From the NCBI RefSeq assembly GCF_018882155.1, contig NZ_JACVPA010000001.1, forward strand, positions 558,001-622,000: a DNA stretch of 64,000 nucleotides, given 5' to 3'. Below the pieces are notes generated by a model that was not told the origin of the DNA, did not search any database, and saw only the letters and a program-made list of their open reading frames with translations. Made by a program: the position numbers and the translations under genes. Shown piece after piece: positions 1 through 64,000 of the stretch (positions within the stretch are counted from its first letter, which is position 1; every line of letters starts with the position of its first letter). Origin of the DNA: Polynucleobacter nymphae (GTDB lineage: Bacteria; Pseudomonadota; Gammaproteobacteria; Burkholderiales; Burkholderiaceae).

Positions 1-540
1 GTATTGGTCTTCACCCGCACCAAGCATGGTGCCAATAAGCTTGTCACCCAATTAGAAAAAGATGGCATTACTAGTATGGCCATCCATGGTAATAAGAGTC
101 AAACAGCTAGAACAAAGGCTTTGGCAGATTTCAAGGCAGGTAAGCTGACTGCACTAGTAGCAACCGATATTGCTGCTCGCGGTATCGATATTGACCAACT
201 ACCCCATGTAGTGAACTACGACTTACCAAACGTATCTGAAGATTATGTACATCGGATTGGACGCACTGGTCGTGCAGGCTCCAATGGTGTTGCTGTCTCT
301 CTGGTTTGCGTTGATGAGCATCAGATGCTCAGGGATATTGAAAAAGTCATTAAACAAAAAATACCTCAAGAAGTCATTGCGGGATTTGAGCCAGACCCTC
401 ATGCTGTGGCACAACCGATTCAGCTACGCAGCCAACAACATCAGCAATCGAGAAAGCCTAAGGCTGCAGGCAATAGTGGTGGAGCTGGTCGCGCTCCAGC
501 TAAGCGTAGTAGCCCTCCCAAGCGCAGCTTTAATCGCTAA
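1..540 (+). CDS. rhlE: DEAD-box RNA helicase, C-terminal part (RhlE-like), 5' truncated by window edge
   Basis: The reading frame is open from base 1, so the N-terminal RecA-like domain lies outside the window. What remains is the helicase C-terminal domain: the motif V region reads [11 protein letters not shown] and motif VI reads [10 protein letters not shown], both diagnostic of DEAD-box ATP-dependent RNA helicases. After about residue 135 the protein becomes a basic, low-complexity tail rich in Gln, Pro, Lys and Arg, as in RhlE-type enzymes, which unwind structured RNA during ribosome maturation and cold growth. selD follows after 26 bases on the same strand. The family is certain; the RhlE subgroup is inferred from the short basic tail. 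Confidence 0.9.
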
Positions 541-566
541 AATTCCTTCAGATATAAAATATTTTC

Positions 567-1628
567 ATGACCCAAGATATACAAACCACTGAACCCCGCC
601 TGACCTCCCTATCACATGGTGGTGGCTGCGGTTGCAAGATTGCCCCAGGTGTTCTTTCTGAAATCCTCAAGAATGTTCCACAACTACCTTTTCCAAAAGA
701 ATTACTCATTGGCATTGAGACTTCTGATGATGCGGCTGTTTATCAAATCAATGAATCTCAAGCAATCGTGGCAACGACTGATTTTTTCATGCCCATCGTG
801 GATGATCCATTTGATTTTGGGAAGATCGCTGCAACTAATGCCATCAGTGATATCTATGCCATGGGCGGCACACCGATATTTGCACTGGCCTTAGTAGGTA
901 TGCCGATTAAGGTTCTATCTAATAAGACGATTGCCCGAATTCTAGAAGGCGGTGCTGAAGCCTGCCGAACTGCTGGCATTCCAATTGCAGGTGGCCACAC
1001 CATTGATTCAGTTGAGCCGATCTATGGATTGGTTGCTATTGGACTAGTAGATCCTAAGAGGGTCAAGAGTAATGCCAGCGCAAAGCCTGGCGATGTGTTG
1101 ATATTAGGTAAGCCACTTGGAGTAGGCATTCTGTCGGCAGCTCTGAAAAAGGATTTGCTAGGGCCGGATGGATATCGGGAGATGATTTCCAATACTACTA
1201 AGCTCAATGCTGCAGGGCCAGACTTAGCAAAGCTAGCAGGTGTCCATGCCTTAACGGATGTCACTGGATTTGGATTGGCTGGCCATACCCTTGAATTGGC
1301 GAGAGGTTCTCACTGCACTGCCCATATTGATTGGAGCCAGGTTCCACTACTCTCTAATGTGCAGACATTAGCGGATAACGGAGTAATCACTGGCGCTTCT
1401 GATCGTAATTGGGAAAGTTATGGCTCTGATGTCAGCATTCCTGCCAACTTCACTCCAGCACAACTGGCTTTATTGACTGATCCACAAACGAGCGGTGGCT
1501 TACTGGTTTCTTGTGCTCCGGAATCTGTACAAGAAGTCCTAGACATCTTTAATCAACATCAATTCTTAGGTGCACGCGTCATCGGCCAAATGGGTAAACG
1601 ACAAGAAAAACCTTTAGTGGTTTCTTGA
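567..1628 (+). CDS. selD: Selenide, water dikinase SelD
   Basis: SelD makes selenophosphate from selenide and ATP, the selenium donor for selenocysteine-tRNA and for 2-selenouridine in tRNA. The 353-residue length fits the family (about 345-350). The N-terminal active-site segment SHGGGCGCK places Cys21, Cys23 and Lys24 where E. coli SelD has Cys17, Cys19 and Lys20, so this is the cysteine form, not the selenocysteine form. Downstream are the metal and ATP-binding DDAAVY and TTDFFMPIVDDPFDFG stretches and the C-terminal LTDPQTSGGLL motif. The gene's 3' end overlaps the convergent cupin gene by 15 bases. No other selenium gene is in the window. Confidence 0.96.
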   Translation: MTQDIQTTEPRLTSLSHGGGCGCKIAPGVLSEILKNVPQLPFPKELLIGIETSDDAAVYQINESQAIVATTDFFMPIVDDPFDFGKIAATNAISDIYAMGGTPIFALALVGMPIKVLSNKTIARILEGGAEACRTAGIPIAGGHTIDSVEPIYGLVAIGLVDPKRVKSNASAKPGDVLILGKPLGVGILSAALKKDLLGPDGYREMISNTTKLNAAGPDLAKLAGVHALTDVTGFGLAGHTLELARGSHCTAHIDWSQVPLLSNVQTLADNGVITGASDRNWESYGSDVSIPANFTPAQLALLTDPQTSGGLLVSCAPESVQEVLDIFNQHQFLGARVIGQMGKRQEKPLVVS

Positions 1629-1883
1629 AGCTAAATAGATCACTCCATTAGGGCCATAAGTCTCTGAGTGGAGCTCTTCAAACCCAAGCTGAAAAACATC
1701 TCCAACGGAGTATGTCCTTCGATTTCCCTGAATTAAGATATCGATACTTCCATCGATCACTAAAGCTTTCACTGCAAATGAATGGGTGTGATCATTTAAA
1801 AAACCATTTGGGGCTTGCCTTACTTCAATGGGTTCAGGATAGCCCTCTTGCTGCAACATCTGCATAAACTGGCTTGCATTCAT
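1614..1883 (-). CDS. Small single-domain cupin-like protein
   Basis: An 89-residue protein that ends inside the convergent selD. The central part (FAVKALVIDGSIDILIQGN, then YSVGDVFQLG and ELHSETYGPNGV) has the alternating beta-strand and Gly-rich turn pattern of a cupin barrel, with His residues at HTHS and ELHSE that could serve as metal ligands. Small cupins of this type bind small molecules or metals, and no substrate can be read from the sequence. The ATG at 1883 has no strong ribosome-binding site. The family call is moderately secure and the function unknown. Confidence 0.65.
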   Translation of the reverse strand: MNASQFMQMLQQEGYPEPIEVRQAPNGFLNDHTHSFAVKALVIDGSIDILIQGNRRTYSVGDVFQLGFEELHSETYGPNGVIYLASRNH

Positions 1884-1956
1884 AACAGGCTAGCAATAGA
1901 TCAATAAAAAAGCCTAGCTGATGAAGGCTAGGCTTAGAGGCGAATGTGCTTGAGAA

Positions 1957-2145
1957 TTACTTCTTAGCTTCCATCGCCTCTTTTGTAGCGGTAATTTCTT
2001 TGCGGCGCTCTTTGCATGCGCCAGCAATTTCTTGCAAGGCCTTACGAGCACGTGCTGCAGAAGCCTTAATACCTTTTTCAATGAATTTTTCGTTTTCAGC
2101 TTTATATGTTTCAAAAGCAGCTAACAATGTATCGTGTTGTGACAT
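1957..2145 (-). CDS. Small charged helical protein, unknown function
   Basis: A 62-residue protein rich in Ala, Lys and Glu, predicted to be almost entirely helical (for example AAFETYKAENEKFIEKGIKA and ARARKALQEIAGACKERR). I place the start at the ATG at 2145, not the longer frame start at 2175, because GGGAG lies six bases upstream of it. The charge pattern resembles small nucleoid-associated or coiled-coil proteins, but there is no recognised motif. No operon partner is evident. Codon use looks like the neighbours, so it is probably a real gene. Confidence 0.6.
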   Translation of the reverse strand: MSQHDTLLAAFETYKAENEKFIEKGIKASAARARKALQEIAGACKERRKEITATKEAMEAKK

Positions 2146-2304
2146 CTCGTCTCCCGTTATCAAATAAGTATTCATAGCAACAACGGAGTCAGTATATCCC
2201 CATAAAAACAGTGAGAAATAGCCTTTTTTATCAGGGATAACGCCTAGAAACTACATTTAAGCCAAAATGTTTTAATAGCAGAAAACCCGATGGAGATACC
2301 CAAA

Positions 2305-3279
2305 ATGCTCAGAAATATCCTGTTTTTATTGATTGCCAGCACCCTCTCCCTCTCGGTGGGCGCCCAGACCAGCGCCTGGCCGTCCCCTAATAAGCCCATA
2401 ACCTTTATTAACCCCTTCCCCCCTGGCGGGGCTGTGGATGCTTTTGGGCGTCCTCTGGCTAAGCAGCTTTCTACCCAATTAAATGACTCTATCGTGGTCG
2501 ATAATCGCGGCGGTGCAGGTGGGACCCTTGGCGCTGCAGTTGCAGCAAAAATGGCGCCCGATGGTTACACCTGGCTTCTTGGTGCAGTGCATCACTCTAT
2601 TGCCCCAAGTATGTATGTCAATCTACCCTACGACATCACCAAAGACTTTGAACCCATTGCCATTATTGGTAGTGTTCCCCACGTCATCGTGGTGAACCCA
2701 GCAAAGTTTCCTAAAAATGATTTGAAGTCCATCATGGAAGAGATTCGCAAGAACCCAGGAAAATATAACTACGCATCAACTGGTAATGGCACATCACAGC
2801 ATTTAGCGGGTGAGCTCTTTAAGATGCAAAACAAATTATTTATTACTCATATTCCTTATCGCGGTACAGGTCCTGCATTGCAAGACTTAGTTGCAGGTCA
2901 AGTCGATATGATGTTCGATACCTTAGCAGGTGCAGCACCTTTCATTAAGAGTGGCCAACTCATCGCAGTTGCTGTCGCCAGTAATAAACGTAGCGAGGCC
3001 TTTCCGAATGTACCAACTGCTCAAGAGCTAGGTATCAGCAACTTCGTAGTGTCTAGCTGGTACGCTATGTGGGCCATTAAAGGCACCCCTAAAGATATCG
3101 TTGAAAAAATGAGTAATGAAGTTCAAATTGCTCTAGCTTCCCCTGAGATCAAAGAGCGTTGGGCAGGCCTAGGTGCAAGCGTTCCTAAAATGACTCGCCC
3201 CGAACTGGCAAATTACATCAGCCAGGAAATTGTGCGCTGGAGTGAAGTAGTTAAAAAATCTGGTGCCAAGTTAGACTAA
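2305..3279 (+). CDS. Bug-family periplasmic substrate-binding protein (tripartite tricarboxylate transporter type)
   Basis: A periplasmic solute receptor of the Bug/TctC family, which captures carboxylates for TctAB-type permeases. A signal peptide (MLRNILFLLIASTLSLSVGA) is followed by the family pattern KPITFINPFPPGGAVDAFGR, the NRGGAGGTLGA loop and HIPYRGTGPALQDLVAGQVD. I prefer the ATG at 2305 over that at 2290 because GGAG sits nine bases before it, giving 324 residues, the usual size. The four-rhodanese gene follows after 12 bases, so the two are probably co-transcribed. No TctA or TctB is nearby, as is usual for Bug genes in Burkholderiales. Confidence 0.92.
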   Translation: MLRNILFLLIASTLSLSVGAQTSAWPSPNKPITFINPFPPGGAVDAFGRPLAKQLSTQLNDSIVVDNRGGAGGTLGAAVAAKMAPDGYTWLLGAVHHSIAPSMYVNLPYDITKDFEPIAIIGSVPHVIVVNPAKFPKNDLKSIMEEIRKNPGKYNYASTGNGTSQHLAGELFKMQNKLFITHIPYRGTGPALQDLVAGQVDMMFDTLAGAAPFIKSGQLIAVAVASNKRSEAFPNVPTAQELGISNFVVSSWYAMWAIKGTPKDIVEKMSNEVQIALASPEIKERWAGLGASVPKMTRPELANYISQEIVRWSEVVKKSGAKLD

Positions 3280-3291
3280 ACAAGAAAGTAT

Positions 3292-4878
3292 ATGAGTATT
3301 TCAACTAAAAATTATGCGTTTGTTCGCAATCAACTTCTGAATAAAGAAGAGATTGCCTTTTTGGATGTACGGGAAGAAGATCCGCATGCGCAAGAGCATC
3401 CTTTATTTGCGGCGAATGTGCCGCTCTCTCGCATTGAGATAGATGCCTATAGCAAACTCCCCAGAAAAAATGTTCCGATCGTGACACTGGATGATGGCGA
3501 GGGTGATGCTGAACTAGCAGCACAGCGATTCATCAGTCTTGGCTATACCGATGTCTCTGTATTTGAAGGTGGGATCCAAGCTTGGAAAGCAGCTGGCGGT
3601 GAGTTATTTCGTGATGTCAATGTTCCTAGCAAGTCTTTTGGCGAGCTCGTTGAATCTCAGCGTCACACCCCTTCTCTATCGGCCCAAGAGGTGAAGAAGC
3701 TGCTCGATGATAAAGAAGATGTAGTGGTGCTTGATGTGCGCCGCTTTGATGAATACAACACCATGAGCATCCCAAGTGGTATTAGTGTTCCAGGTGCTGA
3801 ACTGGTATTGCGCGTCTCTGAATTGGCGCCCAATCCAAAAACCAAAGTGATTGTGAATTGCGCGGGCAGAACGCGGAGCATCATTGGCACACAATCTTTG
3901 ATCAATGCCGGCATTCCGAATGAAGTCAATGCATTACGTAATGGCACTATTGGCTGGACTCTTGCTGGGCAAGAACTAGACAAAGGTCAGAGTCGTAAAT
4001 TTAAAGCAGTGAGCGAAAACACGGCAAGCGAAGCTTCGGCTCGCGCTCGCAGTGTTGCCGATAGAGCGCATGTTAAACGCACTACTCTTGGTGAAATTGC
4101 GAAATGGAAATCTCAAGCAGAGCGAACTACCTATTTCTTTGATACCCGCACACCTGAAGAATATGAGGCTGGCCATCTTCCAGGCTTTCGTTCTGTACCA
4201 GGCGGCCAGCTGGTTCAAGAAACAGAGATGGTCGCACCTGTGCGTGGCGCCCGCATCGTCTTAGCCGATCCCAGTAGCAGCGTGAGAGCCAATATGCCGG
4301 CCTCCTGGTTAGCGCAGATGGCCTGGGATGTATATGTAGTTGATGGCCTGAAGACATCTGACCTCAGTGAAATAGGTGTTTGGAAAGCTCCCTTACCAAC
4401 TCTTCCTCAAGTTCAATTCGTGGATGCTGCTACGGTCTCGCATTGGCTCAAGGCGGATAGCAATACACTTATGGTAGATTTTAGTACTCACGCCAATTAT
4501 GTGAAGGGCCACATCCCTGGAAGTTGGTATGCCTTGCGCTCGCAATTAGCTGATGCAATCAAAAAAATTCCTCAAGTAGATCGCTATGTGCTCACTAGCA
4601 CCCCACCCCAATTAAGCATGTTTGTTGCGCAAGAGTTTCAAGCTCTTACTCAGTCTGAAGTATTGGTCTTGGACGGTGGCAATGGAGCCTGGGCTACTGC
4701 AGGTCTTGAACTGGAAAAGGGGCCTAGTCGTTTAGCCTCCCCGCCATTGGACCGCTATAAACGTCCTTACGAGGGTACTAGCGTAGATCCCGCTGCAATG
4801 CAGGCCTACCTAGACTGGGAGTTTGGTTTAGTAGCACAACTGGGCAAGGATGGAACCCATCACTTCTGGGTTCTCTAG
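3292..4878 (+). CDS. Four-domain rhodanese-like protein with a single catalytic cysteine
   Basis: A 528-residue protein made of four rhodanese folds in tandem, at roughly residues 15-105, 125-225, 260-350 and 370-465, each with a recognisable LDVR or DTRT start and a GG.xAW-like end. Only the second has a cysteine in the active-site loop (VNCAGRTRS, Cys190). In the others the loop reads TLDDGEG, LADPSSS and TSTPPQL. Rhodaneses move sulfane sulfur from thiosulfate or persulfides to acceptors; the inactive copies may bind partners or dimerise. There is no signal peptide, so it is probably cytoplasmic. It lies 12 bases after a Bug receptor gene. Substrate is unknown. Confidence 0.88.
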   Translation: MSISTKNYAFVRNQLLNKEEIAFLDVREEDPHAQEHPLFAANVPLSRIEIDAYSKLPRKNVPIVTLDDGEGDAELAAQRFISLGYTDVSVFEGGIQAWKAAGGELFRDVNVPSKSFGELVESQRHTPSLSAQEVKKLLDDKEDVVVLDVRRFDEYNTMSIPSGISVPGAELVLRVSELAPNPKTKVIVNCAGRTRSIIGTQSLINAGIPNEVNALRNGTIGWTLAGQELDKGQSRKFKAVSENTASEASARARSVADRAHVKRTTLGEIAKWKSQAERTTYFFDTRTPEEYEAGHLPGFRSVPGGQLVQETEMVAPVRGARIVLADPSSSVRANMPASWLAQMAWDVYVVDGLKTSDLSEIGVWKAPLPTLPQVQFVDAATVSHWLKADSNTLMVDFSTHANYVKGHIPGSWYALRSQLADAIKKIPQVDRYVLTSTPPQLSMFVAQEFQALTQSEVLVLDGGNGAWATAGLELEKGPSRLASPPLDRYKRPYEGTSVDPAAMQAYLDWEFGLVAQLGKDGTHHFWVL

Positions 4879-4903
4879 TCCTTATTCTGCATTGCAAGAG
4901 TGC

Positions 4904-5953
4904 TTAAGCGATTTTGTTACGAATGATGCCAACGCCAGTGATTTCAGTTTCCATCATATCGCCTGGCCTTAAGAACTCAGGCGGCTTTCTGCTAAAGCCC
5001 ACCCCTGAAGGTGTTCCTGTAGCAATGATGTCGCCTGGCAATAAAGTCAAACTACGTGACAACTCAGAAATAATGACCGGAATCTTGAAGTACATTTGCT
5101 TGTAACTTGCATTTTGTTTTTGCACGCCATTCACTTTGCAAATAATCCTAGTGTCATCCAGATTCACGCCACCTGCAGTGACAATCCATGGCCCCATGGG
5201 CCCATGTCCATCTAGACTCTTGCCTTTGAACCATTGACCTGAGTGACGCTTTTGCTGAACATCACGTGCCGTCGTGTCGTTATATGCCGAATAACCAAAG
5301 ACATAGTCCATCGCATTCTCTTCGGAAATATTTTTACCCTTTTTACCAATCACAAGAGCTAACTCAGCCTCCCAATCAATCGCAGTGGAATAGCTAGCAT
5401 CATAAGGAATGGAATCAAAAGGCCCATTCATGGTTTGCGTACCTTTAGTAAAGAGTACTGGGACTTTTGGATATTCTTTAACGGATTTATCTTCGCGAGT
5501 TTGCATACCCTCTTCAAAGTGATCCAAATAGTTCCAGCCCACACAATAGATATTGCTCTGTGGCTTGGGAATTGGTGATAGCAAGACCACATTGTTCACG
5601 CTCACCAAATTTGATCCGCGATTCTTAAAAATAGTGGCAAGCTCTACTAGAGCCCGATTACCAGAAGCGGCTAAAGAAATCATCGAAGTTGGATCAAAGG
5701 AAAGCTCAATCTTCTGGCGCTTAGCTTCTGCCGGAATATCCACCATGAGCCCATCATTAGTTACGAGGCCCAATCTGGATGTTGCGCCCATCTGTGGTAA
5801 ATAATTAGCAATGCGAAGACCCGCTTTGCCAGTCATTGGCTGAACCGAAATAGTCTGCTGGTCGCCAGGAGCAGCCATGGCGCTTGAAATAAACATCCCG
5901 CTGACTGCTGCGCTTGCTCCTAACTTAAGGGCGTCTCTCCGATTTGTGTCCAC
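4904..5953 (-). CDS. Fumarylacetoacetate hydrolase (FAH) family protein with a Tat-type signal sequence
   Basis: The FAH fold, which hydrolyses or decarboxylates beta-keto acids using a divalent metal, occupies the C-terminal two thirds: IYCVGWNYLDHFEE, DWEAELALVIGKKGKNI (metal-binding Glu residues), KSLDGHGPMGPWIVTAGG and IATGTPSGVGFSRKPPEFLRPGD. A start at GTG 5953 has AGGAG five bases upstream, whereas the ATG at 5998 has none, so the protein is about 349 residues. It then begins MDTNRRDALKLGASAAVSG, a twin-arginine export signal followed by a hydrophobic stretch and AMAA. Most FAH enzymes are cytoplasmic, so export is unusual. Substrate cannot be told from sequence. Confidence 0.88.
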   Translation of the reverse strand: MDTNRRDALKLGASAAVSGMFISSAMAAPGDQQTISVQPMTGKAGLRIANYLPQMGATSRLGLVTNDGLMVDIPAEAKRQKIELSFDPTSMISLAASGNRALVELATIFKNRGSNLVSVNNVVLLSPIPKPQSNIYCVGWNYLDHFEEGMQTREDKSVKEYPKVPVLFTKGTQTMNGPFDSIPYDASYSTAIDWEAELALVIGKKGKNISEENAMDYVFGYSAYNDTTARDVQQKRHSGQWFKGKSLDGHGPMGPWIVTAGGVNLDDTRIICKVNGVQKQNASYKQMYFKIPVIISELSRSLTLLPGDIIATGTPSGVGFSRKPPEFLRPGDMMETEITGVGIIRNKIA

Positions 5954-5958
5954 AAGGT

Positions 5959-5963
5959 CTCCT
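5959..5963 (-). promoter_or_regulatory. Ribosome-binding site deciding the GTG start of the FAH-family gene
   Basis: On the minus strand AGGAG is followed by five bases and then GTG (5953). This supports the shorter protein whose second residue group is DTNRRD, and puts the twin-arginine motif at the extreme N-terminus where a Tat signal belongs. Confidence 0.7.
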
Positions 5964-6064
5964 GTAATGAATTTTTCTGACTTAAATAGTAATCCCAAAT
6001 TAAAAGTCTAGTGTAATTTTGAGATGCTTGAGCAGACTATCCAAATATTGACTATGCTAAGCCC

Positions 6065-6370
6065 ATGTATCTACCCTTAATGCGACTAAGCATCCTGACT
6101 CTGAGCCTCCTTGGATTAATAGCCTGTGAGCGAGAAACTTACACTAGCTGGAACTGTAACTCGCCAGCAGAGATCAAGGTTTCCATGGTTCTCAGAAAAG
6201 CGCGCATGGAATTTAAGGAACTCAAGCTAGACTATTGCGGCAGTCTGGGCAATCAAAGCTACTTTGACCAAAAATGTCCTATGCTCATCCAAGAGTCTGC
6301 CTATACATTTACCCCATCCTCTGGTCTGCTCATTAGCAAAGACCAGGAGTATCAGTGCAGCGCGCTATAA
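6065..6370 (+). CDS. Small lipoprotein, unknown function
   Basis: A 101-residue protein with a signal peptide ending in the lipobox LIAC (cleavage before Cys at about residue 21), so it should be lipid-anchored in the envelope. The mature part contains four further cysteines (NCNSP, DYCGS, QKCPM, YQCSA), suggesting two disulfides in the periplasm. A second possible start lies five codons in. It is followed after four bases by the next small gene, so they probably share a transcript. I recognise no family. Confidence 0.65.
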   Translation: MYLPLMRLSILTLSLLGLIACERETYTSWNCNSPAEIKVSMVLRKARMEFKELKLDYCGSLGNQSYFDQKCPMLIQESAYTFTPSSGLLISKDQEYQCSAL

Positions 6371-6374
6371 GTAG

Positions 6375-6596
6375 ATGAACCCGCTCAGCCCCAAGAAACT
6401 TTTACTAAGCAAATGGACGGCAGTTCAACCAATTGCTAAACAGAAACATTTTTTAGTCAGCAAAGTGATTCTACCTGAGCCACCCAACGAAAAAATTGAG
6501 TTTGTAGAAATTGAAGCGGTATTAACGAAAAAGGTTTCACTGATTGCCTGGCGTGATTTGACCAATAGTGAGTTATGGGTACAGGGTTGGCAATAA
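6375..6596 (+). CDS. TIGR02450/DUF2389-like small tryptophan-containing protein
   Basis: A 73-residue protein that opens with KKLLLSKWTAVQP and continues KQKHFLVSKV, then ends DLTNSELWVQGWQ. This pattern matches the conserved small tryptophan-rich family known as TIGR02450, which has no assigned function. It follows the lipoprotein gene by four bases and is closed by a rho-independent terminator that starts at its stop codon. Confidence 0.75.
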   Translation: MNPLSPKKLLLSKWTAVQPIAKQKHFLVSKVILPEPPNEKIEFVEIEAVLTKKVSLIAWRDLTNSELWVQGWQ

Positions 6597-6626
6597 AAAA
6601 CCGCCTCAGATTCGAGACGGTTTTTT
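6595..6626. terminator. Bidirectional rho-independent terminator
   Basis: A-tract, then CCGCCTC, a short loop, GAGACGG and TTTTTT. The stem has one C-A mismatch. It lies between convergent genes, with A and T tracts on both sides, so it can serve the 6375 gene on plus and the phasin-like gene on minus. Confidence 0.8.
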
Positions 6627-6643
6627 AACTACCTCTGATGTAC

Positions 6644-7171
6644 TTACTCAGACTTCTTTTTTGATCCTGAAGATTTCTTGACCATCTCATCAATATTTTT
6701 TTCTGCAGCATCAGCAACTTCGTTCACAATGCGGCGGCCTTCTTTAAACATGTTCTGCCCAGTGGTAGACATTTCATGAACTACTTTTGATAACTTATCG
6801 GCATGTGAGGGCATTTTATTTTCAGCATCTTCCAGCCAAGTTACCAATGAAGCGCGCACCTTCTCAAGATGCTTCTCTGTTTCATCGGCAGCGCTGTCAC
6901 CAAGATCTTTGAGAACGGATTTCACTTTTTTCTGATAGGCAGCTGCACGTTTAGAAGCCTCTTTAGCAGCCTCTTCTTGTAAATCCTTTAACTTAGCAAA
7001 ATCATTTTTAGCGGCAGACTTTGCACTATCTAAGGCATTTTTCATACCCCACTCCATCTCAGCCATGTGATGTTCGCCGAGTTTCTTAGCAGCCTCTAAT
7101 AGCGTATGCGAATAATCAAACAATTCTTTCGCTTTTTCACGCTGCCATTTTTGTAATTCTTTTGCATCCAT
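6644..7171 (-). CDS. Phasin-like helical protein
   Basis: A 175-residue protein that is almost wholly helical and rich in Ala, Lys and Glu, with no signal peptide or membrane segment. The layout (amphipathic helices such as DYSHTLLEAAKKLGEHHMAEM, a long coiled-coil middle, and a Lys/Ser tail KKSSGSKKKSE) resembles phasins, which coat polyhydroxyalkanoate granules. AGGAG lies seven bases before the ATG. The presence of 3-hydroxybutyrate dehydrogenase elsewhere in the window fits polyhydroxybutyrate metabolism, but no PHA synthase is here. A different stress-related helical protein is possible. Confidence 0.6.
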   Translation of the reverse strand: MDAKELQKWQREKAKELFDYSHTLLEAAKKLGEHHMAEMEWGMKNALDSAKSAAKNDFAKLKDLQEEAAKEASKRAAAYQKKVKSVLKDLGDSAADETEKHLEKVRASLVTWLEDAENKMPSHADKLSKVVHEMSTTGQNMFKEGRRIVNEVADAAEKNIDEMVKKSSGSKKKSE

Positions 7172-7306
7172 TTTTAAGCTCCTATCAATAAAGGGTCCAT
7201 GAAAATCTTCAATTCCACTCTAAACCTAAATTGGCAAACTGCCAATTTCCCCTACTTTAAGACATTAATATGACAATCTCAGGGGGTTAAATGAGGGGTC
7301 AATGGG

Positions 7307-8281
7307 CTAATCGAGCTTTGCTCCAGCCTGATTTACTACCTTCGCCCAACGGGGCATTTCTATAGTCAGAAATTTTGTAAATTGATCCGCATTCAGGAAG
7401 GCTGGATCAGCTCCTTGTTCAATCATTCTTTTCTGAATATCAGGCGACTCTAGAGTCTCTTTAAAGGCTTGGCTTAATTTATTGGTCACATCAGGTGGTG
7501 TGCCTTTAGGGGCCAGAATTCCATAAAAGCCAACCACCTCAAGATTGGCCACCCCAGTTTCGATCACAGTAGGTGTATTTGGTAATGCAGAATTGCGCTT
7601 TGCGCTAGTGACTGCCAATGCCTTCACCTTGCCCTGCTTGGCATAGTTTGCAGCCTGGGGAACCGACTCCGCCATAAATTGGACATGACCTGCAATTAAA
7701 TCTGTGAATGCTGGTGCGCTTCCTTTGAATGGGATGTGAACCATAAAAATACCAGTCTCGCTTTTCAGCATCTCAGGAACCAAATGTGAGATACCTCCAT
7801 TACCGGCAGAACCGTAATTCAACTTACCTGGATTCGCTTTAGCATAGGCAACCAACTCTTTTAAAGAATTGACAGGCACGTCTTTATTCACAATCAATGC
7901 TAGAGGCTGTTGAGCAGTTCTTGCGATGGGTTGAAAATCTCTGAGGGTGTCGTAAGGGGCTTTGGTATAGATGGCGGGGTTAATCACCATCGTGCCAGTA
8001 TTTGCTAAAAGGAGGGTATATCCATCCGGTGGAGACTGCGCTACAAACTGAGCACCAACAGCCCCGCCAGCACCTGCTTTGTAATCTACGATCACTGTCT
8101 GCCCAAGAGCAGATTGCAGCTTATCAATCAAAAGACGTATATGCGCATCTAGAGGGCCTCCTGCAGGGAAGCCAATAATAATTTTGATTGATTTATCAGG
8201 GTAAGCGGCTTGCACATGGAAAGGTATTGCCAGCATGATGCTCAGCAGTAATGTCCTGACAATTTGTGTGGGCTTAAGCAT
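7307..8281 (-). CDS. Bug-family periplasmic substrate-binding protein
   Basis: A 324-residue receptor with an N-terminal signal peptide (LLLSIMLAIPFHVQA) and the Bug landmarks KSIKIIIGFPAGGPLDAHIR, VDYKAGAGGAVGA, YGSAGNGGISH and HIPFKGSAPAFTDLIAGHVQ. It would bind a carboxylic acid in the periplasm. It stands alone between the phasin-like gene and the divergent terC, with no permease genes. Compared with the receptors at 2305 and 26416 the ligand-loop residues differ, so different ligands are likely. Confidence 0.92.
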   Translation of the reverse strand: MLKPTQIVRTLLLSIMLAIPFHVQAAYPDKSIKIIIGFPAGGPLDAHIRLLIDKLQSALGQTVIVDYKAGAGGAVGAQFVAQSPPDGYTLLLANTGTMVINPAIYTKAPYDTLRDFQPIARTAQQPLALIVNKDVPVNSLKELVAYAKANPGKLNYGSAGNGGISHLVPEMLKSETGIFMVHIPFKGSAPAFTDLIAGHVQFMAESVPQAANYAKQGKVKALAVTSAKRNSALPNTPTVIETGVANLEVVGFYGILAPKGTPPDVTNKLSQAFKETLESPDIQKRMIEQGADPAFLNADQFTKFLTIEMPRWAKVVNQAGAKLD

Positions 8282-8346
8282 AGAAATCAGACATTGAATG
8301 TACTTAGATACACTTTACCTTAAGCCCACTTTAGAAATAGAAATTA

Positions 8347-9105
8347 ATGGATAGTCTTATACAACTGATGAGTGATCCCAATGCTTGGGTAGCATTTTTA
8401 ACACTTTCCGCCCTAGAAATCATTCTAGGGATAGATAACATCATATTTATTAGTGTCATTGCCAACAGGCTCCCTTTAGAGATTCGAGAAAAGGTGCGGC
8501 GCTTTGGCCTTATTTTTGCATTAGTAACCCGCATCTTATTGCTGCTTAGTCTATCTTGGGTCATGAGCCTTACCAACCCGCTCTTTAGCATGAACGATCA
8601 TGCCATTAGCGGTAGAGATCTGATTTTATTGCTAGGCGGCTTCTTCTTAATTTGGAAAGCCTCAAAAGAAATCTATGTCGAAGTTGAAGTTGGCGAAGAT
8701 GATGATGAACAAGGAGATGCTAGTAAGGCAACCGTTAATAAGTCCATGCTTTCTCTATTTGTTGGTTCCGTATTACAAATTGGTATATTGGACATCATCT
8801 TCTCGCTGGACAGCGTCATTACTGCTGTAGGTATGGTTGATGACATCAGTATCATGATTGCTGCAGTATTAGCATCTGTGATGATCATGTTGATTGCTGC
8901 TAAACCCATTGGTGATTTTGTCCATCGCCACCCTTCGATTAAAGTGTTGGCCCTATCCTTTTTAACTGTTGTAGGCGTAGTGCTGATTGCTGAAGGTATG
9001 GGCGTTCATATTCCTAAGGGTTATGTCTATGTTGCGATGGCTTTCTCACTCGCTGTTGAGCTACTCAATATTCGCTCTCGGCAAAAGAAGAAAAAGTTAA
9101 AGTAA
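8347..9105 (+). CDS. TerC-family integral membrane protein
   Basis: A 252-residue membrane protein with about seven hydrophobic segments. The TerC signature appears twice: ALEIILGIDNIIFISVIANR near residue 23 and LDIIFSLDSVITAVGMVDD near residue 143, each carrying a conserved Asp within a helix. TerC proteins are linked to tellurite resistance in some species and more generally to manganese or other metal efflux and calcium-dependent exoenzyme maturation. The acidic loop VEVEVGEDDDEQGD could bind metal. The gene ends one base before the convergent flavoprotein gene. Confidence 0.92.
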   Translation: MDSLIQLMSDPNAWVAFLTLSALEIILGIDNIIFISVIANRLPLEIREKVRRFGLIFALVTRILLLLSLSWVMSLTNPLFSMNDHAISGRDLILLLGGFFLIWKASKEIYVEVEVGEDDDEQGDASKATVNKSMLSLFVGSVLQIGILDIIFSLDSVITAVGMVDDISIMIAAVLASVMIMLIAAKPIGDFVHRHPSIKVLALSFLTVVGVVLIAEGMGVHIPKGYVYVAMAFSLAVELLNIRSRQKKKKLK

Positions 9106-9106
9106 G

Positions 9107-10324
9107 TTAAAGAGCTTGGGCACAAACAAAACCACTTGCCCAGGCCCATTGGAAGTTATGACCACCTAAGTGACCTGTGACATCTACACACTCACCGATA
9201 AAAAATAACCCCGCATGCGTGCGTGACATCATCGTTTGACCATCTAAGCCCTTAGTGTCTACGCCACCTAACATGACCTCAGCCTTTTTCCAGCCTAAGG
9301 TGCCAGCAGGCTTTACAGACCAATTGGTGAGCAACTCCTTAAGCAACTGACGGTCTTTTTTTGACACCTCGGCCCACTTACGACCAATGAGGTTTTTTTG
9401 TTCGGCAAACGCTTTGGCTAAGCGCAGCGGCAAAACAGAAGACAATATGGTCTCAGCAAGCTTCAAACGATTGTCCTCATCGTTAAATAAGGTATCGCAA
9501 TTAAATCCACCCGCTACTTCAATAGCGCCAAGCCAATCAATATGAATCGGCTCACCCTCACCCCAATAGCTGCTTGCTTGAAGAACCGCTGGTCCTGATA
9601 AGCCTTTATGGGTTAGGAGCAAGTCTTCGTTAAATCTGCACGCGCCATAACGATGTCCTTTTGTACCAGATGCAATTCTGACGGGAACGCTAAGACCCGC
9701 TAGATCATTCAGGTTTCCAAATGTATCCGCTGTAAATGACAGTGGTACCAATGCGGGTCTTGGATCTACTACTGGGAGTCCAAATTGTTTTGCGATATCC
9801 AAAGAGTAAGCAGTAGCGCCAATTGCTGGAACTGGTAAGCCTCCTGTTGCCATGACTACAGTCTTGGTTTTTTCAGTGCCTGTATTGGTATGTACTAGCC
9901 AGCCCGATTCTTCTTGGGTAATCGCTTCAACAGCAACCGGATTACGAATAGTGACCTTACCCTTGGCACACTCCGACATCAGCATATCGATAATCTGCTT
10001 GGCGGAGTCGTCGCAAAAGAGTTGGCCTTGATGCTTCTCGTGATAAGCAATTCCATATGAGTCAACTAGCTTGATAAATTCTTTTGATGGATATTTAGCA
10101 AGTGCGCTTTTGACAAAATGGGGATTGAGTGAAAGAAAGTTGGCTGGGCTGCTATACGAATTAGTAAAGTTACAACGCCCACCACCACTAATGCGGATCT
10201 TCTCACCCAAGACGGAAGCATGATCTAAGACTAAAACTTTTTTCCCTAACTGACCGGCAACTCCAGCACAAAATAAACCAGCTGCACCACCGCCAACAAT
10301 CACGGCATCCCATGTCTTAGTCAT
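9107..10324 (-). CDS. HI0933/YhiN-family FAD-binding oxidoreductase
   Basis: A 405-residue flavoprotein. The N-terminal dinucleotide fold GGGAAGLFCAGVAGQLGKKV is followed by the family-specific SGGGRCNFTN motif, and the C-terminus has GGVDTKGLDGQTMMSR and GECVDVTGHLGGHNFQWAWASG, which close the FAD site. Members are annotated as aminoacetone oxidase-like, but the substrate is not established for most. The channel-like gene lies three bases upstream on the same strand, which suggests co-transcription. Confidence 0.93.
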   Translation of the reverse strand: MTKTWDAVIVGGGAAGLFCAGVAGQLGKKVLVLDHASVLGEKIRISGGGRCNFTNSYSSPANFLSLNPHFVKSALAKYPSKEFIKLVDSYGIAYHEKHQGQLFCDDSAKQIIDMLMSECAKGKVTIRNPVAVEAITQEESGWLVHTNTGTEKTKTVVMATGGLPVPAIGATAYSLDIAKQFGLPVVDPRPALVPLSFTADTFGNLNDLAGLSVPVRIASGTKGHRYGACRFNEDLLLTHKGLSGPAVLQASSYWGEGEPIHIDWLGAIEVAGGFNCDTLFNDEDNRLKLAETILSSVLPLRLAKAFAEQKNLIGRKWAEVSKKDRQLLKELLTNWSVKPAGTLGWKKAEVMLGGVDTKGLDGQTMMSRTHAGLFFIGECVDVTGHLGGHNFQWAWASGFVCAQAL

Positions 10325-10327
10325 ATC

Positions 10328-10840
10328 CTATTTAAAACGGTCAATAATTTCAGAAGAAATATTGAGTTTTTCCATATGACTCTTGGTGTAGGCTTGCCGA
10401 AAATTTTTCGTCATGGAGATCATGACTGATGCAGTCCAAGCAAAAGCAAACATACCGGAGAAGGCAATGATCACTGCCAGCATTTTCCAGCCATCCGGCA
10501 AGATATCATCCATGAACCCCATTGCTGTGTAAGTACTGCCGCTAAATAAAATACTCTGGCCTAAAACTGGCAGCAACTTAAGAGCATAAAGTGCAATGCC
10601 CCAGAGGATAATTTCAGCAATATGGGTTAAAAATAAACAGAAAATACTGATATAAAAACAGAGTGCCACTTCTGAATATTTCTTTTCACCCAGATATAAG
10701 AAAGATTTGACCTCGTAACGCTTAGAAATTTGCAATAAGGCTAGGCCATGGAAAATCATCACCAGTAATAGCATGATGGTACCCATGAGGTAGCCAGGTA
10801 AGTCTAAAGAGGTGGAGATAGTGGTGTCTTGTGGGGTCAT
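10328..10840 (-). CDS. Small potassium-channel-like membrane protein with an altered selectivity filter
   Basis: A 170-residue membrane protein with hydrophobic helices near residues 15-37, 60-88 and 116-138. Between the last two is a pore-loop-like stretch (SILFSGSTYTAMGFMDD) followed by a helix, the arrangement of two-transmembrane ion channels. The usual filter TVGYGD is here TAMGFMD (residues 105-111), so Gly is kept at one position only and potassium selectivity is doubtful. No RCK or other regulatory domain follows; the C-terminus is a short basic tail. It could be a divergent channel or a protein that kept only the fold. Confidence 0.6.
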   Translation of the reverse strand: MTPQDTTISTSLDLPGYLMGTIMLLLVMIFHGLALLQISKRYEVKSFLYLGEKKYSEVALCFYISIFCLFLTHIAEIILWGIALYALKLLPVLGQSILFSGSTYTAMGFMDDILPDGWKMLAVIIAFSGMFAFAWTASVMISMTKNFRQAYTKSHMEKLNISSEIIDRFK

Positions 10841-10895
10841 GGTGAGGTTTTACCTTATTTTACAGGCGAAGCAATTTGCGCAATAAGAACTTTCA

Positions 10896-11753
10896 TCAGG
10901 TCAACTGGTAGTGATTTTTAATAATTACCCAGGCCTCTTTAGCAGTCTCTGCAAAATGAATCGCTTGCATATCGATCTCATCAATCACGCCAAACTCAAC
11001 CATCTGCTCAAACTTCACCATTCCAGTCCAAAACTCTTTCCCCACAAGGATGATAGGAAAGGGTGTAACTTTTTTAGTCTGCATCAAAGTGAGCACTTCA
11101 AAGAACTCATCAAATGAGCCAAAGCCGCCTGGAAACACGACGATTGCCCTGGCCCGCAACATGAAGTGTATCTTGCGTAAGGCGAAATAGTGAAAACGAA
11201 AACTAAGGCCAGGACTAATGTATGGATTGGGAAGCTGCTCTCTTGGTAGGCTAATATTAAAGCCGATAGTTTGATCACCTGCTTCAAATGCACCACGATT
11301 GGCTGCCTCCATAATGCCGGGACCGCCACCAGTACAAATATGTAACTTGTTAGAGCTCTCCTCTTGGGTAGCGTTGTAGCGAGCAACTATAGTGCCAAAC
11401 TCCCTTGCAGACTCATAATAATGACTATGCAGTAATGCTTTATTTGCTTTAGCCTTCTCATCTGCGGTTTGTGCGCTCCTTTCCATCTCTAGAGCATTTT
11501 CATGACTGACAAAGCGCGTTGAGCCAAAGACTGTGATGGTATGGTCAATCCCGTGTTCGTTGAGCAAAATTTCTGGTTTTAAGAGCTCTAATTCAAAACG
11601 AATCCCAATCGTTTCTCTGCGAGCCAAAAAAGCTTCATCATCAAATGCAAACTTATAGGACTCCTCTGAACTTTCTTCAGAAATTTGATGCGGCTCGAGA
11701 CCTAAATAATCGGTAATGGTCTGGGCATTATTTGTGGGAAGCTTTGGACTCAT
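10896..11753 (-). CDS. LOG-family nucleotide phosphoribohydrolase (TIGR00730)
   Basis: A 285-residue Rossmann-fold protein. The two family motifs are present: GGGPGIMEAANRGAFEAG and PGGFGSFDEFFEVLTLMQ (consensus PGGxGTxxE). Enzymes of this family release the base from nucleoside 5'-monophosphates, and plant-associated relatives (LOG) activate cytokinins. About 75-90 residues precede the first Rossmann strand (ITVFGSTRF), a longer N-terminus than the roughly 190-residue minimal family. Substrate unknown. It stands alone; the region upstream holds a gene remnant. Confidence 0.9.
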   Translation of the reverse strand: MSPKLPTNNAQTITDYLGLEPHQISEESSEESYKFAFDDEAFLARRETIGIRFELELLKPEILLNEHGIDHTITVFGSTRFVSHENALEMERSAQTADEKAKANKALLHSHYYESAREFGTIVARYNATQEESSNKLHICTGGGPGIMEAANRGAFEAGDQTIGFNISLPREQLPNPYISPGLSFRFHYFALRKIHFMLRARAIVVFPGGFGSFDEFFEVLTLMQTKKVTPFPIILVGKEFWTGMVKFEQMVEFGVIDEIDMQAIHFAETAKEAWVIIKNHYQLT

Positions 11754-11827
11754 ATTCTTGCCTTTGCTATCGGTTTCATACCATCTTACGCTTTACGGTT
11801 TTAAGAGATTAGGCACCATGAGTGCCC

Positions 11828-11953
11828 CTAAAACTGAGTATTAATACCTAAATAAGCCGCATCAAGTGGTACATAGGGATACTTTGGATTTACCCCGATC
11901 CCAACAAAGGTTAATATTGGCCTAATTTCAACCAATCTGAAGGAAGAGCAATG
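11828..11953 (-). pseudogene. Possible C-terminal remnant of an outer-membrane beta-barrel protein gene
   Basis: On the minus strand one frame reads VEIRPILTFVGIGV, then NPKYPYVPLDAAYLGINTQF and a stop. The alternating pattern, the YVPLDAAYLGIN strand and the terminal Phe are what the last strands of an outer-membrane beta-barrel look like. The frame is closed by a stop just upstream and overlaps the start of the plus-strand gene at 11951, so no full gene exists. It may be a decayed gene end, or a chance frame in a 197-base intergenic region. Confidence 0.35.
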
Positions 11954-12154
11954 AGTAATCGTTCAATCATCATCATGGTACTGGTATTAGTTGGTGCCAC
12001 CGCCTATTTACTCATCAAAGGCGACGGTAATATTGATATGGGCGGCGAAAAGCATGGTGCTGAAGCTACTCATGTTGAAGAAGCTAAAAAAGATGCTTCT
12101 ACAGCAGCTCCAGTTGCACCAGCAGCCGCTCCAGCAGCAGACGCTAAGAAATAA
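11951..12154 (+). CDS. Small single-pass membrane or exported protein with Ala/Pro-rich tail
   Basis: A 67-residue protein: one hydrophobic helix (IIIMVLVLVGATAYLLI) then a hydrophilic Ala, Pro, Lys and Glu-rich tail, probably in the periplasm. GGAAGAG lies just before the ATG, and a strong rho-independent terminator follows 20 bases after the stop, so it is a complete transcription unit. The low-complexity tail gives no clue to function. Confidence 0.7.
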   Translation: MSNRSIIIMVLVLVGATAYLLIKGDGNIDMGGEKHGAEATHVEEAKKDASTAAPVAPAAAPAADAKK

Positions 12155-12173
12155 TTTTCTTTGGCTAAAGCAA

Positions 12174-12197
12174 ACCGCGGTCCGCCGCGGTTTTTTT
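12174..12197 (+). terminator. Rho-independent terminator
   Basis: Perfect stem ACCGCGG, loop TCCG, CCGCGGT, followed by a run of T. It closes the small membrane-protein gene and lies within the N-terminal extension of the longest frame for the next gene, which is one reason for choosing that gene's later start. Confidence 0.88.
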
Positions 12198-12211
12198 ATC
12201 CCATCTTGAAT

Positions 12212-13018
12212 ATGAAATTCTTACTCTGTCTTACTTTCTTCTGTTTTTCACAACTGACATTTAGCCAGTCATCCCAAGTCATGAAATCGATCGACCCTAC
12301 TACTCTCAAATCATTTGCACCAAGTGGAACCTTACGGGTTGGAATCAACCTAGGGAACCCAGTGCTAGCGAGCGAAGATGCGGCCACTAAAAAACTGAGT
12401 GGTATTAGTGTTGATATCGCTGATGAAATTGGTAAACGTATCAATCTACCGATACAACTCATTCCATTTAAATCTGCTAGCGCAACGGTTGATGGCATTA
12501 AAAATGGTGAGCTTGATATGGTATTTGTGGCTATTGACCCCGTCCGTGGCGCTGATATTAGCTATACCCCAGCTTATATTCAAATTGAAGGTGCTTATAT
12601 GGTTAAAGCATCCTCTCCCCTAAAGAACAACGTTGAGGTAGATGTCGCTGGTACTGAAATCGTCGTTGGTAAAGGTAGCGCTTACGATCTTTACCTCACA
12701 CGAGAAATAAAGAATGCGACTCTTCTACGTGCTGCTAGTTCACAGGCAGTAATCGATGACTTTATGTCTGGCAAAGGCAATGTTGCAGCTGGCGTAAAAC
12801 AGCAATTAGAAAGTGATGCTAAGCGCTATGAAGGCTTGCGCATGCTGCCGGGACGATTCATGGTAATTAATCAATCTATTGGCATCCCCAAGGCAAGGCC
12901 TGATTTTGAAAAAACTACTGCATACTTAAGCGAAGTGATTACACAACTCAAACAATCTGGCTTTGTAGCCAACTCTATGCAACGCCATCATATCCAAGGT
13001 GCGAAAGTAGCGGAGTAA
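12212..13018 (+). CDS. Periplasmic amino-acid-type (SBP family 3) binding protein
   Basis: A 268-residue exported protein: signal peptide MKFLLCLTFFCFSQLTFSQS, then the type-3 solute-binding fold (SGTLRVGINLGNPVLAS, LSGISVDIADEIGKRI, LDMVFVAIDPVRGADISYTP, IVVGKGSAYDLYLTREI). Such proteins capture amino acids or related small ligands for ABC importers. The longest frame begins at 12161, but that region encodes the preceding terminator, so I place the start at the ATG at 12212. No ABC permease or ATPase is nearby; a DMT-family transporter gene follows after 16 bases. Confidence 0.88.
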   Translation: MKFLLCLTFFCFSQLTFSQSSQVMKSIDPTTLKSFAPSGTLRVGINLGNPVLASEDAATKKLSGISVDIADEIGKRINLPIQLIPFKSASATVDGIKNGELDMVFVAIDPVRGADISYTPAYIQIEGAYMVKASSPLKNNVEVDVAGTEIVVGKGSAYDLYLTREIKNATLLRAASSQAVIDDFMSGKGNVAAGVKQQLESDAKRYEGLRMLPGRFMVINQSIGIPKARPDFEKTTAYLSEVITQLKQSGFVANSMQRHHIQGAKVAE

Positions 13019-13034
13019 ACTGTTATAAAGCCCT

Positions 13035-14012
13035 ATGCAATCAATAAGTACAGCAGAACATCAGCGTCGATACATCTACGGCATCCTTATGGCCGGAGTT
13101 GGCTCGATACTCTTTTCTGGTAAGGGCGTTCTTATCAAACTTTCCTTTAGCTATGGGACTGATTCAGAAACTCTTTTAGCTTTACGTATGCTCATGGCGC
13201 TCCCGCTGTTCTGGGTTATCTATTGGTGGGAGTCTCGTAGAAAAGCGATGAACCCACTTAGTTGGCCTGATCTACTGAAAATATTTTTCTTGGGCTTCTT
13301 GGGTTATTTTTTTTCAAGCTATTTAAATTTTCTAGGATTGCAATATATCTCCGTTGGGCTCGAGCGAATTGTGCAATACCTCACTCCAACAATCGTGCTC
13401 TTCATCTCATACTTTGTTTTGAAAAAAGCTATTTCTCGATTGCAATGGTACGCAATGGTTGTAGGCTACATTGGGGTGATGATTGTATTTATTCAGGATG
13501 CCAGCTCTACTGGTATCAACGCATGGCTTGGCATGGTCTTGGTATTCGGTAGCGCCTGCTCCTACGCAATCTACCTCATTAGCTCAGGGGAAATGGTTCA
13601 GCGCGTTGGTAGCGTCAGACTCGTGGTCTATGCAAGCACTATCTCTGCGCTCTTAAGTTTAATTCAGTCTACCTTTTACAATCCCAGCGCTATCTTCGAG
13701 CAAGCCCAAGCGATTTATTGGTTCAGCCTCCTGAATGCAGGCTTATGCACTGTCGTTCCAATGCTCCTCATCATGATTGCCATTAATCGTATTGGCTCAC
13801 CACTAGTTGCACAAGCTTCAATTCTTGGGCCTGTATCTACCGTCTTTTTAGGTTATTTTATTTTGTCCGAACCCATTACCTGGATTCAAATCAGCGGAAT
13901 GAGTTTGGTTATTGCTGCGATGTGGTTATTAGTACGTAATGACGGCATAAGAAAAAAGTCACCGAACTCTAGTGAGTCAGATGACTTTAATAAAACTGAA
14001 TCCCTCAATTGA
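13035..14012 (+). CDS. EamA/DMT-family transporter
   Basis: A 325-residue membrane protein with ten hydrophobic segments in two EamA repeats (about residues 15-150 and 165-300), the standard drug/metabolite transporter layout. Typical features include GSILFSGKGVLIKLSF at the start and RIGSPLVAQASILGPVSTVFLGYFIL in the second repeat. The substrate cannot be predicted; relatives export amino acids or metabolites. It follows the periplasmic binding protein gene closely and its stop lies in a hairpin. Confidence 0.9.
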   Translation: MQSISTAEHQRRYIYGILMAGVGSILFSGKGVLIKLSFSYGTDSETLLALRMLMALPLFWVIYWWESRRKAMNPLSWPDLLKIFFLGFLGYFFSSYLNFLGLQYISVGLERIVQYLTPTIVLFISYFVLKKAISRLQWYAMVVGYIGVMIVFIQDASSTGINAWLGMVLVFGSACSYAIYLISSGEMVQRVGSVRLVVYASTISALLSLIQSTFYNPSAIFEQAQAIYWFSLLNAGLCTVVPMLLIMIAINRIGSPLVAQASILGPVSTVFLGYFILSEPITWIQISGMSLVIAAMWLLVRNDGIRKKSPNSSESDDFNKTESLN

Positions 14013-14020
14013 TTGAGGGA
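14001..14020. terminator. Hairpin at convergent gene ends, possible terminator
   Basis: TCCCTCAA, loop TTGA, TTGAGGGA: an 8-bp perfect stem that includes the stop codon of the DMT gene. It lacks a full T-tract after the stem on plus (AAAAATG follows), and on minus it is followed by TTCAGTTTTATT. It may work as a weak terminator for the minus-strand gene or as an mRNA-end stabiliser. Confidence 0.45.
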
Positions 14021-14027
14021 AAAATGA

Positions 14028-14288
14028 TTACTGAGTAGCTGCGCCTGAAGTAGTCTTAGCTTTCTTCTTAGAAGTCTTTTTTGATTTTTTATCAGCTTTC
14101 TTAGCTTTCTTGTCTGTTTTCTTTGCTTTCTTATCCGCAGCTTTGTCTGTTGGGGCTGCTGCAGGAGCAGGCGCTGCAGCCGGCGGAGTTGCAGGAGTTG
14201 GATCAGCAGCCATGACTGAAATTGGAGAAATCCCAATGGCTGCGGAAATCAGAGTGGCTAAACCTAAACGAGCGATACGAGAAATCAT
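14028..14288 (-). CDS. Small exported lysine/alanine-rich protein
   Basis: An 86-residue protein. I use the ATG at 14288, which has GGAG six bases upstream; the longer frame needs a TTG overlapping that site. A signal peptide (LATLISAAIGISPISVMA) is followed by an Ala/Pro linker and a C-terminal half built of KKAKK-, KKSKK- and KKTDKK-like repeats. The mature protein would be strongly basic and disordered in the periplasm or outside. It could bind polyanions such as LPS or nucleic acid, but this is only inference. Confidence 0.68.
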   Translation of the reverse strand: MISRIARLGLATLISAAIGISPISVMAADPTPATPPAAAPAPAAAPTDKAADKKAKKTDKKAKKADKKSKKTSKKKAKTTSGAATQ

Positions 14289-14369
14289 GGAATTCTCCAA
14301 GATGGTTTGTAGATAATTGAATAATACTCATAAATTTGCTATTAATGCATCATTTTGAAAAGGTCTGCA

Positions 14370-14999
14370 ATGAAGGATTTTCCTAAAGATATCTTTACTG
14401 AACCCCAAGGCTATTCAGTCAATACTCTAGAGAATTTGGGGGCCTTCACTGGCATGGCTGGTATTTGGGAAGGCATTCGAGGCATGGACCTCAAACCCAA
14501 GGCAGATGGTCCGAGAGAGCAAGCCTATGTTGAGCATATAGAACTTCAGCCAATTGATCCCCAAACTAATGGGCCGCAATTATTTTATGGCTTGCGATAC
14601 CACTCTCACATCACAAAGCCAGAACAAATCAAAACCTATCATGATCAAGTCGGCTATTGGCTATGGGAGCCTGCGACTAGTAGCATCATTCACACACTCA
14701 CCATTCCTCGTGGGATGACTACTATGGCCTGCGGTAAGGCCATGGTGAATGATAGGCAATTTGCGTTACACGCCAAAGAGGGAGATCCATGTGCCGGGAT
14801 TTCTTCTAGCCCATTTCTGGATTACGCTTTCAAAACGGTGGAGTTTCATATTCAAGTAAACATCAATGCAGATGGCACTTGGTCTTACGAACAAGATACG
14901 GTCTTAAAAATTAAAGGCCAAGAAAAACTGTTTCACCATATCGATAAAAATACGCTCTATAAGATTGGTGAGGCAAGCCCTAATCCACTTGCACGGTAA
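14370..14999 (+). CDS. THAP4/nitrobindin-like heme-binding beta-barrel protein
   Basis: A 209-residue protein of the FABP-like barrel family (DUF1794). The start GMAGIWEGIRGMDLKPK matches the conserved GxWxG strand, followed by ELQPIDPQTNGPQLFYGLRYHSHI and DQVGYWLWEPATSSIIHTLTIPRG, where the barrel strands that cradle heme in nitrobindins occur. The ATG at 14370 has AGG six bases upstream and is preferred to an upstream TTG. Relatives bind ferric heme and react with NO or peroxynitrite; activity here is not shown. It is closed by a strong terminator. Confidence 0.82.
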   Translation: MKDFPKDIFTEPQGYSVNTLENLGAFTGMAGIWEGIRGMDLKPKADGPREQAYVEHIELQPIDPQTNGPQLFYGLRYHSHITKPEQIKTYHDQVGYWLWEPATSSIIHTLTIPRGMTTMACGKAMVNDRQFALHAKEGDPCAGISSSPFLDYAFKTVEFHIQVNINADGTWSYEQDTVLKIKGQEKLFHHIDKNTLYKIGEASPNPLAR

Positions 15000-15006
15000 A
15001 AAAGAA

Positions 15007-15030
15007 AAAGGCCATCATCAGATGGCCTTT
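15007..15030. terminator. Bidirectional rho-independent terminator
   Basis: AAAGGCCATC, loop ATCA, GATGGCCTTT: a perfect 10-bp stem with A and T runs, placed between the convergent nitrobindin-like and aminotransferase genes. Confidence 0.88.
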
Positions 15031-15049
15031 GTATTCTCTAGAGCAAGCG

Positions 15050-16198
15050 TTACGCAGGTTGAGCTTCTGCCTCAGTAATTTTTTCCAAGGCTGCAGCCAA
15101 TTGACCAACAGTACGGTCAACATGAGTTAATTTTTCTAGACCAAATAAACCAATACGGAATGTACGGAAGTCTGGTCTTTCATCGCACTGCAAAGGAACA
15201 CCAGCAGCTGTTTGCAAACCCAGTGCAATGAACTTTTTGCCAGATTGAATATCAGGATCTTTGGTATAGCTCACCACTACGCCAGGAGCCTGAAAGCCCT
15301 TCGCAGAAACAGAGTGATAACCTTTAGATACCAATAATTCACGAACCTTATTGCCTAACTCGACTTGCTTTGCCTTGAGTGCTGCAAAACCAAGCGATTG
15401 TGTTTCTTTCATCACACTGCGTAAGATCTTAAGAGCATCTGTAGGCATCGTTGTGTGATACACGTGACCACCCTTTTCATAGGCTTCCATGATCTGCAGC
15501 CACTTTTTAAGATCCATGGAGAAGCTAGTACTCTGAGTTGCATCAATCTTCTCGCGTGCTCGCTCGCCTAAGGCGATCAATGCGCAGCATGGAGAGCTGC
15601 TCCAGCCCTTTTGTGGCGCAGTGATCACTACATCCACATTGCAGGCTTTCATATCCACCCACATTGCGCCTGAGGCGATGCAATCTAATACAAATAGGCC
15701 ATTGACAGAGCGCACAGCCTCACCTACTGCTTTGAGATAGTCGTCTGGCAGGATGATGCCTGCTGAAGTTTCAACGTGCGGTGCGAAAACGACTGCTGGC
15801 TTTTCTTTTTTAATTAAGGCTACTACTTCTTCAATCGGAGCTGGTGCAAATACGCCTTGGGTAGTTGGCTCCAACTGACGACCTTTGATAACGGTAACGT
15901 CATTCGTAATATTGGCTAAATCAAAAATTTGTGTCCAGCGATAGCTAAACCAGCCATTGCGCAACACTAAACATTTTTGATTGTTAGAAAATTGACGTGC
16001 CACAGCTTCCATGCCGAAAGTGCCGCTACCAGGAACGATGACTGCGGAGCTGGCGTTGTAGGCGTCCTTTAGTACGCTGGAAATATCGACCATGACACGC
16101 TTAAACTCTTCAGACATGTGATTTAAGGAGCGGTCGGTATAAACAACCGAGAACTCTAATAAACCGTCTGGATCAACATTGGGGAGTAAACCTGGCAT
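15050..16198 (-). CDS. Class V PLP-dependent aminotransferase (alanine/serine-glyoxylate type)
   Basis: A 382-residue cytoplasmic enzyme. Fold-type I, class V features are present: the Gly-rich VPGSGTFGMEAVARQ stretch that holds PLP phosphate, HVETSAGIILP, the Asp of LDCIASGAMWVD that contacts the pyridine ring, and TAPQKGWSSSP with Lys197 as the likely PLP Schiff base. Relatives interconvert glyoxylate and glycine with alanine or serine. AGGA lies seven bases before the ATG. It is separated from tcuB by 143 bases, so a shared role with tricarballylate use is not implied. Confidence 0.88.
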   Translation of the reverse strand: MPGLLPNVDPDGLLEFSVVYTDRSLNHMSEEFKRVMVDISSVLKDAYNASSAVIVPGSGTFGMEAVARQFSNNQKCLVLRNGWFSYRWTQIFDLANITNDVTVIKGRQLEPTTQGVFAPAPIEEVVALIKKEKPAVVFAPHVETSAGIILPDDYLKAVGEAVRSVNGLFVLDCIASGAMWVDMKACNVDVVITAPQKGWSSSPCCALIALGERAREKIDATQSTSFSMDLKKWLQIMEAYEKGGHVYHTTMPTDALKILRSVMKETQSLGFAALKAKQVELGNKVRELLVSKGYHSVSAKGFQAPGVVVSYTKDPDIQSGKKFIALGLQTAAGVPLQCDERPDFRTFRIGLFGLEKLTHVDRTVGQLAAALEKITEAEAQPA

Positions 16199-16341
16199 GG
16201 CAATTTCCTAAGAATTTCTGTGATTAGAGCTAAATGATACTGATTTAGCAGTTTACTGCACTGCAACCTTATTTTCTTTGAGCAATTTAGGCTGTTTTGA
16301 CCAGTCTAAGGGCAGAAATGCAGGAAATCCACTCAGTCCGA

Positions 16342-17487
16342 TCAATCAGCGCCTAATTGCAAATGGCTTTTCTGACGCTTTTCGATGGAATTCTTTAACA
16401 AAGCCGCCACTCTATATAAGCCATGGGCAAATTTGCCATAAGGCATAGTCAAAAAGAAGCCCATGACAAAACCTAAATGAATCGCTAGCAGGGAAGCCAT
16501 TGCGGCAGAATCTCGATAAGCCAGCAAGAGTAGGCCTGAAGCACTAATTAAAAATAAGAGCACGATAAATGCCCTATCCATTGGTTTTTGACTCGCGTCT
16601 CCATGCGCAGAATTTCTTTGCAAATTTAAATACAACAAACCTACGGGGCCAATAAGTAAACCAATGCCGCCAAGTGTTCCTAAAATTACTGGCAGGCTAC
16701 TCAAAGCGTAAGGCGCATGCCAATCAAAGAAGTAGTGATAAATCGTTGCAACGCTAGTGGAAGCTAAGCACAGCATGAAGCCATAAAAAGTGAAGTGGTG
16801 GAAGCGTTTTCTCCAGAGAGAAAAAGCATCATCTTCATTATTGCAACCATCGCCATGCCCTCCTCCAAGATATTTCAGAGTCAGGGCGTCATGAGTGGCC
16901 TCTGCCGCAGCGCTAGCAGTGATTGTTCCAGCAGAAATACCTCTCCAAAAATCAACAATCCCAATTGAAATTGCAATGAATGAAAAACTGAACACTGCGC
17001 CAAACATCACTACCAGTGTGTTGTGGGAAAAGATTGCATAGAAATTACCATCAAGCGGCCCTGAGAATAAAGAACCATTTAAGAGCGCACTTAACAGTAA
17101 GAAAAAGGTGATAGAGAGCGATACCGCCATTGAGACAGTAATTCCATTACTTTTATATAAAGCACCGAAAGACTTAGGCCATGCATAAGTGATATAGGTC
17201 TCTTTACGAACCTGCGCCATGACACGCGGTATATTGACACCGAACTCATGCGGTGCCGCGTATTGGCAGGCATGTAGACAAGCTCCGCAGTTATGGCACA
17301 AGTTGGCCAAATAATCGACTACGCTGGGAGTGAACGCAATCCGGCGGGTCATCGCTGGGAATACGGCACAAAATCCTTCGCAATAGCGACAGGCATTACA
17401 TATCTGTAGCATACGGTCAGCCTCAGCCTCTGGCGTTCCCGCAGCGAGATCACCCGCTTCTTTAATCAGCAACTTAAGCTCTTGCAT
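16342..17487 (-). CDS. tcuB: Tricarballylate utilisation protein TcuB (Fe-S and heme membrane electron carrier)
   Basis: TcuB reoxidises the flavin of TcuA and passes electrons to the respiratory chain. The N-terminal part has two 4Fe-4S motifs, [15 protein letters not shown] and [20 protein letters not shown]. The rest is membrane-embedded, with about six hydrophobic helices and several His residues suited to heme ligation ([26 protein letters not shown]). I place the start at the ATG at 17487, giving 381 residues and a 14-base overlap with tcuA, consistent with translational coupling; the longest frame extends 28 codons into tcuA. No tcuC transporter is present nearby. Confidence 0.92.
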
Positions 17488-18895
17488 GCTCAGCCTCCAT
17501 ACTTTGCTTCTTCGATGCTTTAGCAGCCTGGGCTGCTTGGCTTCCTGCAATACGGCCAAAGACAGTGCCAATAGTCATGCCAATACCAGCAGCATATCCT
17601 TTGCCTAATATATTGCCTGCCATCATTTCACCGGCAACAAATAAATTGGAACTGGGTAGGCCATTAAAACGAACAGCAGCAGTCTTGTCAGTCTTAAGGC
17701 CTAAGTAAGTAAATGTCACACCCGGACGAACCGTATAGCCATAGAAGGGTCCTGTGTCGATTGGCAAAGCCCAATGGGTTTTGGCTGGCTCTAGCCCTTC
17801 GGTATGACAGTCATCCAAGATGGTGTGATCAAAGTTACCTACATGGCAAGCAGCGTTATAAGACTGTACGGTTTCTTGTAGCGCTTTTGGATCTAGGCCT
17901 AGCTTGATAGCTAGCTCATCTAAGCTATCCGCCTTTTCACCTGGAAATACTGGCGGCATAAAGCGGCCTAATACTTTTGAATCAATAATGGAGTAGGCAA
18001 TCTGGCCAGGCTCTTGAGCTACCAAGCGCCCCCAAAATGCATAACGCTTAGGCCAAAAATCTTCACCCTCATCAGAGAAGCGCTGGGCATTTTTATTCAC
18101 CACAATTCCAAATGAAACTGCGTCAATACGAGTACAAATGCCGCCATCGTATAAAGGTGCCCGCGCATCTACGGCAACCATATGCGCTTGGGTTGGATCG
18201 CTTACTGAATCAGCCCCTAAGGAAATAAGTTGCTTTAGTAAAACGCCATTGTTATATCTAGTGCCACGAATGAGGAAATTGTCTGCTGGTGATTCGCCAT
18301 ATTGGTTAACACCCCAGGCCTCCTTTAGCCATTCACGATTAGACTCAAAACCGCCCGCAGCCAAAACACAGGTCTTAGCTTCAATGCGTTCATCACCAAC
18401 ACAAGCAGCTAGAAATTTTCCATCTTTGATTTCAACTGAAGCAACTGGAGATTCATAGCGAATTTGAATTCCTAACTTTTCTGCGCTGCGATAGTAGGCA
18501 TTAACCAAGGCTTTACCGCCACCCATAAAAAAGGCATTCGTGCGGGAGAGATTCAAAGTGCCTGATAAAGGTGCCTGAAAGCGTACGCCATGATGACGCA
18601 TCCAATCACGACATTGGGAAGAGGCGCGAATGACCAATCTTGCTAATGACTCATCAGTGATCCCGCTAGTGACTTTCAAAACATCTTGCCAATACTCTTC
18701 TTCAGAGTAGGCTTCAAGCATGACATCTTGAGGTTCATCATGCATTGCGCGGATATTGCGAGTATGCGAAGAATTTCCACCGCGCCAATCTTTAGGCGCA
18801 GCCTCTAGAAGCAAAACGCTAGCGCCCGCCTCCCGAGCCATCAAGGCGGCGCATAAGGCAGCATTACCACCACCAATCACTAATACATCCAACAT
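17474..18895 (-). CDS. tcuA: FAD-dependent tricarballylate dehydrogenase TcuA
   Basis: A 473-residue flavoprotein of the fumarate reductase/succinate dehydrogenase flavoprotein family. It oxidises tricarballylate to cis-aconitate. The FAD-binding start [22 protein letters not shown], the [17 protein letters not shown] loop, [10 protein letters not shown] and the C-terminal [22 protein letters not shown] are all in place. It is followed by tcuB with a short overlap. The neighbouring DMT-family gene on the same strand, 65 bases upstream, might be the transporter, but TcuC of the MFS family is the known partner and is absent here. Confidence 0.93.
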
Positions 18896-18960
18896 GGCTC
18901 AAACTTCAATAGAAAAGAAAATACTTTACTGTTTTTTTAGCTTTTTTACCTAGACACAGG

Positions 18961-19881
18961 TCAAGTCTTAGGAGAACGGCCTAGGGTTGATGAAACCCAG
19001 ATACCCGTCACGATCAAAGCAAATGCCGCGCCATGGAATAACTGCGGCGGTTCGCCTAGGATGGCGGCAGAAAAAATTGCGGTAAACAATGGAATGAAAT
19101 TAGCAAAGAAAGCTGCAACTGTGGGTCCTGCCCCATTTACACCCAAACCCCAGCAACGATAAGCAATCAATGAAGGGCCAATGGCCACAAACAGAATTAA
19201 GGAGGCAGTCCAGAGGTTGAGATCTAAATAGGCATGACCAGCGGCAATCTCAAAACCATCAAAAAATCCTGTCCATAACAAACCTGCGAATACCTGCGCC
19301 ATTAAAAATTGTGCCCAAGGCCACTGACGCTCAGTACTTGAGCCAGGCCTAGTCAACATCCAGCTATACAAAGCCCATGTGACAGTAGCCAGCATAATAA
19401 AAAAATCGCCAAGTACCATTTGCATCGAGAGTAGAGTCGATAGATCTCCCCTCGTTAATACAATCGCCACTCCTAGAAGTGAGACAACTGCGCCAACTAA
19501 CTGCAATACATTCGCTTTAGTTTGATAAAAAACAGCGCCAATCAATAACATCCAAATAGGCATACTTGCGCCAATTAAAGTGACATTGATAGCGGTTGAG
19601 GTTTCTAAGGCAACATAGAGCAAAGCGTTATAACTACCAACGCCAAATAAACCCAAGAGTAAAAAGCGCTTCTTGTTCTGCCATAAAGCACTACTCGGCG
19701 CAAAAACCCGCCAGCCTAAAGGAAGCAGCAGCAATGCCGCGAGGCCCCAACGCACTGTGCTTAAGGTGATTGGTGAAACAGCCCCACTAGCAACCAAAAC
19801 ACGGCCCGTAATCGCATTACCAGCCCATAAGGCAGTAGCTATCAATAAATATGAAATCGTTGCGAGGTTCAGTTGAGGCAT
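18961..19881 (-). CDS. EamA/DMT-family transporter
   Basis: A 306-residue protein with ten predicted membrane helices in two EamA repeats. The first repeat begins YLLIATALWAGNAITGRVLV and the second WALYSWMLTRPGS; the final helix ends in IVTGIWVSSTLG. It is probably an inner-membrane exporter of an unknown metabolite. It lies directly upstream of tcuAB on the same strand, so co-transcription is possible. It is only distantly similar to the DMT protein at 13035. Confidence 0.9.
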   Translation of the reverse strand: MPQLNLATISYLLIATALWAGNAITGRVLVASGAVSPITLSTVRWGLAALLLLPLGWRVFAPSSALWQNKKRFLLLGLFGVGSYNALLYVALETSTAINVTLIGASMPIWMLLIGAVFYQTKANVLQLVGAVVSLLGVAIVLTRGDLSTLLSMQMVLGDFFIMLATVTWALYSWMLTRPGSSTERQWPWAQFLMAQVFAGLLWTGFFDGFEIAAGHAYLDLNLWTASLILFVAIGPSLIAYRCWGLGVNGAGPTVAAFFANFIPLFTAIFSAAILGEPPQLFHGAAFALIVTGIWVSSTLGRSPKT

Positions 19882-20024
19882 TCAGAAGAATCAAAAGTAG
19901 ACAGGCATTCAAGGGCCCCAAGAGGGGTACCCTAGTATTGTAGAAACAAATCCCAGGTATTGCTAAGATAGAGCTTAATTAAATAAATGTCTCATATAGC
20001 TGGCATTCCATAGAAGGATACATT

Positions 20025-21170
20025 TTGGCAATCATTACCAATATCGAAGACTTAAGGGTACTCCATAAAAAACGTACCCCCAAGATGTTTTATGACTATG
20101 CTGATTCAGGATCTTGGACTGAGTCTACCTACCGCGCTAATGAATCAGAGTTTCAGAAAATCAAACTACGTCAACGTGTAGCAGTTGATATGACTAATCG
20201 CACCACGAAAACAACGATGGTAGGTCAAGAAGTCAGAATGCCTGTAGCACTCGCCCCTACTGGACTAACAGGCATGCAGCATGCTGATGGTGAAATTCTT
20301 GCTGCTAGAGCGGCAGAAAAATTTGGTGTGCCTTTTTGCTTATCTACTATGAGCATCTGCTCTATCGAAGATGTAGCAGAACGCACCACTAAGCCATTTT
20401 GGTTTCAGCTCTATGTCATGAAGGATCGTGGCTTTATCGAGCGTCTCATTGAACGCGCTAAAGCTGCCAAATGCTCGGCTCTGGTTCTCACATTAGACTT
20501 GCAGATTTTGGGTCAGCGCCATAAAGACCTCAAGAATGGTCTAAGCGCCCCACCTAAGCTGACGATTGCCAACATGATCAATATGGCAAGCAAACCACGC
20601 TGGTGCCTTGGGATGGCGATGACGCCACGCAGAACTTTCCGCAATATTGTTGGGCACGCCAGCGGCGTGGGCAATATGTCCTCCCTCTCATCTTGGACTG
20701 CCGAGCAGTTTGATCCAGGCTTGAGCTGGAATGATGTGGAATGGATCAAAAAACTCTGGGGTGGAAAGCTCATCATCAAGGGAATCTTAGACGCAGAGGA
20801 TGCTCGCCTAGCGGCAAATACTGGTGCTGATGCATTAATCGTTTCCAATCATGGTGGCCGACAATTAGACGGTGCCATCTCTAGTATTGAAGCACTGCCA
20901 GGAATTGTGGCAGCCGTTGGCAAAGATATTGAAGTCTGGATGGATGGCGGTATTCGTTCTGGTCAGGATGTTTTAAAGGCTTGGGCTTTGGGTGCTCGGG
21001 GCACAATGATTGGCAGGCCATTTCTGTATGGCTTAGGCGCTATGGGTGAGGCAGGCGTTACCAAGTGCCTGGAGATTATTCAAAATGAATTGGATATCAC
21101 GATGGCATTTACCGGGCATCGTGATATTCAGAATGTGACTAAAGATATTTTGTATCCAGGAACTTTTTAA
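20025..21170 (+). CDS. lldD: FMN-dependent alpha-hydroxy-acid dehydrogenase (L-lactate dehydrogenase LldD-like)
   Basis: A 381-residue flavoenzyme that oxidises L-lactate or another L-2-hydroxy acid and gives the electrons to the respiratory chain. Family landmarks: FYDYADSGSWTESTYRAN (FMN-binding Tyr), LAPTGLTGMQHADGE, FWFQLYVMKDR, LTLDLQILGQRHKD, KGILDAEDARLA and the catalytic HGGRQLDG with its His base, then MDGGIRSGQDVLKAWALGAR. The start is TTG, supported by AAGGA seven bases before it, and no ATG lies near. L-lactate is the most common substrate of such proteins, but mandelate or glycolate-type activity cannot be excluded. Confidence 0.88.
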   Translation: MAIITNIEDLRVLHKKRTPKMFYDYADSGSWTESTYRANESEFQKIKLRQRVAVDMTNRTTKTTMVGQEVRMPVALAPTGLTGMQHADGEILAARAAEKFGVPFCLSTMSICSIEDVAERTTKPFWFQLYVMKDRGFIERLIERAKAAKCSALVLTLDLQILGQRHKDLKNGLSAPPKLTIANMINMASKPRWCLGMAMTPRRTFRNIVGHASGVGNMSSLSSWTAEQFDPGLSWNDVEWIKKLWGGKLIIKGILDAEDARLAANTGADALIVSNHGGRQLDGAISSIEALPGIVAAVGKDIEVWMDGGIRSGQDVLKAWALGARGTMIGRPFLYGLGAMGEAGVTKCLEIIQNELDITMAFTGHRDIQNVTKDILYPGTF

Positions 21171-21971
21171 ATTACATATCTTCTAAACTACCCCGTCCTT
21201 GTTTTTGGAATTACGTTCCTAGTATTTTCATTTGCTGTTTTTTTCGGCAATGTCGTATTAAGCCGCTACCGCACCAAAGATACAGAGACGTCAGAAGATC
21301 TTGGAATCATTCAAACGGCGACGCTCACTCTACTGGCCTTGATTATTGGCTTCACTTTTTCTATGGCGATTGATCGGCACGATCAGCGTGAGCTACTTGA
21401 GGAGAGTGAAGCTAACGCAATCAGCACAGAATATTTAAGGGCTGATTTACTCCCTCCAAAATTAACTATGACCACTCAAGATTTACTGAATCAATACCTT
21501 GATCAACGCATCCTGTTCTACTCAAGGCAGACCAATGAGGTTGCACAAGAAATTAATCAGAAAACAAACGCAATTGAGCAAACACTTTGGAATGATATTT
21601 TGTCAATTGCTCGTACCAACCATACAGCTACTATTGCACTGGTAGTATCAGGCATGAATGATGTATTCAACGCTCGAGGTTACGTCCAGGCTGCCTGGTG
21701 GAATCGCATACCTAATACTGCATGGGCTCTGATGACAGCAATCGCTGTCTGTGCCAACATATTAGTGGGATTTGGAGCGCGCAATTTCAAAAAGAATATT
21801 GCTTTATTTATGATCTTTCCTTTTGTAATTGCGGTATCGTTCTTCTTAATTGCTGATATTGATAGCCCAAGAAGTGGCGTCATTCGGATTGAGGCACGAA
21901 ACTTGATTGCACTGAAAAATACATTAAATTCACAGACTAAGATCCAAACCTCTTCCCAAGGTAGTAATTAA
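21171..21971 (+). CDS. Bestrophin-like (DUF4239) membrane protein with non-canonical ATT start
   Basis: Read from base 21171, directly after the stop of the preceding gene, the frame is open for 266 residues: a first membrane helix (YLLNYPVLVFGITFLVFSFA), a second (LLALIIGFTFSMAIDRHD), a long helical loop and two C-terminal helices. This is the full layout of DUF4239 bestrophin-like proteins. No ATG, GTG or TTG occurs in frame before the TTG at 21339, which would delete the first helix and half the second. ATT at 21171, with AGGA nine bases before it, is therefore the likely start. A start-codon mutation or sequencing error is the alternative. Confidence 0.7.
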   Translation: MTYLLNYPVLVFGITFLVFSFAVFFGNVVLSRYRTKDTETSEDLGIIQTATLTLLALIIGFTFSMAIDRHDQRELLEESEANAISTEYLRADLLPPKLTMTTQDLLNQYLDQRILFYSRQTNEVAQEINQKTNAIEQTLWNDILSIARTNHTATIALVVSGMNDVFNARGYVQAAWWNRIPNTAWALMTAIAVCANILVGFGARNFKKNIALFMIFPFVIAVSFFLIADIDSPRSGVIRIEARNLIALKNTLNSQTKIQTSSQGSN

Positions 21972-21994
21972 GCATCACCATAAAGGCGGTACAT

Positions 21995-22183
21995 ATGAAA
22001 CGTGTAGTTGATGTATTTAAGAACCATGGCCGAGAGCTCGTTTGGACCTATGTCATCAACCTTCAAAATGACGATGAATTTCATCCAGGCCAACTTGACT
22101 TTGAAGCTGAGGCCCTCAGACTCTCGCAAATCGATAAAAGAGGCTCCACTAACGAACTGAGCGCAAAAGTCAGGCTGAATTAG
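21995..22183 (+). CDS. Small hypothetical protein
   Basis: A 62-residue frame with GGCGGT six bases or so before the ATG. The protein is charged and soluble (RELVWTYVINLQNDDEFHPG, then a Glu/Leu-rich helix) with no signal or motif. It overlaps a similar-sized frame on the other strand, which lacks a comparable ribosome site. It is plausible but unsupported by any recognised family. Confidence 0.45.
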   Translation: MKRVVDVFKNHGRELVWTYVINLQNDDEFHPGQLDFEAEALRLSQIDKRGSTNELSAKVRLN

Positions 22184-22212
22184 AGGGCTAAGCCCCTTCC
22201 TATGCCCCAAAA

Positions 22213-22231
22213 ATAAGGGAAATTACCCATA
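22213..22231. promoter_or_regulatory. Partial inverted repeat related to the fdh-region palindrome
   Basis: ATAAGGGAAATTACCCATA. The first eleven bases equal those of the perfect palindrome at 42036 and the second half keeps CCC and AT. It lies 20 bases upstream of the Fur box. It may be an operator for the cytochrome b561 gene or a chance likeness. Confidence 0.3.
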
Positions 22232-22248
22232 AAGTTGTTATTGTTATT

Positions 22249-22267
22249 CTTAATGAGATTCATTATC
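22249..22267. promoter_or_regulatory. Fur box upstream of cytochrome b561
   Basis: CTTAATGAGATTCATTATC matches the 19-bp Fur consensus GATAATGATAATCATTATC at 15 positions, including AATGA and TCATTATC. It lies about 35 bases before the ATG of the cytochrome b561 gene, where bound Fur would block a promoter. This predicts repression by iron. Confidence 0.7.
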
Positions 22268-22301
22268 ATTTATGATGAACCTTCATTTTAAATAGCACAA
22301 T

Positions 22302-22844
22302 ATGTCAACAACTCGTTATCACCCCGCCTCCATCCTTCTCCACTGGTTTGTATTCCTACTGGTAATCGCAGCATTTATTGCCATTGAGTTAAAGGGGCAA
22401 TTCCCCAAAGGAAGCGAACCACGTGAGCTTTGCAAAACTGTCCACGGTGTCTTTGGGCAGCTCATTTTTATAGCCATGGCTCTGCGCCTGATGCTTCGTT
22501 TCATTTATGGTGTTCCCAAACCAACGAATCCGAAACCTTTCGTCATCACCTTGGCTAAGACAATGCATTGGCTAATGTATGGCCTGCTATTGATATCACC
22601 TATCTTTGGTATCCTGTATTTTCAGTATGGCGGCAAGGAAATTAATTTCTTTGGCTTGGTATGGCCTCAACTAGTTATCCCGAATCCAGAGATGAAAAAG
22701 CTCGTTGAAGAGATCCATGAGTTTTTAGGAAACAGTCTTTACTTTTTGATTGGCGCCCATGCATTAGCCGCTTTATGGCAACATTACGTTGTAAAGGACG
22801 ATACACTTCGTCGTATGTTAAATAAAGTTAAAGCGTCAACCTAG
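22302..22844 (+). CDS. Cytochrome b561 family protein (YceJ/CybB type)
   Basis: A 180-residue membrane protein with four hydrophobic helices and paired His residues for b-type hemes: HPASILLHWFVF in helix 1, KTVHGVFGQLIF in helix 2, MHWLMYGLL in helix 3 and HEFLGNSLYFLIGAHALAALWQHYV at the end. Such proteins move electrons between quinol and periplasmic acceptors, including superoxide. A Fur box lies just upstream, so expression probably rises when iron is scarce. A small membrane protein gene follows after 13 bases. Confidence 0.92.
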   Translation: MSTTRYHPASILLHWFVFLLVIAAFIAIELKGQFPKGSEPRELCKTVHGVFGQLIFIAMALRLMLRFIYGVPKPTNPKPFVITLAKTMHWLMYGLLLISPIFGILYFQYGGKEINFFGLVWPQLVIPNPEMKKLVEEIHEFLGNSLYFLIGAHALAALWQHYVVKDDTLRRMLNKVKAST

Positions 22845-22857
22845 GAGTTTGCAAAAG

Positions 22858-23034
22858 ATGAAGTCATTATCTAAAAAAGCGAAGATGGCCATTGGCTGGA
22901 CGGTATTAATGACTGTAGTTGGTACTGCCATGCTGCATCAATGGCAGTTCTTTGCCATGGGTTGCGCCTCGATTGCATTGCTATTAGTTGCCAACCAATA
23001 CGATCTTCTAAAAGATCCTGAAGACAAAAAATAA
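22858..23034 (+). CDS. Small two-helix membrane protein
   Basis: A 58-residue protein: basic start MKSLSKKAKM, two hydrophobic helices (IGWTVLMTVVGTAML and FFAMGCASIALLLVANQY), then an acidic end. I start it at the ATG at 22858, ten bases after AGGAG; a TTG nine bases earlier is too close to that site. It lies in one unit with the Fur-box-controlled cytochrome b561 and may be an accessory to it. Confidence 0.65.
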   Translation: MKSLSKKAKMAIGWTVLMTVVGTAMLHQWQFFAMGCASIALLLVANQYDLLKDPEDKK

Positions 23035-23060
23035 ATCCCGTCATTAAGGACGAGGTTTAG

Positions 23061-23222
23061 TTACTTCATCTTCATAGTTTTAAAGCGCTCTCCTAAATCT
23101 GGATTGGCAACATCAATACGGCCATCAGCAACTGTATTAGCCAAACTTTCCTCTAGAGCTTTCTCACCCAATGATGAATTTTGCCAAATTCTGCAGAATT
23201 GCTTGGCCCAAGAAAAAAAATG
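23061..23222 (-). pseudogene. Possible coding remnant between cytochrome b561 unit and rubredoxin
   Basis: In the 230 bases between these genes, one minus-strand frame reads SLGEKALEESLANTVADG, then RIDVANPDLGERFKTMKMK and a stop. It looks protein-like but has no ATG and is closed upstream by a stop near a run of eight T. It may be the tail of a decayed gene. I recognise no family, and the fragment is too short for certainty. Confidence 0.25.
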
Positions 23223-23264
23223 GGATTAAATTTAAAATAGGGATCTGATATTTAGGAGATAAGT

Positions 23265-23432
23265 ATGAAAACTTGGCAATGTATCGTATGCGGCTTCATT
23301 TATGACGAGGCACAAGGCTTACCAGAAGATGGCATCGCGCCTGGAACATTGTGGGCAGACATCCCAGATAGCTGGTCCTGCCCAGATTGTGGTGTAGAAA
23401 AATCTGACTTTGAAATGGTTCAGGTAAGCTAA
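23265..23432 (+). CDS. Rubredoxin
   Basis: A 55-residue one-electron carrier with a single Fe held by four cysteines, here in [18 protein letters not shown] (Cys6, Cys9) and [17 protein letters not shown] (Cys39, Cys42). Length and spacing are exactly those of classical rubredoxins. TTAGGAG lies seven bases before the ATG. The rubredoxin reductase-like flavoprotein gene follows after 54 bases, which points to a NAD(P)H-to-rubredoxin electron path, used in oxidative stress defence or alkane-type hydroxylation. Confidence 0.96.
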
Positions 23433-23486
23433 GCACTCTGCTGTTGTTGCTTTATTGATCTGTTTGCTTTACTTGGGAGCTTAGCT

Positions 23487-24662
23487 TTGACTCAAAACAT
23501 GCCTGATTCATCTACCATTGTCATCATTGGTAGTGGCTTAGCTGGATACACTCTGATTCGTGAAATTCGTAAACTAGATAAAACTGTACCGATTACCTTA
23601 GTCACGCGCGAGCCTGGCTATTTTTATTCCAAACCAATGCTATCTACTGCGCTTGCTAGCAAGAAAGAAGCTGGCCAACTGATTACTACAGCGTCTGAAG
23701 GGATGGCATCACAATTAGAAATTAATATTCTTTCTCAGACTGATGTCAGTGCAATCGATACTGCTGCGCAAATGCTGCAAACCAGTGCAGGCCACATCCC
23801 CTATGGAAAGCTAGTATTGGCGTTGGGCGCAGATCAACTACGGATCCCTTTAGAGGGTAATGCCGTCAGCGAGGTTCTGACTGTCAATGATCTAGCCGAT
23901 TATGAAAAATTTCGTCAGGCGATTGTAGGCAAAAAGAAAGTAGCAATACTTGGTGCCGGATTAATTGGCTGTGAATTTGCAAATGATTTAGTTTTAGGTG
24001 GCTATGAGGTTGATGTGATTGACCTTGCCCCGCAAGTGCTTGGTCGCCTATTACCCGAAGCTGCAGCTCAAGCGCTCCAAAATAAGCTCAGTGATGCCGG
24101 TGTGCACTGGCACTTCTCCACCACCGTTAAAACAGTCAATCGCAATGGCGATGTCCTAGAAATTCTTCTCGCTAATGGTGATTCCATTATTTGTGATGTA
24201 ACCCTTTCTGCTGTTGGTTTAAGACCTAGAGTAGATTTAGCTAAGGCTGCAGGAGTAAAGACTGGGCTAGGCATTCAGGTTAATCGTGAATTAGAAACTA
24301 GCTCTAGTAATGTTTACTCACTTGGCGATTGTGCAGAGGTTGATGGCTTGGTCCTCCCCTATGTCATGCCCATCATGCAAGCTGCACGCGCATTGGCACC
24401 GACACTGCTTGGAACAGTCACCATGCTCAGCTACCCAGCGATGCCTGTAATGGTTAAAACACCTGCACTGCCAACAGTTGTATCTCCACCAGCCCAAGGC
24501 GCTGATGGACAGTGGAAAACAAGTACTCTTGAAGGCGGCATTGAGGCTCGCTTTGAAGCCCCTGATGGCAAGCTACTGGGGTTTGCATTAATGGGAAGTG
24601 CTACGACGCAACGCGCTGCACTGACGAAAGAGCTGCCACCAATATTGCAATCGCTTTCATAG
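23487..24662 (+). CDS. Rubredoxin reductase-like NAD(P)H/FAD oxidoreductase
   Basis: A 391-residue pyridine nucleotide-disulfide family enzyme: FAD site IIGSGLAGYTLIREIRKLD, second dinucleotide site VAILGAGLIGCEFANDLVLG, and the second FAD motif YSLGDCAEVDG. The C-terminal third (GGIEARFEAPDGKLLGFALMG) matches rubredoxin-NAD reductases of the RubB/AlkT type. The start is TTG at 23487 with GGGAG seven bases before it; an ATG four codons on has poorer spacing. Being next to rubredoxin makes the assignment strong. The gene is closed by a terminator. Confidence 0.88.
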   Translation: MTQNMPDSSTIVIIGSGLAGYTLIREIRKLDKTVPITLVTREPGYFYSKPMLSTALASKKEAGQLITTASEGMASQLEINILSQTDVSAIDTAAQMLQTSAGHIPYGKLVLALGADQLRIPLEGNAVSEVLTVNDLADYEKFRQAIVGKKKVAILGAGLIGCEFANDLVLGGYEVDVIDLAPQVLGRLLPEAAAQALQNKLSDAGVHWHFSTTVKTVNRNGDVLEILLANGDSIICDVTLSAVGLRPRVDLAKAAGVKTGLGIQVNRELETSSSNVYSLGDCAEVDGLVLPYVMPIMQAARALAPTLLGTVTMLSYPAMPVMVKTPALPTVVSPPAQGADGQWKTSTLEGGIEARFEAPDGKLLGFALMGSATTQRAALTKELPPILQSLS

Positions 24663-24667
24663 CAATA

Positions 24668-24692
24668 AAAAGGCCCGCATTGCGGGCCTTTT
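24668..24692. terminator. Bidirectional rho-independent terminator
   Basis: AAAAGGCCCGC, ATT, GCGGGCC, TTTT: an 11-bp GC-rich stem with A and T flanks, between the convergent rubredoxin reductase and PuuD-like genes. Confidence 0.9.
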
Positions 24693-24712
24693 CTTTAACA
24701 CTAAAGCGGTGA

Positions 24713-25306
24713 TTAAGAAACCACAACAAACCAAGTCGTGTTGTGTGACTGAGCACTCATCAAGAACAGCATTGGTACTGAGAGCACTGTATTGATGCGT
24801 GAAGTCAACATTGCAACGCGTGCTGACTTTGCTTTTACATCTGGCTCAACAGCAACGATACCAAGAGCGCGCTTCTGATTTGGCCAAATAATGAACCATA
24901 CATTAAAGGCCATGATCAAGGCGATCCACATACCTAAACCGATTGCGCGGAATGGTGCTTGGAGTGTGAAAGCTTGGTGTGCATAGCCATTTAAGATCGC
25001 TACGATTAAACCAGTAAGAACCGTCAAGAGCGCTGCCCAGCGGAACCAAAACAATGCAGTTGGGGCAATCACCTTGCCAATTGCTGGCTTTTGCTCATCA
25101 GGGATTTTTGGCATAGAAGGAATTTGCACAAAATTGAAGTACCAGAGCAAACCGATCCACATCACACCACACATCACGTGCAGCCAACGGAATATGAAAG
25201 GCAATTCAGGAGAGCTAAAATTACCGCCCAAAGCGAGGATGATGAGAATGAGCAGTACAAAACCAGCTAAAACAGTACGTCCCAAAGAGGTCAAGATTGA
25301 TGCCAT
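24713..25306 (-). CDS. PuuD-like membrane protein (urate hydroxylase N-terminal domain) without cytochrome c domain
   Basis: A 197-residue membrane protein with about five hydrophobic helices. RWLHVMCGVMWIGLLWYFNFVQIPSM-like sequence and FNVWFIIWPNQKRAL match the membrane domain of PuuD, which hydroxylates urate in some proteobacteria. Classical PuuD has a further cytochrome c domain with CxxCH at the C-terminus; this protein ends at VVVS and has none. It may use another electron carrier or have another role; no other purine-degradation gene is near. AGGAG lies eight bases before the ATG. Confidence 0.75.
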   Translation of the reverse strand: MASILTSLGRTVLAGFVLLILIILALGGNFSSPELPFIFRWLHVMCGVMWIGLLWYFNFVQIPSMPKIPDEQKPAIGKVIAPTALFWFRWAALLTVLTGLIVAILNGYAHQAFTLQAPFRAIGLGMWIALIMAFNVWFIIWPNQKRALGIVAVEPDVKAKSARVAMLTSRINTVLSVPMLFLMSAQSHNTTWFVVVS

Positions 25307-25440
25307 GGAAGGATCTCCTATGAGTAATAATGGGTCTAACTATAAACGATTCTCGCGAATTTGTTCCATCCTACAAAAATATATAAATCTTACTTAAAAT
25401 AGATACTTAGCTCATTTTGGGGCGCAAAATCCACTTATAT

Positions 25441-26385
25441 ATGACAAGCAGCTTATCTCCTCAAAACCCAAAAAGAATCTATATCCAAGAGGTAGTCACC
25501 CGGGATGGATTGCAAGCGGAAAGTACATTTGTGCCTACAGAGCAAAAAATTGCCCTCATCAATCGCCTCAGTCGCACTGGTTACGCCAAGATTGAAGTCA
25601 GTTCATTCACCAGCCCCAAAGCTATCCCTATGTTGGCTGATGCTGAAGCAGTCATGCAAGGAATTGATCGTGTGCCAGGTGTTGAATACACCGTCCTCAT
25701 CCCAAACCTCAAAGGTGCCGAGCGTGCCTTAAGCGTTGGAGTGGATGAATTCAATCTCGTCATGTCAGTGAGTGAAGCGCATAACCAAGCCAATCTCAAA
25801 ATGAGCTGCGAAGATTCTTTCAAAGGCTTGACCTCAGTGATTGAATTGGCACACGCCAACAATACAGCGGTGAATATTTCTTTATCTACTAGCTTTGGTT
25901 GTCCCATGTCTGGCATCACCTCTTTAGCAGAATTAATGCACTGGGTAGATCGCTTTGCTGCAACTGGCATACGGGGTATCACGATCTGCGATACCACCGG
26001 CATGGCCAACCCAGCACAAGTGCAATCTGTCTGCGAAGCAGTTCAAGCTAAGTATCCCAAGCTGCAATGGACATTACACTTTCACAATACCCGTGGCATG
26101 GGTCTTGCCAATGCTTTGGCTGCGGTCAACAGCGGTATTGATCGCTTTGACTCTTCATTGGGCGGGCTAGGTGGCTGCCCTTACGCCCCAGGTGCAACAG
26201 GAAATATTTGCACTGAAGAACTGGTGCACATGCTTGATCTGATGGGCTTTAATACCAATATGCAGATTGATACATTATTAGAGTGCTCTAACGATTTGCA
26301 ATCTCTCATTGGGCGCACACTACCAAGTCAATTATTAATGGCCGGAAAAGTTGATAGGCTCTATCAAGCACCCTGCCAACTCTAA
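25441..26385 (+). CDS. Hydroxymethylglutaryl-CoA lyase family enzyme
   Basis: A 314-residue TIM-barrel lyase. Key motifs: QEVVTRDGLQAE (catalytic Arg and Asp), SSFTSPKAIPML, ICDTTGMANP, the metal-binding HFHNTRGMGLANALA and the active-site loop GGLGGCPYAPGATGN with its conserved Cys. HMG-CoA lyase cleaves 3-hydroxy-3-methylglutaryl-CoA to acetyl-CoA and acetoacetate; bacterial relatives can act on other 3-hydroxyacyl-CoA esters. The ATG at 25441 is chosen over an upstream TTG, though no clear ribosome site precedes it. A Bug receptor gene follows after 30 bases. Confidence 0.88.
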   Translation: MTSSLSPQNPKRIYIQEVVTRDGLQAESTFVPTEQKIALINRLSRTGYAKIEVSSFTSPKAIPMLADAEAVMQGIDRVPGVEYTVLIPNLKGAERALSVGVDEFNLVMSVSEAHNQANLKMSCEDSFKGLTSVIELAHANNTAVNISLSTSFGCPMSGITSLAELMHWVDRFAATGIRGITICDTTGMANPAQVQSVCEAVQAKYPKLQWTLHFHNTRGMGLANALAAVNSGIDRFDSSLGGLGGCPYAPGATGNICTEELVHMLDLMGFNTNMQIDTLLECSNDLQSLIGRTLPSQLLMAGKVDRLYQAPCQL

Positions 26386-26415
26386 GTAAATTGATTACAT
26401 TAAAGGATGCAAGTC

Positions 26416-27390
26416 ATGCTCCACTTCAGTAAAGTTGCAATCACTTCCTTTTTTATTGGCAACTGCTTTTTATTCAATGTGAATGCACAAGAATTTCCAC
26501 CAAAGAAAACCATCACCATTGTTGTTGGCTTCTCAGCAGGAGGCTCGGCAGATAGCGCAGCACGGATCATTGCCAAAAAACTGAGTGAAGATCTAGGACA
26601 AAACGTCATCGTAGATAACAAACCAGGTGCTGGCGGCAATATTGCCCACGCCTATACTGCTACTGCACCTGCTGATGGATCTGTCATCTTATTTGGCTCA
26701 ATCGGACCACTCTCGATTGCGCCACATCTCATGAAATTGCCGTATGACCCTCAAAAAGATTTAGCACCTTTGACTATGGGTGTCACTTTCCCGAATGTCT
26801 TGGTAGTAATCCCAGAGCTGGGAGTCAAGAATTTCAAAGAATATATCGCAATGGCTAAAAAGAATCCTGGCAAGATTACCTTTGCATCTACAGGCAGCGG
26901 ATCTGCATCTCACCTACAAGGCGAGCTCTTGAACGTGCGCGCAGATATTGACACTGTGCACATACCCTATAAAGGTGGTAGCCCCGCAATGGTTGACCTC
27001 CTTGGCGGTAGAGTCTCATCCTACTATTCAGCTTTGGCGACTGCCGATCCTTACATCAAAAATGGCAAGTTAATTCCGATTGCAACTACCGGCTTAAAGC
27101 GCGCGCCTACCCTACCAAACGTACCAACAATTGCAGAGTCTGGCTACCCTGGATTTGACGCTAGCAACTGGTATGCATTTGTAGCGCCAGGAAAAACACC
27201 GGATGTTATTTTGGAGAAATGGAATAAAGCGCTCGTGGCTGTGTTGAAAGACAAGGTCACTAATGCGCAATTAGCAGAGCATGGCTTAACTCCCAATCCA
27301 GGAAGCCGCGAGGATTTAGCAAAATACATTGCAAGCCAATCAGTCACTTGGGGAAAAATTATTGCTGATCGAAAAATCACTGATGATTAG
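26416..27390 (+). CDS. Bug-family periplasmic substrate-binding protein
   Basis: A 324-residue exported receptor. After the signal peptide (ITSFFIGNCFLFNVNA) come the Bug motifs KTITIVVGFSAGGSADSAAR, VDNKPGAGGNIAHA, FASTGSGSASHLQGE and HIPYKGGSPAMVDLLGGRV. AAAGGA lies nine bases before the second ATG (26416), preferred over the ATG at 26407. It follows the HMG-CoA lyase-like gene, which hints that the ligand may be a branched or hydroxylated dicarboxylate that this lyase helps to degrade. That link is inference from position. Confidence 0.92.
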   Translation: MLHFSKVAITSFFIGNCFLFNVNAQEFPPKKTITIVVGFSAGGSADSAARIIAKKLSEDLGQNVIVDNKPGAGGNIAHAYTATAPADGSVILFGSIGPLSIAPHLMKLPYDPQKDLAPLTMGVTFPNVLVVIPELGVKNFKEYIAMAKKNPGKITFASTGSGSASHLQGELLNVRADIDTVHIPYKGGSPAMVDLLGGRVSSYYSALATADPYIKNGKLIPIATTGLKRAPTLPNVPTIAESGYPGFDASNWYAFVAPGKTPDVILEKWNKALVAVLKDKVTNAQLAEHGLTPNPGSREDLAKYIASQSVTWGKIIADRKITDD

Positions 27391-27430
27391 GATACCCAAG
27401 GGCGATTGTTAACTCCCTACTACTGAGTTG

Positions 27431-28207
27431 TTACTGAGCAGTCCAGCCACCATCCATATTCCAAGCAACACCCCGTACTTCTGATGCATCTGGACCGCAG
27501 AGGAAGATAGCTAAAGCAGCCAACTGCTCTGGAGTTACAAACTCTCCAGATGGTTGTTTCTCAGAAACCAAAGCAATCTTAGCGGCATCATTGGAGATTC
27601 CCTCTCGCTCTGCACGCGCATCCACCTGCTTTTGCACCAAGGGGGTCAAAACCCAACCAGGACAAATCGCATTACAGGTAATACCTGTTCGCGCAGTCTC
27701 AAGTGCAGTCACTTTAGTCAAACCAACAACGCCATGCTTAGATGCAACATAGGCAGATTTTTGAGGGGAGCCTACTAAACCATGCGCAGAGGCTATATTA
27801 ATAATGCGGCCCCAATTACGTTTTTTCATACCCGGTAATGCATGATGTGTTGTATGAAATACGGAGCTGAGGTTGATAGCAATAATGGCATCCCACCTCT
27901 CTATTGGAAAGTCTTCAATGTTTGCCACATACTGAATACCAGCGTTATTAATCAAAATATCCAATGCGCCAAAACGTTTTTCAGTCTGCTTAATAAGATC
28001 TTCGATCTCAGCAGGCTTGCTCATATCGGCGCCGTGATAATCAACCTCTACACCGCATGCTTTGATTTTTGCAATGGCTTCATCTTTTTCACCAAAACCA
28101 TTCGCCATGATGTTTACGCCTTGCTTGGCCAAAGCTATTGCCATTCCCAAACCAATGCCGCTAGTAGAGCCAGTGACTAAAGCAGTTTTACCTTTTAAAG
28201 AAGACAT
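27431..28207 (-). CDS. bdhA: 3-hydroxybutyrate dehydrogenase (SDR family)
   Basis: A 258-residue NAD-dependent short-chain dehydrogenase: cofactor motif TGSTSGIGLGMAIALAKQG, NNAGIQYV, and catalytic INIASAHGLVGS with YVASK. The SAHGLVGSPQKSAYVASKHG stretch and the C-terminal GVAWNMDGGWTAQ are typical of D-3-hydroxybutyrate dehydrogenase, which interconverts 3-hydroxybutyrate and acetoacetate in polyhydroxybutyrate breakdown. The longest frame adds 30 residues upstream, but the ATG at 28207 has GAGAG seven bases before it and gives the normal length. Confidence 0.92.
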   Translation of the reverse strand: MSSLKGKTALVTGSTSGIGLGMAIALAKQGVNIMANGFGEKDEAIAKIKACGVEVDYHGADMSKPAEIEDLIKQTEKRFGALDILINNAGIQYVANIEDFPIERWDAIIAINLSSVFHTTHHALPGMKKRNWGRIINIASAHGLVGSPQKSAYVASKHGVVGLTKVTALETARTGITCNAICPGWVLTPLVQKQVDARAEREGISNDAAKIALVSEKQPSGEFVTPEQLAALAIFLCGPDASEVRGVAWNMDGGWTAQ

Positions 28208-28260
28208 ATAAACACTCTCAACAAATGAATTAATAAAAACATAGAATACAACGAATAGAT

Positions 28261-28764
28261 TTAGATCAAATGAAGCCAATGGCCTAATTGGTGCCAAAAG
28301 CTATTGGGAACCAAGGTTAGTAACCATGTCATCGTGAGATAACGTAGTAATTTACCGATAAACATATAAATTAAGCACGGAAACCAAGCTAAGCGGAGCC
28401 AGCCTGCTGCAATACAAAGAGGATCGCCAAACCCGGGCAGCCAAGATAGCAACAGCATTTTTGGGCCTCGCTGCTCTAGCCAAAGCTGCATGCGGCTATT
28501 CGTTGGACCTTTCAATGACTCAAAACCATTTCGAGAAATGAGGCCTAACCACCAATCCAACATACCGCCTATAGTATTACCAACGGTTGCAACAAATATC
28601 GCAATCCAATACATGCTGGGATTCAACTCGGTATACCCAAACAAAATGGGTTCTGAGCCGATCGGTACCAAGGTCGCAGAAATAAATGCACTAATAAAGA
28701 CGGCCGGCAATCCAACGGATGGCATACCAAACCATCCAAAAAAATGCTGGAGCGCTTGATCCAT
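28261..28764 (-). CDS. YqaA-family (DedA-like) inner-membrane protein
   Basis: A 167-residue membrane protein with four or five hydrophobic segments. FISAFISATLVPIGSEPILFGY and VATVGNTIGGMLDWWLGL, then WLPGFGDPLCIAAGWLRLAW, are the YqaA/VTT-domain landmarks. Family members are linked to lipid scrambling and membrane stress. Its ATG overlaps the stop of the upstream CoA-transferase gene by one base (TAATG), so the two are translationally coupled, even though a functional tie is not obvious. Confidence 0.87.
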   Translation of the reverse strand: MDQALQHFFGWFGMPSVGLPAVFISAFISATLVPIGSEPILFGYTELNPSMYWIAIFVATVGNTIGGMLDWWLGLISRNGFESLKGPTNSRMQLWLEQRGPKMLLLSWLPGFGDPLCIAAGWLRLAWFPCLIYMFIGKLLRYLTMTWLLTLVPNSFWHQLGHWLHLI

Positions 28765-29981
28765 TAAGCGAGGATCCCAGATTTTTTCAGGAAAGTAATT
28801 TGTTCTTCAGTTAAGCCAGCGGATTTCAGCACCTCATTAGTATGCTCTCCCAATGTGGGAGCGCGGTAACGAATAGCGCCTGGGTTTTGAGAAAGCTTAG
28901 GAATGATCCCGGGAACCTGGACTTTAAGACCATTCGCTGCTTGCACAGTCTCAATCACGCCCCGTGCACGATAGTGCGGATCCTCGGCAATATCTTTGGC
29001 TGTATAAATCTTGCCAGAAGGTACTTGGGCTTCCAATAGACCTTTAAGAACTTCATTCAAAGTTAAAGTCTCAGTCCATGCATTAATCGCCGCATCAATT
29101 TCAGTCACTCGTTTAGCGCGGCCGTCATTAAATGCCAACGCTGGGTCCTCACCTAAGTCTGCTCTACCAATCAAGGTCATCAAGCGCTTATAGATAGAAT
29201 CGCCGTTACCAGCGATCAAAACATACTGCCCATCAGCGCATCGATAGGCATTAGAAGGAGCAATACCGGGCAAAGCGCCGCCAGCTGGCTGACGGATCGC
29301 ACCGAATGCTGAATACTCTGGTAACAGGCTTTCAGTTAAATTAAAGACTGCCTCATATAAAGCAACATCAATCATCTGGCCCTCGCCACCACGAGCATCT
29401 CGCTCATATAAAGCGAGCAATACGCCGAGCGCACCATGCAAACCGGCGATCGTATCGCCAAGAGATACGCCTGCTCTGACTGGCACTTCATTCGGATGGC
29501 CAGTAATGTAACGTAGGCCAGCCATCGCTTCACCAATCGCTGCAAAACCAGGCTCATCACGTCTAGGTCCATCCTGCCCATAACCAGAGATACGTAACAT
29601 AATGAGCTTTGGGTTTACTTTATGCAATTCTTCCCAACCCAATCCCCACTTCTCTAAAGTGCCAGGTCGAAAATTTTCAATGACAACATCTGCTTCAAGC
29701 GCTAGCTTTCTAGCAATCGCCTGACCTTCTTTTACACGGAGATCTAAACAAATAGATTGTTTATTGCGCGACTGCGCTTGCCACCACACCGATGTTCCCT
29801 CATGCAGCATGCGCCATTTACGCAGCGGATCACCAAGGCCTGGGGCCTCCACCTTAATCACCTCCGCCCCAAAATCAGCGAGTGTTTTTGAAGCAAATGG
29901 GCCAGCAATGAGCTGACCTAACTCTAAAACTTTGACTCCAGAAAGGATTTGTTTGCGATTCTTTTGCATTGGCAAGCTCAT
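28764..29981 (-). CDS. Class III (CaiB/BaiF) CoA-transferase, glutarate CoA-transferase-like subgroup
   Basis: A 405-residue family III CoA-transferase, which moves CoA between carboxylic acids. Motifs: GVKVLELGQLIAGPFASKTLADFGAEVIK at the start (in part), NKQSICLDLR, ENFRPGTLEKWGL, ISGYGQDGPRRDEPGF and YEAVFNLTESLLPEYS. The Asp that usually follows PGF (catalytic Asp169 in formyl-CoA transferase) is Ala147 here, within GFAAIGEAMAG, a variant that resembles the GFGxIGEAMGG group that includes glutarate CoA-transferases. It is coupled to the downstream yqaA-like gene and divergent from the acyl-CoA dehydrogenase. Confidence 0.86.
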   Translation of the reverse strand: MSLPMQKNRKQILSGVKVLELGQLIAGPFASKTLADFGAEVIKVEAPGLGDPLRKWRMLHEGTSVWWQAQSRNKQSICLDLRVKEGQAIARKLALEADVVIENFRPGTLEKWGLGWEELHKVNPKLIMLRISGYGQDGPRRDEPGFAAIGEAMAGLRYITGHPNEVPVRAGVSLGDTIAGLHGALGVLLALYERDARGGEGQMIDVALYEAVFNLTESLLPEYSAFGAIRQPAGGALPGIAPSNAYRCADGQYVLIAGNGDSIYKRLMTLIGRADLGEDPALAFNDGRAKRVTEIDAAINAWTETLTLNEVLKGLLEAQVPSGKIYTAKDIAEDPHYRARGVIETVQAANGLKVQVPGIIPKLSQNPGAIRYRAPTLGEHTNEVLKSAGLTEEQITFLKKSGILA

Positions 29982-30119
29982 GCCCCTTGTTGATCTATGT
30001 ATACAGATTATTTAGGCTATTTTCGCCTGATTTTCATCATTTTCCAGGATTTTCAAATCTTGCTTAAACTAGCGTCTAAATCACAAAATAAACCATAAAA
30101 CCTATTAATCGAGAGCTCC

Positions 30120-31289
30120 ATGAATCACCCTATTCCTAAACCAGACCAGTACCAAGAAATACGCGAGGCCTTACGAGACCTCTGTGGAGCATTTGACTCA
30201 GCCTACTGGCAAAAAATAGATCATGAAAGGGGCTATCCAGAGGCTTTTGTAAAAGCCATGACTGAGGCTGGCTGGTTAGCAGCTTTAATACCAGAAGAAT
30301 ACGGTGGCTCTGGATTGGGTTTAGCGGAAGCCTCCGTCATCATGGAAGAAATTAATTTCTCGGGTGGTAACGCGGGCTCTTGTCATGGACAAATGTACAA
30401 CATGGGTACCTTGCTCCGCCATGGATCTGAAGCACAGAAAAAAATGTACCTACCAAAAATTGCTAGCGGGCAATTGCGTTTACAAAGTATGGCAGTGACT
30501 GAACCAACTACTGGCACTGATACTACTAAGCTCAAGACCACTGCTGTCAAAAAAGGTGATAAGTATGTTGTAAACGGTCAGAAAGTTTGGATCTCTCGTA
30601 TTCAACATTCTGATCTTATGATTTTACTCGCTCGTACTACTCCGATTAATGAGGTACAGCGTAAATCAGAAGGAATGTCGATCTTCATCGTCAATCTTGC
30701 AGATGCCATTGGTAAAGGGATGGAAGTTAGGCCCATTGCCAATATGGTGAATCATGAAACTAATGAAGTGTTCTTTGATAACTTAGAAATACCAGCAGAA
30801 AATCTCATCGGCACAGAGGGTCAAGGCTTTAAATACATCTTAGATGGCCTCAATGCAGAACGGGTTCTGATTGGAGCAGAATGTATTGGTGATGCCTATT
30901 GGTTTATTGACCGCGCACGACGCTATGCTAATGATCGCGTAGTCTTTGATCGCCCGATTGGCAAAAACCAAGGCATCCAGTTTCCGATCGCTGATAGCTA
31001 TATTGAAACCGAGGCTGCTAATCTCATGCGCTTTAAAGCATGTGCTCTGTTTGATAATCATGAGCCCTGTGGGCCAGAGTCCAATATGACTAAATACTTA
31101 GCTGCTAAAGCATCGTGGGAAGCTGCCAATGTTTGCTTGCAAACCCATGGTGGATTTGGCTTTGCTAATGAATATGATGTTGAACGTAAATTTAGAGAAA
31201 CCCGCTTATATCAAGTTGCCCCAATCTCAACAAACTTGATTTACTCCTATATTGCTGAACATGTTCTTGGCTTGCCAAGATCCTTCTGA
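30120..31289 (+). CDS. Acyl-CoA dehydrogenase
   Basis: A 389-residue FAD enzyme that introduces a 2,3 double bond into an acyl-CoA. Domain order is normal: helical N-terminus with IPEEYGGSGLGLAEAS, beta-domain with MAVTEPTTGTDTTKLKT and NGQKVWISRI, and C-terminal helices. The usual catalytic Glu near the end (QIYEGT) is replaced by QVAPIS, but Glu247 in LNAERVLIGAE sits where isovaleryl-CoA dehydrogenase carries its base, so the enzyme is probably active on branched or unusual acyl-CoA. GAGAG lies five bases upstream. A CoA-transferase gene follows after 12 bases. Confidence 0.9.
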   Translation: MNHPIPKPDQYQEIREALRDLCGAFDSAYWQKIDHERGYPEAFVKAMTEAGWLAALIPEEYGGSGLGLAEASVIMEEINFSGGNAGSCHGQMYNMGTLLRHGSEAQKKMYLPKIASGQLRLQSMAVTEPTTGTDTTKLKTTAVKKGDKYVVNGQKVWISRIQHSDLMILLARTTPINEVQRKSEGMSIFIVNLADAIGKGMEVRPIANMVNHETNEVFFDNLEIPAENLIGTEGQGFKYILDGLNAERVLIGAECIGDAYWFIDRARRYANDRVVFDRPIGKNQGIQFPIADSYIETEAANLMRFKACALFDNHEPCGPESNMTKYLAAKASWEAANVCLQTHGGFGFANEYDVERKFRETRLYQVAPISTNLIYSYIAEHVLGLPRSF

Positions 31290-31301
31290 TAGACAATTGA
31301 G

Positions 31302-32486
31302 ATGAGCATTCGTCCACTAGATGGAATTACCGTTGTTTCACTCGAACATGCTATTGCTGCCCCCTTTTGCACGCGCCAGCTAGCTGATCTAGGCGCTAGA
31401 ATTATTAAAGTGGAACGTCCCGGAGGCGGCGATTTTGCTAGAGCTTACGATAAACAAGTGAAAGGTCTTTCATCTCACTTTGTATGGGTCAATCGCTCTA
31501 AAGAGAGTTTGACCTTAGATTTAAAGCAACCTTCAGCTCTAAGCATTTTAAAAACTCTCTTAAAGACAGCGGATGTCTTAGTGCAAAATTTAGCGCCTGG
31601 TGCTGCTGCACGCATGGGTCTCACTGCTGAGCTTTTACAAAAAGAGAATCCTCAATTAATTTTGTGTGACATCTCTGGGTATGGAAATAATGGCCCCTAT
31701 CGCGATAAAAAAGCTTACGATCTTCTGATTCAGAGTGAAGCTGGGTTTCTATCAGTGACAGGTACTCCAGAAAGCCCTAGCAAGGCAGGCAACTCCATTG
31801 CTGATATTGCTGCAGGCATGTATGCGTACAGCAATATCTTAGCGGCCTTATTACAAAGAGGAAAAACTGGTAAAGGCACAGTCATCGACATCTCCATGTT
31901 GGAATCACTTGGCGAATGGATGAGTTTTCCACTGTATTACGCCTATGATGGCGCTGATGCACCGCCTAGGAATGGGGCCTCACATGCCACCATTTACCCA
32001 TATGGCCCCTTCAAAGCTGGCGATGGCAAGACTATCATGCTTGGACTTCAAAACGATCGTGAATGGGTTCAATTCTGTGAAACAGTATTAGAGAGTCCGA
32101 TGCTTGCTCAAGATGAGCGCTTCGCCAACAACTTCAAGCGCAATGAAAAGCGCATTGAATTACTCGAAATCATTAACGCCTGTTTTAGCAAACTCACTTC
32201 TGAACAGTTAATTGCTCGATTAGAGCAAGCGCAAATTGCCAATGCCCACTTAAATGATATGGCAGGCCTTTGGAAGCATGAGCAATTAAAGGCACGCAAC
32301 CGTTGGACTGAAGTGGGAACACCTCATGGGAATATTCCAGCGCTGTTGCCGCCAGGATTAAATGATAGCTATGACTATCGCATGGATCCCGTTCCAGCTG
32401 TAGGCGAACACACTGACGCTATTTTGAAAGAGCTGGGTTTGGCAGCCTCTGATATTGCCAATATGCGCGCTGCTGGCGCAATCTAA
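31302..32486 (+). CDS. Class III (CaiB/BaiF) CoA-transferase
   Basis: A 394-residue CoA-transferase. The start ITVVSLEHAIAAPFCTRQLADL, the NRSKESLTLDLK strand, the QNLAPGAAARMGL turn and GYGNNGPYRDKKAYDLL with catalytic Asp140 are all present. It probably activates the acid whose CoA ester is then oxidised by the acyl-CoA dehydrogenase 12 bases upstream in the same unit. The acid is unknown. Its 3' end overlaps the convergent cardiolipin synthase gene by four bases. Confidence 0.9.
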   Translation: MSIRPLDGITVVSLEHAIAAPFCTRQLADLGARIIKVERPGGGDFARAYDKQVKGLSSHFVWVNRSKESLTLDLKQPSALSILKTLLKTADVLVQNLAPGAAARMGLTAELLQKENPQLILCDISGYGNNGPYRDKKAYDLLIQSEAGFLSVTGTPESPSKAGNSIADIAAGMYAYSNILAALLQRGKTGKGTVIDISMLESLGEWMSFPLYYAYDGADAPPRNGASHATIYPYGPFKAGDGKTIMLGLQNDREWVQFCETVLESPMLAQDERFANNFKRNEKRIELLEIINACFSKLTSEQLIARLEQAQIANAHLNDMAGLWKHEQLKARNRWTEVGTPHGNIPALLPPGLNDSYDYRMDPVPAVGEHTDAILKELGLAASDIANMRAAGAI

Positions 32487-33961
32487 AGTAGCGGAGAGGT
32501 GAGATGGGCTGCATTTTCTAAATAGCGGCGCCAATGAGGACGCTCTGCCCATGTCTTTGGATTGATGTAATCGGACTGCGCTAAATATGACTCGATCAAG
32601 GTTTCGAGCTTTGAACAGAAATCAACGTTATAAACAATGAGGCTGATTTCAAAGTTGAGACGTAGGCTACGTTGATCAAAATTGACCGAACCAAAGATAG
32701 CTGCTTTTTTGTCAACTAGTAAGCTTTTAGTATGTAGAAGACCGCCATGGAACTCCGCAATCAATACCCCCGCACTCATGAGATCCGCATAATAACTTCT
32801 GCTGCTCCAAGCCACCAGTCTTGAATCATTTAGTTTGGGAACAATTAAGGTCACCTTCACTCCACGTCTGGCAGTCGCCATGAGCGCTTGCATTAATCCA
32901 TCATCTGGGCCGAAGTATGGAGTGGTAATCGTTAATTCTTCGCAGGCACTAATAATCGCTGAAAGCATCACTTGATACAAAATATCGTCACGATAGACTG
33001 GGCCTGAAGCAAATTCTTGTGCAATGACTCCTCCCTCACAAGAGGCTATTGGAGTCTTGTGATCACTGAAATGCGTAATCTTAGGATTATCAACACTCCA
33101 GTCGAAAGAGAACGTCAGTTCAAACTGAGAAGCCACTGGCCCCTCAACTCGCACCATTGCATCAACCCACTCACCCACTCCAGAATCTTGCTTGAATGTG
33201 CGCGGATCTACTAAATTCATACTCCCAGTCCAAACGATAGCGTTATCGATGATGAATATTTTTCGATGTAAACGTAAATCGGCACGACGAAATTGAAATC
33301 TTCCAATCTGGATAGGCAAAGCTTCAGTTACCTCTATCCCTGCATTGCGAAAGCGTCCTGGCCATTTAGATTTAAACCAATCCTTACTTCCCAAAGAGTC
33401 TAATAAAACGCGGCAAGCAACACCACGCTTAGAGGCTGCAATCATTGCCTCCCCCACTCTGTCAGCATCACCGCCTAGGGCCCATATATAAAACTCGAGA
33501 TGAAGGCTTTCTTTAGCCTGGTTAATCTCATCAATAAAGAGCTGCAAGATTTGCAATGAATGAGTATGTAACTCAACCTTATTCCCAGCAACTACTGGGG
33601 TGCCGTTATTGGATTCGGCTAAAAGACTGAATGCCCGGCCTGCAATTCCTAACTTCTCCCTATCCTGAGCGTACTTGATCCGCATATTCTCAGTGATTTG
33701 AGAATATTCACGATTCATGCGCGTAATTTTTCTAGTGAGGGCCCGACCTACAGGACGCTCGCCTATAAGCACATACATAGCAATACCAAGAACAGGGAAA
33801 GTCATCACAATAAAAATCCAAGCAAATGCTACTCCCACTGGTCTTCTAACAGAAATAATGATGCCAATAAAATAGGTGACTAAGACAAAGTGAATAAATA
33901 AAAGCCAATTGATGTTGAGATCAAAAAGATATTTTAGAAAAATACTCAGTAGGTCATTCAT
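32483..33961 (-). CDS. cls: Cardiolipin synthase (phospholipase D family)
   Basis: A 492-residue inner-membrane enzyme that joins two phosphatidylglycerols into cardiolipin. Two N-terminal membrane helices (LNINWLLFIHFVLVTYFIGI and VAFAWIFIVMTFPVLGIAMY) are followed by two HKD motifs, LHRKIFIIDNAIVWTGSMN and LHTKSLLVDKKAAIFGSVN. Length fits bacterial Cls (about 480-500). Its ATG overlaps the stop of the upstream EEP-family gene by four bases (ATGA), so they are translationally coupled. Confidence 0.94.
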   Translation of the reverse strand: MNDLLSIFLKYLFDLNINWLLFIHFVLVTYFIGIIISVRRPVGVAFAWIFIVMTFPVLGIAMYVLIGERPVGRALTRKITRMNREYSQITENMRIKYAQDREKLGIAGRAFSLLAESNNGTPVVAGNKVELHTHSLQILQLFIDEINQAKESLHLEFYIWALGGDADRVGEAMIAASKRGVACRVLLDSLGSKDWFKSKWPGRFRNAGIEVTEALPIQIGRFQFRRADLRLHRKIFIIDNAIVWTGSMNLVDPRTFKQDSGVGEWVDAMVRVEGPVASQFELTFSFDWSVDNPKITHFSDHKTPIASCEGGVIAQEFASGPVYRDDILYQVMLSAIISACEELTITTPYFGPDDGLMQALMATARRGVKVTLIVPKLNDSRLVAWSSRSYYADLMSAGVLIAEFHGGLLHTKSLLVDKKAAIFGSVNFDQRSLRLNFEISLIVYNVDFCSKLETLIESYLAQSDYINPKTWAERPHWRRYLENAAHLTSPLL

Positions 33962-34710
33962 ATCAGTTCCAGTTCCGCCGTTATTCCTAAATGATCAGAC
34001 AATTTCATCCAGTCGTGCAAAATTTCTACAGAATGAATCTTCAGGCCTCGCACATAAATCCGATCCATTGCCAGTAAGGGCTTGATGCTAGGAAATGTCT
34101 TTGCTGGTGAGCCAGTCAAAACCTCAAAGACTTCTTCAAACCCGGCTGCTTTCATTGGCGCGCCAATCCGATTACGCCAATCATTAAAGTCTCCAGCCAC
34201 AATGGTTGGGCCTTGCTGAGTTAACTCTTCAATATGTCTAATAATTTGTTCTAACTGACGTTCTCTACCCCGCTCAAATAATGCTAAGTGCACACAAAAG
34301 CAATGAATGGGCTGATCTACTCCATCAAGCCAAGTCACGCTATGTAGCAAGCCTCGTCTCTCAAAACGATAAGCGGAAATATCGTAATTTAATCCCTTAT
34401 GCAGTGGGTGCTTAGACAGAATAGCGTTGCCGTGATGACCGTCTGGATACTCCATATTTTTTCCATAATGCCAGTCGTGCCAAAAGTCTTCTGATAGAAA
34501 GTAGGTTAACTCTGTAGAAGGCCATTGCTCAAATCGCCGAACTCTTCCTCGATGCTCTTGCTGTAATTCTTGAAGAAATAATAAGTCTGGGTGATGACTT
34601 CGCATTCTTTGTCGTAACTGATGAATAGTAGAGTGCCGATGCAAAGGCGAAACTCCTTTATGCACATTCATACTCATTACAGTGAAACGAGTGTTTCTAC
34701 TCTGGGTCAT
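33958..34710 (-). CDS. Endonuclease/exonuclease/phosphatase (EEP) family protein
   Basis: A 250-residue EEP-fold hydrolase. Catalytic features: MSMNVHKGVSP at the start, LLFLQELQQEHRG (metal-binding Glu), HLALFERGRERQLEQI, GDFNDWRNR (Asp and Asn) and SDHLGITAELEL (Asp-His). The family cleaves phosphodiesters in nucleic acids or lipids. Coupling to cardiolipin synthase by a four-base overlap, a pairing also seen elsewhere in Gram-negatives (YbhP-ClsB), suggests a lipid-linked role, perhaps a phosphatase for phospholipid intermediates. Confidence 0.9.
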   Translation of the reverse strand: MTQSRNTRFTVMSMNVHKGVSPLHRHSTIHQLRQRMRSHHPDLLFLQELQQEHRGRVRRFEQWPSTELTYFLSEDFWHDWHYGKNMEYPDGHHGNAILSKHPLHKGLNYDISAYRFERRGLLHSVTWLDGVDQPIHCFCVHLALFERGRERQLEQIIRHIEELTQQGPTIVAGDFNDWRNRIGAPMKAAGFEEVFEVLTGSPAKTFPSIKPLLAMDRIYVRGLKIHSVEILHDWMKLSDHLGITAELELI

Positions 34711-34910
34711 TAAAATTGACCTGCTGCACGCTGCCGCCTCTGCCGTGCCAAATAAATCTCACCCTCAACTAAATCTTGGCACTGCATGCATTTATTACAA
34801 ATGGATGCCTGCTCCCGCAACTCTTCTATTGAGTCAATAGGATGGGCATCGAGGTACTCTCGGAGATCCACATCAAGGATCTCGTTACAGAGGCAAACTA
34901 CTTCGGCCAT
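34710..34910 (-). CDS. BFD-like [2Fe-2S] ferredoxin domain protein
   Basis: A 66-residue protein with four cysteines in the bacterioferritin-associated ferredoxin pattern: VVCLCNEI near the start and CNKCMQCQDL after a helix (IDSIEELREQA). Bfd passes electrons to bacterioferritin to release iron, and similar domains occur in other redox enzymes. The frame can also begin at 34979, overlapping the divergent tupB start by two bases; neither start has a good ribosome site, and I take the one that matches the usual size. Its stop overlaps the next gene's ATG by one base. Confidence 0.75.
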   Translation of the reverse strand: MAEVVCLCNEILDVDLREYLDAHPIDSIEELREQASICNKCMQCQDLVEGEIYLARQRRQRAAGQF

Positions 34911-34977
34911 GAGTCGGAAAATAGGGATATAGGTTGCATTAAGCTTATTTTGCCATTGCCTTGATAGAATCAAGCCC

Positions 34978-35673
34978 ATGTTGATTGCTTTTCAAGACGC
35001 CCTAGCTCTCCTCGCCCATCTAGATGGTGGGGTTCTGGGAATCGTCCTAGTTTCCCTGCAAGTAAGCTTAACCGCCTTATTCTTTGGCACCCTCATTGGC
35101 CTGCCAATTGGGGTGCTTCTTGCCACAGAAGAATTTAAGGGTAAGAAGTGGATCATCGTAGTCTTAAACACCCTGATGGGGGTCCCAACGGTCATCGTTG
35201 GAGTGCTTGTTTATCTCATGCTATCTCGCACAGGGCCTCTAGGAGCCTGGGGATGGCTGTTTACTGTCAAGGGCATGATCCTTGCGCAAATCCTTCTGAC
35301 AAGCCCTTTAATTGCAGCCCTAAGCCGGCAAATTCTGGAAGATTCCTGGAGGATTCATCGGGATACCTTCTTGAGCCTCAGATTGCCGCCTTTGACCTGC
35401 TTCAAGTGGCTCATTTGGGATTGCCGCTTCTCTCTGACTATTGCCATCTTGGCTGGTCTTGCTAGAGCAATTTCTGAGGTAGGCGCTGTCATGATTGTCG
35501 GTGGCAATATCGATCACTCCACTAGAACCATGACTACCGCAATTGCCCTAGAAACCAGCAAGGGTGATCTTCCGCTTGCGCTTGCTTTAGGTATTGTTTT
35601 ATTAGGTATCGTTTTATTGGCAAATCTTTTCACATTTGCAGTACGTCAAGTAGCGGAGCGTCGCTATGGATAA
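34978..35673 (+). CDS. tupB: Tungstate ABC transporter permease TupB
   Basis: A 231-residue inner-membrane permease with five or six helices. The EAA-like loop and surroundings, ARAISEVGAVMIVGGNIDHS, together with FFGTLIGLPIGVLLATEEF and NTLMGVPTVIVGVLVYLMLS, are characteristic of TupB, which imports tungstate. The ATPase gene starts inside its last eight bases. No TupA receptor gene is in the window, where it would normally precede tupB. The formate dehydrogenase genes lie next door, and many such enzymes use tungsten or molybdenum. Confidence 0.9.
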   Translation: MLIAFQDALALLAHLDGGVLGIVLVSLQVSLTALFFGTLIGLPIGVLLATEEFKGKKWIIVVLNTLMGVPTVIVGVLVYLMLSRTGPLGAWGWLFTVKGMILAQILLTSPLIAALSRQILEDSWRIHRDTFLSLRLPPLTCFKWLIWDCRFSLTIAILAGLARAISEVGAVMIVGGNIDHSTRTMTTAIALETSKGDLPLALALGIVLLGIVLLANLFTFAVRQVAERRYG

Positions 35674-36373
35674 TGCGAACGAACAATTTGAGAAGTTCAT
35701 TGAGCTAAAAGACATTACCGTTAAAAGTAATGGCAGAGTAATTCTGAGTATTCCGCACGCCATCATTCCGGCAGATCGGATTACTGCTTGTATTGGCCCT
35801 AATGGTGCTGGCAAAACCACTCTATTAAAGCTGCTTGATGGCCTGATCAAACCAGATACTGGAACAGTGCACTACTCATTTACTAATAAGACTGCATTAG
35901 TCTTGCATCACACTCCAATGATCAAAGCCTCTACTAGAACTAATTTAAGTATGGTCAGGGATGCAGACTCCAAAATTAATGCAGCAGAAATACAGCAAGT
36001 GATCGAGCGAGTGGGCTTGGAGAAGCTAGCATCTGCACCTGCCCATAAGCTATCTGCTGGTGAGAGGCAGAAGCTTTGCTTGGGGCGTGCAATTTTGCAA
36101 AAGCCCAACTTAGTCTTGCTAGATGAGCCTACTGCAAATCTAGATCCCAACACCACTGAGCAAGTTGAAGAAATGATTCGTCAGTTTGACGCGCAAAATA
36201 CGGATGTTATTTTTTCGTCGCACCAACTTGCTCAAGTGCAAAGGCTTGCACAGTACATCCTCTTTATTGATCATGGCGAGATAAAAGAAAAGGGACCCGT
36301 AGGCCCCTTCTTTTCGAATCCTCAAACTCAGGCTGCTAAACGCTACCTACATCAAGAATTAATCGCCGAATAA
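35666..36373 (+). CDS. tupC: Tungstate ABC transporter ATPase TupC
   Basis: A 235-residue ABC ATPase: Walker A GPNGAGKTTLL, Q-loop replaced by LVLHHTPMI, signature LSAGERQKLCLGRA, Walker B LVLLDEPTANLD and the switch His in VIFSSHQLAQ. It energises TupB for tungstate uptake. The start overlaps tupB by eight bases, which implies translational coupling. Near the C-terminus the coding sequence holds a GC-rich inverted repeat before a T-rich stretch, which I do not take as a terminator because it is inside the gene. Confidence 0.9.
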   Translation: MDNANEQFEKFIELKDITVKSNGRVILSIPHAIIPADRITACIGPNGAGKTTLLKLLDGLIKPDTGTVHYSFTNKTALVLHHTPMIKASTRTNLSMVRDADSKINAAEIQQVIERVGLEKLASAPAHKLSAGERQKLCLGRAILQKPNLVLLDEPTANLDPNTTEQVEEMIRQFDAQNTDVIFSSHQLAQVQRLAQYILFIDHGEIKEKGPVGPFFSNPQTQAAKRYLHQELIAE

Positions 36374-36386
36374 GTACGGCAGTTAA

Positions 36387-36647
36387 TTACTTTGCTGCCG
36401 CTACCGGAGCAACAAATGGGGGTGGTGCCGTACAAGCAGCAGGCGCAGCTGCACCAGACATCTTAAAGCGATCCGCAACCCGGTTTTGGGCTTGGCAGAG
36501 TTGATAAGCACCCATCCTGTCACCATATGCACTTTTTGCCTTAGCCAATGTTGCAGCTTCTTGTGCTTCCGGAGTTAATGGAGGCAAAGCTGCAAATATT
36601 GAAGCAGAAGTGAATGCGCAGAATGTAAAAGCAATGATCTTTTTCAT
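36387..36647 (-). CDS. Small exported protein at the end of the fdh operon
   Basis: An 86-residue protein with signal peptide MKKIIAFTFCAFTSASIFAA, then a helical segment with conserved-looking LTPEAQEAATLAKAKSAYGD and two cysteines (QLCQAQ, AACTAP) that could pair. The ATG at 36647 has AGGAC six bases before it; the longest frame begins inside fdhC. It is ten bases after the end of fdhC and so belongs to that transcript. Function unknown; a periplasmic role near formate dehydrogenase is inferred. Confidence 0.65.
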   Translation of the reverse strand: MKKIIAFTFCAFTSASIFAALPPLTPEAQEAATLAKAKSAYGDRMGAYQLCQAQNRVADRFKMSGAAAPAACTAPPPFVAPVAAAK

Positions 36648-36657
36648 GGCTTTGTCC

Positions 36658-37713
36658 TTATTTATTAACTTTGTTGTACCAGAGCTCATGGTGCTCTTTT
36701 GCCCAGGTTGCATCAACGTAGCCAGACATCATGCCATCCGAGGAGCCTTGCATACCAATAGAGCCGATATAGATATGCCCCATGGCCATAGTCATCATTA
36801 GAACTGCTGCGCCGCCGTGAATAATATTAGCAATCTGCATAGTGCCGCGAATGTACTCAACCTGCATAAACGGTACGATCATATCGAGCACCAGGCCAGA
36901 ACCCGAGATGACCAAACCTAGGAAGGTCATACCAAACCAGAACCAAATTTTTTCACCAAAGTTGAAGAAGCCTGCAGGAGGATGTTTTCCACCAAACATT
37001 CCGCCAAATGACTTTATCCAAGTGAGATCGCCTTGCCCCGGGATATTTCTAGTAGCAAACAGCAAGAAGAAAATAATGATGCTGAGTGTAAATAAGGGGC
37101 CAGAGTAGTTGTGAATATTTTTACAGATATTGAGGAAGGTGCCATAAGCAACCCCGCCCATTAAGGGCATTGCAAAGTACTTACCCCACAAAATTAGTCC
37201 GCCAGTCAAGGCAAGTCCAATGAAACTCGCAGCCATTACCCAGTGAGTAAAGCGCTCAAAACCATTAAACCGTTTGATCTTTTGACCAGATAGCGGTGCA
37301 TGCAATTTGATTGGACCCTTGATGATAAAAAGGGCTGCAATGCCAAAGAAGGCAATCGCCAACAACCAACCACCATAAACGGTAATCACACCGTTACGAA
37401 TCACGCGCCACTGTTCGCCAGAGCGCTGAATCAGAACGCTAGCCTCTTTGTCTGGGATGCTGACAAAGTTATATGGGTCACTGTTAGCAGACGTAAAAAT
37501 AGATGGATTGGCTGGTTGCGACTGAGCCTGAGTTCCATTAGCTAGGCTATTGGGATTGGCTGGTACTGATTTAGGGGGAATGTCTACTCCGCTAGGAGAA
37601 GGCAAAGGCGCCATTGCTGCGCGCTCTGCATAACTCATTCCGCTCGCAAGAGTTAGCGACAAACCAGCAGCCACCACCAAAGTGCGTAGAACTTTAGAAA
37701 ATGATCGTTTCAT
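36658..37713 (-). CDS. fdhC: Formate dehydrogenase cytochrome b556 subunit (gamma)
   Basis: The membrane anchor that passes electrons from periplasmic formate oxidation to quinone. An N-terminal signal-like segment (LVVAAGLSLTLASGMSYA) and about 100 periplasmic residues precede four or more membrane helices bearing heme-ligand His residues: FERFTHWVMAASFIGLAL, NICKNIHNYSGPLFTL and MAMGHIYIGSIG. The length of 351 is longer than E. coli FdnI (217) because of the N-terminal region. The ATG at 37713 follows AGGAC by six bases; an ATG two codons earlier overlaps that site. Confidence 0.9.
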   Translation of the reverse strand: MKRSFSKVLRTLVVAAGLSLTLASGMSYAERAAMAPLPSPSGVDIPPKSVPANPNSLANGTQAQSQPANPSIFTSANSDPYNFVSIPDKEASVLIQRSGEQWRVIRNGVITVYGGWLLAIAFFGIAALFIIKGPIKLHAPLSGQKIKRFNGFERFTHWVMAASFIGLALTGGLILWGKYFAMPLMGGVAYGTFLNICKNIHNYSGPLFTLSIIIFFLLFATRNIPGQGDLTWIKSFGGMFGGKHPPAGFFNFGEKIWFWFGMTFLGLVISGSGLVLDMIVPFMQVEYIRGTMQIANIIHGGAAVLMMTMAMGHIYIGSIGMQGSSDGMMSGYVDATWAKEHHELWYNKVNK

Positions 37714-37760
37714 ACACATGTCCTTAAACGTTTTCGTTTTATTTATTGTTGTTTAGTTGA

Positions 37761-37997
37761 TCACTTAACGCGACTGTATTCATTCTGACCCTGATTGCGC
37801 TTGTCAACGGATTCAGTCCAACTGCCCTGATTTCCAGGAGTCCAGTTTTTTGTCATGAATCCATTGTTCGCGCCCATGTATGGGGCAACGTCAGGACGCT
37901 TTGCTGCTTTTGCTGCAATTTCTGGTGGCTCAGAACATGCGGCCAACAAAGTTGCAACTGCAAAACACAGGCCGAGAGTTTTGAAATTAAATTTCAT
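37761..37997 (-). CDS. Small lipoprotein inside the formate dehydrogenase operon
   Basis: A 78-residue lipoprotein: signal peptide ending in the lipobox LAAC (Cys21), followed by a short hydrophilic mature part with NNGFMTKNWTPGNQGSW. Its ATG overlaps the stop of fdhB (TAATG) and AGGAG lies within the end of fdhB, so it is translated with it. Being placed between fdhB and fdhC, it is probably an accessory to enzyme assembly at the membrane. I know of no defined function. Confidence 0.75.
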   Translation of the reverse strand: MKFNFKTLGLCFAVATLLAACSEPPEIAAKAAKRPDVAPYMGANNGFMTKNWTPGNQGSWTESVDKRNQGQNEYSRVK

Positions 37998-38653
37998 TAT
38001 TTAGCTCCTGGAATTTTTGCCGCGGGCGTTGGGGTTGGTGCAGGTGTATCTGGCCCACCATAAGCAGTAGTCCAACCAAAAGCCTTAGAGCCTGCGTACT
38101 TTCCATTTTTCTCACGAGTAGCAACGCGCTGATTGAAGATGCCTGAGATGATATCGCTATCACCACCAATTAAAGCCTTGGTAGAACACATCTCAGCACA
38201 CAGGGGTAACTTACCTTCTGCCAAGCGATTACGGCCATACTTTTCAAATTCAGCAACACTACCGTTCTCTTCTGGACCACCACTACAGAATGTGCACTTA
38301 TCCATCTTGCTACGGGTACCAAAAGCGCCTTGACTCAGGAACTGTGGCGCGCCAAATGGGCAAGCAAAGGAACAATAGCCGCAACCAATACAAATATCTT
38401 TGTCGTGAAGGACAACACCTTCATCCGTACGGTAGAAGCAATCGACTGGGCAAACAGCCATACAAGGTGCATCGCTACAGTGCATACAAGCCACTGAGAT
38501 CGATTTTTCCTGGCCGATGATGCCATCGTTCACCGTTACAACACGGCGACGATTGACACCCCAAGGTACCTCATTATCATTTTTACAAGCAGTGACACAA
38601 CCGTTACATTCGATGCAACGTTCTGTGTCACAGATAAATTTCATTCTTGCCAT
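37997..38653 (-). CDS. fdhB: Formate dehydrogenase iron-sulfur subunit (beta)
   Basis: A 218-residue ferredoxin-type subunit with four 4Fe-4S clusters. Cysteine groups: CDTERCIECNGCVTACKND, CMHCSDAPCMAVCPVDCF, CIGCGYCSFACPFGAPQF and CTFC with EMCSTKAL. It takes electrons from FdhA and passes them to the cytochrome b subunit. AGGAG lies six bases before the ATG. There is no C-terminal membrane helix such as E. coli FdnH has; the end is a Pro/Ala tail, as in Fdh3-type beta subunits. Confidence 0.93.
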   Translation of the reverse strand: MARMKFICDTERCIECNGCVTACKNDNEVPWGVNRRRVVTVNDGIIGQEKSISVACMHCSDAPCMAVCPVDCFYRTDEGVVLHDKDICIGCGYCSFACPFGAPQFLSQGAFGTRSKMDKCTFCSGGPEENGSVAEFEKYGRNRLAEGKLPLCAEMCSTKALIGGDSDIISGIFNQRVATREKNGKYAGSKAFGWTTAYGGPDTPAPTPTPAAKIPGAK

Positions 38654-38680
38654 TGTGTTCTCCTGACTTTATTTTTTAAC

Positions 38681-41659
38681 TTAGGCAAATTTCTCGATTT
38701 GACACATAGTGGTTTTAGTCTCTTGCATCATTGTCACCTGGTCGTAACCATAGGTAGTCGCAGTATTCACTGCCTCACCTAGCACGACTGGCGCAGCGCC
38801 CTCTGGATAGTACTTACGCAAGTCCGCACCCTGCCACCAACCAGCGAAGTGAAATGGTACGAATGCAGTACCTTGGTCAACGCGCTCGGTCAACATAGCA
38901 CGCACCTTGATCTTGGCACCAGTAGGCGACTTCACCCAAACATAATCCCAGTTCTTAATACCGCGATCTGCTGCTGCTTTAGGATTAATCTCCACAAAGT
39001 TTTCTTGTTGTAACTCAGCCAACCATGGGTTAGAACGAGTTTCGTCTCCACCACCCTCGTACTCGACCAAACGACCTGAAGTCAGAATAATTGGGAACTT
39101 CTCATACAGTTTCTGATTCAAGTTTTGATCTTGAACTGTTTTATACAGAGTTGGCAAGCGCCAGAAATTCTTCTTATCTGCAGACGTTGGATACTTACGC
39201 ATCATCGGCGCATTAGTACTGTAGAGCGCTTCACGGTGAATTGGAACTGGGTCCGGGAAGTTCCAAACTACTGCACGAGCCTTCGCGTTACCAAATGGAT
39301 GACAACCATTCTTCATCACAACGCGCTGAATACCGCCAGATAAGTCAGTCTTCCAGTTCTTACCTTCAGCAGCTTTTTGCTCATCTTCAGTCAACTGATT
39401 CCACCAACCGAGCTTCTTCACAAACACGTGATCGAACTCTGGATAACCAGTAGTAATAGCAGAGCCTTTCGAGTAAGAGCCATCCTCTGCTAACAAGTTC
39501 TTGCCTTCACGCTCAACACCAAAGTTGGCACGGAAGTTACCACCACCCTCCATCACACTCTTACTGGTGTCATAGAGATTTGGTGAGCCTGGATGCTTAA
39601 TTGCCGCAGTGCCGTAGCATGGCCAAGGCAAACCGTAGTAATCGCCGGTAGTGTCATAGCCAGTAACTGGATCAACACCACCGCGTGATTTCAAGGTCTT
39701 CGGATCAAATGTAGCAACCATTCTCATGTGAGCCTTCAAGCGCTCTGGAGTTTGACCTGTGTAACCAATCGTCCATACACCACGATTAATTTCTCTCAAG
39801 ATAGATTCGACCTCAGGCTCTCTCCATTGCTTACCAGCAAATTTAGAGTTGAGCATCTTGTAGTTCTTTGATAGCTCATCGCCAAAACCTAGACGATCAG
39901 CAAAAGCTTGCATGATCACATGATCAGGCATCGATTCAAAGAGCGGATCAATCACTTTCTCGCGCCACTGTAATGAGCGGTTAGAAGCTGTAGCAGTTCC
40001 AACTGTCTCAAACTGAGTTGCAGCAGGCAACAAGTACACATTGCGATTCTTGTTGATTGATTGTCCTTCTGCAGGAGGCATTGCAGCCATCGCAGCAGTT
40101 GCACTTGGATATGGATCAACCACAACCAGGAGATCCAACTTGTCCATCGCGCGCTTCATATCAAGACCACGAGTTTGCGAGTTAGGTGCATGACCCCAGA
40201 AGAACAAACCTTTGACATTGGTCTGCTGATCAATCATGTCGTTATTTTCAAGAACGGCATCAACCCAACGAGAAACAGTAGTACCAGATTTCTCCATCAT
40301 GTCTGGTGCATAGCGACCTTTAATCCATTCGTAGTCAACACCCCACACTGCTGCAAAGTGTTTCCATGAGCCAGCAGCCAAACCATAGTAGCCAGGCAAT
40401 GAATCTGGGTTAGGACCTACGTCTGTTGCGCCTTGAACGTTATCGTGACCGCGGAAAATATTCGTACCACCGCCCGATTTACCAACGTTACCTAAAGCTA
40501 ATTGCAAAATGCATGAGGCACGAACCATAGAATTGCCAATGGTGTGCTGCGTTTGACCCATACACCAAACTACAGTACTAGGACGATTCTTAGCCAAGGT
40601 TTCAGCGACTTTGTACATTTCTGCTTCTGGAACGCCACAAGCCTCTTCTACGTTTGCTGGAGTCCACTTTTCCATCACTTCTTTGCGGATCTCATCCATA
40701 CCGTAAACACGGTCGTTGATGTACTTCTTATCTTCCCAGCCGTTTTTGAAGATGTGATACAGAAGACCAAATAGGAAAGGAATGTCAGTACCCGAACGAA
40801 TACGTACGTACTGATCTGACTTTGCAGCTGTTCGGGTATAGCGTGGATCTACTACGATGACTTTGCAGCCGTTTTCTTTAGCGTGCAACAAACTCAGCAT
40901 GGAGACAGGATGAGCTTCAGCAGCATTTGAGCCAATGTACATGGCAGCTTTAGAGTTCATCATGTCGTTGTAGCTATTGGTCATCGCACCATAGCCCCAG
41001 GTGTTCGCTACACCGGCAACAGTTGTGGAGTGACAAATACGAGCCTGATGGTCTGTGTTGTTTGTGCCAAAGAAAGAAACCCACTTACGGAGTAAGTAGG
41101 CCTGTTCGTTGTTGTGCTTAGATGAGCCAATAAAAAATAGTGAATCTGGGCTGTACTTAGTACGCAGATCTTTCATCTGAGCAGTAATTTCAGTAAGTGC
41201 TTGATCCCAAGAAATGCGCTGATACTTTCCATCAACCAACTTCATTGGGTAGCGCAAACGATAATCACCATGACCGTGCTCACGCAAAGCAGCGCCTTTT
41301 GCGCAATATGAGCCCATGTTGATTGGGGAATCAAATACAGAGTCTTGACGCACCCAAACACCATTCTCAACAGTAGCATCTGTAGCGCAACCTACTGAAC
41401 AGTGGGTGCAAATGGTTCTTTTGACTTCGATCTTGCCTTTACCATCCAACATTGCTTTGCTTGGCTCGGCTGATGCCTTTTGCACCAAGCTCAGTTGACT
41501 AGCGGCAATACCAGCACCAACGCCAACACCTGAACGCTTGAGGAATGTTCGACGATCCATAGTAGGCACCGCTGCTTTTAGGCCGCGGGATAGGCTACCA
41601 ATTAGATGTGATGAGGAGCGACTGCTTTGGGGGGTATTTGATTTACGAGTCAGACTCAT
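38681..41659 (-). CDS. fdhA: Formate dehydrogenase catalytic subunit (molybdenum/tungsten bis-MGD), cysteine form
   Basis: A 992-residue catalytic subunit that oxidises formate to CO2 in the periplasm. A Tat motif DRRTFLKRSG (Arg36, Arg37) is followed by a hydrophobic stretch. The proximal 4Fe-4S cluster is held by Cys84, Cys87, Cys91 and Cys119 (RTICTHCSVGC and GSYCAKG). In RICHSTTVAG the metal ligand is Cys209 with His210, where E. coli FdnG has selenocysteine; there is no in-frame TGA. The C-terminus has the MGD-binding ILTSGRLVEYEGGGDETRSN. It lies between the Tat protein and fdhB. Whether Mo or W is used cannot be read from sequence. Confidence 0.96.
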   Translation of the reverse strand: MSLTRKSNTPQSSRSSSHLIGSLSRGLKAAVPTMDRRTFLKRSGVGVGAGIAASQLSLVQKASAEPSKAMLDGKGKIEVKRTICTHCSVGCATDATVENGVWVRQDSVFDSPINMGSYCAKGAALREHGHGDYRLRYPMKLVDGKYQRISWDQALTEITAQMKDLRTKYSPDSLFFIGSSKHNNEQAYLLRKWVSFFGTNNTDHQARICHSTTVAGVANTWGYGAMTNSYNDMMNSKAAMYIGSNAAEAHPVSMLSLLHAKENGCKVIVVDPRYTRTAAKSDQYVRIRSGTDIPFLFGLLYHIFKNGWEDKKYINDRVYGMDEIRKEVMEKWTPANVEEACGVPEAEMYKVAETLAKNRPSTVVWCMGQTQHTIGNSMVRASCILQLALGNVGKSGGGTNIFRGHDNVQGATDVGPNPDSLPGYYGLAAGSWKHFAAVWGVDYEWIKGRYAPDMMEKSGTTVSRWVDAVLENNDMIDQQTNVKGLFFWGHAPNSQTRGLDMKRAMDKLDLLVVVDPYPSATAAMAAMPPAEGQSINKNRNVYLLPAATQFETVGTATASNRSLQWREKVIDPLFESMPDHVIMQAFADRLGFGDELSKNYKMLNSKFAGKQWREPEVESILREINRGVWTIGYTGQTPERLKAHMRMVATFDPKTLKSRGGVDPVTGYDTTGDYYGLPWPCYGTAAIKHPGSPNLYDTSKSVMEGGGNFRANFGVEREGKNLLAEDGSYSKGSAITTGYPEFDHVFVKKLGWWNQLTEDEQKAAEGKNWKTDLSGGIQRVVMKNGCHPFGNAKARAVVWNFPDPVPIHREALYSTNAPMMRKYPTSADKKNFWRLPTLYKTVQDQNLNQKLYEKFPIILTSGRLVEYEGGGDETRSNPWLAELQQENFVEINPKAAADRGIKNWDYVWVKSPTGAKIKVRAMLTERVDQGTAFVPFHFAGWWQGADLRKYYPEGAAPVVLGEAVNTATTYGYDQVTMMQETKTTMCQIEKFA

Positions 41660-41729
41660 ATGTGGTCCCTGAGAAAGTTTTTTTATTTATTTAACAACAA
41701 TTAATCAATATCTAGCGGTAATGATCTAT

Positions 41730-41951
41730 TTAAAGCATGGTGCTTTCGTAATACTTACGCATATGTGCAGTAATGGTCTGGCCATCACTCTTGCTTTTCA
41801 CTGTGCTACCAATTTCTTGAATAACGGCTTTGCCAATCGATGTTTGGGAAGCAACTGCAACAGCGCCAACAGCAGCGCCTGCGCCTACAAAAAACTTGCG
41901 TCGTGATGGCTGGTTTTCTTGGCTTAAAGCAACTTTGGATTTAGTGCTCAT
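41730..41951 (-). CDS. Formate dehydrogenase region Tat-signal protein
   Basis: A 73-residue protein with a twin-arginine signal PSRRKFFVGAGAAVGAVAVA and a short mature part ending HMRKYYESTML. It corresponds to the small formate dehydrogenase-region Tat-target family (TIGR02811), always found beside fdhA and thought to assist export or maturation. AGGAG lies six bases before the ATG. It is the first gene of the structural operon; an FNR-type site lies 24 bases upstream of its start codon. Confidence 0.87.
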   Translation of the reverse strand: MSTKSKVALSQENQPSRRKFFVGAGAAVGAVAVASQTSIGKAVIQEIGSTVKSKSDGQTITAHMRKYYESTML

Positions 41952-41974
41952 GGCATGCTCCTATTAAATGATTC

Positions 41975-41988
41975 TTGATCTCTATCAA
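41975..41988. promoter_or_regulatory. FNR/ANR-type binding site before the fdh structural operon
   Basis: TTGATCTCTATCAA is a perfect match to the FNR consensus TTGATNNNNATCAA. It lies in the only sizeable gap (115 bases) of the minus-strand fdh cluster, 24 bases before the first structural gene. Oxygen-responsive FNR-family control is the natural reading. The site is so close to the start codon that classical activation at -41.5 would leave no leader, so repression or an alternative promoter arrangement should be considered. Confidence 0.7.
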
Positions 41989-42035
41989 GTGTAATTCGTA
42001 TTCACACTTTTGACATATTTATATGGCTAGTAAAA

Positions 42036-42053
42036 ATAAGGGAAATCCCTTAT
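42036..42053. promoter_or_regulatory. Perfect palindrome upstream of the fdh structural operon
   Basis: ATAAGGGAAATCCCTTAT: two 8-base arms ATAAGGGA and TCCCTTAT with two bases between. It lies between the end of the chaperone gene and the FNR-type site. It has no T-tract of terminator quality and is a candidate operator. A half-conserved copy lies at 22213. Confidence 0.4.
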
Positions 42054-42066
42054 ATGCGCTGCAACA

Positions 42067-42717
42067 TTAAATCATGTCAAAACCTTGCCCTTCGATGGCC
42101 AGAAATTCTCGGGTCAGCGCAGCAACTGGGTGGTAGAGATGCATCTCGGGAATACCTTCAATGGCGTCACATAAATCGTCGTACCAGGGACGAATATGGG
42201 CATTGAAAAAAACCCTTTGATTTGTAAGGTTTGATATCTCGACATCGTCGCCGGCAATCAGGTAACGCATCACCTCGCAAAGCGCTGAAAGATGGTCCTC
42301 AGTCTCAGTGATTTCCTCGGCAGACTCAAGACCAAACTCCTCAAGAGCCTTGCGAATATTGACTAGTGGCTTCTCGTTGAGGTGCCCAGCCATATAGTAG
42401 GAAGCGTTCAGAACCACATTAGGCTTACCAACACTAATGAAATTGAGGTCAAACTCTTCCTGCCAAGCCTTAGCAGGCTTATTTTTAGCTACCTCAACCA
42501 CCTCCATCCACGCCTTCGCTAATGGTGCTTGATCAGCAGCATCCTGTTGACCAGCTGTAGCAGCAATTTGATCTAAAAGCGCTTGATCTGGCGGCAAATG
42601 AAACAATCTGGCGATTAAGCCATAGAGATCTGCTCTAGCTAAATCCTCTGGCAAGCCTATATCCCCTACTTCAGTAGGCTGACCATCATTTGCCACTGCT
42701 TTCTCAATTTCGCTCAT
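42067..42717 (-). CDS. TorD/DmsD-family molecular chaperone for formate dehydrogenase
   Basis: A 216-residue all-helical cytoplasmic protein. The segments ARADLYGLIARLFHLPPDQALL, FNLNFISVGKPNVVLNASYYMAG-like sequence and EDHLSALCEVMRYLIAGDD match TorD-type chaperones, which hold molybdoenzymes until cofactor insertion and Tat export. The ATG at 42717 overlaps the stop of the upstream ferredoxin gene (ATGA), giving coupling; the longest frame starts within that gene. The client is most probably FdhA, encoded just downstream. Confidence 0.87.
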   Translation of the reverse strand: MSEIEKAVANDGQPTEVGDIGLPEDLARADLYGLIARLFHLPPDQALLDQIAATAGQQDAADQAPLAKAWMEVVEVAKNKPAKAWQEEFDLNFISVGKPNVVLNASYYMAGHLNEKPLVNIRKALEEFGLESAEEITETEDHLSALCEVMRYLIAGDDVEISNLTNQRVFFNAHIRPWYDDLCDAIEGIPEMHLYHPVAALTREFLAIEGQGFDMI

Positions 42718-44804
42718 GTTTCTTTCTTCACCATATCTACCACTCGACAATCGCTACACATCTTGAGCCTATCCATTGCAGCACCTGCAAAGGCGCCATG
42801 AGCGCCCAGCTTGCTCAACATAAGATCCACCATCTTTAAGGTTCCAAAAGGTTTGCCGCAACTAATGCAATTAAAAGCCTGGGTCTCATTTAAGGTTGTT
42901 CTTTGTTTGCGCTGCTCAACGGTCTGTAAGCGAGGATTCAGAGTCAAGGCATGCTCGGGACAAGTCTGAACACAAATGCCACATTGAACACACTGCTTTT
43001 CGATAAAGGAGAGAATCGGCTCATCTGGGTTATCTAAGAGAGCGCCCTCAGGACAGCTACTTACACAAGACATACACAAGGTACAAGCATCTTTGTTAAT
43101 CAGTAGGCCACCCAATAAAGATGAATTAGGAAGGGCGGCACCCGCCTCTGGCAATGGAGTCTTGGCTTGTTTTTGCAAATGTTCTAAGACCGCCTCCAGG
43201 GTTTCGCGTTTCTGGGTAGATAAACCAAAACTGGCGGGGGTGCAAATGGGACTTAGAGCACCACGCTGGCGCAATGCACTCATCGCCTTAGAGACTATTT
43301 GTAAATCATCGGTTGATTGAGCCATGATTAAATGAATTCGCTCGTCAAAGCCGTAAGCCTTCAAGATGGCGTTAGCAAGGCTGGCCTGTTCTTCAAGTGT
43401 TGCCCGATAAGCCGGATCCTCATCACCACTTAATAGTAAGACTACTTCTGCAAAGCCATAAGTGAGAGCGCCAAGCCATAAATCCAAACCAGTAGACGCA
43501 ATATGCTCAATGCCATATGGAATAACAAATGAAGGCAAGCCTTCAAACTGTTTAGGTAGCACATGTGCAGAGCGGCCCAAACCATCAATCATTTGGGTGC
43601 CCACTTTTAAAGTATGCAAGAGTAGACTTGGCGCTGCAGCTTGACTGATTTTTTTAGCCTCTGCAGTAAAGACCGTAGCAATAGTCTTTAACTCTTTGCC
43701 TTGATGGGGAACGCTAGGGTAGTTGTAGCGCATTGCACCCGATGGACAGGCTGTAGAGCATGCTCCACAACCCATACAGAGATTGGGATTAACCTCAACA
43801 CTACCTTGACCATTTTTGAATATAGAGCCAATGGCACCAGTCGAGCAGACATCGATACAAGCATTGCACCCTACTTTGCCGTTACGACCATGCGCACAAA
43901 TTTTTTCGTTATAGACAAAATATTTGGGTTTCTCAAACTCACCCACCATCTCTAACAATTGATTTACCGCCAAGGCCTGATCTAGTGGATCTTTGCCGGG
44001 AGCAAAGTATCCTTGAGGGGTTTGACTCATCCGCATTTTAGAATCAGCACGCAGATCCAAAATCAAATCAAATTCTGCATTACGCTCGCGGTCCTTGCGA
44101 TCAAAAGAGATTGCCCCAATACTTGCGCACGCAGTGACACAATCACGATGTGATTTGCACTTACTCATGTCAATCTGAAATGAGAGATCAATCGCATTCT
44201 CTGGGCAAACTTCAACACAAGCGCCACAACGAGTACACATTTCCGGGTCAATTGGATTTTGCAAATCCCAGTCAACTGTGAACTTGCCAAGATAGCCATC
44301 TAGCTTAGTTACTGCGCCGGTATAGATGGGATAATTACGTGCCAGGGGTAAATCTCCAGGCTCAGTACACAAGACAGATACATCTAAAGAGGCGCCGAGT
44401 TTTTCTGCCCAAGGCAATGCTAAAGATCCCGGACCAATAATGAAGAGTCTGCCTTGGCTTTCATAATTCACAACTGGGACGGGCTCAGCTTCTGGCATAT
44501 CAGCTAAAGCAAGCAAAGCAGCAATTTTTGGTCCTGATGCTTTAGCTTCTTGTGTCCAGCCCGCTACTTCACGAATATTGACAAAACGGAGGGGCGCCAC
44601 CAAAGGCTTTTCTGACTGCTCTGCTAACTCTCTAAATAGAGCGCCCTCTTGGGTACAAGCGACTACTAATGAATCGGATCCATCTAAGGCCTTTAAAAAA
44701 GAGCTGACCTCTTGCCTACACAAGGAGCGATGCACTGGAACGCCAAGGGCCTTTGCATCCAAAGGCATGGTGCCGTTACAGTTACAAACTAGTTTTTGAC
44801 TCAT
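42714..44804 (-). CDS. Large multi-cluster 4Fe-4S protein associated with formate dehydrogenase
   Basis: A 696-residue protein with at least six cysteine clusters: KLVCNCNG at the start, CTRCGACVEVCP, CKSHRDCVTACA, CNACIDVCSTGA, CMGCGACSTACP, CTLCMSCVSSCP, CVQCGICVQTCP, and late CISCGKP and CSDC pairs. No signal peptide or membrane helix, so it is cytoplasmic. It would act as an electron wire or in Fe-S handling for formate dehydrogenase maturation. Similar genes accompany DUF3305/DUF3306 in betaproteobacterial fdh clusters, but the role is not established. It is coupled to the chaperone gene by a four-base overlap. Confidence 0.87.
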   Translation of the reverse strand: MSQKLVCNCNGTMPLDAKALGVPVHRSLCRQEVSSFLKALDGSDSLVVACTQEGALFRELAEQSEKPLVAPLRFVNIREVAGWTQEAKASGPKIAALLALADMPEAEPVPVVNYESQGRLFIIGPGSLALPWAEKLGASLDVSVLCTEPGDLPLARNYPIYTGAVTKLDGYLGKFTVDWDLQNPIDPEMCTRCGACVEVCPENAIDLSFQIDMSKCKSHRDCVTACASIGAISFDRKDRERNAEFDLILDLRADSKMRMSQTPQGYFAPGKDPLDQALAVNQLLEMVGEFEKPKYFVYNEKICAHGRNGKVGCNACIDVCSTGAIGSIFKNGQGSVEVNPNLCMGCGACSTACPSGAMRYNYPSVPHQGKELKTIATVFTAEAKKISQAAAPSLLLHTLKVGTQMIDGLGRSAHVLPKQFEGLPSFVIPYGIEHIASTGLDLWLGALTYGFAEVVLLLSGDEDPAYRATLEEQASLANAILKAYGFDERIHLIMAQSTDDLQIVSKAMSALRQRGALSPICTPASFGLSTQKRETLEAVLEHLQKQAKTPLPEAGAALPNSSLLGGLLINKDACTLCMSCVSSCPEGALLDNPDEPILSFIEKQCVQCGICVQTCPEHALTLNPRLQTVEQRKQRTTLNETQAFNCISCGKPFGTLKMVDLMLSKLGAHGAFAGAAMDRLKMCSDCRVVDMVKKET

Positions 44805-44815
44805 GCACTATCTTC

Positions 44816-45367
44816 TTAGGTTTTTTTCTGGGTGGGCTCTATTGGCACTTCATCCAAGTTAGCAACTTTTGTCTGCGCCGTGGGATCCGTGGATGTTAAA
44901 TCAGTTTCACCCTGAGCCTCTAAAAGGTTCTCACTTGATTGGGATGACACCACTTGCTCCTTCGACTGCTTTTCCCCCTCCACTGGGGCATCATCAGTCT
45001 TGCTGAACAGTCCTAGCATATCACTCTGCACCATTCTTTCAAGCATGCCCGGCGGCAAAGGATCAGGCTTGGAATAGTCATCTATATAGATATCTAAACC
45101 ATCCATCACATTGAAATGGGGATCAGTAAACATCTTTTTGAGCGCGGCCTGCCGAACGGTAGGATCAACATCTGGCTTCATGAAGGAAGAGAAGTCAGGA
45201 TCAAAACGATCGATCTTCTCGACGTCGTCCAATGAGGCTGGTAGCGGAGCCTGAGTTTCTGGTGTGATAGGCGCGGGGGTCTGGGCAGCCTCTTTAGGCT
45301 GCTCTTCTGGATCCTCTAGTTTTCCAGTTTTACGTTTAGACCAGCGACTTAAAAAACCGTCTGCCAT
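44816..45367 (-). CDS. DUF3306 protein of the formate dehydrogenase cluster
   Basis: A 183-residue soluble protein. It begins FLSRWSKRK, has an acidic disordered stretch, then the conserved DUF3306 core FSSFMKPDVDPTVRQAALKK and FNVMDGLDIYIDDYSKPDP, followed by a Ser/Glu-rich tail. Family members occur only with formate dehydrogenase genes and have no known activity. Its ATG overlaps the stop of the DUF3305 gene (ATGA), so these two are translated together. Confidence 0.87.
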   Translation of the reverse strand: MADGFLSRWSKRKTGKLEDPEEQPKEAAQTPAPITPETQAPLPASLDDVEKIDRFDPDFSSFMKPDVDPTVRQAALKKMFTDPHFNVMDGLDIYIDDYSKPDPLPPGMLERMVQSDMLGLFSKTDDAPVEGEKQSKEQVVSSQSSENLLEAQGETDLTSTDPTAQTKVANLDEVPIEPTQKKT

Positions 45368-45906
45368 CAGTCCTCCGCTGGGCGATTTGCCCCCTTAAAT
45401 GATTCAGGACGATGCCGCTTTTTCGGCTCAGGCCGATAATTTTCATTCACATACTCTTGTAACCAAGTGGCATGCTCGTCACTCATAGGCACTGTGTCTA
45501 CCGACTCTCCGCCATCAAGCAAGCGAGCGGCCTCGTTATAGCTCACGCAAATTCGATGTGGCACTGCCATCGTCGTTTCAGATTTTGCAAGCGTAAGAGA
45601 TTGCTCGTCAATGTAACGCTCGATGTCCTCTTCTAATCTCCACATGACAAACCATGCGGGCGTTGTCGCAGAAACATTAAGATAGTAGCCTTCAGCCTCA
45701 TCTGGAAACAGATTTAATTCAAAGCCAGTAAATAGCCAAGATTCTCCATCGGCATCACGCCCCAGAAACTGACCTGAGATCGTATTGCTTGCAAGGCTTT
45801 GAGGATTGAATTGTCCAAAATCAGGCAACACTTCCGCAGGCGCCCATCGATATGAAACCCATGGGTTATCTATATTTTGCTTACGCATTAATACTGCAAA
45901 GCGCAT
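45367..45906 (-). CDS. DUF3305 protein of the formate dehydrogenase cluster
   Basis: A 179-residue soluble protein with the DUF3305 pattern: a first strand MRFAVLMRKQNIDNPWVSYR, then DGESWLFTGFELNLFPDEAEGYYLN and FVMWRLEE, and a basic tail EPKKRHRPESF. It is found with DUF3306 next to fdh genes, with unknown activity, possibly in cofactor or cluster assembly. The ApbC gene is 14 bases upstream on the same strand. Confidence 0.87.
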   Translation of the reverse strand: MRFAVLMRKQNIDNPWVSYRWAPAEVLPDFGQFNPQSLASNTISGQFLGRDADGESWLFTGFELNLFPDEAEGYYLNVSATTPAWFVMWRLEEDIERYIDEQSLTLAKSETTMAVPHRICVSYNEAARLLDGGESVDTVPMSDEHATWLQEYVNENYRPEPKKRHRPESFKGANRPAED

Positions 45907-45920
45907 AAATACTCGAGGCC

Positions 45921-47009
45921 TTAGGTGTTTTGCACAACGATACTAGGAAATTTACTGCTCATATCTTTAGAGAGAGTGGCAACGCGGATCGCAACTTGTC
46001 TAGCAATGTTTTTATAGATTGCGCTAATAGCGCCGTCGGGGTCAGCTACTACAGTGGGGCGCCCTGCATCAGCCTGCTCCCGAATCGATAAATTGAGTGG
46101 TAAGGCACCTAAAAAATCCACGCTATATTCTTTGCACATTTTTTCACCGCCCCCACTACCAAAGATATGCTCTTCATGGCCACACTTTGTGCAAACATAA
46201 GTACTCATGTTTTCAATAATGCCGACAATTGGAACGCCAACCTTCTCGAACATCTTTAAACCCTTGCGTGCGTCTAATAAGGCAATATCTTGCGGAGTAG
46301 TGACGATCACCGCTCCAGTCACGGGAACTTTTTGCGACAAGGTCAGCTGAATATCACCAGTACCTGGCGGCATGTCCACAATTAAGTAATCTAAATCACG
46401 CCAACGGGTTTGGCGTAACAGTTGCTCTAAAGCAGAAGTGACCATCGGACCGCGCCATACCATTGGTGCATCTTCTTCAATCAAAAATCCGATAGAACTT
46501 GCTTGCAAACCATGGCCTTCCATTGGCTCTATCGTATTTTCTTCGATGGATTCTGGTCTACCTGTAATGCCAAGCATCATTGGCTGGCTTGGGCCATAAA
46601 TGTCAGCGTCCAAGATTCCGACTTGCGCACCTTCGGCCGCAAGAGCCAAAGCCAAATTCACGGCAGTCGTTGATTTACCAACCCCACCCTTGCCACTAGC
46701 AATCGCAATAATATTTTTTACGCTAGGCAATAATTTAACGCCGCGCTGAACAGCATGCGCAACAATTTGACTACTGACATTCACGCTCACATTTTTTACG
46801 CCAGGCAATTCGCGCACAGCATTAATGACCAATTTACGAATGGAATCAAATTGGCTTTTGGCTGGGTAACCTAAAACAATATCGAGCGAGACATCGCCAG
46901 CTTCAACACGTAAATTTTTGAGGTTTTTAGCTGTTACAAAGTCAATCTTTGTATTTGGATCAACCAAGCCCTTGAGGGCTCCTTGTACAGCTTCTACAGT
47001 AACTGACAC
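45921..47009 (-). CDS. apbC: Mrp/ApbC-family iron-sulfur cluster carrier ATPase
   Basis: A 362-residue P-loop protein. An N-terminal DUF59-like domain (about residues 1-85) is followed by the deviant Walker A IASGKGGVGKSTTAVNLALA, DADIYGPSQPMMLG, VDMPPGTGDIQLTL and the cluster-binding pair CTKCGHEEHIFG. It carries 4Fe-4S clusters to target enzymes. The start is GTG with AGGAG six bases before it. Its place at the head of the fdh accessory genes suggests it may also serve the many Fe-S proteins there, though apbC is a general housekeeping gene. Confidence 0.93.
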   Translation of the reverse strand: MSVTVEAVQGALKGLVDPNTKIDFVTAKNLKNLRVEAGDVSLDIVLGYPAKSQFDSIRKLVINAVRELPGVKNVSVNVSSQIVAHAVQRGVKLLPSVKNIIAIASGKGGVGKSTTAVNLALALAAEGAQVGILDADIYGPSQPMMLGITGRPESIEENTIEPMEGHGLQASSIGFLIEEDAPMVWRGPMVTSALEQLLRQTRWRDLDYLIVDMPPGTGDIQLTLSQKVPVTGAVIVTTPQDIALLDARKGLKMFEKVGVPIVGIIENMSTYVCTKCGHEEHIFGSGGGEKMCKEYSVDFLGALPLNLSIREQADAGRPTVVADPDGAISAIYKNIARQVAIRVATLSKDMSSKFPSIVVQNT

Positions 47010-47143
47010 TACTTTCTCCTATGCGAAGTAATTCTGAATATGTTTCCAAAATTACTTTTATAAAATTTTAATGAATAGCGCTTAGATTAACCGCACCAGC
47101 GAAAAATTGCTTGAAGGGAGATGAATCGCTCTCGCTTTTGAAT

Positions 47144-48154
47144 TTAGAAAATCAGCAAGCTCAGGTAATAAACAATCATGGACATCAAAGCAGTGGCTGG
47201 AATGGTAAAAATCCAAGCCCAAACGATGTTTCCTGCCACTCCCCAACGCACTGCACTGGCCCTCTGTGTCGAGCCCACACCGACAATAGCCCCAGTAATT
47301 GTATGGGTAGTAGATACAGGAACACCTAAAGCAGTTGCCGCAAACAGAGTAATGGCTCCGCCAGTCTCAGCACAAAAACCACCTACTGGTTTGAGTTTAG
47401 TTATTTTCTGACCCATGGTTTTCACAATACGCCAACCACCAAACATGGTACCCATAGCGATTGCGATGTAACAACAAATAATCGTCCAAGATGGTGGCAT
47501 TTTGGCGCTCGCCTCTGCATAACCAGTAATGATGAGCAAGAGCCAAATGATGCCAATGGTTTTTTGCGCATCATTACCACCGTGACCCAAACTGTATGCA
47601 CCGGCTGAAACCAACTGTAGACGACGGAACCAGCGATCTGTTTTTGCTAAGTTAGCATTTTTGCAAACCCAAGCTACCAACAACATCATCAATGAGCCAA
47701 GCAGAAATCCAATCAGCGGGGCAATGAAAATAAAGGAAATTGTTTTGATAATTCCAGACCATACCAAACTGTCCATCCCAGCCTTAGGTAAAGCCGCACC
47801 CACTAAGCCTCCAATCAGCGCATGTGAAGAGCTTGATGGAATACCGTAATACCAAGTGAGCAAATTCCAGATAATCGCGCCCACTAGAGCACCAAAGATC
47901 ACATGCAAATCCACTGCAGCAGGATGAACAATACCTTTACCTACTGTCGCTGCAACGCTGAGATGAAAAATGAAGATTGCTAAGAAATTGAAGAAGGCAG
48001 CAAATACAACTGCCTGCTGTGGTTTGAGGACACCAGTAGAAACAACCGTTGCGATGGAGTTAGCGGCATCATGAAAACCATTCATGAAATCAAATGCAAG
48101 CGCTAGCACTACCAAGAGGGCTACAACCCAAAAAGCTACTTCTGTCGCTGGCAA
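47144..48154 (-). CDS. pit: Low-affinity inorganic phosphate transporter (PiT family)
   Basis: A 336-residue membrane protein with about ten helices. The duplicated PiT signature is present: ALAFDFMNGFHDAANSIATVV near the start and SLGHGGNDAQKTIGIIWLLL in the second half, as well as VSTTHTITGAIVGVG. It takes up phosphate as a metal complex with protons. The start is TTG with AAGGCG seven bases before it. It follows the DUF47 gene by 11 bases, the usual partner that regulates PiT. Confidence 0.93.
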   Translation of the reverse strand: MPATEVAFWVVALLVVLALAFDFMNGFHDAANSIATVVSTGVLKPQQAVVFAAFFNFLAIFIFHLSVAATVGKGIVHPAAVDLHVIFGALVGAIIWNLLTWYYGIPSSSSHALIGGLVGAALPKAGMDSLVWSGIIKTISFIFIAPLIGFLLGSLMMLLVAWVCKNANLAKTDRWFRRLQLVSAGAYSLGHGGNDAQKTIGIIWLLLIITGYAEASAKMPPSWTIICCYIAIAMGTMFGGWRIVKTMGQKITKLKPVGGFCAETGGAITLFAATALGVPVSTTHTITGAIVGVGSTQRASAVRWGVAGNIVWAWIFTIPATALMSMIVYYLSLLIF

Positions 48155-48165
48155 CTTAATTCGCC

Positions 48166-48813
48166 TTAAGAGTTTTCAAGAACGATGCCTTCAACCAAAT
48201 TGGCAACGTCCTCGCATTTATCAGTCACCTCTTCAAGCAACTCATAGATACGCTGGAGCTTAATTAGCTCACGGACCTCAATTTCTTCGCGGAATAATCG
48301 AGTGATTGCAGTAGACAAGAGGCGGTCAGCGCCAGACTCGAGATGATCGATCTCATCACAAGTCTTGAGGGCTGCTTTAGCGACTTCTGGATCGGAAATA
48401 TCTTTCAAAGTAGCAACCGCATTTTTCATGCTGATACAGCACTGGTTACATAACTGCGCCATTTGCAATATCTCGGGAGTCATTTGCTTGACGTTATAAA
48501 GATGCATTGCTTCAGTACCGTTTTGCAGTAAATCAGCGACGTCATCCATTGTGTTAATGAGCGAGAAGATCTGATCGCGATCGATTGGGGTAATAAAAGT
48601 TCTATGTAAGCGGCGATGAACCTCTTTCACCACATCATCACAAGCATGTTCTGCCTGATCTACTTCTTGCGTATATTTAGTACGGAGAGCTTCGTCGTTA
48701 TAGTGCTCAACGAACTTTAAGAAAGATTGGGAAGCTTCAACAATGCTGCTCGCATGCTCATTGAACAGTACGAAGAAATTACCATCGTGAGGCATTAACT
48801 TACTGAAGAACAT
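48166..48813 (-). CDS. DUF47 (PhoU-like, TIGR00153) protein
   Basis: A 215-residue all-helical protein with the PhoU-like repeats: EVDQAEHACDDVVKEVHRRL and CDEIDHLESGADRLLSTAIT each carry the E(D)xxxD metal-binding pattern, and FITPIDRDQIFSLINTMDDVAD is highly conserved in the family. It is thought to control the PiT transporter encoded 11 bases downstream. No PhoR or Pst genes are near. Confidence 0.93.
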   Translation of the reverse strand: MFFSKLMPHDGNFFVLFNEHASSIVEASQSFLKFVEHYNDEALRTKYTQEVDQAEHACDDVVKEVHRRLHRTFITPIDRDQIFSLINTMDDVADLLQNGTEAMHLYNVKQMTPEILQMAQLCNQCCISMKNAVATLKDISDPEVAKAALKTCDEIDHLESGADRLLSTAITRLFREEIEVRELIKLQRIYELLEEVTDKCEDVANLVEGIVLENS

Positions 48814-48881
48814 AAATCACGATCCTTTAGAAACAAAAACTACGGGGGTTTTTTAGGCTTGCCGACATTCTAAACAAAAGC

Positions 48882-49076
48882 TTAATTAGCAACCGGAAAA
48901 CCAGCATCTGTTATAAGCTGGCTAGCTTTGGCTTGGGATAAGGTGGTTTCTAGGGATACGATCTGAGTATCCAGATCTGCCTGGACTGTTGCACTGGGAT
49001 CTTCTGATTGAATGGCTCTAGTCACAGCTTTAATACAGCCCCCACAGGTCATGCCCGATACTTTTAGACTCAACAT
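48882..49076 (-). CDS. copZ: Heavy-metal-associated domain protein (CopZ-like copper chaperone)
   Basis: A 64-residue ferredoxin-like HMA domain with the metal site GMTCGGCIKAVTRAI. CopZ-type proteins carry Cu(I) to CopA. It is divergent from copA with 51 bases between the start codons, so the two probably share a control region, in which I see no clear CueR-type palindrome. Confidence 0.88.
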   Translation of the reverse strand: MLSLKVSGMTCGGCIKAVTRAIQSEDPSATVQADLDTQIVSLETTLSQAKASQLITDAGFPVAN

Positions 49077-49127
49077 ATCAACCCTTTTGAAGTGACTTTG
49101 TTTGGTATGCAGTAGATTATCTTCTAT

Positions 49128-51401
49128 ATGAGCGCCACAAAAGAGATGAAATCTGAGTTATTTACCCTAGATATTGGTGGAATGACCTGTGCATCGTGTG
49201 TGAGCAGGGTTGAGAAGGCCCTTATCCGCATTCCGGGGGTGGAGGCTGCCAGCGTTAATTTAGCGACTGAACAAGCAAAAGTCCGTCTAAATGCGGATTC
49301 TGAGACCACGATTGATAGCGTTATCGCTTTGGTCCAAAAAACGGGCTATGAAGCCAAGCTCAGCACTCCCCATACAAATACCCAGCTCAATCCTTCGCAC
49401 TCCTTTTGGGGTGCAGATGGCTTGGGAAGAGTCTTATTGGGATTTACGCTTTCCGCACCATTATTTTTACCCATGTTTCTGATGCCATTTGGCCTCCATT
49501 GGACACTCTCTCCAGAATGGCAATTGCTATTAGCAAGCCCAGTGCAATTCTTTTTAGGATGGCGCTTTTACAAAGCAGGTTTTAAATCACTGATGTCTGG
49601 CACTGGGAATATGGACTTGCTAGTCGCACTAGGTACAAGTGCCGCTTACGGCTTAAGTGTGTATCAAATGATGGTTTCACCCCATGAGACGCATGAGCTG
49701 TATTTTGAGGCCTCAGCTGTCATTATTTGTATGGTGCTCTTAGGTAAATGGTTAGAAGCTCGTGCAAAGCAACAAACCAGTGAAGCCATTCGAGCACTAC
49801 AAAAACTTTGGCCAGAGCATGCCAAAGTACTCAACCCAAATATTGCTATTGGGGAAGGCGCTCCATTAGATCAATATCGCGACCTGCCGTTAGAGCAAGT
49901 ATTTCCTAAAGACAGAGTATTGGTATTACCTGGGGAGCGCATTCCTGTCGATGGGCTGATTTTGCTTGGGACTAGCCATGTAGATGAATCCCTTCTTACT
50001 GGAGAAAGCGCCCCGGTTAAAAAATCCATTGATGCAAAAGTCATCGGGGGATCTCTCAACGGTGAAGGTGTTTTGGTGATTGCAGCACAAGCCGTTGGCA
50101 TCGAAAGTGTTCTCTCTCAAATCATTTCTTTAGTAGAAGATGCACAAACTCAAAAAGCCCCGATCCAAAAATTAGTAGATCAAGTGAGTACAGTATTCGT
50201 ACCTAGTGTGATTGTGATTGCCATCATCACTGGATTAGCCAATTGGCTTTATTTGGACTCTGCATCGATCGCAATACTCAGAGCAGTGTCTGTCATGGTG
50301 ATTGCGTGCCCCTGTGCTCTTGGCTTAGCAACGCCTGCGGCCATCATGGCAGGAACTGGAATTGCGGCACGCTTTGGTATTCTCATTAAAGACCCACAGG
50401 TTCTTGAACTTGCACACCGGTTAAATATTGTTGCCTTTGATAAAACTGGGACGCTGACGCTTGGCAAACCGAGACTGCTCAATTTAATTTCATTTACGAG
50501 CTCGGTAAATGAAGATGTCATCCTAGCGAGTGCTGCTGGTTTGCAGTTAGGTAGCGAGCATCCTTTAGCCAAGGCTTTGCTAGATGCAGCCAAGCAAAAA
50601 GAGCTGAGCCCCATCCCGCCCTCTGAGAGTAAAGCCTTACCAGGTATTGGCATTAGCGGTAAGCCTAGCGCTGGGCCATGGATCGGCCAAAATCTCTGCT
50701 TGCAAAGCGTTGCATCGCTGAGCTCTAACATTCATTACGCAGACATCATTCAAAAGGCGCAAGTTTGTTTTGATGCAGGACAAACCGTTTCTGTTTTGAT
50801 GAATGAATCCACAACATCACCGATTGCCATCATTGCTTTTGGTGATGAGCTGAAAAGTAATGCAAAGGCAGCGATCGCCTCTTTGCATCGACTGCACATT
50901 CGGACTGTCATGCTCTCGGGTGACAATACTGCGGCGGCAAATCGAGTAGGCGATCTCATTGGCATTGATGAAGTCTTTGCACAAATCATGCCAAACAATA
51001 AAGCGGACATGATTCGTAAGCTCCAATCGTCTCAAAAGGGTGGGGAACGACAGTGGGTTGCGATGGTAGGTGACGGGGTCAATGATGCCCCTGCTCTCGC
51101 TACAGCAGATGTTGGTATGGCCATGTCTACGGGCACTGATGTTGCAATGCAGGCTGCGGGCATTACCTTGATGCGTGGAGATCCCACTTTGGTTGCAGAT
51201 GCCATTGATATCTCCAAAAAGACTTGGAGAAAAATTCAGCAAAACCTATTTTGGGCTTTTATCTTTAATTCCACCGGAATCCCATTAGCAGCTCTAGGCT
51301 ATCTATCTCCGATGCTGGCAGGAAGCGCCATGGCGCTTTCGAGCTTTTGTGTCTTAAGTAACGCGCTCTTACTAAAACGCTGGCGCCCTTCTCAAAGCTA
51401 A
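49128..51401 (+). CDS. copA: Copper-translocating P-type ATPase CopA
   Basis: A 757-residue P1B-type ATPase that exports Cu(I) from the cytoplasm. One N-terminal HMA domain (GGMTCASCVSRVEKAL) is followed by eight membrane helices. Landmarks: TGESAPV in the actuator domain, the CPC ion site in VIACPCALGLATP, the phosphorylated Asp in FDKTGTLTLG, SEHPLAKAL and VGDGVNDAPALATADVGMAM. The start may be the ATG at 49128 or one six codons later, which has a better-placed AAGAG. It is paired with the divergent CopZ-like gene. Confidence 0.95.
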   Translation: MSATKEMKSELFTLDIGGMTCASCVSRVEKALIRIPGVEAASVNLATEQAKVRLNADSETTIDSVIALVQKTGYEAKLSTPHTNTQLNPSHSFWGADGLGRVLLGFTLSAPLFLPMFLMPFGLHWTLSPEWQLLLASPVQFFLGWRFYKAGFKSLMSGTGNMDLLVALGTSAAYGLSVYQMMVSPHETHELYFEASAVIICMVLLGKWLEARAKQQTSEAIRALQKLWPEHAKVLNPNIAIGEGAPLDQYRDLPLEQVFPKDRVLVLPGERIPVDGLILLGTSHVDESLLTGESAPVKKSIDAKVIGGSLNGEGVLVIAAQAVGIESVLSQIISLVEDAQTQKAPIQKLVDQVSTVFVPSVIVIAIITGLANWLYLDSASIAILRAVSVMVIACPCALGLATPAAIMAGTGIAARFGILIKDPQVLELAHRLNIVAFDKTGTLTLGKPRLLNLISFTSSVNEDVILASAAGLQLGSEHPLAKALLDAAKQKELSPIPPSESKALPGIGISGKPSAGPWIGQNLCLQSVASLSSNIHYADIIQKAQVCFDAGQTVSVLMNESTTSPIAIIAFGDELKSNAKAAIASLHRLHIRTVMLSGDNTAAANRVGDLIGIDEVFAQIMPNNKADMIRKLQSSQKGGERQWVAMVGDGVNDAPALATADVGMAMSTGTDVAMQAAGITLMRGDPTLVADAIDISKKTWRKIQQNLFWAFIFNSTGIPLAALGYLSPMLAGSAMALSSFCVLSNALLLKRWRPSQS

Positions 51402-51408
51402 GTTAACT

Positions 51409-52206
51409 TTATTTTGGATTCTTGCGCACTAGCTCGATATCGCCATAGATAGCACGCGTTTCTGATTTGGTATTGTCAGTATCAGTTAACAAAGCAATCC
51501 CAATCACTTCTCCAGGCGCTTCTCCATATGCCCTCTTGTAATCAGCAGCAAGATCACGTTGATGCTTGTGCCAAGTGCTTAAGTTCTCCCAACCAGAATC
51601 AACCACAATCATCTTGATGCGCGAGGTATGTGCATTACTAATAATCGTATCTACTGGCGATTTTCCAGACCAGATATACATGAGAGTGGCATAAGGCATT
51701 TCTTGACCACTAATGAGATTGGCCATCTCGAAGTTCATCTTCTCTTTTAATGGCAGTTTGGATTTATTACCATCGAACGCCACTAATATTCTGAGGGGTG
51801 CATCGTCGTGATAACGCTCGGCGTTATCAGCTTCAGGAATAGCACTCAAAGCCTTCCACTCCCACTGCAGCCATAAATTATTTGCTGGCCTTGGGCGTAA
51901 CTTCACAGCCAGACCCGAGGCTGATGTTTTTGAATTAGCGCTCAGTACAGTTTTACCTTGGTAATTTTCAAGACGATAAAGCGTATTCTTCTTATAGGGT
52001 GCTATGCGATAGAAATTCCAACCATTAGGCATCCCATTTCGAGCAGTCTCGGCAGAAAACTTGGGGAGCTCTTCCTGCGCTGGCAAATTACTAGGATCAA
52101 AAGCTTGTCCTGACTCATCTTGAACTGACCCGCCGCCAAAACCAGCACAGCCAGCCAAGGCAATCAGCGTAGTGAGAATCAAGGGGTATAAAACATATTT
52201 CAACAT
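51409..52206 (-). CDS. DUF3047 lipoprotein
   Basis: A 265-residue exported protein. From the ATG at 52206 it begins MLKYVLYPLILTTLIALAGC, a lipobox giving a lipid-anchored Cys20. The mature part is a beta-sandwich of the DUF3047 type, with GWNFYRIAPYKKNTLYRL, LWLQWEWKALSAIPEAD and MYIWSGKSPVDTII. DUF3047 is related to carbohydrate-binding folds, but no ligand is known. The longer frame would overlap the divergent glycosyltransferase start, so the shorter one is preferred. Confidence 0.8.
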   Translation of the reverse strand: MLKYVLYPLILTTLIALAGCAGFGGGSVQDESGQAFDPSNLPAQEELPKFSAETARNGMPNGWNFYRIAPYKKNTLYRLENYQGKTVLSANSKTSASGLAVKLRPRPANNLWLQWEWKALSAIPEADNAERYHDDAPLRILVAFDGNKSKLPLKEKMNFEMANLISGQEMPYATLMYIWSGKSPVDTIISNAHTSRIKMIVVDSGWENLSTWHKHQRDLAADYKRAYGEAPGEVIGIALLTDTDNTKSETRAIYGDIELVRKNPK

Positions 52207-52254
52207 ATTGCTAATTGTCCCAAAGAATTGCTCGAGTGAGTCTAAAATCGGCTT

Positions 52255-53751
52255 ATGCGCCATCAATCACCCTCAAGTTGGGCTGCAATCTGCGTTTGCA
52301 TAGCAGCGCTAGTGCATTTTGCCCTGGGTTTTTCAGTTGAATTTTCGGTTGATGAAGCCCATTACGCACTATATGCCCAGCATTTAGCTTGGAGCTATTT
52401 TGATCACCCGCCATTGGTAGGTTGGATACAGTGGCCGCTGGTTACCCTCACCTCTTCGGAAGGTTTCATTCGTTTAGTTCCCGAACTACTTTGGGTCATC
52501 TCTTGTCTTTTGGTTTACCAACTGACGTTGGAGATTCATCACTTCATTCAGGGACGTAACTCAGGTTACCTTACCAGTGCACTACCTTCAGCTAATACCT
52601 GTGGACTGATGGCTGTTCTCACTATCATCGCAGCGCCAATGCCGCACGTACTTGCCATTGGTTTATTGCCAGATACTTTGCTGGCGCCATTAAGTCTTGG
52701 CCTGATGTTCATGGCACTTCGTTGGCTAATTCAAGACCGCTTCACAATTGGGGATTGGCTTTTAACTGGAGTTCTACTGGGATTGGCAGGCTTAAGTAAA
52801 TACACTGCCATCTTTACTGCTTTTGCTTTACTACTTGTATTTATTAGCGCCCGCAGAAAACCATGGCTTGGAAAAATAGGTTTCTGGTTAGCAATCTTGC
52901 TCGCGTTAGTCTTGATAGGTCCAGTCCTCTACTGGAATTGGGCTAACGACTGGGTTTCCTTTAAGTACCAAATCGCCCATGGCAGTGGTGGTGAATGGTT
53001 ATGGCGGAGATTCGGCGCTTTCCTTGGCATTCAAATTGTCGCGTTTGGCCCCTTACTTATTATGGGCAGCTATATCTTTCTTAAAGACTGCATGCATGCA
53101 ACAAAGCTTTCTTTATTGTCCTTGCTTGGGTTCTTCTTCATTCCTTTTGTCATTTTTGCTAGTCTTTCTGGTGGCGGTAGCCTCCCTCACTGGACAACAC
53201 CTGCTTGGTTTTGCTTGGCTCCATTTGCTGGCATTGGTTTAGCTAAAGCGTGGTCTGTTCAGCATAAAACTGTCATACGAATTCTATTTATCTTTCAAAT
53301 TGCACTGTGCATTCTTGGCTTTGGATTTGTTTTATCTGGTGGCATTCCTTCTGCATCGATTAAATCAAATCCGATTGCTGATCTTTATGGCTGGAAAATT
53401 GCCGGGCAAAAAGCTGCCCAATTAAGTCAAGCTACTAAAGCAGATGGTATTGCTGTCCAAAACTGGACCCTAGGTAGCCGTGCTGCTTGGTATGCAAAAC
53501 CGATTCCAGTGTTTATCTTGGATGAAAGAAAAGATCAATTTGACCTTTGGTTTGGACAGCTTCCATTAGGTGCAAATATTCTTCTGATGAATTGGTCTGG
53601 TATGAGCTTCTCACCCCCCGTTGGCAGCAAGTTAGCCTTCGAACGCTGTGAGCCCCTAGACAGCCTGGAAATCCAGCGCTTTGGCCAAGTCTTGTCTAAA
53701 TTTGACTTTAGCCTCTGCAGTAACTGGCAAGGGCCTGCTTCAGCGAAGTAA
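52255..53751 (+). CDS. GT39-family glycosyltransferase (ArnT/PMT-like membrane protein)
   Basis: A 498-residue membrane protein with about eleven helices. The first periplasmic loop reads FSVDEAHYALYAQHLAWSYFDHPPL, containing the catalytic Asp-Glu and the aromatic/His cluster of GT-C fold enzymes such as ArnT, which transfer a sugar from a polyprenyl-phosphate donor in the periplasm. The following genes (flippase-like protein, GT9 transferase, PAP2 phosphatase) form a consistent set for envelope lipid or LPS modification. The sugar and acceptor are unknown. Confidence 0.85.
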   Translation: MRHQSPSSWAAICVCIAALVHFALGFSVEFSVDEAHYALYAQHLAWSYFDHPPLVGWIQWPLVTLTSSEGFIRLVPELLWVISCLLVYQLTLEIHHFIQGRNSGYLTSALPSANTCGLMAVLTIIAAPMPHVLAIGLLPDTLLAPLSLGLMFMALRWLIQDRFTIGDWLLTGVLLGLAGLSKYTAIFTAFALLLVFISARRKPWLGKIGFWLAILLALVLIGPVLYWNWANDWVSFKYQIAHGSGGEWLWRRFGAFLGIQIVAFGPLLIMGSYIFLKDCMHATKLSLLSLLGFFFIPFVIFASLSGGGSLPHWTTPAWFCLAPFAGIGLAKAWSVQHKTVIRILFIFQIALCILGFGFVLSGGIPSASIKSNPIADLYGWKIAGQKAAQLSQATKADGIAVQNWTLGSRAAWYAKPIPVFILDERKDQFDLWFGQLPLGANILLMNWSGMSFSPPVGSKLAFERCEPLDSLEIQRFGQVLSKFDFSLCSNWQGPASAK

Positions 53752-53800
53752 TTATCTTAAATTCAGGACCTTAGGTGCGCAAGGCATTATCCTTACGCCT

Positions 53801-54844
53801 ATGAGTTCAATACCCCAATCCACCCCTAAAACCCCTTCTGGGTGGAAATCAATGCTGAAGCGCGCATGGCCCACCATCCGCATTTTGCTGTCGATTGCAC
53901 TCCTATGGAAAGCAACCAGTGGAATTGACTGGCATACCCTACTCGACTCTGAAATCAAAATGGAGCCGGCCTGGTTAATTGCAGCAGCCCTGGCAATATG
54001 CTCTGCATTTATTTGTGGCGGTTTACGCTGGGGCTTCATCATGCGCAGTGCTGGCTTTCAGGGCAGTCTCAAAAGTTACGTTGCCCTTTATTTCGCAGGT
54101 GGGCTAATTAATCAAGGCCTGCCCAGCACATTGGGTGGTGATAGCTATCGCGCTATTACGGCAACTCACTTTACTGATAGCGATAAGCTTAGCAGCACAA
54201 AAGAATTAGATGAAGAACTACATCATGCAGTTGATCTGGGGCATGCAACACCAAAACTACGCCTTAGTTTTGCGATGACTTTAGTTGATAGACTGCTCGG
54301 CCTTGCTGGCAATAATTTATTAGGCGGTATTGGTTTAATCCTAGGCGGCGCTACTATTGCCACCTGGGGCCAAGATTTAGGTTACGCAGTAATGTGCATC
54401 ATGATTCTTGCTGGGACAATCATCGCTTTGATCTTGGCATGGCCTAAAACAAGAGAGCTACTGCAAAAACTCTTAGACCGCCTACAAATGAATAATGCAA
54501 TGCCAGGAATTCAACTGGCGTTTTCATGGCCGATGAATATCGCCCAGGCCTTATTTGGGGTTGCTATACATAGCTGCATCATTTTGGCATTTAGCTTTTG
54601 CCTGAGAGCCTACGGTGCCGAAGCGCCAATATCGAGTTTGATGATTGGTTTACCAGCACTTAGTTTATTGCTCATGCTCCCGATTAGCATTTCAGGCTGG
54701 GGATTGCGCGAAGCTACCCTGTCCTCCGTATTGGCATTGTGGGGAGTTAATCCCTCTTTAACTGTATTAGCATCTATCAGCTACGGTGCGATCACTGTCT
54801 TATCAGTATTACCCGGTGCATACTTTTTACTAAAACGAAAATAA
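53801..54844 (+). CDS. UPF0104/lysylphosphatidylglycerol synthase transmembrane-domain family protein
   Basis: A 347-residue membrane protein with about eight helices. GLRWGFIMRSAGFQGSLKSYVALYFAGGLINQGLPSTLGGD contains, in its core, the family motif of a membrane loop ending LPSTLGGD, and MLPISISGWGLREATLSS is the other hallmark. Members are proposed to move or bind polyprenyl- or phospho-lipids across the inner membrane. I use the ATG at 53801; the longest frame starts inside the GT39 gene. It lies between two glycosyltransferase genes, so a role in donor supply is likely. Confidence 0.82.
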   Translation: MSSIPQSTPKTPSGWKSMLKRAWPTIRILLSIALLWKATSGIDWHTLLDSEIKMEPAWLIAAALAICSAFICGGLRWGFIMRSAGFQGSLKSYVALYFAGGLINQGLPSTLGGDSYRAITATHFTDSDKLSSTKELDEELHHAVDLGHATPKLRLSFAMTLVDRLLGLAGNNLLGGIGLILGGATIATWGQDLGYAVMCIMILAGTIIALILAWPKTRELLQKLLDRLQMNNAMPGIQLAFSWPMNIAQALFGVAIHSCIILAFSFCLRAYGAEAPISSLMIGLPALSLLLMLPISISGWGLREATLSSVLALWGVNPSLTVLASISYGAITVLSVLPGAYFLLKRK

Positions 54845-54862
54845 TTCTTTCAGAGAAAAACG

Positions 54863-56122
54863 ATGACTATTAGCGTCAATACCATGCGTGCCATCGATCA
54901 TTGGGTCGGTGTACCACTCTGCGCAATTGCTAGCCCATTGGTAGCGCTGATGGATGGCGTGAAAAATATCTTTCATCGTGGACCAGAAGTCCCCAAGAAA
55001 TTACTCTTTATTGAGCTCTCAGAAATGGGTAGTGCGATTTTGGTTGATCCTGCTATGCGTAATGCACAAGCTCGTGGCGCTGAACTATTCTTCTTGATCT
55101 TTAAGAGTAATCGCGCGAGTCTAACTTTACTGAATACCGTCAAGCCAGAAAATATTTTTACAATTGATTCCTCTAGCTTAGGTGGCTTAATTAAAGATAC
55201 CTTGCGATTTTTACTCATCGCCCGTCGTCATCGTATTGACACTGTGATTGATCTGGAGCTCTTTTCACGTTTCACCGCCTTGTTAACTGGCTTATGTGGC
55301 GCCCGGCGTCGTGTGGGTTATCACATCTTTCATGGTGAAGGCTTATGGCGTGGATTTATGCTTACCCGCAAAGTCCACTACAACCCCCATATACACATTA
55401 CCAAGAATTTTCTTTCTTTGATTCATGCGGCTTTTGCTAAACAGATTGAAGTGCCATTCAGCAAAATTCAGATTCCAGATTCTGAAGTACGTCTAGAACA
55501 AGCTGTCATCGATCCGCTAGCGCTTGAAAAAGTTCGTGAGCGAATTGAAAAGTTAGCAAAAGAAGCTGGTATTAGTTATGTCTATGGTAAGAACCGCTTA
55601 ATTTTAATTAACCCAAATGCAAGTGACTTATTACCGCAACGTCGTTGGGCTCAACAACGTTTTTCTGAATTAATTCAAGGGGTGCATCAGCAATACCCAA
55701 GTGATCTTATTTTAATTACTGGCTCTCCTGCTGAATTTGCCTATGTAGAAAAAGTTCGCGTAGTCGCTAATATCCAGAATGCCTTGAACTTTGCGGGTCA
55801 AGTCAGCTTTGCGGAACTACCGCCGCTCTACACCCTCTCAGATGTGATGGTGACCAATGACTCTGGTCCAGGTCACTTTTCTGCCGTAACACCATTAAGA
55901 ACAGTGGTCCTCTTTGGACCAGAAACGCCAGCCCTCTATGGCTCCATAGGAAACTCGATTGCGATCACTGCTAACTTAGCGTGCTCTCCATGTGTGAGCG
56001 CTGCCAATCATCGTAAAACACCATGTCAGGATAATGTTTGCATGCAAGCCATCACCGTAGCCCAAGTCTTAGACAAAGTTGACATCCAATTGCAAGGTGC
56101 GGACCAGGTTAAGGGTCGTTAA
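54863..56122 (+). CDS. GT9-family glycosyltransferase (heptosyltransferase-like)
   Basis: A 419-residue protein of the ADP-heptose:LPS heptosyltransferase family. The N-terminal half has LLFIELSEMGSAILVDPAMR and DTVIDLELFSRFTALLTGLCG; the C-terminal half has RLILINPNASDLLPQRRW, FAGQVSFAELPPLYTLSDVMVTNDSGPGHFSA (in its parts) and VLFGPETPALYG, the nucleotide-sugar binding region. A late Cys group (LACSPCVSAANHRKTPC) is common in this group. It is probably on the cytoplasmic face of the inner membrane. Acceptor unknown. Confidence 0.87.
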   Translation: MTISVNTMRAIDHWVGVPLCAIASPLVALMDGVKNIFHRGPEVPKKLLFIELSEMGSAILVDPAMRNAQARGAELFFLIFKSNRASLTLLNTVKPENIFTIDSSSLGGLIKDTLRFLLIARRHRIDTVIDLELFSRFTALLTGLCGARRRVGYHIFHGEGLWRGFMLTRKVHYNPHIHITKNFLSLIHAAFAKQIEVPFSKIQIPDSEVRLEQAVIDPLALEKVRERIEKLAKEAGISYVYGKNRLILINPNASDLLPQRRWAQQRFSELIQGVHQQYPSDLILITGSPAEFAYVEKVRVVANIQNALNFAGQVSFAELPPLYTLSDVMVTNDSGPGHFSAVTPLRTVVLFGPETPALYGSIGNSIAITANLACSPCVSAANHRKTPCQDNVCMQAITVAQVLDKVDIQLQGADQVKGR

Positions 56123-56127
56123 TTGAA

Positions 56128-56913
56128 ATGAGTAACAAAGTAATTCCGACATTAGTCTGGTTTGTTCCACTAGCCCCACTTGCTATCGCATTTGCAATCT
56201 ATTCTGGTGAATTTCAAAGTAGTAGCTTTTTATTTATCAATCAATTAGCACAATTGCTGCCAGATACACTGTGGGCGTGGCTCACATTTGTAGGTAACGG
56301 ATGGGGAGTCTTTGCCATTGCGTTTCCGCTTCTCTTGCTGGCACCCCGTGTATTGACTGCCGGGATTATTGCAGGTGCTATCTCAGCAATCGTAAGTACT
56401 TCCTTAAAAAACTATTTTGATCTCCCAAGGCCAGCTGGAGTGCTAGAGGCTGGTAGCTTTTATCGCTTGGGTGAACCGCTACTTCAAAAATCGTTCCCGT
56501 CTGGGCATACCTTAACGGCTTTTGCTGTAGCAACAGCCTTATATTTTTCTTGCGATAAAGATAAACGTAAGCCAATGTTGCTTCTGTTTGTTGTTGCAGC
56601 CTTAGTTGGTTTGTCGCGCAGCGCTGTTGGAGCACACTGGCTAACGGATGTATTCGGTGGTGCAGGATTTGGAATATGGTGTGGAATATTGGGAGCTCTA
56701 TTAGCAAACTCTATTCCTGAAAGATATTTTGCCCTTAAGGGCGCCTGGTTACGTCTAGTAGCAATTGGCGGTGTGACTGCTATTTACGCTCATCTGACAC
56801 AAATCATAGATCACGAGCTTAATCTGCCGCTTCAGTACGCATCTATAGCCATACTACTAATTACCTTGGCTTTTTTTATTAAAGCACAACTAACTCCATC
56901 GCTCACCAGATGA
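56128..56913 (+). CDS. PAP2-family membrane phosphatase
   Basis: A 261-residue membrane protein with five or six helices and the three acid-phosphatase motifs: KNYFDLPRP, PSGHTLTAF and SRSAVGAHWLTDVFGG. Enzymes of this kind remove phosphate from lipid phosphates, such as undecaprenyl pyrophosphate, or transfer it to LPS. It closes the GT39-UPF0104-GT9 set, five bases after the GT9 gene, and probably recycles a polyprenyl carrier used by that set. Confidence 0.9.
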   Translation: MSNKVIPTLVWFVPLAPLAIAFAIYSGEFQSSSFLFINQLAQLLPDTLWAWLTFVGNGWGVFAIAFPLLLLAPRVLTAGIIAGAISAIVSTSLKNYFDLPRPAGVLEAGSFYRLGEPLLQKSFPSGHTLTAFAVATALYFSCDKDKRKPMLLLFVVAALVGLSRSAVGAHWLTDVFGGAGFGIWCGILGALLANSIPERYFALKGAWLRLVAIGGVTAIYAHLTQIIDHELNLPLQYASIAILLITLAFFIKAQLTPSLTR

Positions 56914-56925
56914 GAGTGATGCACC

Positions 56926-57795
56926 ATGTTTAGTTATCGACACGCGTTTCATGCTGGCAGTCATGCCGACATTCTCAAGCATTTAACCCTGATTCATTTA
57001 GTTGAATATCTCCAGGAAAAGCCTGGCGCCCTGACGATCATCGACACCCATGCTGGAGCTGGTATCTATAGTCTGAAAGATGGCTTTGCTGCCGTGAGTA
57101 AAGAGGCTGAAGGCGGGATATTGAAACTACTCCAATTTATTGAGGCAGGCAATCCAACTGCACAGAGTGTTAAAAAATATTTAGAACTTATTCAAGCAGA
57201 AAACGTGGGGGCTGAACTTGCCAGCTATCCTGGCTCACCTTTTATTTTGGCTCGCTTACTCAGACCGCAGGATCGCCTCAAATTATTTGAACTACATCCC
57301 AAAGAGATTGATGTTCTGCGACACAATGTTAGCCAGTTAAAACAGGAAAAACAGATTGATGTTTATGCCGAAGATAGTTTTGCTAGGCTCAAAGGCTTAC
57401 TGCCACCACCAAGTAGACGTGGTCTAGTGCTGATTGACCCTTCTTATGAGGATAAGCAAGACTACCGCTATCTTGAAGTAGCTCTAGAAGAAGCTTTGCA
57501 ACGGTTTGCTACTGGCTGCTATGCGATTTGGTACCCCATGCTCTCTCGAAGAGAATCCGCAGCGCTACCAGATCGTTTGAAGAAAATTGTGGCAAGCCAT
57601 CAACGTTCATGGCTACATACAGAATTAAGGGTTGAGAATGCGCCTGGTGAGCGTCGCCTTCAGGCTAGCGGTATGTTCATCATTAATCCGCCATGGACTC
57701 TAGAAAAACATTTGGCAGAGGCTTTGCCTGCTCTTACTAAAGCATTAGGTATCAATGGTGGCGCTCAATTTTTGCTGAAAAGTTTTGAAGCTTAA
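56926..57795 (+). CDS. rlmJ: 23S rRNA (adenine(2030)-N6)-methyltransferase RlmJ
   Basis: A 289-residue SAM-dependent methyltransferase. The start MFSYRHAFHAGSHADILKH is the RlmJ signature; the SAM site reads IIDTHAGAGIYSL and the catalytic motif is VLIDPSYEDKQDY (DPPY-type). It methylates A2030 in 23S rRNA before the ribosome is complete. It follows the PAP2 gene by 12 bases but is unrelated in function, so probable read-through only. Confidence 0.95.
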   Translation: MFSYRHAFHAGSHADILKHLTLIHLVEYLQEKPGALTIIDTHAGAGIYSLKDGFAAVSKEAEGGILKLLQFIEAGNPTAQSVKKYLELIQAENVGAELASYPGSPFILARLLRPQDRLKLFELHPKEIDVLRHNVSQLKQEKQIDVYAEDSFARLKGLLPPPSRRGLVLIDPSYEDKQDYRYLEVALEEALQRFATGCYAIWYPMLSRRESAALPDRLKKIVASHQRSWLHTELRVENAPGERRLQASGMFIINPPWTLEKHLAEALPALTKALGINGGAQFLLKSFEA

Positions 57796-57816
57796 GTAAT
57801 TTATTTAAAGCTATTT

Positions 57817-58452
57817 TTAGTCACGAATATCAATCATGATTTCATTACGACGCATAAAAGGTAAAGTCCAAGGAGGGTTATAGCGTGCAAACTTCGGTGC
57901 ACTAGCTGCCTGAAGATTTTTTGCCTTCATCCACTCCTCTAGCTCTAGAGTTCTTTCGGAAACCTTGTTCTCATTGTAAAAACCAGTAAAGCCAATCACT
58001 GCTCGCTTTACCGCTGGAATCTGCCGAAGCTGTACTTTAGGATTTAGGGGTTTTGGCAAGCTTTCCATAGTGTATTCAGAAGGCATCACAAAGGAAATAA
58101 TCCATTGACCAGCGTTTGATTCAATAGTGACTGGAGAAGTCATGGCAATCTTTGCGCTTTTGGGCGCCTGCCCTTCAATTACCACTGGTGAAGTCATGGC
58201 AATTTTTTCGCTCACTTGGTTCTGCCCAAAGATATAGGCGGCAATTAGTCGAAAACCCTGGCTCGAGGCCTCATCCAAATTACCTTCCACTTTCACCTCA
58301 GCCAAAATCATGGGCGCATAGAATCTGAGTTCAAAAGGAGGTGTTTTTTCAAGAATAGAAAATTGAGGTTCTTCAGTGGCCATTACCGCCCCCGTAAAAG
58401 TCAGTGCAATAACAGCCAGAATAATTCTGATTAGAAGCTGCTGTAAACACAT
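57817..58452 (-). CDS. SOUL heme-binding family protein, exported
   Basis: A 211-residue protein with an N-terminal signal-like helix (LIRIILAVIALTFTGAVMA) and the SOUL domain: PPFELRFYAPMILAEVKVEG, two copies of IAMTSPV (EKIAMTSPVVIE and AKIAMTSPVTIE), and VKRAVIGFTGFYNENKVSE. The SOUL family binds heme or porphyrin in eukaryotes; the bacterial function is unknown. Its start codon directly follows the stop of the LD-carboxypeptidase gene. Confidence 0.88.
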   Translation of the reverse strand: MCLQQLLIRIILAVIALTFTGAVMATEEPQFSILEKTPPFELRFYAPMILAEVKVEGNLDEASSQGFRLIAAYIFGQNQVSEKIAMTSPVVIEGQAPKSAKIAMTSPVTIESNAGQWIISFVMPSEYTMESLPKPLNPKVQLRQIPAVKRAVIGFTGFYNENKVSERTLELEEWMKAKNLQAASAPKFARYNPPWTLPFMRRNEIMIDIRD

Positions 58453-60316
<1,864 letters not shown>

Positions 60317-60352
60317 TCAGATCTATCAATAGTAATACTGGAATTCTCCAGA

Positions 60353-61006
60353 TTATCGAATACCTATCAGTTTATGGGATTGGAGACTCAATCTCCAAAG
60401 TGGGCGTTTCTGGCAAAGATTCACGGCTAATGCGGTATTCATTTTAAGATTTGGTCCATCCATTGGTTGCAAGAAGCGATTGCGATAATCCATCTTCTCA
60501 AAACGTGCTAATAACTTTTCCAAAGAGTCGTGTCCTTCTTGGGGTATTACTAACTTCAGCTCATTAGCTTGGAGAACAATCAAATCAGAGCCTGCTTTAG
60601 GGCTGACACAAACCCAATCGACGCCTTTTGGAACCTTGATAGTGCCATTTGTTTCAATTGCAAGCTCGAAACCTTTTTGATGCAGCTTGGTAATTAGCTG
60701 TTCATCTAATTGTAAAAGCGGCTCGCCACCAGTAAAGACTACATAGCGCTGTTGAGGTCCTGCTGAAGTACTTCTCCATGAAGACTCGATTACATTCGCC
60801 AAGTCTTGAGCAGTTTCAAACTTACCGCCACCATCGCCATCGCTACCTACAAAATCGGTATCGCAAAATTTACAGACTGCAGTTGCTCGATCTTCCTCGC
60901 GGCCACTCCATAAATTACAACCAGCAAAACGGCAAAACACTGCAGCGCGTCCAGCATGGGCACCTTCGCCTTGCAGTGTTGGAAAGAGTTCTTTAACGGT
61001 ATACAT
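60353..61006 (-). CDS. queE: 7-carboxy-7-deazaguanine synthase QueE (radical SAM)
   Basis: A 217-residue radical SAM enzyme that contracts the QueD product into 7-carboxy-7-deazaguanine. The cluster cysteines are Cys30, Cys45 and Cys48, spaced CX14CX2C instead of the standard CX3CX2C, with the insert NLWSGREEDRATAV. This arrangement is the one known from Burkholderia QueE. VVFTGGEPLLQLD and AIETNGTIKVP are the SAM-binding strands. The start codon is the ATG at 61006. QueC and QueF are not in the window. Confidence 0.94.
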   Translation of the reverse strand: MYTVKELFPTLQGEGAHAGRAAVFCRFAGCNLWSGREEDRATAVCKFCDTDFVGSDGDGGGKFETAQDLANVIESSWRSTSAGPQQRYVVFTGGEPLLQLDEQLITKLHQKGFELAIETNGTIKVPKGVDWVCVSPKAGSDLIVLQANELKLVIPQEGHDSLEKLLARFEKMDYRNRFLQPMDGPNLKMNTALAVNLCQKRPLWRLSLQSHKLIGIR

Positions 61007-61034
61007 AACAGTGCGCCTATTTTAAGCGCTTTAC

Positions 61035-61739
61035 TTACTTCCAGGAGACAAGCTCCCACTCAAGATAATCTTCCCAGTAAGCGTTAGCCCAATAGATCCC
61101 AGGAGTGATATAACGCCCATATCCCCAGCGGATAACCCAACGCCCAATCTCAGGGGCAAGCCAAATATCCTCTTGGCGATAATTACGCACCCTAAATAGA
61201 TCATTACTCTCAAAATAGGGGGCTACGTTCTGATATTTTAAAGTCAAAAACTGCCCTGCTGGTACCGTCATTTGCTCCCACTGAATTGCAGTGACTTCCA
61301 TTGCCCAGGAGTAACTAGAGCTAGGGTAGCCGGGAACTTGGTACCGGGTTTGAAAAAATCCCGTCCACTTAGGAAGTAATTGCTCAGGCCAAGTAGGGAT
61401 TGCTTGTTGAAATAATAGCGGAGGACTCCAATGGGGATCTTGCAAAATATACCCCCAGGGAGATTGAATCTCGTCAGGCAAACGGCCTGCTTTTACTCCA
61501 GTGCGTTCTATACGTACTTCTTTATCAACTGCCACTACTCTTTCGGTAACAGTGTCGACTACTGCCTGATTAAAAACATTGCGTACTGTATATACCCACT
61601 CTTGGCCTACTTTTGGTGGCCTTACTTTAGGGGCGACTTCTGGTGAAGGTAAAGCAACTCCTGCAGGATAGGGTTGATAAGAAATACACCCTGTCAGAAT
61701 GACCGTTAGCAATACTGGTAGTAGACGCGGAAAATTCAT
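61035..61739 (-). CDS. Lipoprotein, unknown function
   Basis: A 234-residue lipoprotein. From the ATG at 61739 it begins MNFPRLLPVLLTVILTGC, with a lipobox LTGC and a lipid-anchored Cys18. The mature part has a Pro-rich spacer, then a beta-rich domain with many Trp and Tyr (EWVYTVRNVFNQAVVDTVTE, FQTRYQVPGYPSSSYSWAM, GRWVIRWGYGRYITPGIYW). It seems to be a single-domain envelope protein. I recognise no family. The upstream neighbour is the DUF455 gene, 19 bases away on the same strand. Confidence 0.7.
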   Translation of the reverse strand: MNFPRLLPVLLTVILTGCISYQPYPAGVALPSPEVAPKVRPPKVGQEWVYTVRNVFNQAVVDTVTERVVAVDKEVRIERTGVKAGRLPDEIQSPWGYILQDPHWSPPLLFQQAIPTWPEQLLPKWTGFFQTRYQVPGYPSSSYSWAMEVTAIQWEQMTVPAGQFLTLKYQNVAPYFESNDLFRVRNYRQEDIWLAPEIGRWVIRWGYGRYITPGIYWANAYWEDYLEWELVSWK

Positions 61740-61758
61740 ACACTCCCCAAGTTTTGAA

Positions 61759-62556
61759 TTATGTTCCAAGCAGGCTTAATTCTTCAGCAGTAAATCCAGC
61801 TTGTTTACGAGCCTCTATGTTGAATGGACCTCTTAATATAGGAGCGCAGTATTGTCTTGCTAACTCTTTGTACGTTGCAATCGGAGATAAGTTCTTCTTG
61901 GCACATAAAAAATTAAACCATTGATTACCAATCAGAACGTGCCCTACTTCATCCCTGAGAATAATTTCCAATATTTCAACGACTTGTTGATCTTTAATTT
62001 GCTTAAAACGATCTCGAATGGCTGGAACAGCATCTAAACCTCTCGCCTCCATGGTCCGAGGGACTAGAGCCATTCTGGCAATCACCGCATCTGTTGTTCT
62101 CTCAACCATTTCCCATAGACTGTTGTGGGCCGGGAAATCACCGTAGGTAACGCCAACAGATTGCAGATGACTCTCAATCAAACTGAAATGGTAAGCCTCT
62201 TCTTTAGCAACCTTTAACCAATCCACATAATATTGGGCAGGCATATTAGCAAATCGCCAAATTGCATCAAGCGCAAGATTCATTGCATTAAATTCAATAT
62301 GCGCAAGTGAGTGGAGCAGAGAGAGCCTGCCCTCAAGAGTATCCATTTTTCTTTTGGGAACAGTCAATGGCGGAACCAACACTGGCTTTGATGGACGCCC
62401 AGGAAGAATAAGTCCTTGTGAACTTAAATCAGCAGAAACATCTAGATCAATACATTGACGATGGTAATCATCAAACAATTGCTGCACCCGCTCAACCTTA
62501 ATTTTCGGAAGAGTGATTGCTAATAGTTCAAGGGCGGTTTGACGTAACTCAGGCAT
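61759..62556 (-). CDS. DUF455 ferritin-like protein
   Basis: A 265-residue protein with a four-helix ferritin-like core. The pattern LLHSLAHIEFNAMNLALDAIWRF, EEAYHFSLIESHLQSVG and LRDEVGHVLIGNQWF supplies the Glu and His residues for a di-iron site, as in MiaE-like tRNA hydroxylases. The DUF455 family itself has no proven reaction. It is the last chromosomal gene before the island edge; the guaA 3' end lies 22 bases upstream of its start. Confidence 0.85.
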   Translation of the reverse strand: MPELRQTALELLAITLPKIKVERVQQLFDDYHRQCIDLDVSADLSSQGLILPGRPSKPVLVPPLTVPKRKMDTLEGRLSLLHSLAHIEFNAMNLALDAIWRFANMPAQYYVDWLKVAKEEAYHFSLIESHLQSVGVTYGDFPAHNSLWEMVERTTDAVIARMALVPRTMEARGLDAVPAIRDRFKQIKDQQVVEILEIILRDEVGHVLIGNQWFNFLCAKKNLSPIATYKELARQYCAPILRGPFNIEARKQAGFTAEELSLLGT

Positions 62557-62577
62557 CTAGGGTGAAAACTAAAAGTG

Positions 62578-62600
62578 TTATTCCCACTCAATCGTTGCAT
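62578..62600 (-). other. Remnant 3' end of guaA, probable attachment site at a genomic-island edge
   Basis: On the minus strand the bases read the codons for A-T-I-E-W-E and a stop, exactly the conserved C-terminus of GMP synthase, but the frame upstream (FFTY and beyond) is unrelated. No other part of guaA is in the window. The 3' end of guaA is a known integration target for tyrosine-recombinase islands, which leave such a duplicated gene end at one border. The duplicated core is about 21 bases long. Confidence 0.65.
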
Positions 62601-62650
62601 AGGTAAAAAACTCGATATTTAAGGGTCTTACAGCACACCAAATCATCTGT

Positions 62651-62673
62651 GTGTAAGTTTTGCGTGACTTTTT
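62651..62673 (+). repeat. Imperfect direct repeat, copy 1
   Basis: A 23-base unit starting GTGTAAG and continuing TTTTGCGTGACTTTTT. It equals the unit at 63590 at 19 of 23 positions, in the same orientation. It lies next to the guaA remnant and before the methyltransferase gene. Confidence 0.4.
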
Positions 62674-62780
62674 TATTCGTTTTTGTAGTAGCATAGCCTT
62701 ACGTAACCTATTGTGCTTATTAGATTTTACATGTTTATGGTTACGCATTGCACTACTAAACGGAAAACAATGAGAGAGCA

Positions 62781-63419
62781 ATGAACAGCTCAACATATAA
62801 CTTCACTAACAGCTGGTTTGAAAGCGATGCAAAAGGAGTGTGGGATTTCCTAATTCCGCAAATAAACCCAACTAAAATACTAGAGGTTGGCTCTTACGAA
62901 GGAGCCAGTACTTGCTACCTCATTGAAAAACTTGCGGCTTCGAAAGAAATAGAAATTCATTGTATCGATACCTGGGAAGGTGGAGTAGAGCATAAAAAAG
63001 GGGGTGTTGCTGAAGTGGATATGTCTGATGTTGAAAAGCGATTTCACCACAATACTAAAATGGCGATCAGCAAAGTTGAAAACACTGTTGAGCTTATGCT
63101 TCACAAAGGATTTAGTGATGTAGCATTATCAAAGTTAATTACTGACGGCAAGCAAGGATATTTCGATTTTATCTACGTTGATGGTTCGCACCAAGCAACC
63201 GACGTTTTATGTGACGCACTTCTTGGTTTTAGATTATTAAAGAATAATGGGGTGATAGCTTTTGACGATTATTTGTGGCAAGAAGAACTAGCGTATGGGA
63301 CTGACCCAATACGTTGCCCAAAAACAGCTATTGATGCCTTTACTAATATTTATTGCAGAAAGATTAGAATTATTAGAGCACCACTCTATCAGCTATACGT
63401 TCAAAAAATCAGTGATTAA
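62781..63419 (+). CDS. SAM-dependent methyltransferase (Methyltransf_24-like), island gene
   Basis: A 212-residue Rossmann-fold methyltransferase: motif I ILEVGSYEGASTCYLIEKL, an acidic IHCIDTWEGG strand end, YFDFIYVDGSHQATDVLCDA and GVIAFDDYLWQEELAYG. This matches class I methyltransferases of the type-24 group, often found in polysaccharide or natural-product clusters. GAGAG lies shortly before the ATG. Base composition is clearly more AT-rich than in the chromosome to the left, consistent with recent transfer. Substrate unknown. Confidence 0.8.
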   Translation: MNSSTYNFTNSWFESDAKGVWDFLIPQINPTKILEVGSYEGASTCYLIEKLAASKEIEIHCIDTWEGGVEHKKGGVAEVDMSDVEKRFHHNTKMAISKVENTVELMLHKGFSDVALSKLITDGKQGYFDFIYVDGSHQATDVLCDALLGFRLLKNNGVIAFDDYLWQEELAYGTDPIRCPKTAIDAFTNIYCRKIRIIRAPLYQLYVQKISD

Positions 63420-63552
63420 ACCAACTCAACCGCAGCTTTAATTATTGCGGGACGTAAATCAATGTAATTCTGTGAAGTCGTCATATTGCTTTGTCCAGCT
63501 AATGCCATTAGCGCCCTCATTCCCACTCCATAAATAGCCTGTATAAAAAATC
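63416..63552 (-). pseudogene. C-terminal remnant of a tyrosine recombinase (integrase)
   Basis: In the 290-base gap the minus strand reads YGVGMRALMALAGQSN, then MTTSQNYIDLRPAIIKAAVELV in two parts and a stop. This is the typical end of phage/island integrases, with the tyrosine nucleophile in the NYIDL context and the AVEL tail; the usual GH of the preceding motif is GQ. The frame closes with a TGA about 40 residues upstream, so the catalytic Arg-His-Arg part is missing. The stop overlaps the end of the methyltransferase gene. Confidence 0.7.
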
Positions 63553-63589
63553 AATAAAATCAAGTACTTACAAGTAATAATTTAGAGTT

Positions 63590-63612
63590 GTGTAACATTT
63601 GCGTAACATTTT
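63590..63612 (+). repeat. Imperfect direct repeat, copy 2
   Basis: A 23-base unit starting GTGTAAC and continuing ATTTGCGTAACATTTT, matching copy 1 at 19 of 23 positions. It also holds an inner repeat, GTAACATTT twice. A partial third copy (GTGTAAGTT) begins at 63684. In an AT-rich region such similarity needs care. Confidence 0.4.
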
Positions 63613-63709
63613 GCATACTTAAGAATTCTTATTAATTTTTGTGAGTGTTAGTGTACATAGGAAAAATATAGAAGTTACACGATGTGTAAGTTAAACAGAC
63701 AGTTTTTCT

Positions 63710-64000
63710 TTACTCTAAAAGTGAGTCTGCGTCTTTAAGTTGCTCTAAACATATATTGTAGTACTCCTTACTAAGCTCGCTACCGATATATCTTCTCTTT
63801 AATTTTTTACTAACAATAGCTGTAGTTCCAGTGCCTAAAAAAGGATCATAAATAACATCACCTTTTTTAGTAAAGTTTTCAAGTATCGTTTTAATCAGTT
63901 CTTGTGGAAAAGTAGCACCATGATTTTGTACCCCCTTCTTCCTTTCTCTTTTAATTTCCCATACATCATCCAATGTACCCCTCTTAAATGTAGCCGTTCT
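63710..64000 (-). CDS. DNA methyltransferase, C-terminal part (truncated by window edge)
   Basis: The minus-strand frame is open to the window end, so the N-terminus is outside. The visible 97 residues include HGATFPQELIKTILENFTKK, then VIYDPFLGTGTTAIVSKKL with the SAM-binding FxGxG motif and RRYIGSELSKEYYNICLEQL. Having motif I at the C-terminus is typical of beta-class N6-adenine or N4-cytosine DNA methyltransferases, where the catalytic DPPY motif comes first. It is strongly AT-rich and probably belongs to a restriction-modification or defence module carried by the island. Confidence 0.85.
   Translation of the reverse strand, partial: RTATFKRGTLDDVWEIKRERKKGVQNHGATFPQELIKTILENFTKKGDVIYDPFLGTGTTAIVSKKLKRRYIGSELSKEYYNICLEQLKDADSLLE

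What the first reader, a model, noticed from the sequence alone, without database searches (positions are those of the whole stretch)
62557..64000. Edge of a genomic island integrated at the 3' end of guaA
The last six codons and stop of GMP synthase stand alone at 62578-62600 on minus, followed by AT-rich foreign-looking genes. This is the scar left when an island enters guaA and restores it on the other side. The island should continue to the right of this window and end at an intact guaA.
Basis: partly seen in the sequence, partly recalled or inferred. Interest (0 to 1): 0.62.

Follow-up and report, generated by a model that had tools for sequence, protein, structure and literature searches.

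The report
Double guaA genomic island, restriction-modification cargo
A freshwater bacterium carries a small mobile stretch of DNA, inserted at the very end of an essential gene and carrying what looks like an anti-virus restriction system; it sits against the cut-off end of a second, related element, and relatives of it are found in several bacterial genera.

Summary
A 20-base end of guaA at 62579-62598 recurs, 19 of 20, 8,578 bases to the right at the end of an intact 545-codon guaA. In 41 of 76 genomes of the genus (Polynucleobacter) guaA lies 22-55 bases from the DUF455 gene; in 28, ours included, 0.4-62 kb intervenes.

The island is composite. A third att core (GAGTGGGA, minus strand) lies at 63521-63528, and DNA homology to a related complete element in another genome stops there. 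So a 7.64-kb element (integrase next to guaA, second small recombinase, DUF6641, HUH-like protein, MvaI/BcnI-type restriction-modification pair) abuts the 0.94-kb left end of a second element, cut inside its small recombinase gene at a core-like sequence.

All 16 carriers among 186 congeneric genomes have this integrase about 160 bases from the guaA stop. It also occurs in Limnohabitans, a Hydrogenophaga MAG and other MAGs. Backbone is conserved; cargo is swapped, recognisably restriction-modification in 8 of 12 complete elements.

guaA islands with this core are known (GIsul2, ICERspD18B, Song 2012), so this is a new variant of a known kind. Integrase action, HUH function and route of transfer are inferred.

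The parts
61759..62556 (-).
62579..62598 (.). outer attL: displaced 3' end of guaA, 20-base direct repeat (TATTCCCACTCAATCGTTGC) of the intact guaA end at C9:629157-629176; core TCCCACTC at 62582-62589 (GAGTGGGA on the minus strand)
62599..62718 (.). left arm of the outer (remnant) element; 77% identical to the left arm of the guaA element in genome G115 (z 16.4 against 100 shuffles), 49-60% to the 11 other arms compared
62781..63419 (+). SAM-dependent methyltransferase gene (Methyltransf_24, 66.6 bits over a cut-off of 26.3), cargo of the outer remnant
63419..63538 (-). C-terminal remnant (about 40 codons) of a small tyrosine recombinase (Int2 type), 81% identical over 37 residues to Int2 of G115, 43% to the Int2 of the inner element
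63521..63528 (.). middle att core (GAGTGGGA on the minus strand) = left end of the complete inner element, fused inside the Int2 remnant
63520..63689 (.). left end of the inner element with two GTTACRCA arm-type sites; 85% identical over 171 columns to the left end of G725's element and 78% over 148 to Limnohabitans lacus; homology to both ends one base past the core
63710..64000 (-). DNA methyltransferase of the type II restriction-modification pair (N6_N4_Mtase, 267 aa; runs on beyond the window to C9:622513). Further right, outside the window: MvaI/BcnI-type endonuclease, p126, p188, Int2, p114, HUH-like p185, DUF6641, proline-rich protein, Int1 (419 aa), intact guaA from C9:629156

Best explanation
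The feature is the left edge of a composite, site-specifically integrated genomic island at the 3' end of guaA. A 419-aa tyrosine recombinase (Int1), encoded at the island's right end 160 bases from the guaA stop, recombines the 8-base core GAGTGGGA in guaA with the same core in the circular element, using GTTACACA-like arm sites on both sides. The element supplies the last base of the final codon and a new stop (GAG TAG for GAA TAA), so GuaA stays whole. The complete inner element (63521 to C9:629167, 7.64 kb core to core) carries a backbone (Int1, proline-rich protein, DUF6641, HUH-like p185, small recombinase Int2, p188, p126) and a cargo slot that holds an MvaI/BcnI-type restriction-modification pair. 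To its left stands the end of an older related element (0.94 kb: methyltransferase gene and the last 40 codons of its Int2). It was cut at a core-like GGAGTGGGA in its own int2 gene, most simply by Int1 recombining there, which removed the older element's integrase half. SHOWN: repeats, empty sites, the changed stop codon, the third core, the fusion point, association of Int1 with guaA, backbone conservation with cargo exchange, movement between lineages. INFERRED: that Int1 performs the crossover, the order of events in the fusion, arm-site use, DUF6641/HUH/Int2 roles, restriction activity, and the vehicle of transfer (no conjugation or capsid gene recognised with confidence).
For: Direct repeat and intact guaA. 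Empty site: of 121 congeneric genomes (ours included) 93 had matches to both flanks, 92 were compared, 76 had both on one contig; 41 of 76 have 22-55 bases between the genes, 28 have 0.4-62 kb in the same orientation, one (G017) shows 236 bases owing to a partial DUF455 match, 6 are rearranged. Stop exchange: guaA ends GAG plus TAG or TGA in 12 of 13 Int1 elements (9 TAG, 3 TGA; G058 has GAA TAG), but GAA plus stop in 19 of 19 empty sites tabulated. Int1 was found in 16 of 186 congeneric genomes and lies beside guaA in 16 of 16 (the gene is broken in G109). A public scan gave 8 loci, 8 of 8 beside guaA, at least two of them genomes already counted (G734, G087). Inner boundary: blastn homology to G725 and to Limnohabitans ends one base past the middle core; left arms agree. 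Outer remnant matches the G115 element in arm and Int2. Transfer: G725 Int1 96.7% against GuaA 84.5% (residues 101-545) identical to ours; Limnohabitans Int1 92.9% (residues 1-241) against GuaA 74.3%. Cargo exchange. Arm-type sites: 38 on one strand in 3,510 bases of ends of 13 elements against 67 in 225,624 strand-bases inside (motif chosen by eye beforehand).
Against: No excision, circular form or enzyme activity was observed. DUF6641 has no solved fold match. The p185 model is poor (pLDDT 42) and the HUH assignment rests on motifs plus one sub-threshold Pfam match to a relative; a plain alignment of p185 with the L049 protein did not line up the motifs, and the proteins of L049, L115 and L120 have HYN or HFN in place of HxH. 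Four of the 12 complete elements (G016, G058, G087, G076) showed no such protein. G058 carries Int1 but its guaA ends GAA TAG. The blastn match to Latsch14-2 stops 15 bases short of the middle core. Other integrases use the same site: nine guaA-DUF455 insertions fetched from genomes without an Int1 hit hold no close Int1, the best 28% in G071. A weak PHROGs match of p188 to a head-closure family (E 0.029) was taken as chance. The event order behind the fused Int2 remnant cannot be read from one genome.
Confidence: 0.92

Rival explanations
1. One single island from 62582 to guaA; the core at 63521 is a chance GAGTGGGA inside a decayed recombinase gene.
For: Int2 genes encode G-V-G-x-R or similar, and G090's int2 has GAGTGGGC, 7 of 8 core bases, so a chance core there is easy.
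Against: The 120 bases on the element side of that core are 83% identical to the attL arm of G725 and 75-76% to those of Latsch14-2 and Limnohabitans, where they form the element's end; blastn homology to G725 and Limnohabitans stops at the core. The outer arm instead matches G115.
Confidence: 0.08
2. Decayed prophage or phage satellite rather than an autonomous integrative element.
For: Small size, integrase at one end and no transfer genes fit a satellite (inference).
Against: No confident capsid, packaging or lysis match among the 10 island ORFs scanned (the proline-rich ORF was scanned with PADLOC only). Int1 (E 1e-10) and p185 (E 0.01) have no match in 50,697 phage records, and pattern-based scans of viral contigs confirmed none.
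Confidence: 0.12
3. Mobilizable element: the HUH-like p185 nicks the excised circle for rolling-circle replication or for transfer through a helper's conjugation pore.
For: In the slot beside DUF6641, 8 of 12 complete elements have a 182-211 aa protein with a [LV]-T motif, I-E-G, HxH and YxxK in order; G749's copy matches REP_ORF2-G2P (E 0.0016, 19.1 bits, below the 27.8 cut-off).
Against: Low-confidence fold; no PDB sequence match beyond chance; not found in the other 4 of 12; HxN variants in relatives; no origin identified.
Confidence: 0.4

Closest known systems
GIsul2 (Shigella flexneri and others; PMC9376610, abstract and passages seen)
   Same: Inserted in the 3' end of guaA at GAGTGGGA; three att sites (attL, attLR, attR) with an inner element and an outer unit, as here; secondary sites of reduced specificity were reported.
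   Different: GIsul2 carries alpA, resG, stbC, replication, transfer-related, arsenic and CR2-sul2 genes; none of these was recognised here. Int1 has no match at E 1e-10 in 72,556 plasmid records, although GIsul2 occurs on plasmids according to that paper; the two integrases were not compared directly.
guaA-associated genomic islands (Song et al. 2012, not read; cited through PMC7775301, passages seen)
   Same: Same target, same 8-base consensus in the direct repeats.
   Different: Those islands frequently have P4-type integrases with alpA beside them; no AlpA family was found among the 10 ORFs scanned here, and DUF6641 and a second small recombinase are part of the backbone instead.
ICERspD18B of Rheinheimera (PMC7775301, passages seen)
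   Same: Direct repeat ACAATNGAGTGGGAATNNTT at the guaA 3' end.
   Different: A 28.5-kb conjugative element with relaxase and type IV secretion; neither was recognised in ours.
Gamma-mobile-trio islands (recalled; only a search listing was seen)
   Same: Recombinase-marked mobile islands that carry defence cargo (recalled).
   Different: Int1 has no GmtY or GmtZ match; Int2 scores 31 bits against a GmtY cut-off of 340 and 17.6 against 600 for GmtZ.

Membership tests
guaA-associated genomic islands | insertion at the 3' end of guaA with the gene restored | tested here: met
guaA-associated genomic islands | direct repeats containing GAGTGGGA | tested here: met
guaA-associated genomic islands | integrase gene next to guaA | tested here: met
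guaA-associated genomic islands | alpA beside a P4-type integrase (reported as frequent, not as required) | tested here: not met
   No AlpA family in the Pfam, PHROGs or NCBIfam scans of 10 island ORFs; whether Int1 is P4-type was not tested
GIsul2 family | alpA/resG/stbC/transfer-gene backbone | tested here: not met
   none recognised among 10 ORFs
GIsul2 family | integrase related to GIsul2 Int | tested here: inconclusive
   no plasmid match at E 1e-10; no direct comparison made
integrative conjugative element | relaxase and type IV secretion genes | tested here: not met
   inner element only 7.64 kb
Gamma-mobile-trio | GmtY and GmtZ recombinases (GmtX not tested) | tested here: not met
type II restriction-modification system | adjacent restriction enzyme and DNA methyltransferase genes | tested here: met
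   MvaI_BcnI 134.9 bits (cut-off 25) and N6_N4_Mtase 123.7 bits (cut-off 26.7), neighbouring genes
type II restriction-modification system | restriction and modification activity | not testable with these tools
   needs a bench test
HUH endonuclease (p185) | HUH and YxxK motifs in order | tested here: met
HUH endonuclease (p185) | family-level sequence match or HUH fold | tested here: inconclusive
   no Pfam replication family for p185 itself; REP_ORF2-G2P below cut-off for a relative; model pLDDT 42

The most novel reading that the evidence does not exclude
A so far unnamed family of small integrative elements, marked by DUF6641 plus a catalytic-domain-only tyrosine recombinase (Int2), often with an HUH-like protein, spreads through freshwater betaproteobacteria. 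The guaA branch swaps whole restriction-modification cassettes in a fixed slot. An incoming element can disarm a resident one by recombining at a core-like sequence inside the resident's int2 gene, whose G-V-G-x-R codons resemble the att core.
Probability: 0.4. Interest if true: 0.62.

Novelty: new variant of a known kind. Interest (0 to 1): 0.45.

Why it matters
Polynucleobacter is reported as very abundant in freshwater (abstract seen). This site gives a natural series (empty, single, composite and decayed states) of how restriction systems are exchanged as cassettes in one slot of a small element. It also gives a candidate case of competition between elements for one attachment site, with an exact recombination scar. 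DUF6641 had no paper in the library searched, so it gains a genomic context.

Tried and rejected
Single-island reading of the edge: rejected because the left arm beside the 63521 core belongs to a G725-type end. Phage, plasmid or viral-contig origin: pattern-based scans with Int1 and p185 in viral contigs confirmed nothing; tblastn of both in phages and plasmids gave nothing at the set limits; at E 0.1 Int1 hit 34 plasmid records, the 10 shown at 22-25% identity. Gamma-mobile-trio membership: rejected. Structure of p185: single-sequence model too poor to search, so no fold search was made with it. DUF6641: model pLDDT 82, but no PDB fold match at E 0.001. PDB sequence search with the G749 HUH-like protein: one chance-level match, E 1.6. 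Methyltransferase 62781-63419 as a marker of the outer element: 3 of the other 185 genus genomes have a relative (best 51% with 7 stops); by coordinates none lies near guaA, one (G056) being on another contig than its guaA. HUH partner as a universal companion of DUF6641: not upheld, 2 of 16 fetched loci matched an HUH profile.

Papers: PMC9376610 abstract and passages; PMC7775301 passages; PMC5644125 passages, with no occurrence of guaA, GMP synthase or integrase in its main text; Song 2012 not read; Hoetzinger 2017 (AEM) not held. No paper in the library holds both 'guaA' and 'Polynucleobacter' or 'DUF6641'; nothing wider is claimed.

Full report
WHAT WAS CLAIMED AND CHECKED. The window is G000:C9:558001-622000. 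The tail (A T I E W E stop, minus strand) is at 62578-62598. A 20-base copy, 19 of 20 identical, lies 8,578 bases to the right, at C9:629157-629176, and is the end of the one GMP synthase match in this genome, 545 aa and intact. The region between is AT-rich.

EMPTY SITES. A 242-base query joining the two chromosomal flanks was searched in 121 congeneric genomes (ours included), and so was the DUF455 protein (114 and 99 genomes matched). Of 93 with both, 92 were compared; 76 had both on one contig. In 41 of 76 the two genes lie 22-55 bases apart; in 28 they are 0.4-62 kb apart in the same orientation (ours among them); one, G017, shows 236 bases because its DUF455 match is partial; in 6 the order or orientation differs. 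Gaps are approximate where the DUF455 match is partial. The site is thus empty in about half and often occupied in the rest. The genus is Polynucleobacter: G734 and G087, called same-genus by the tool, coincide in match coordinates or contig length with Polynucleobacter sp. Latsch14-2 and P. sinensis.

THE ATTACHMENT SITE. In ours the intact guaA ends GAG TGG GAG TAG, while the displaced tail ends in GAA TAA. Among 13 Int1 elements compared, guaA ends GAG TAG in 9, GAG TGA in 3 and GAA TAG in 1 (G058); among the loci tabulated, the 19 with an empty site all end GAA plus stop (spacing). The crossover thus lies within GAGTGGGA and the element supplies the last base of the final codon and the stop. 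GAGTGGGA is the consensus reported for guaA islands and for GIsul2 (PMC9376610, PMC7775301). Both ends carry GTTACACA-like sites, 38 on one strand in 3,510 bases of end sequence of 13 elements against 67 in 225,624 strand-bases of interior (the motif was chosen by inspection, so the enrichment is descriptive).

THE ELEMENT. From guaA leftwards: Int1, 419 aa, tyrosine recombinase; proline-rich protein; DUF6641 (52 bits, cut-off 27); p185; a small membrane protein of 114 aa; Int2, 221 aa, with the catalytic domain only; p188; p126; MvaI/BcnI-type endonuclease; N6_N4 DNA methyltransferase. No relaxase, secretion, capsid or packaging family was recognised with confidence in the 10 ORFs scanned with Pfam, PHROGs and NCBIfam; the proline-rich ORF was scanned with PADLOC only, and p188 had a weak PHROGs match to a head-closure family (E 0.029), taken as chance. 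An Int1 profile finds 16 carriers in 186 congeneric genomes, 16 of 16 with Int1 beside guaA (broken in G109). A public scan, limited to two peptide patterns, found 8 loci, 8 of 8 beside guaA, among them Limnohabitans lacus, a Hydrogenophaga MAG and a MAG labelled Hyphomicrobiales; at least two are genomes already counted. Int1 of G725 is 96.7% identical to ours although its GuaA is only 84.5% (residues 101-545); for Limnohabitans the figures are 92.9% (first 241 residues; the copy is cut short) and 74.3%. This points to transfer, not descent.

BACKBONE AND CARGO. Against G725, ours aligns at 94% over the first 3.5 kb, 90% over Int2, 88% over p126 and 85% over the left end, with non-matching DNA between; against Latsch14-2 at 80-88%. 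The restriction-modification genes fill one of the non-matching gaps. Of 12 elements with both ends found (the decayed Limnohabitans copy left out), 8 carry recognisable restriction-modification genes: ours (MvaI/BcnI type), Latsch14-2 (HindIII type), G725 (C5 methylase with a type II endonuclease), G749 and G076 (MmeI type), G016 and G087 (type III with a helicase), and G058 (helicase 93% identical to that of G016, neighbouring ORFs of similar size, not scanned itself). Not recognised: G247 (two ORFs, one with a weak methyltransferase match), G090 (a methyltransferase), G115 (one unknown gene); G079's cargo ORFs were not scanned.

THE ISLAND IS COMPOSITE. A third GAGTGGGA lies at 63521-63528. 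Its element-side flank is 83% identical (120 bases) to the left arm of G725 and 75-76% to those of Latsch14-2 and Limnohabitans, while the outer arm at 62599-62718 is 77% identical to that of G115 and 49-60% to the other 11. Blastn homology to G725 and Limnohabitans ends one base past the middle core; that to Latsch14-2 ends 15 bases before it. Beyond the core lie the last 40 codons of an Int2-type gene, 81% identical over 37 residues to Int2 of G115 and only 43% to the inner element's Int2, then the methyltransferase gene and the outer attL. G115 shows the same order: Int2 end, one opposed gene, attL. A profile search of the genome found no N-terminal part of this Int2; two other matches lie in longer recombinase frames. 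In Int2 genes the codons G-V-G-x-R come close to the core (G090: GGAGTGGGC). The simplest reading is that Int1 recombined at such a site, directly or after tandem insertion, and the resident element lost its integrase half. The three-att layout parallels GIsul2 with its outer CR2-sul2 unit, where the integrase was shown to move either part (PMC9376610).

p185. In the slot next to DUF6641, 8 of the 12 elements have a 182-211 aa protein with a [LV]-T motif, I-E-G, HxH and YxxK in order. One relative matches REP_ORF2-G2P at E 0.0016, below the cut-off. A single-sequence model was poor. Some related proteins have HFN or HYN instead of HxH (L115, L120; L049), and a plain pairwise alignment with the L049 protein did not line up the motifs. 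I hold HUH-type nicking as plausible but unproven.

A WIDER FAMILY. DUF6641 was found in 14 of 379 genomes of the order and in 0 of 14 control genomes. In 16 fetched loci (L124 is a further Int1-guaA element; three loci are cut by contig ends), Int2 lay in 9, none of them beside an Int1-guaA site. So DUF6641 with Int2 marks more than the guaA branch.

JUDGEMENT. Ordinary in kind: an integrase-driven island at a known hotspot. New in detail: a distinct integrase branch and backbone, a restriction cassette slot, a composite with an exact fusion scar inside the neighbour's recombinase gene. Interest 0.45.

Noticed in passing
L110, L111, L112, L113, L116, L117, L118, L120, L122: DUF6641 and a small Int2-type recombinase lie within about 3 kb of each other at sites other than the Int1-guaA site, in this genus and three other genera of the order; G016 alone has three extra DUF6641 copies. 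They may be a wider family of integrative elements.
   Followed up: partly
L068 (G725) and L072 (G115): About 5 kb of further DNA lies between the element's attL core and the DUF455 gene, suggesting stacked insertions at guaA here too.
   Followed up: no
L076 (G107), guaA-oriented positions 1864 and 3013: Two extra guaA-end cores, one with a longer guaA-like tail, lie between guaA and DUF455: another stacked array without a close Int1.
   Followed up: no
L045:10001-13158 (Limnohabitans lacus): Relative of the element with Int1 cut at about residue 241 next to ORFs that look like an IS3-type transposase (by eye), with most of the backbone missing.
   Followed up: partly
L119 (G656): DUF6641 lies about 4.5 kb from the 3' end of a guaA gene without a recognised Int1; possibly a different guaA integrase.
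   Followed up: no
G049, G012, G073, G007: Gaps of 56-62 kb between guaA and DUF455 without an Int1 match at E 1e-60: much larger insertions at the same place.
   Followed up: no
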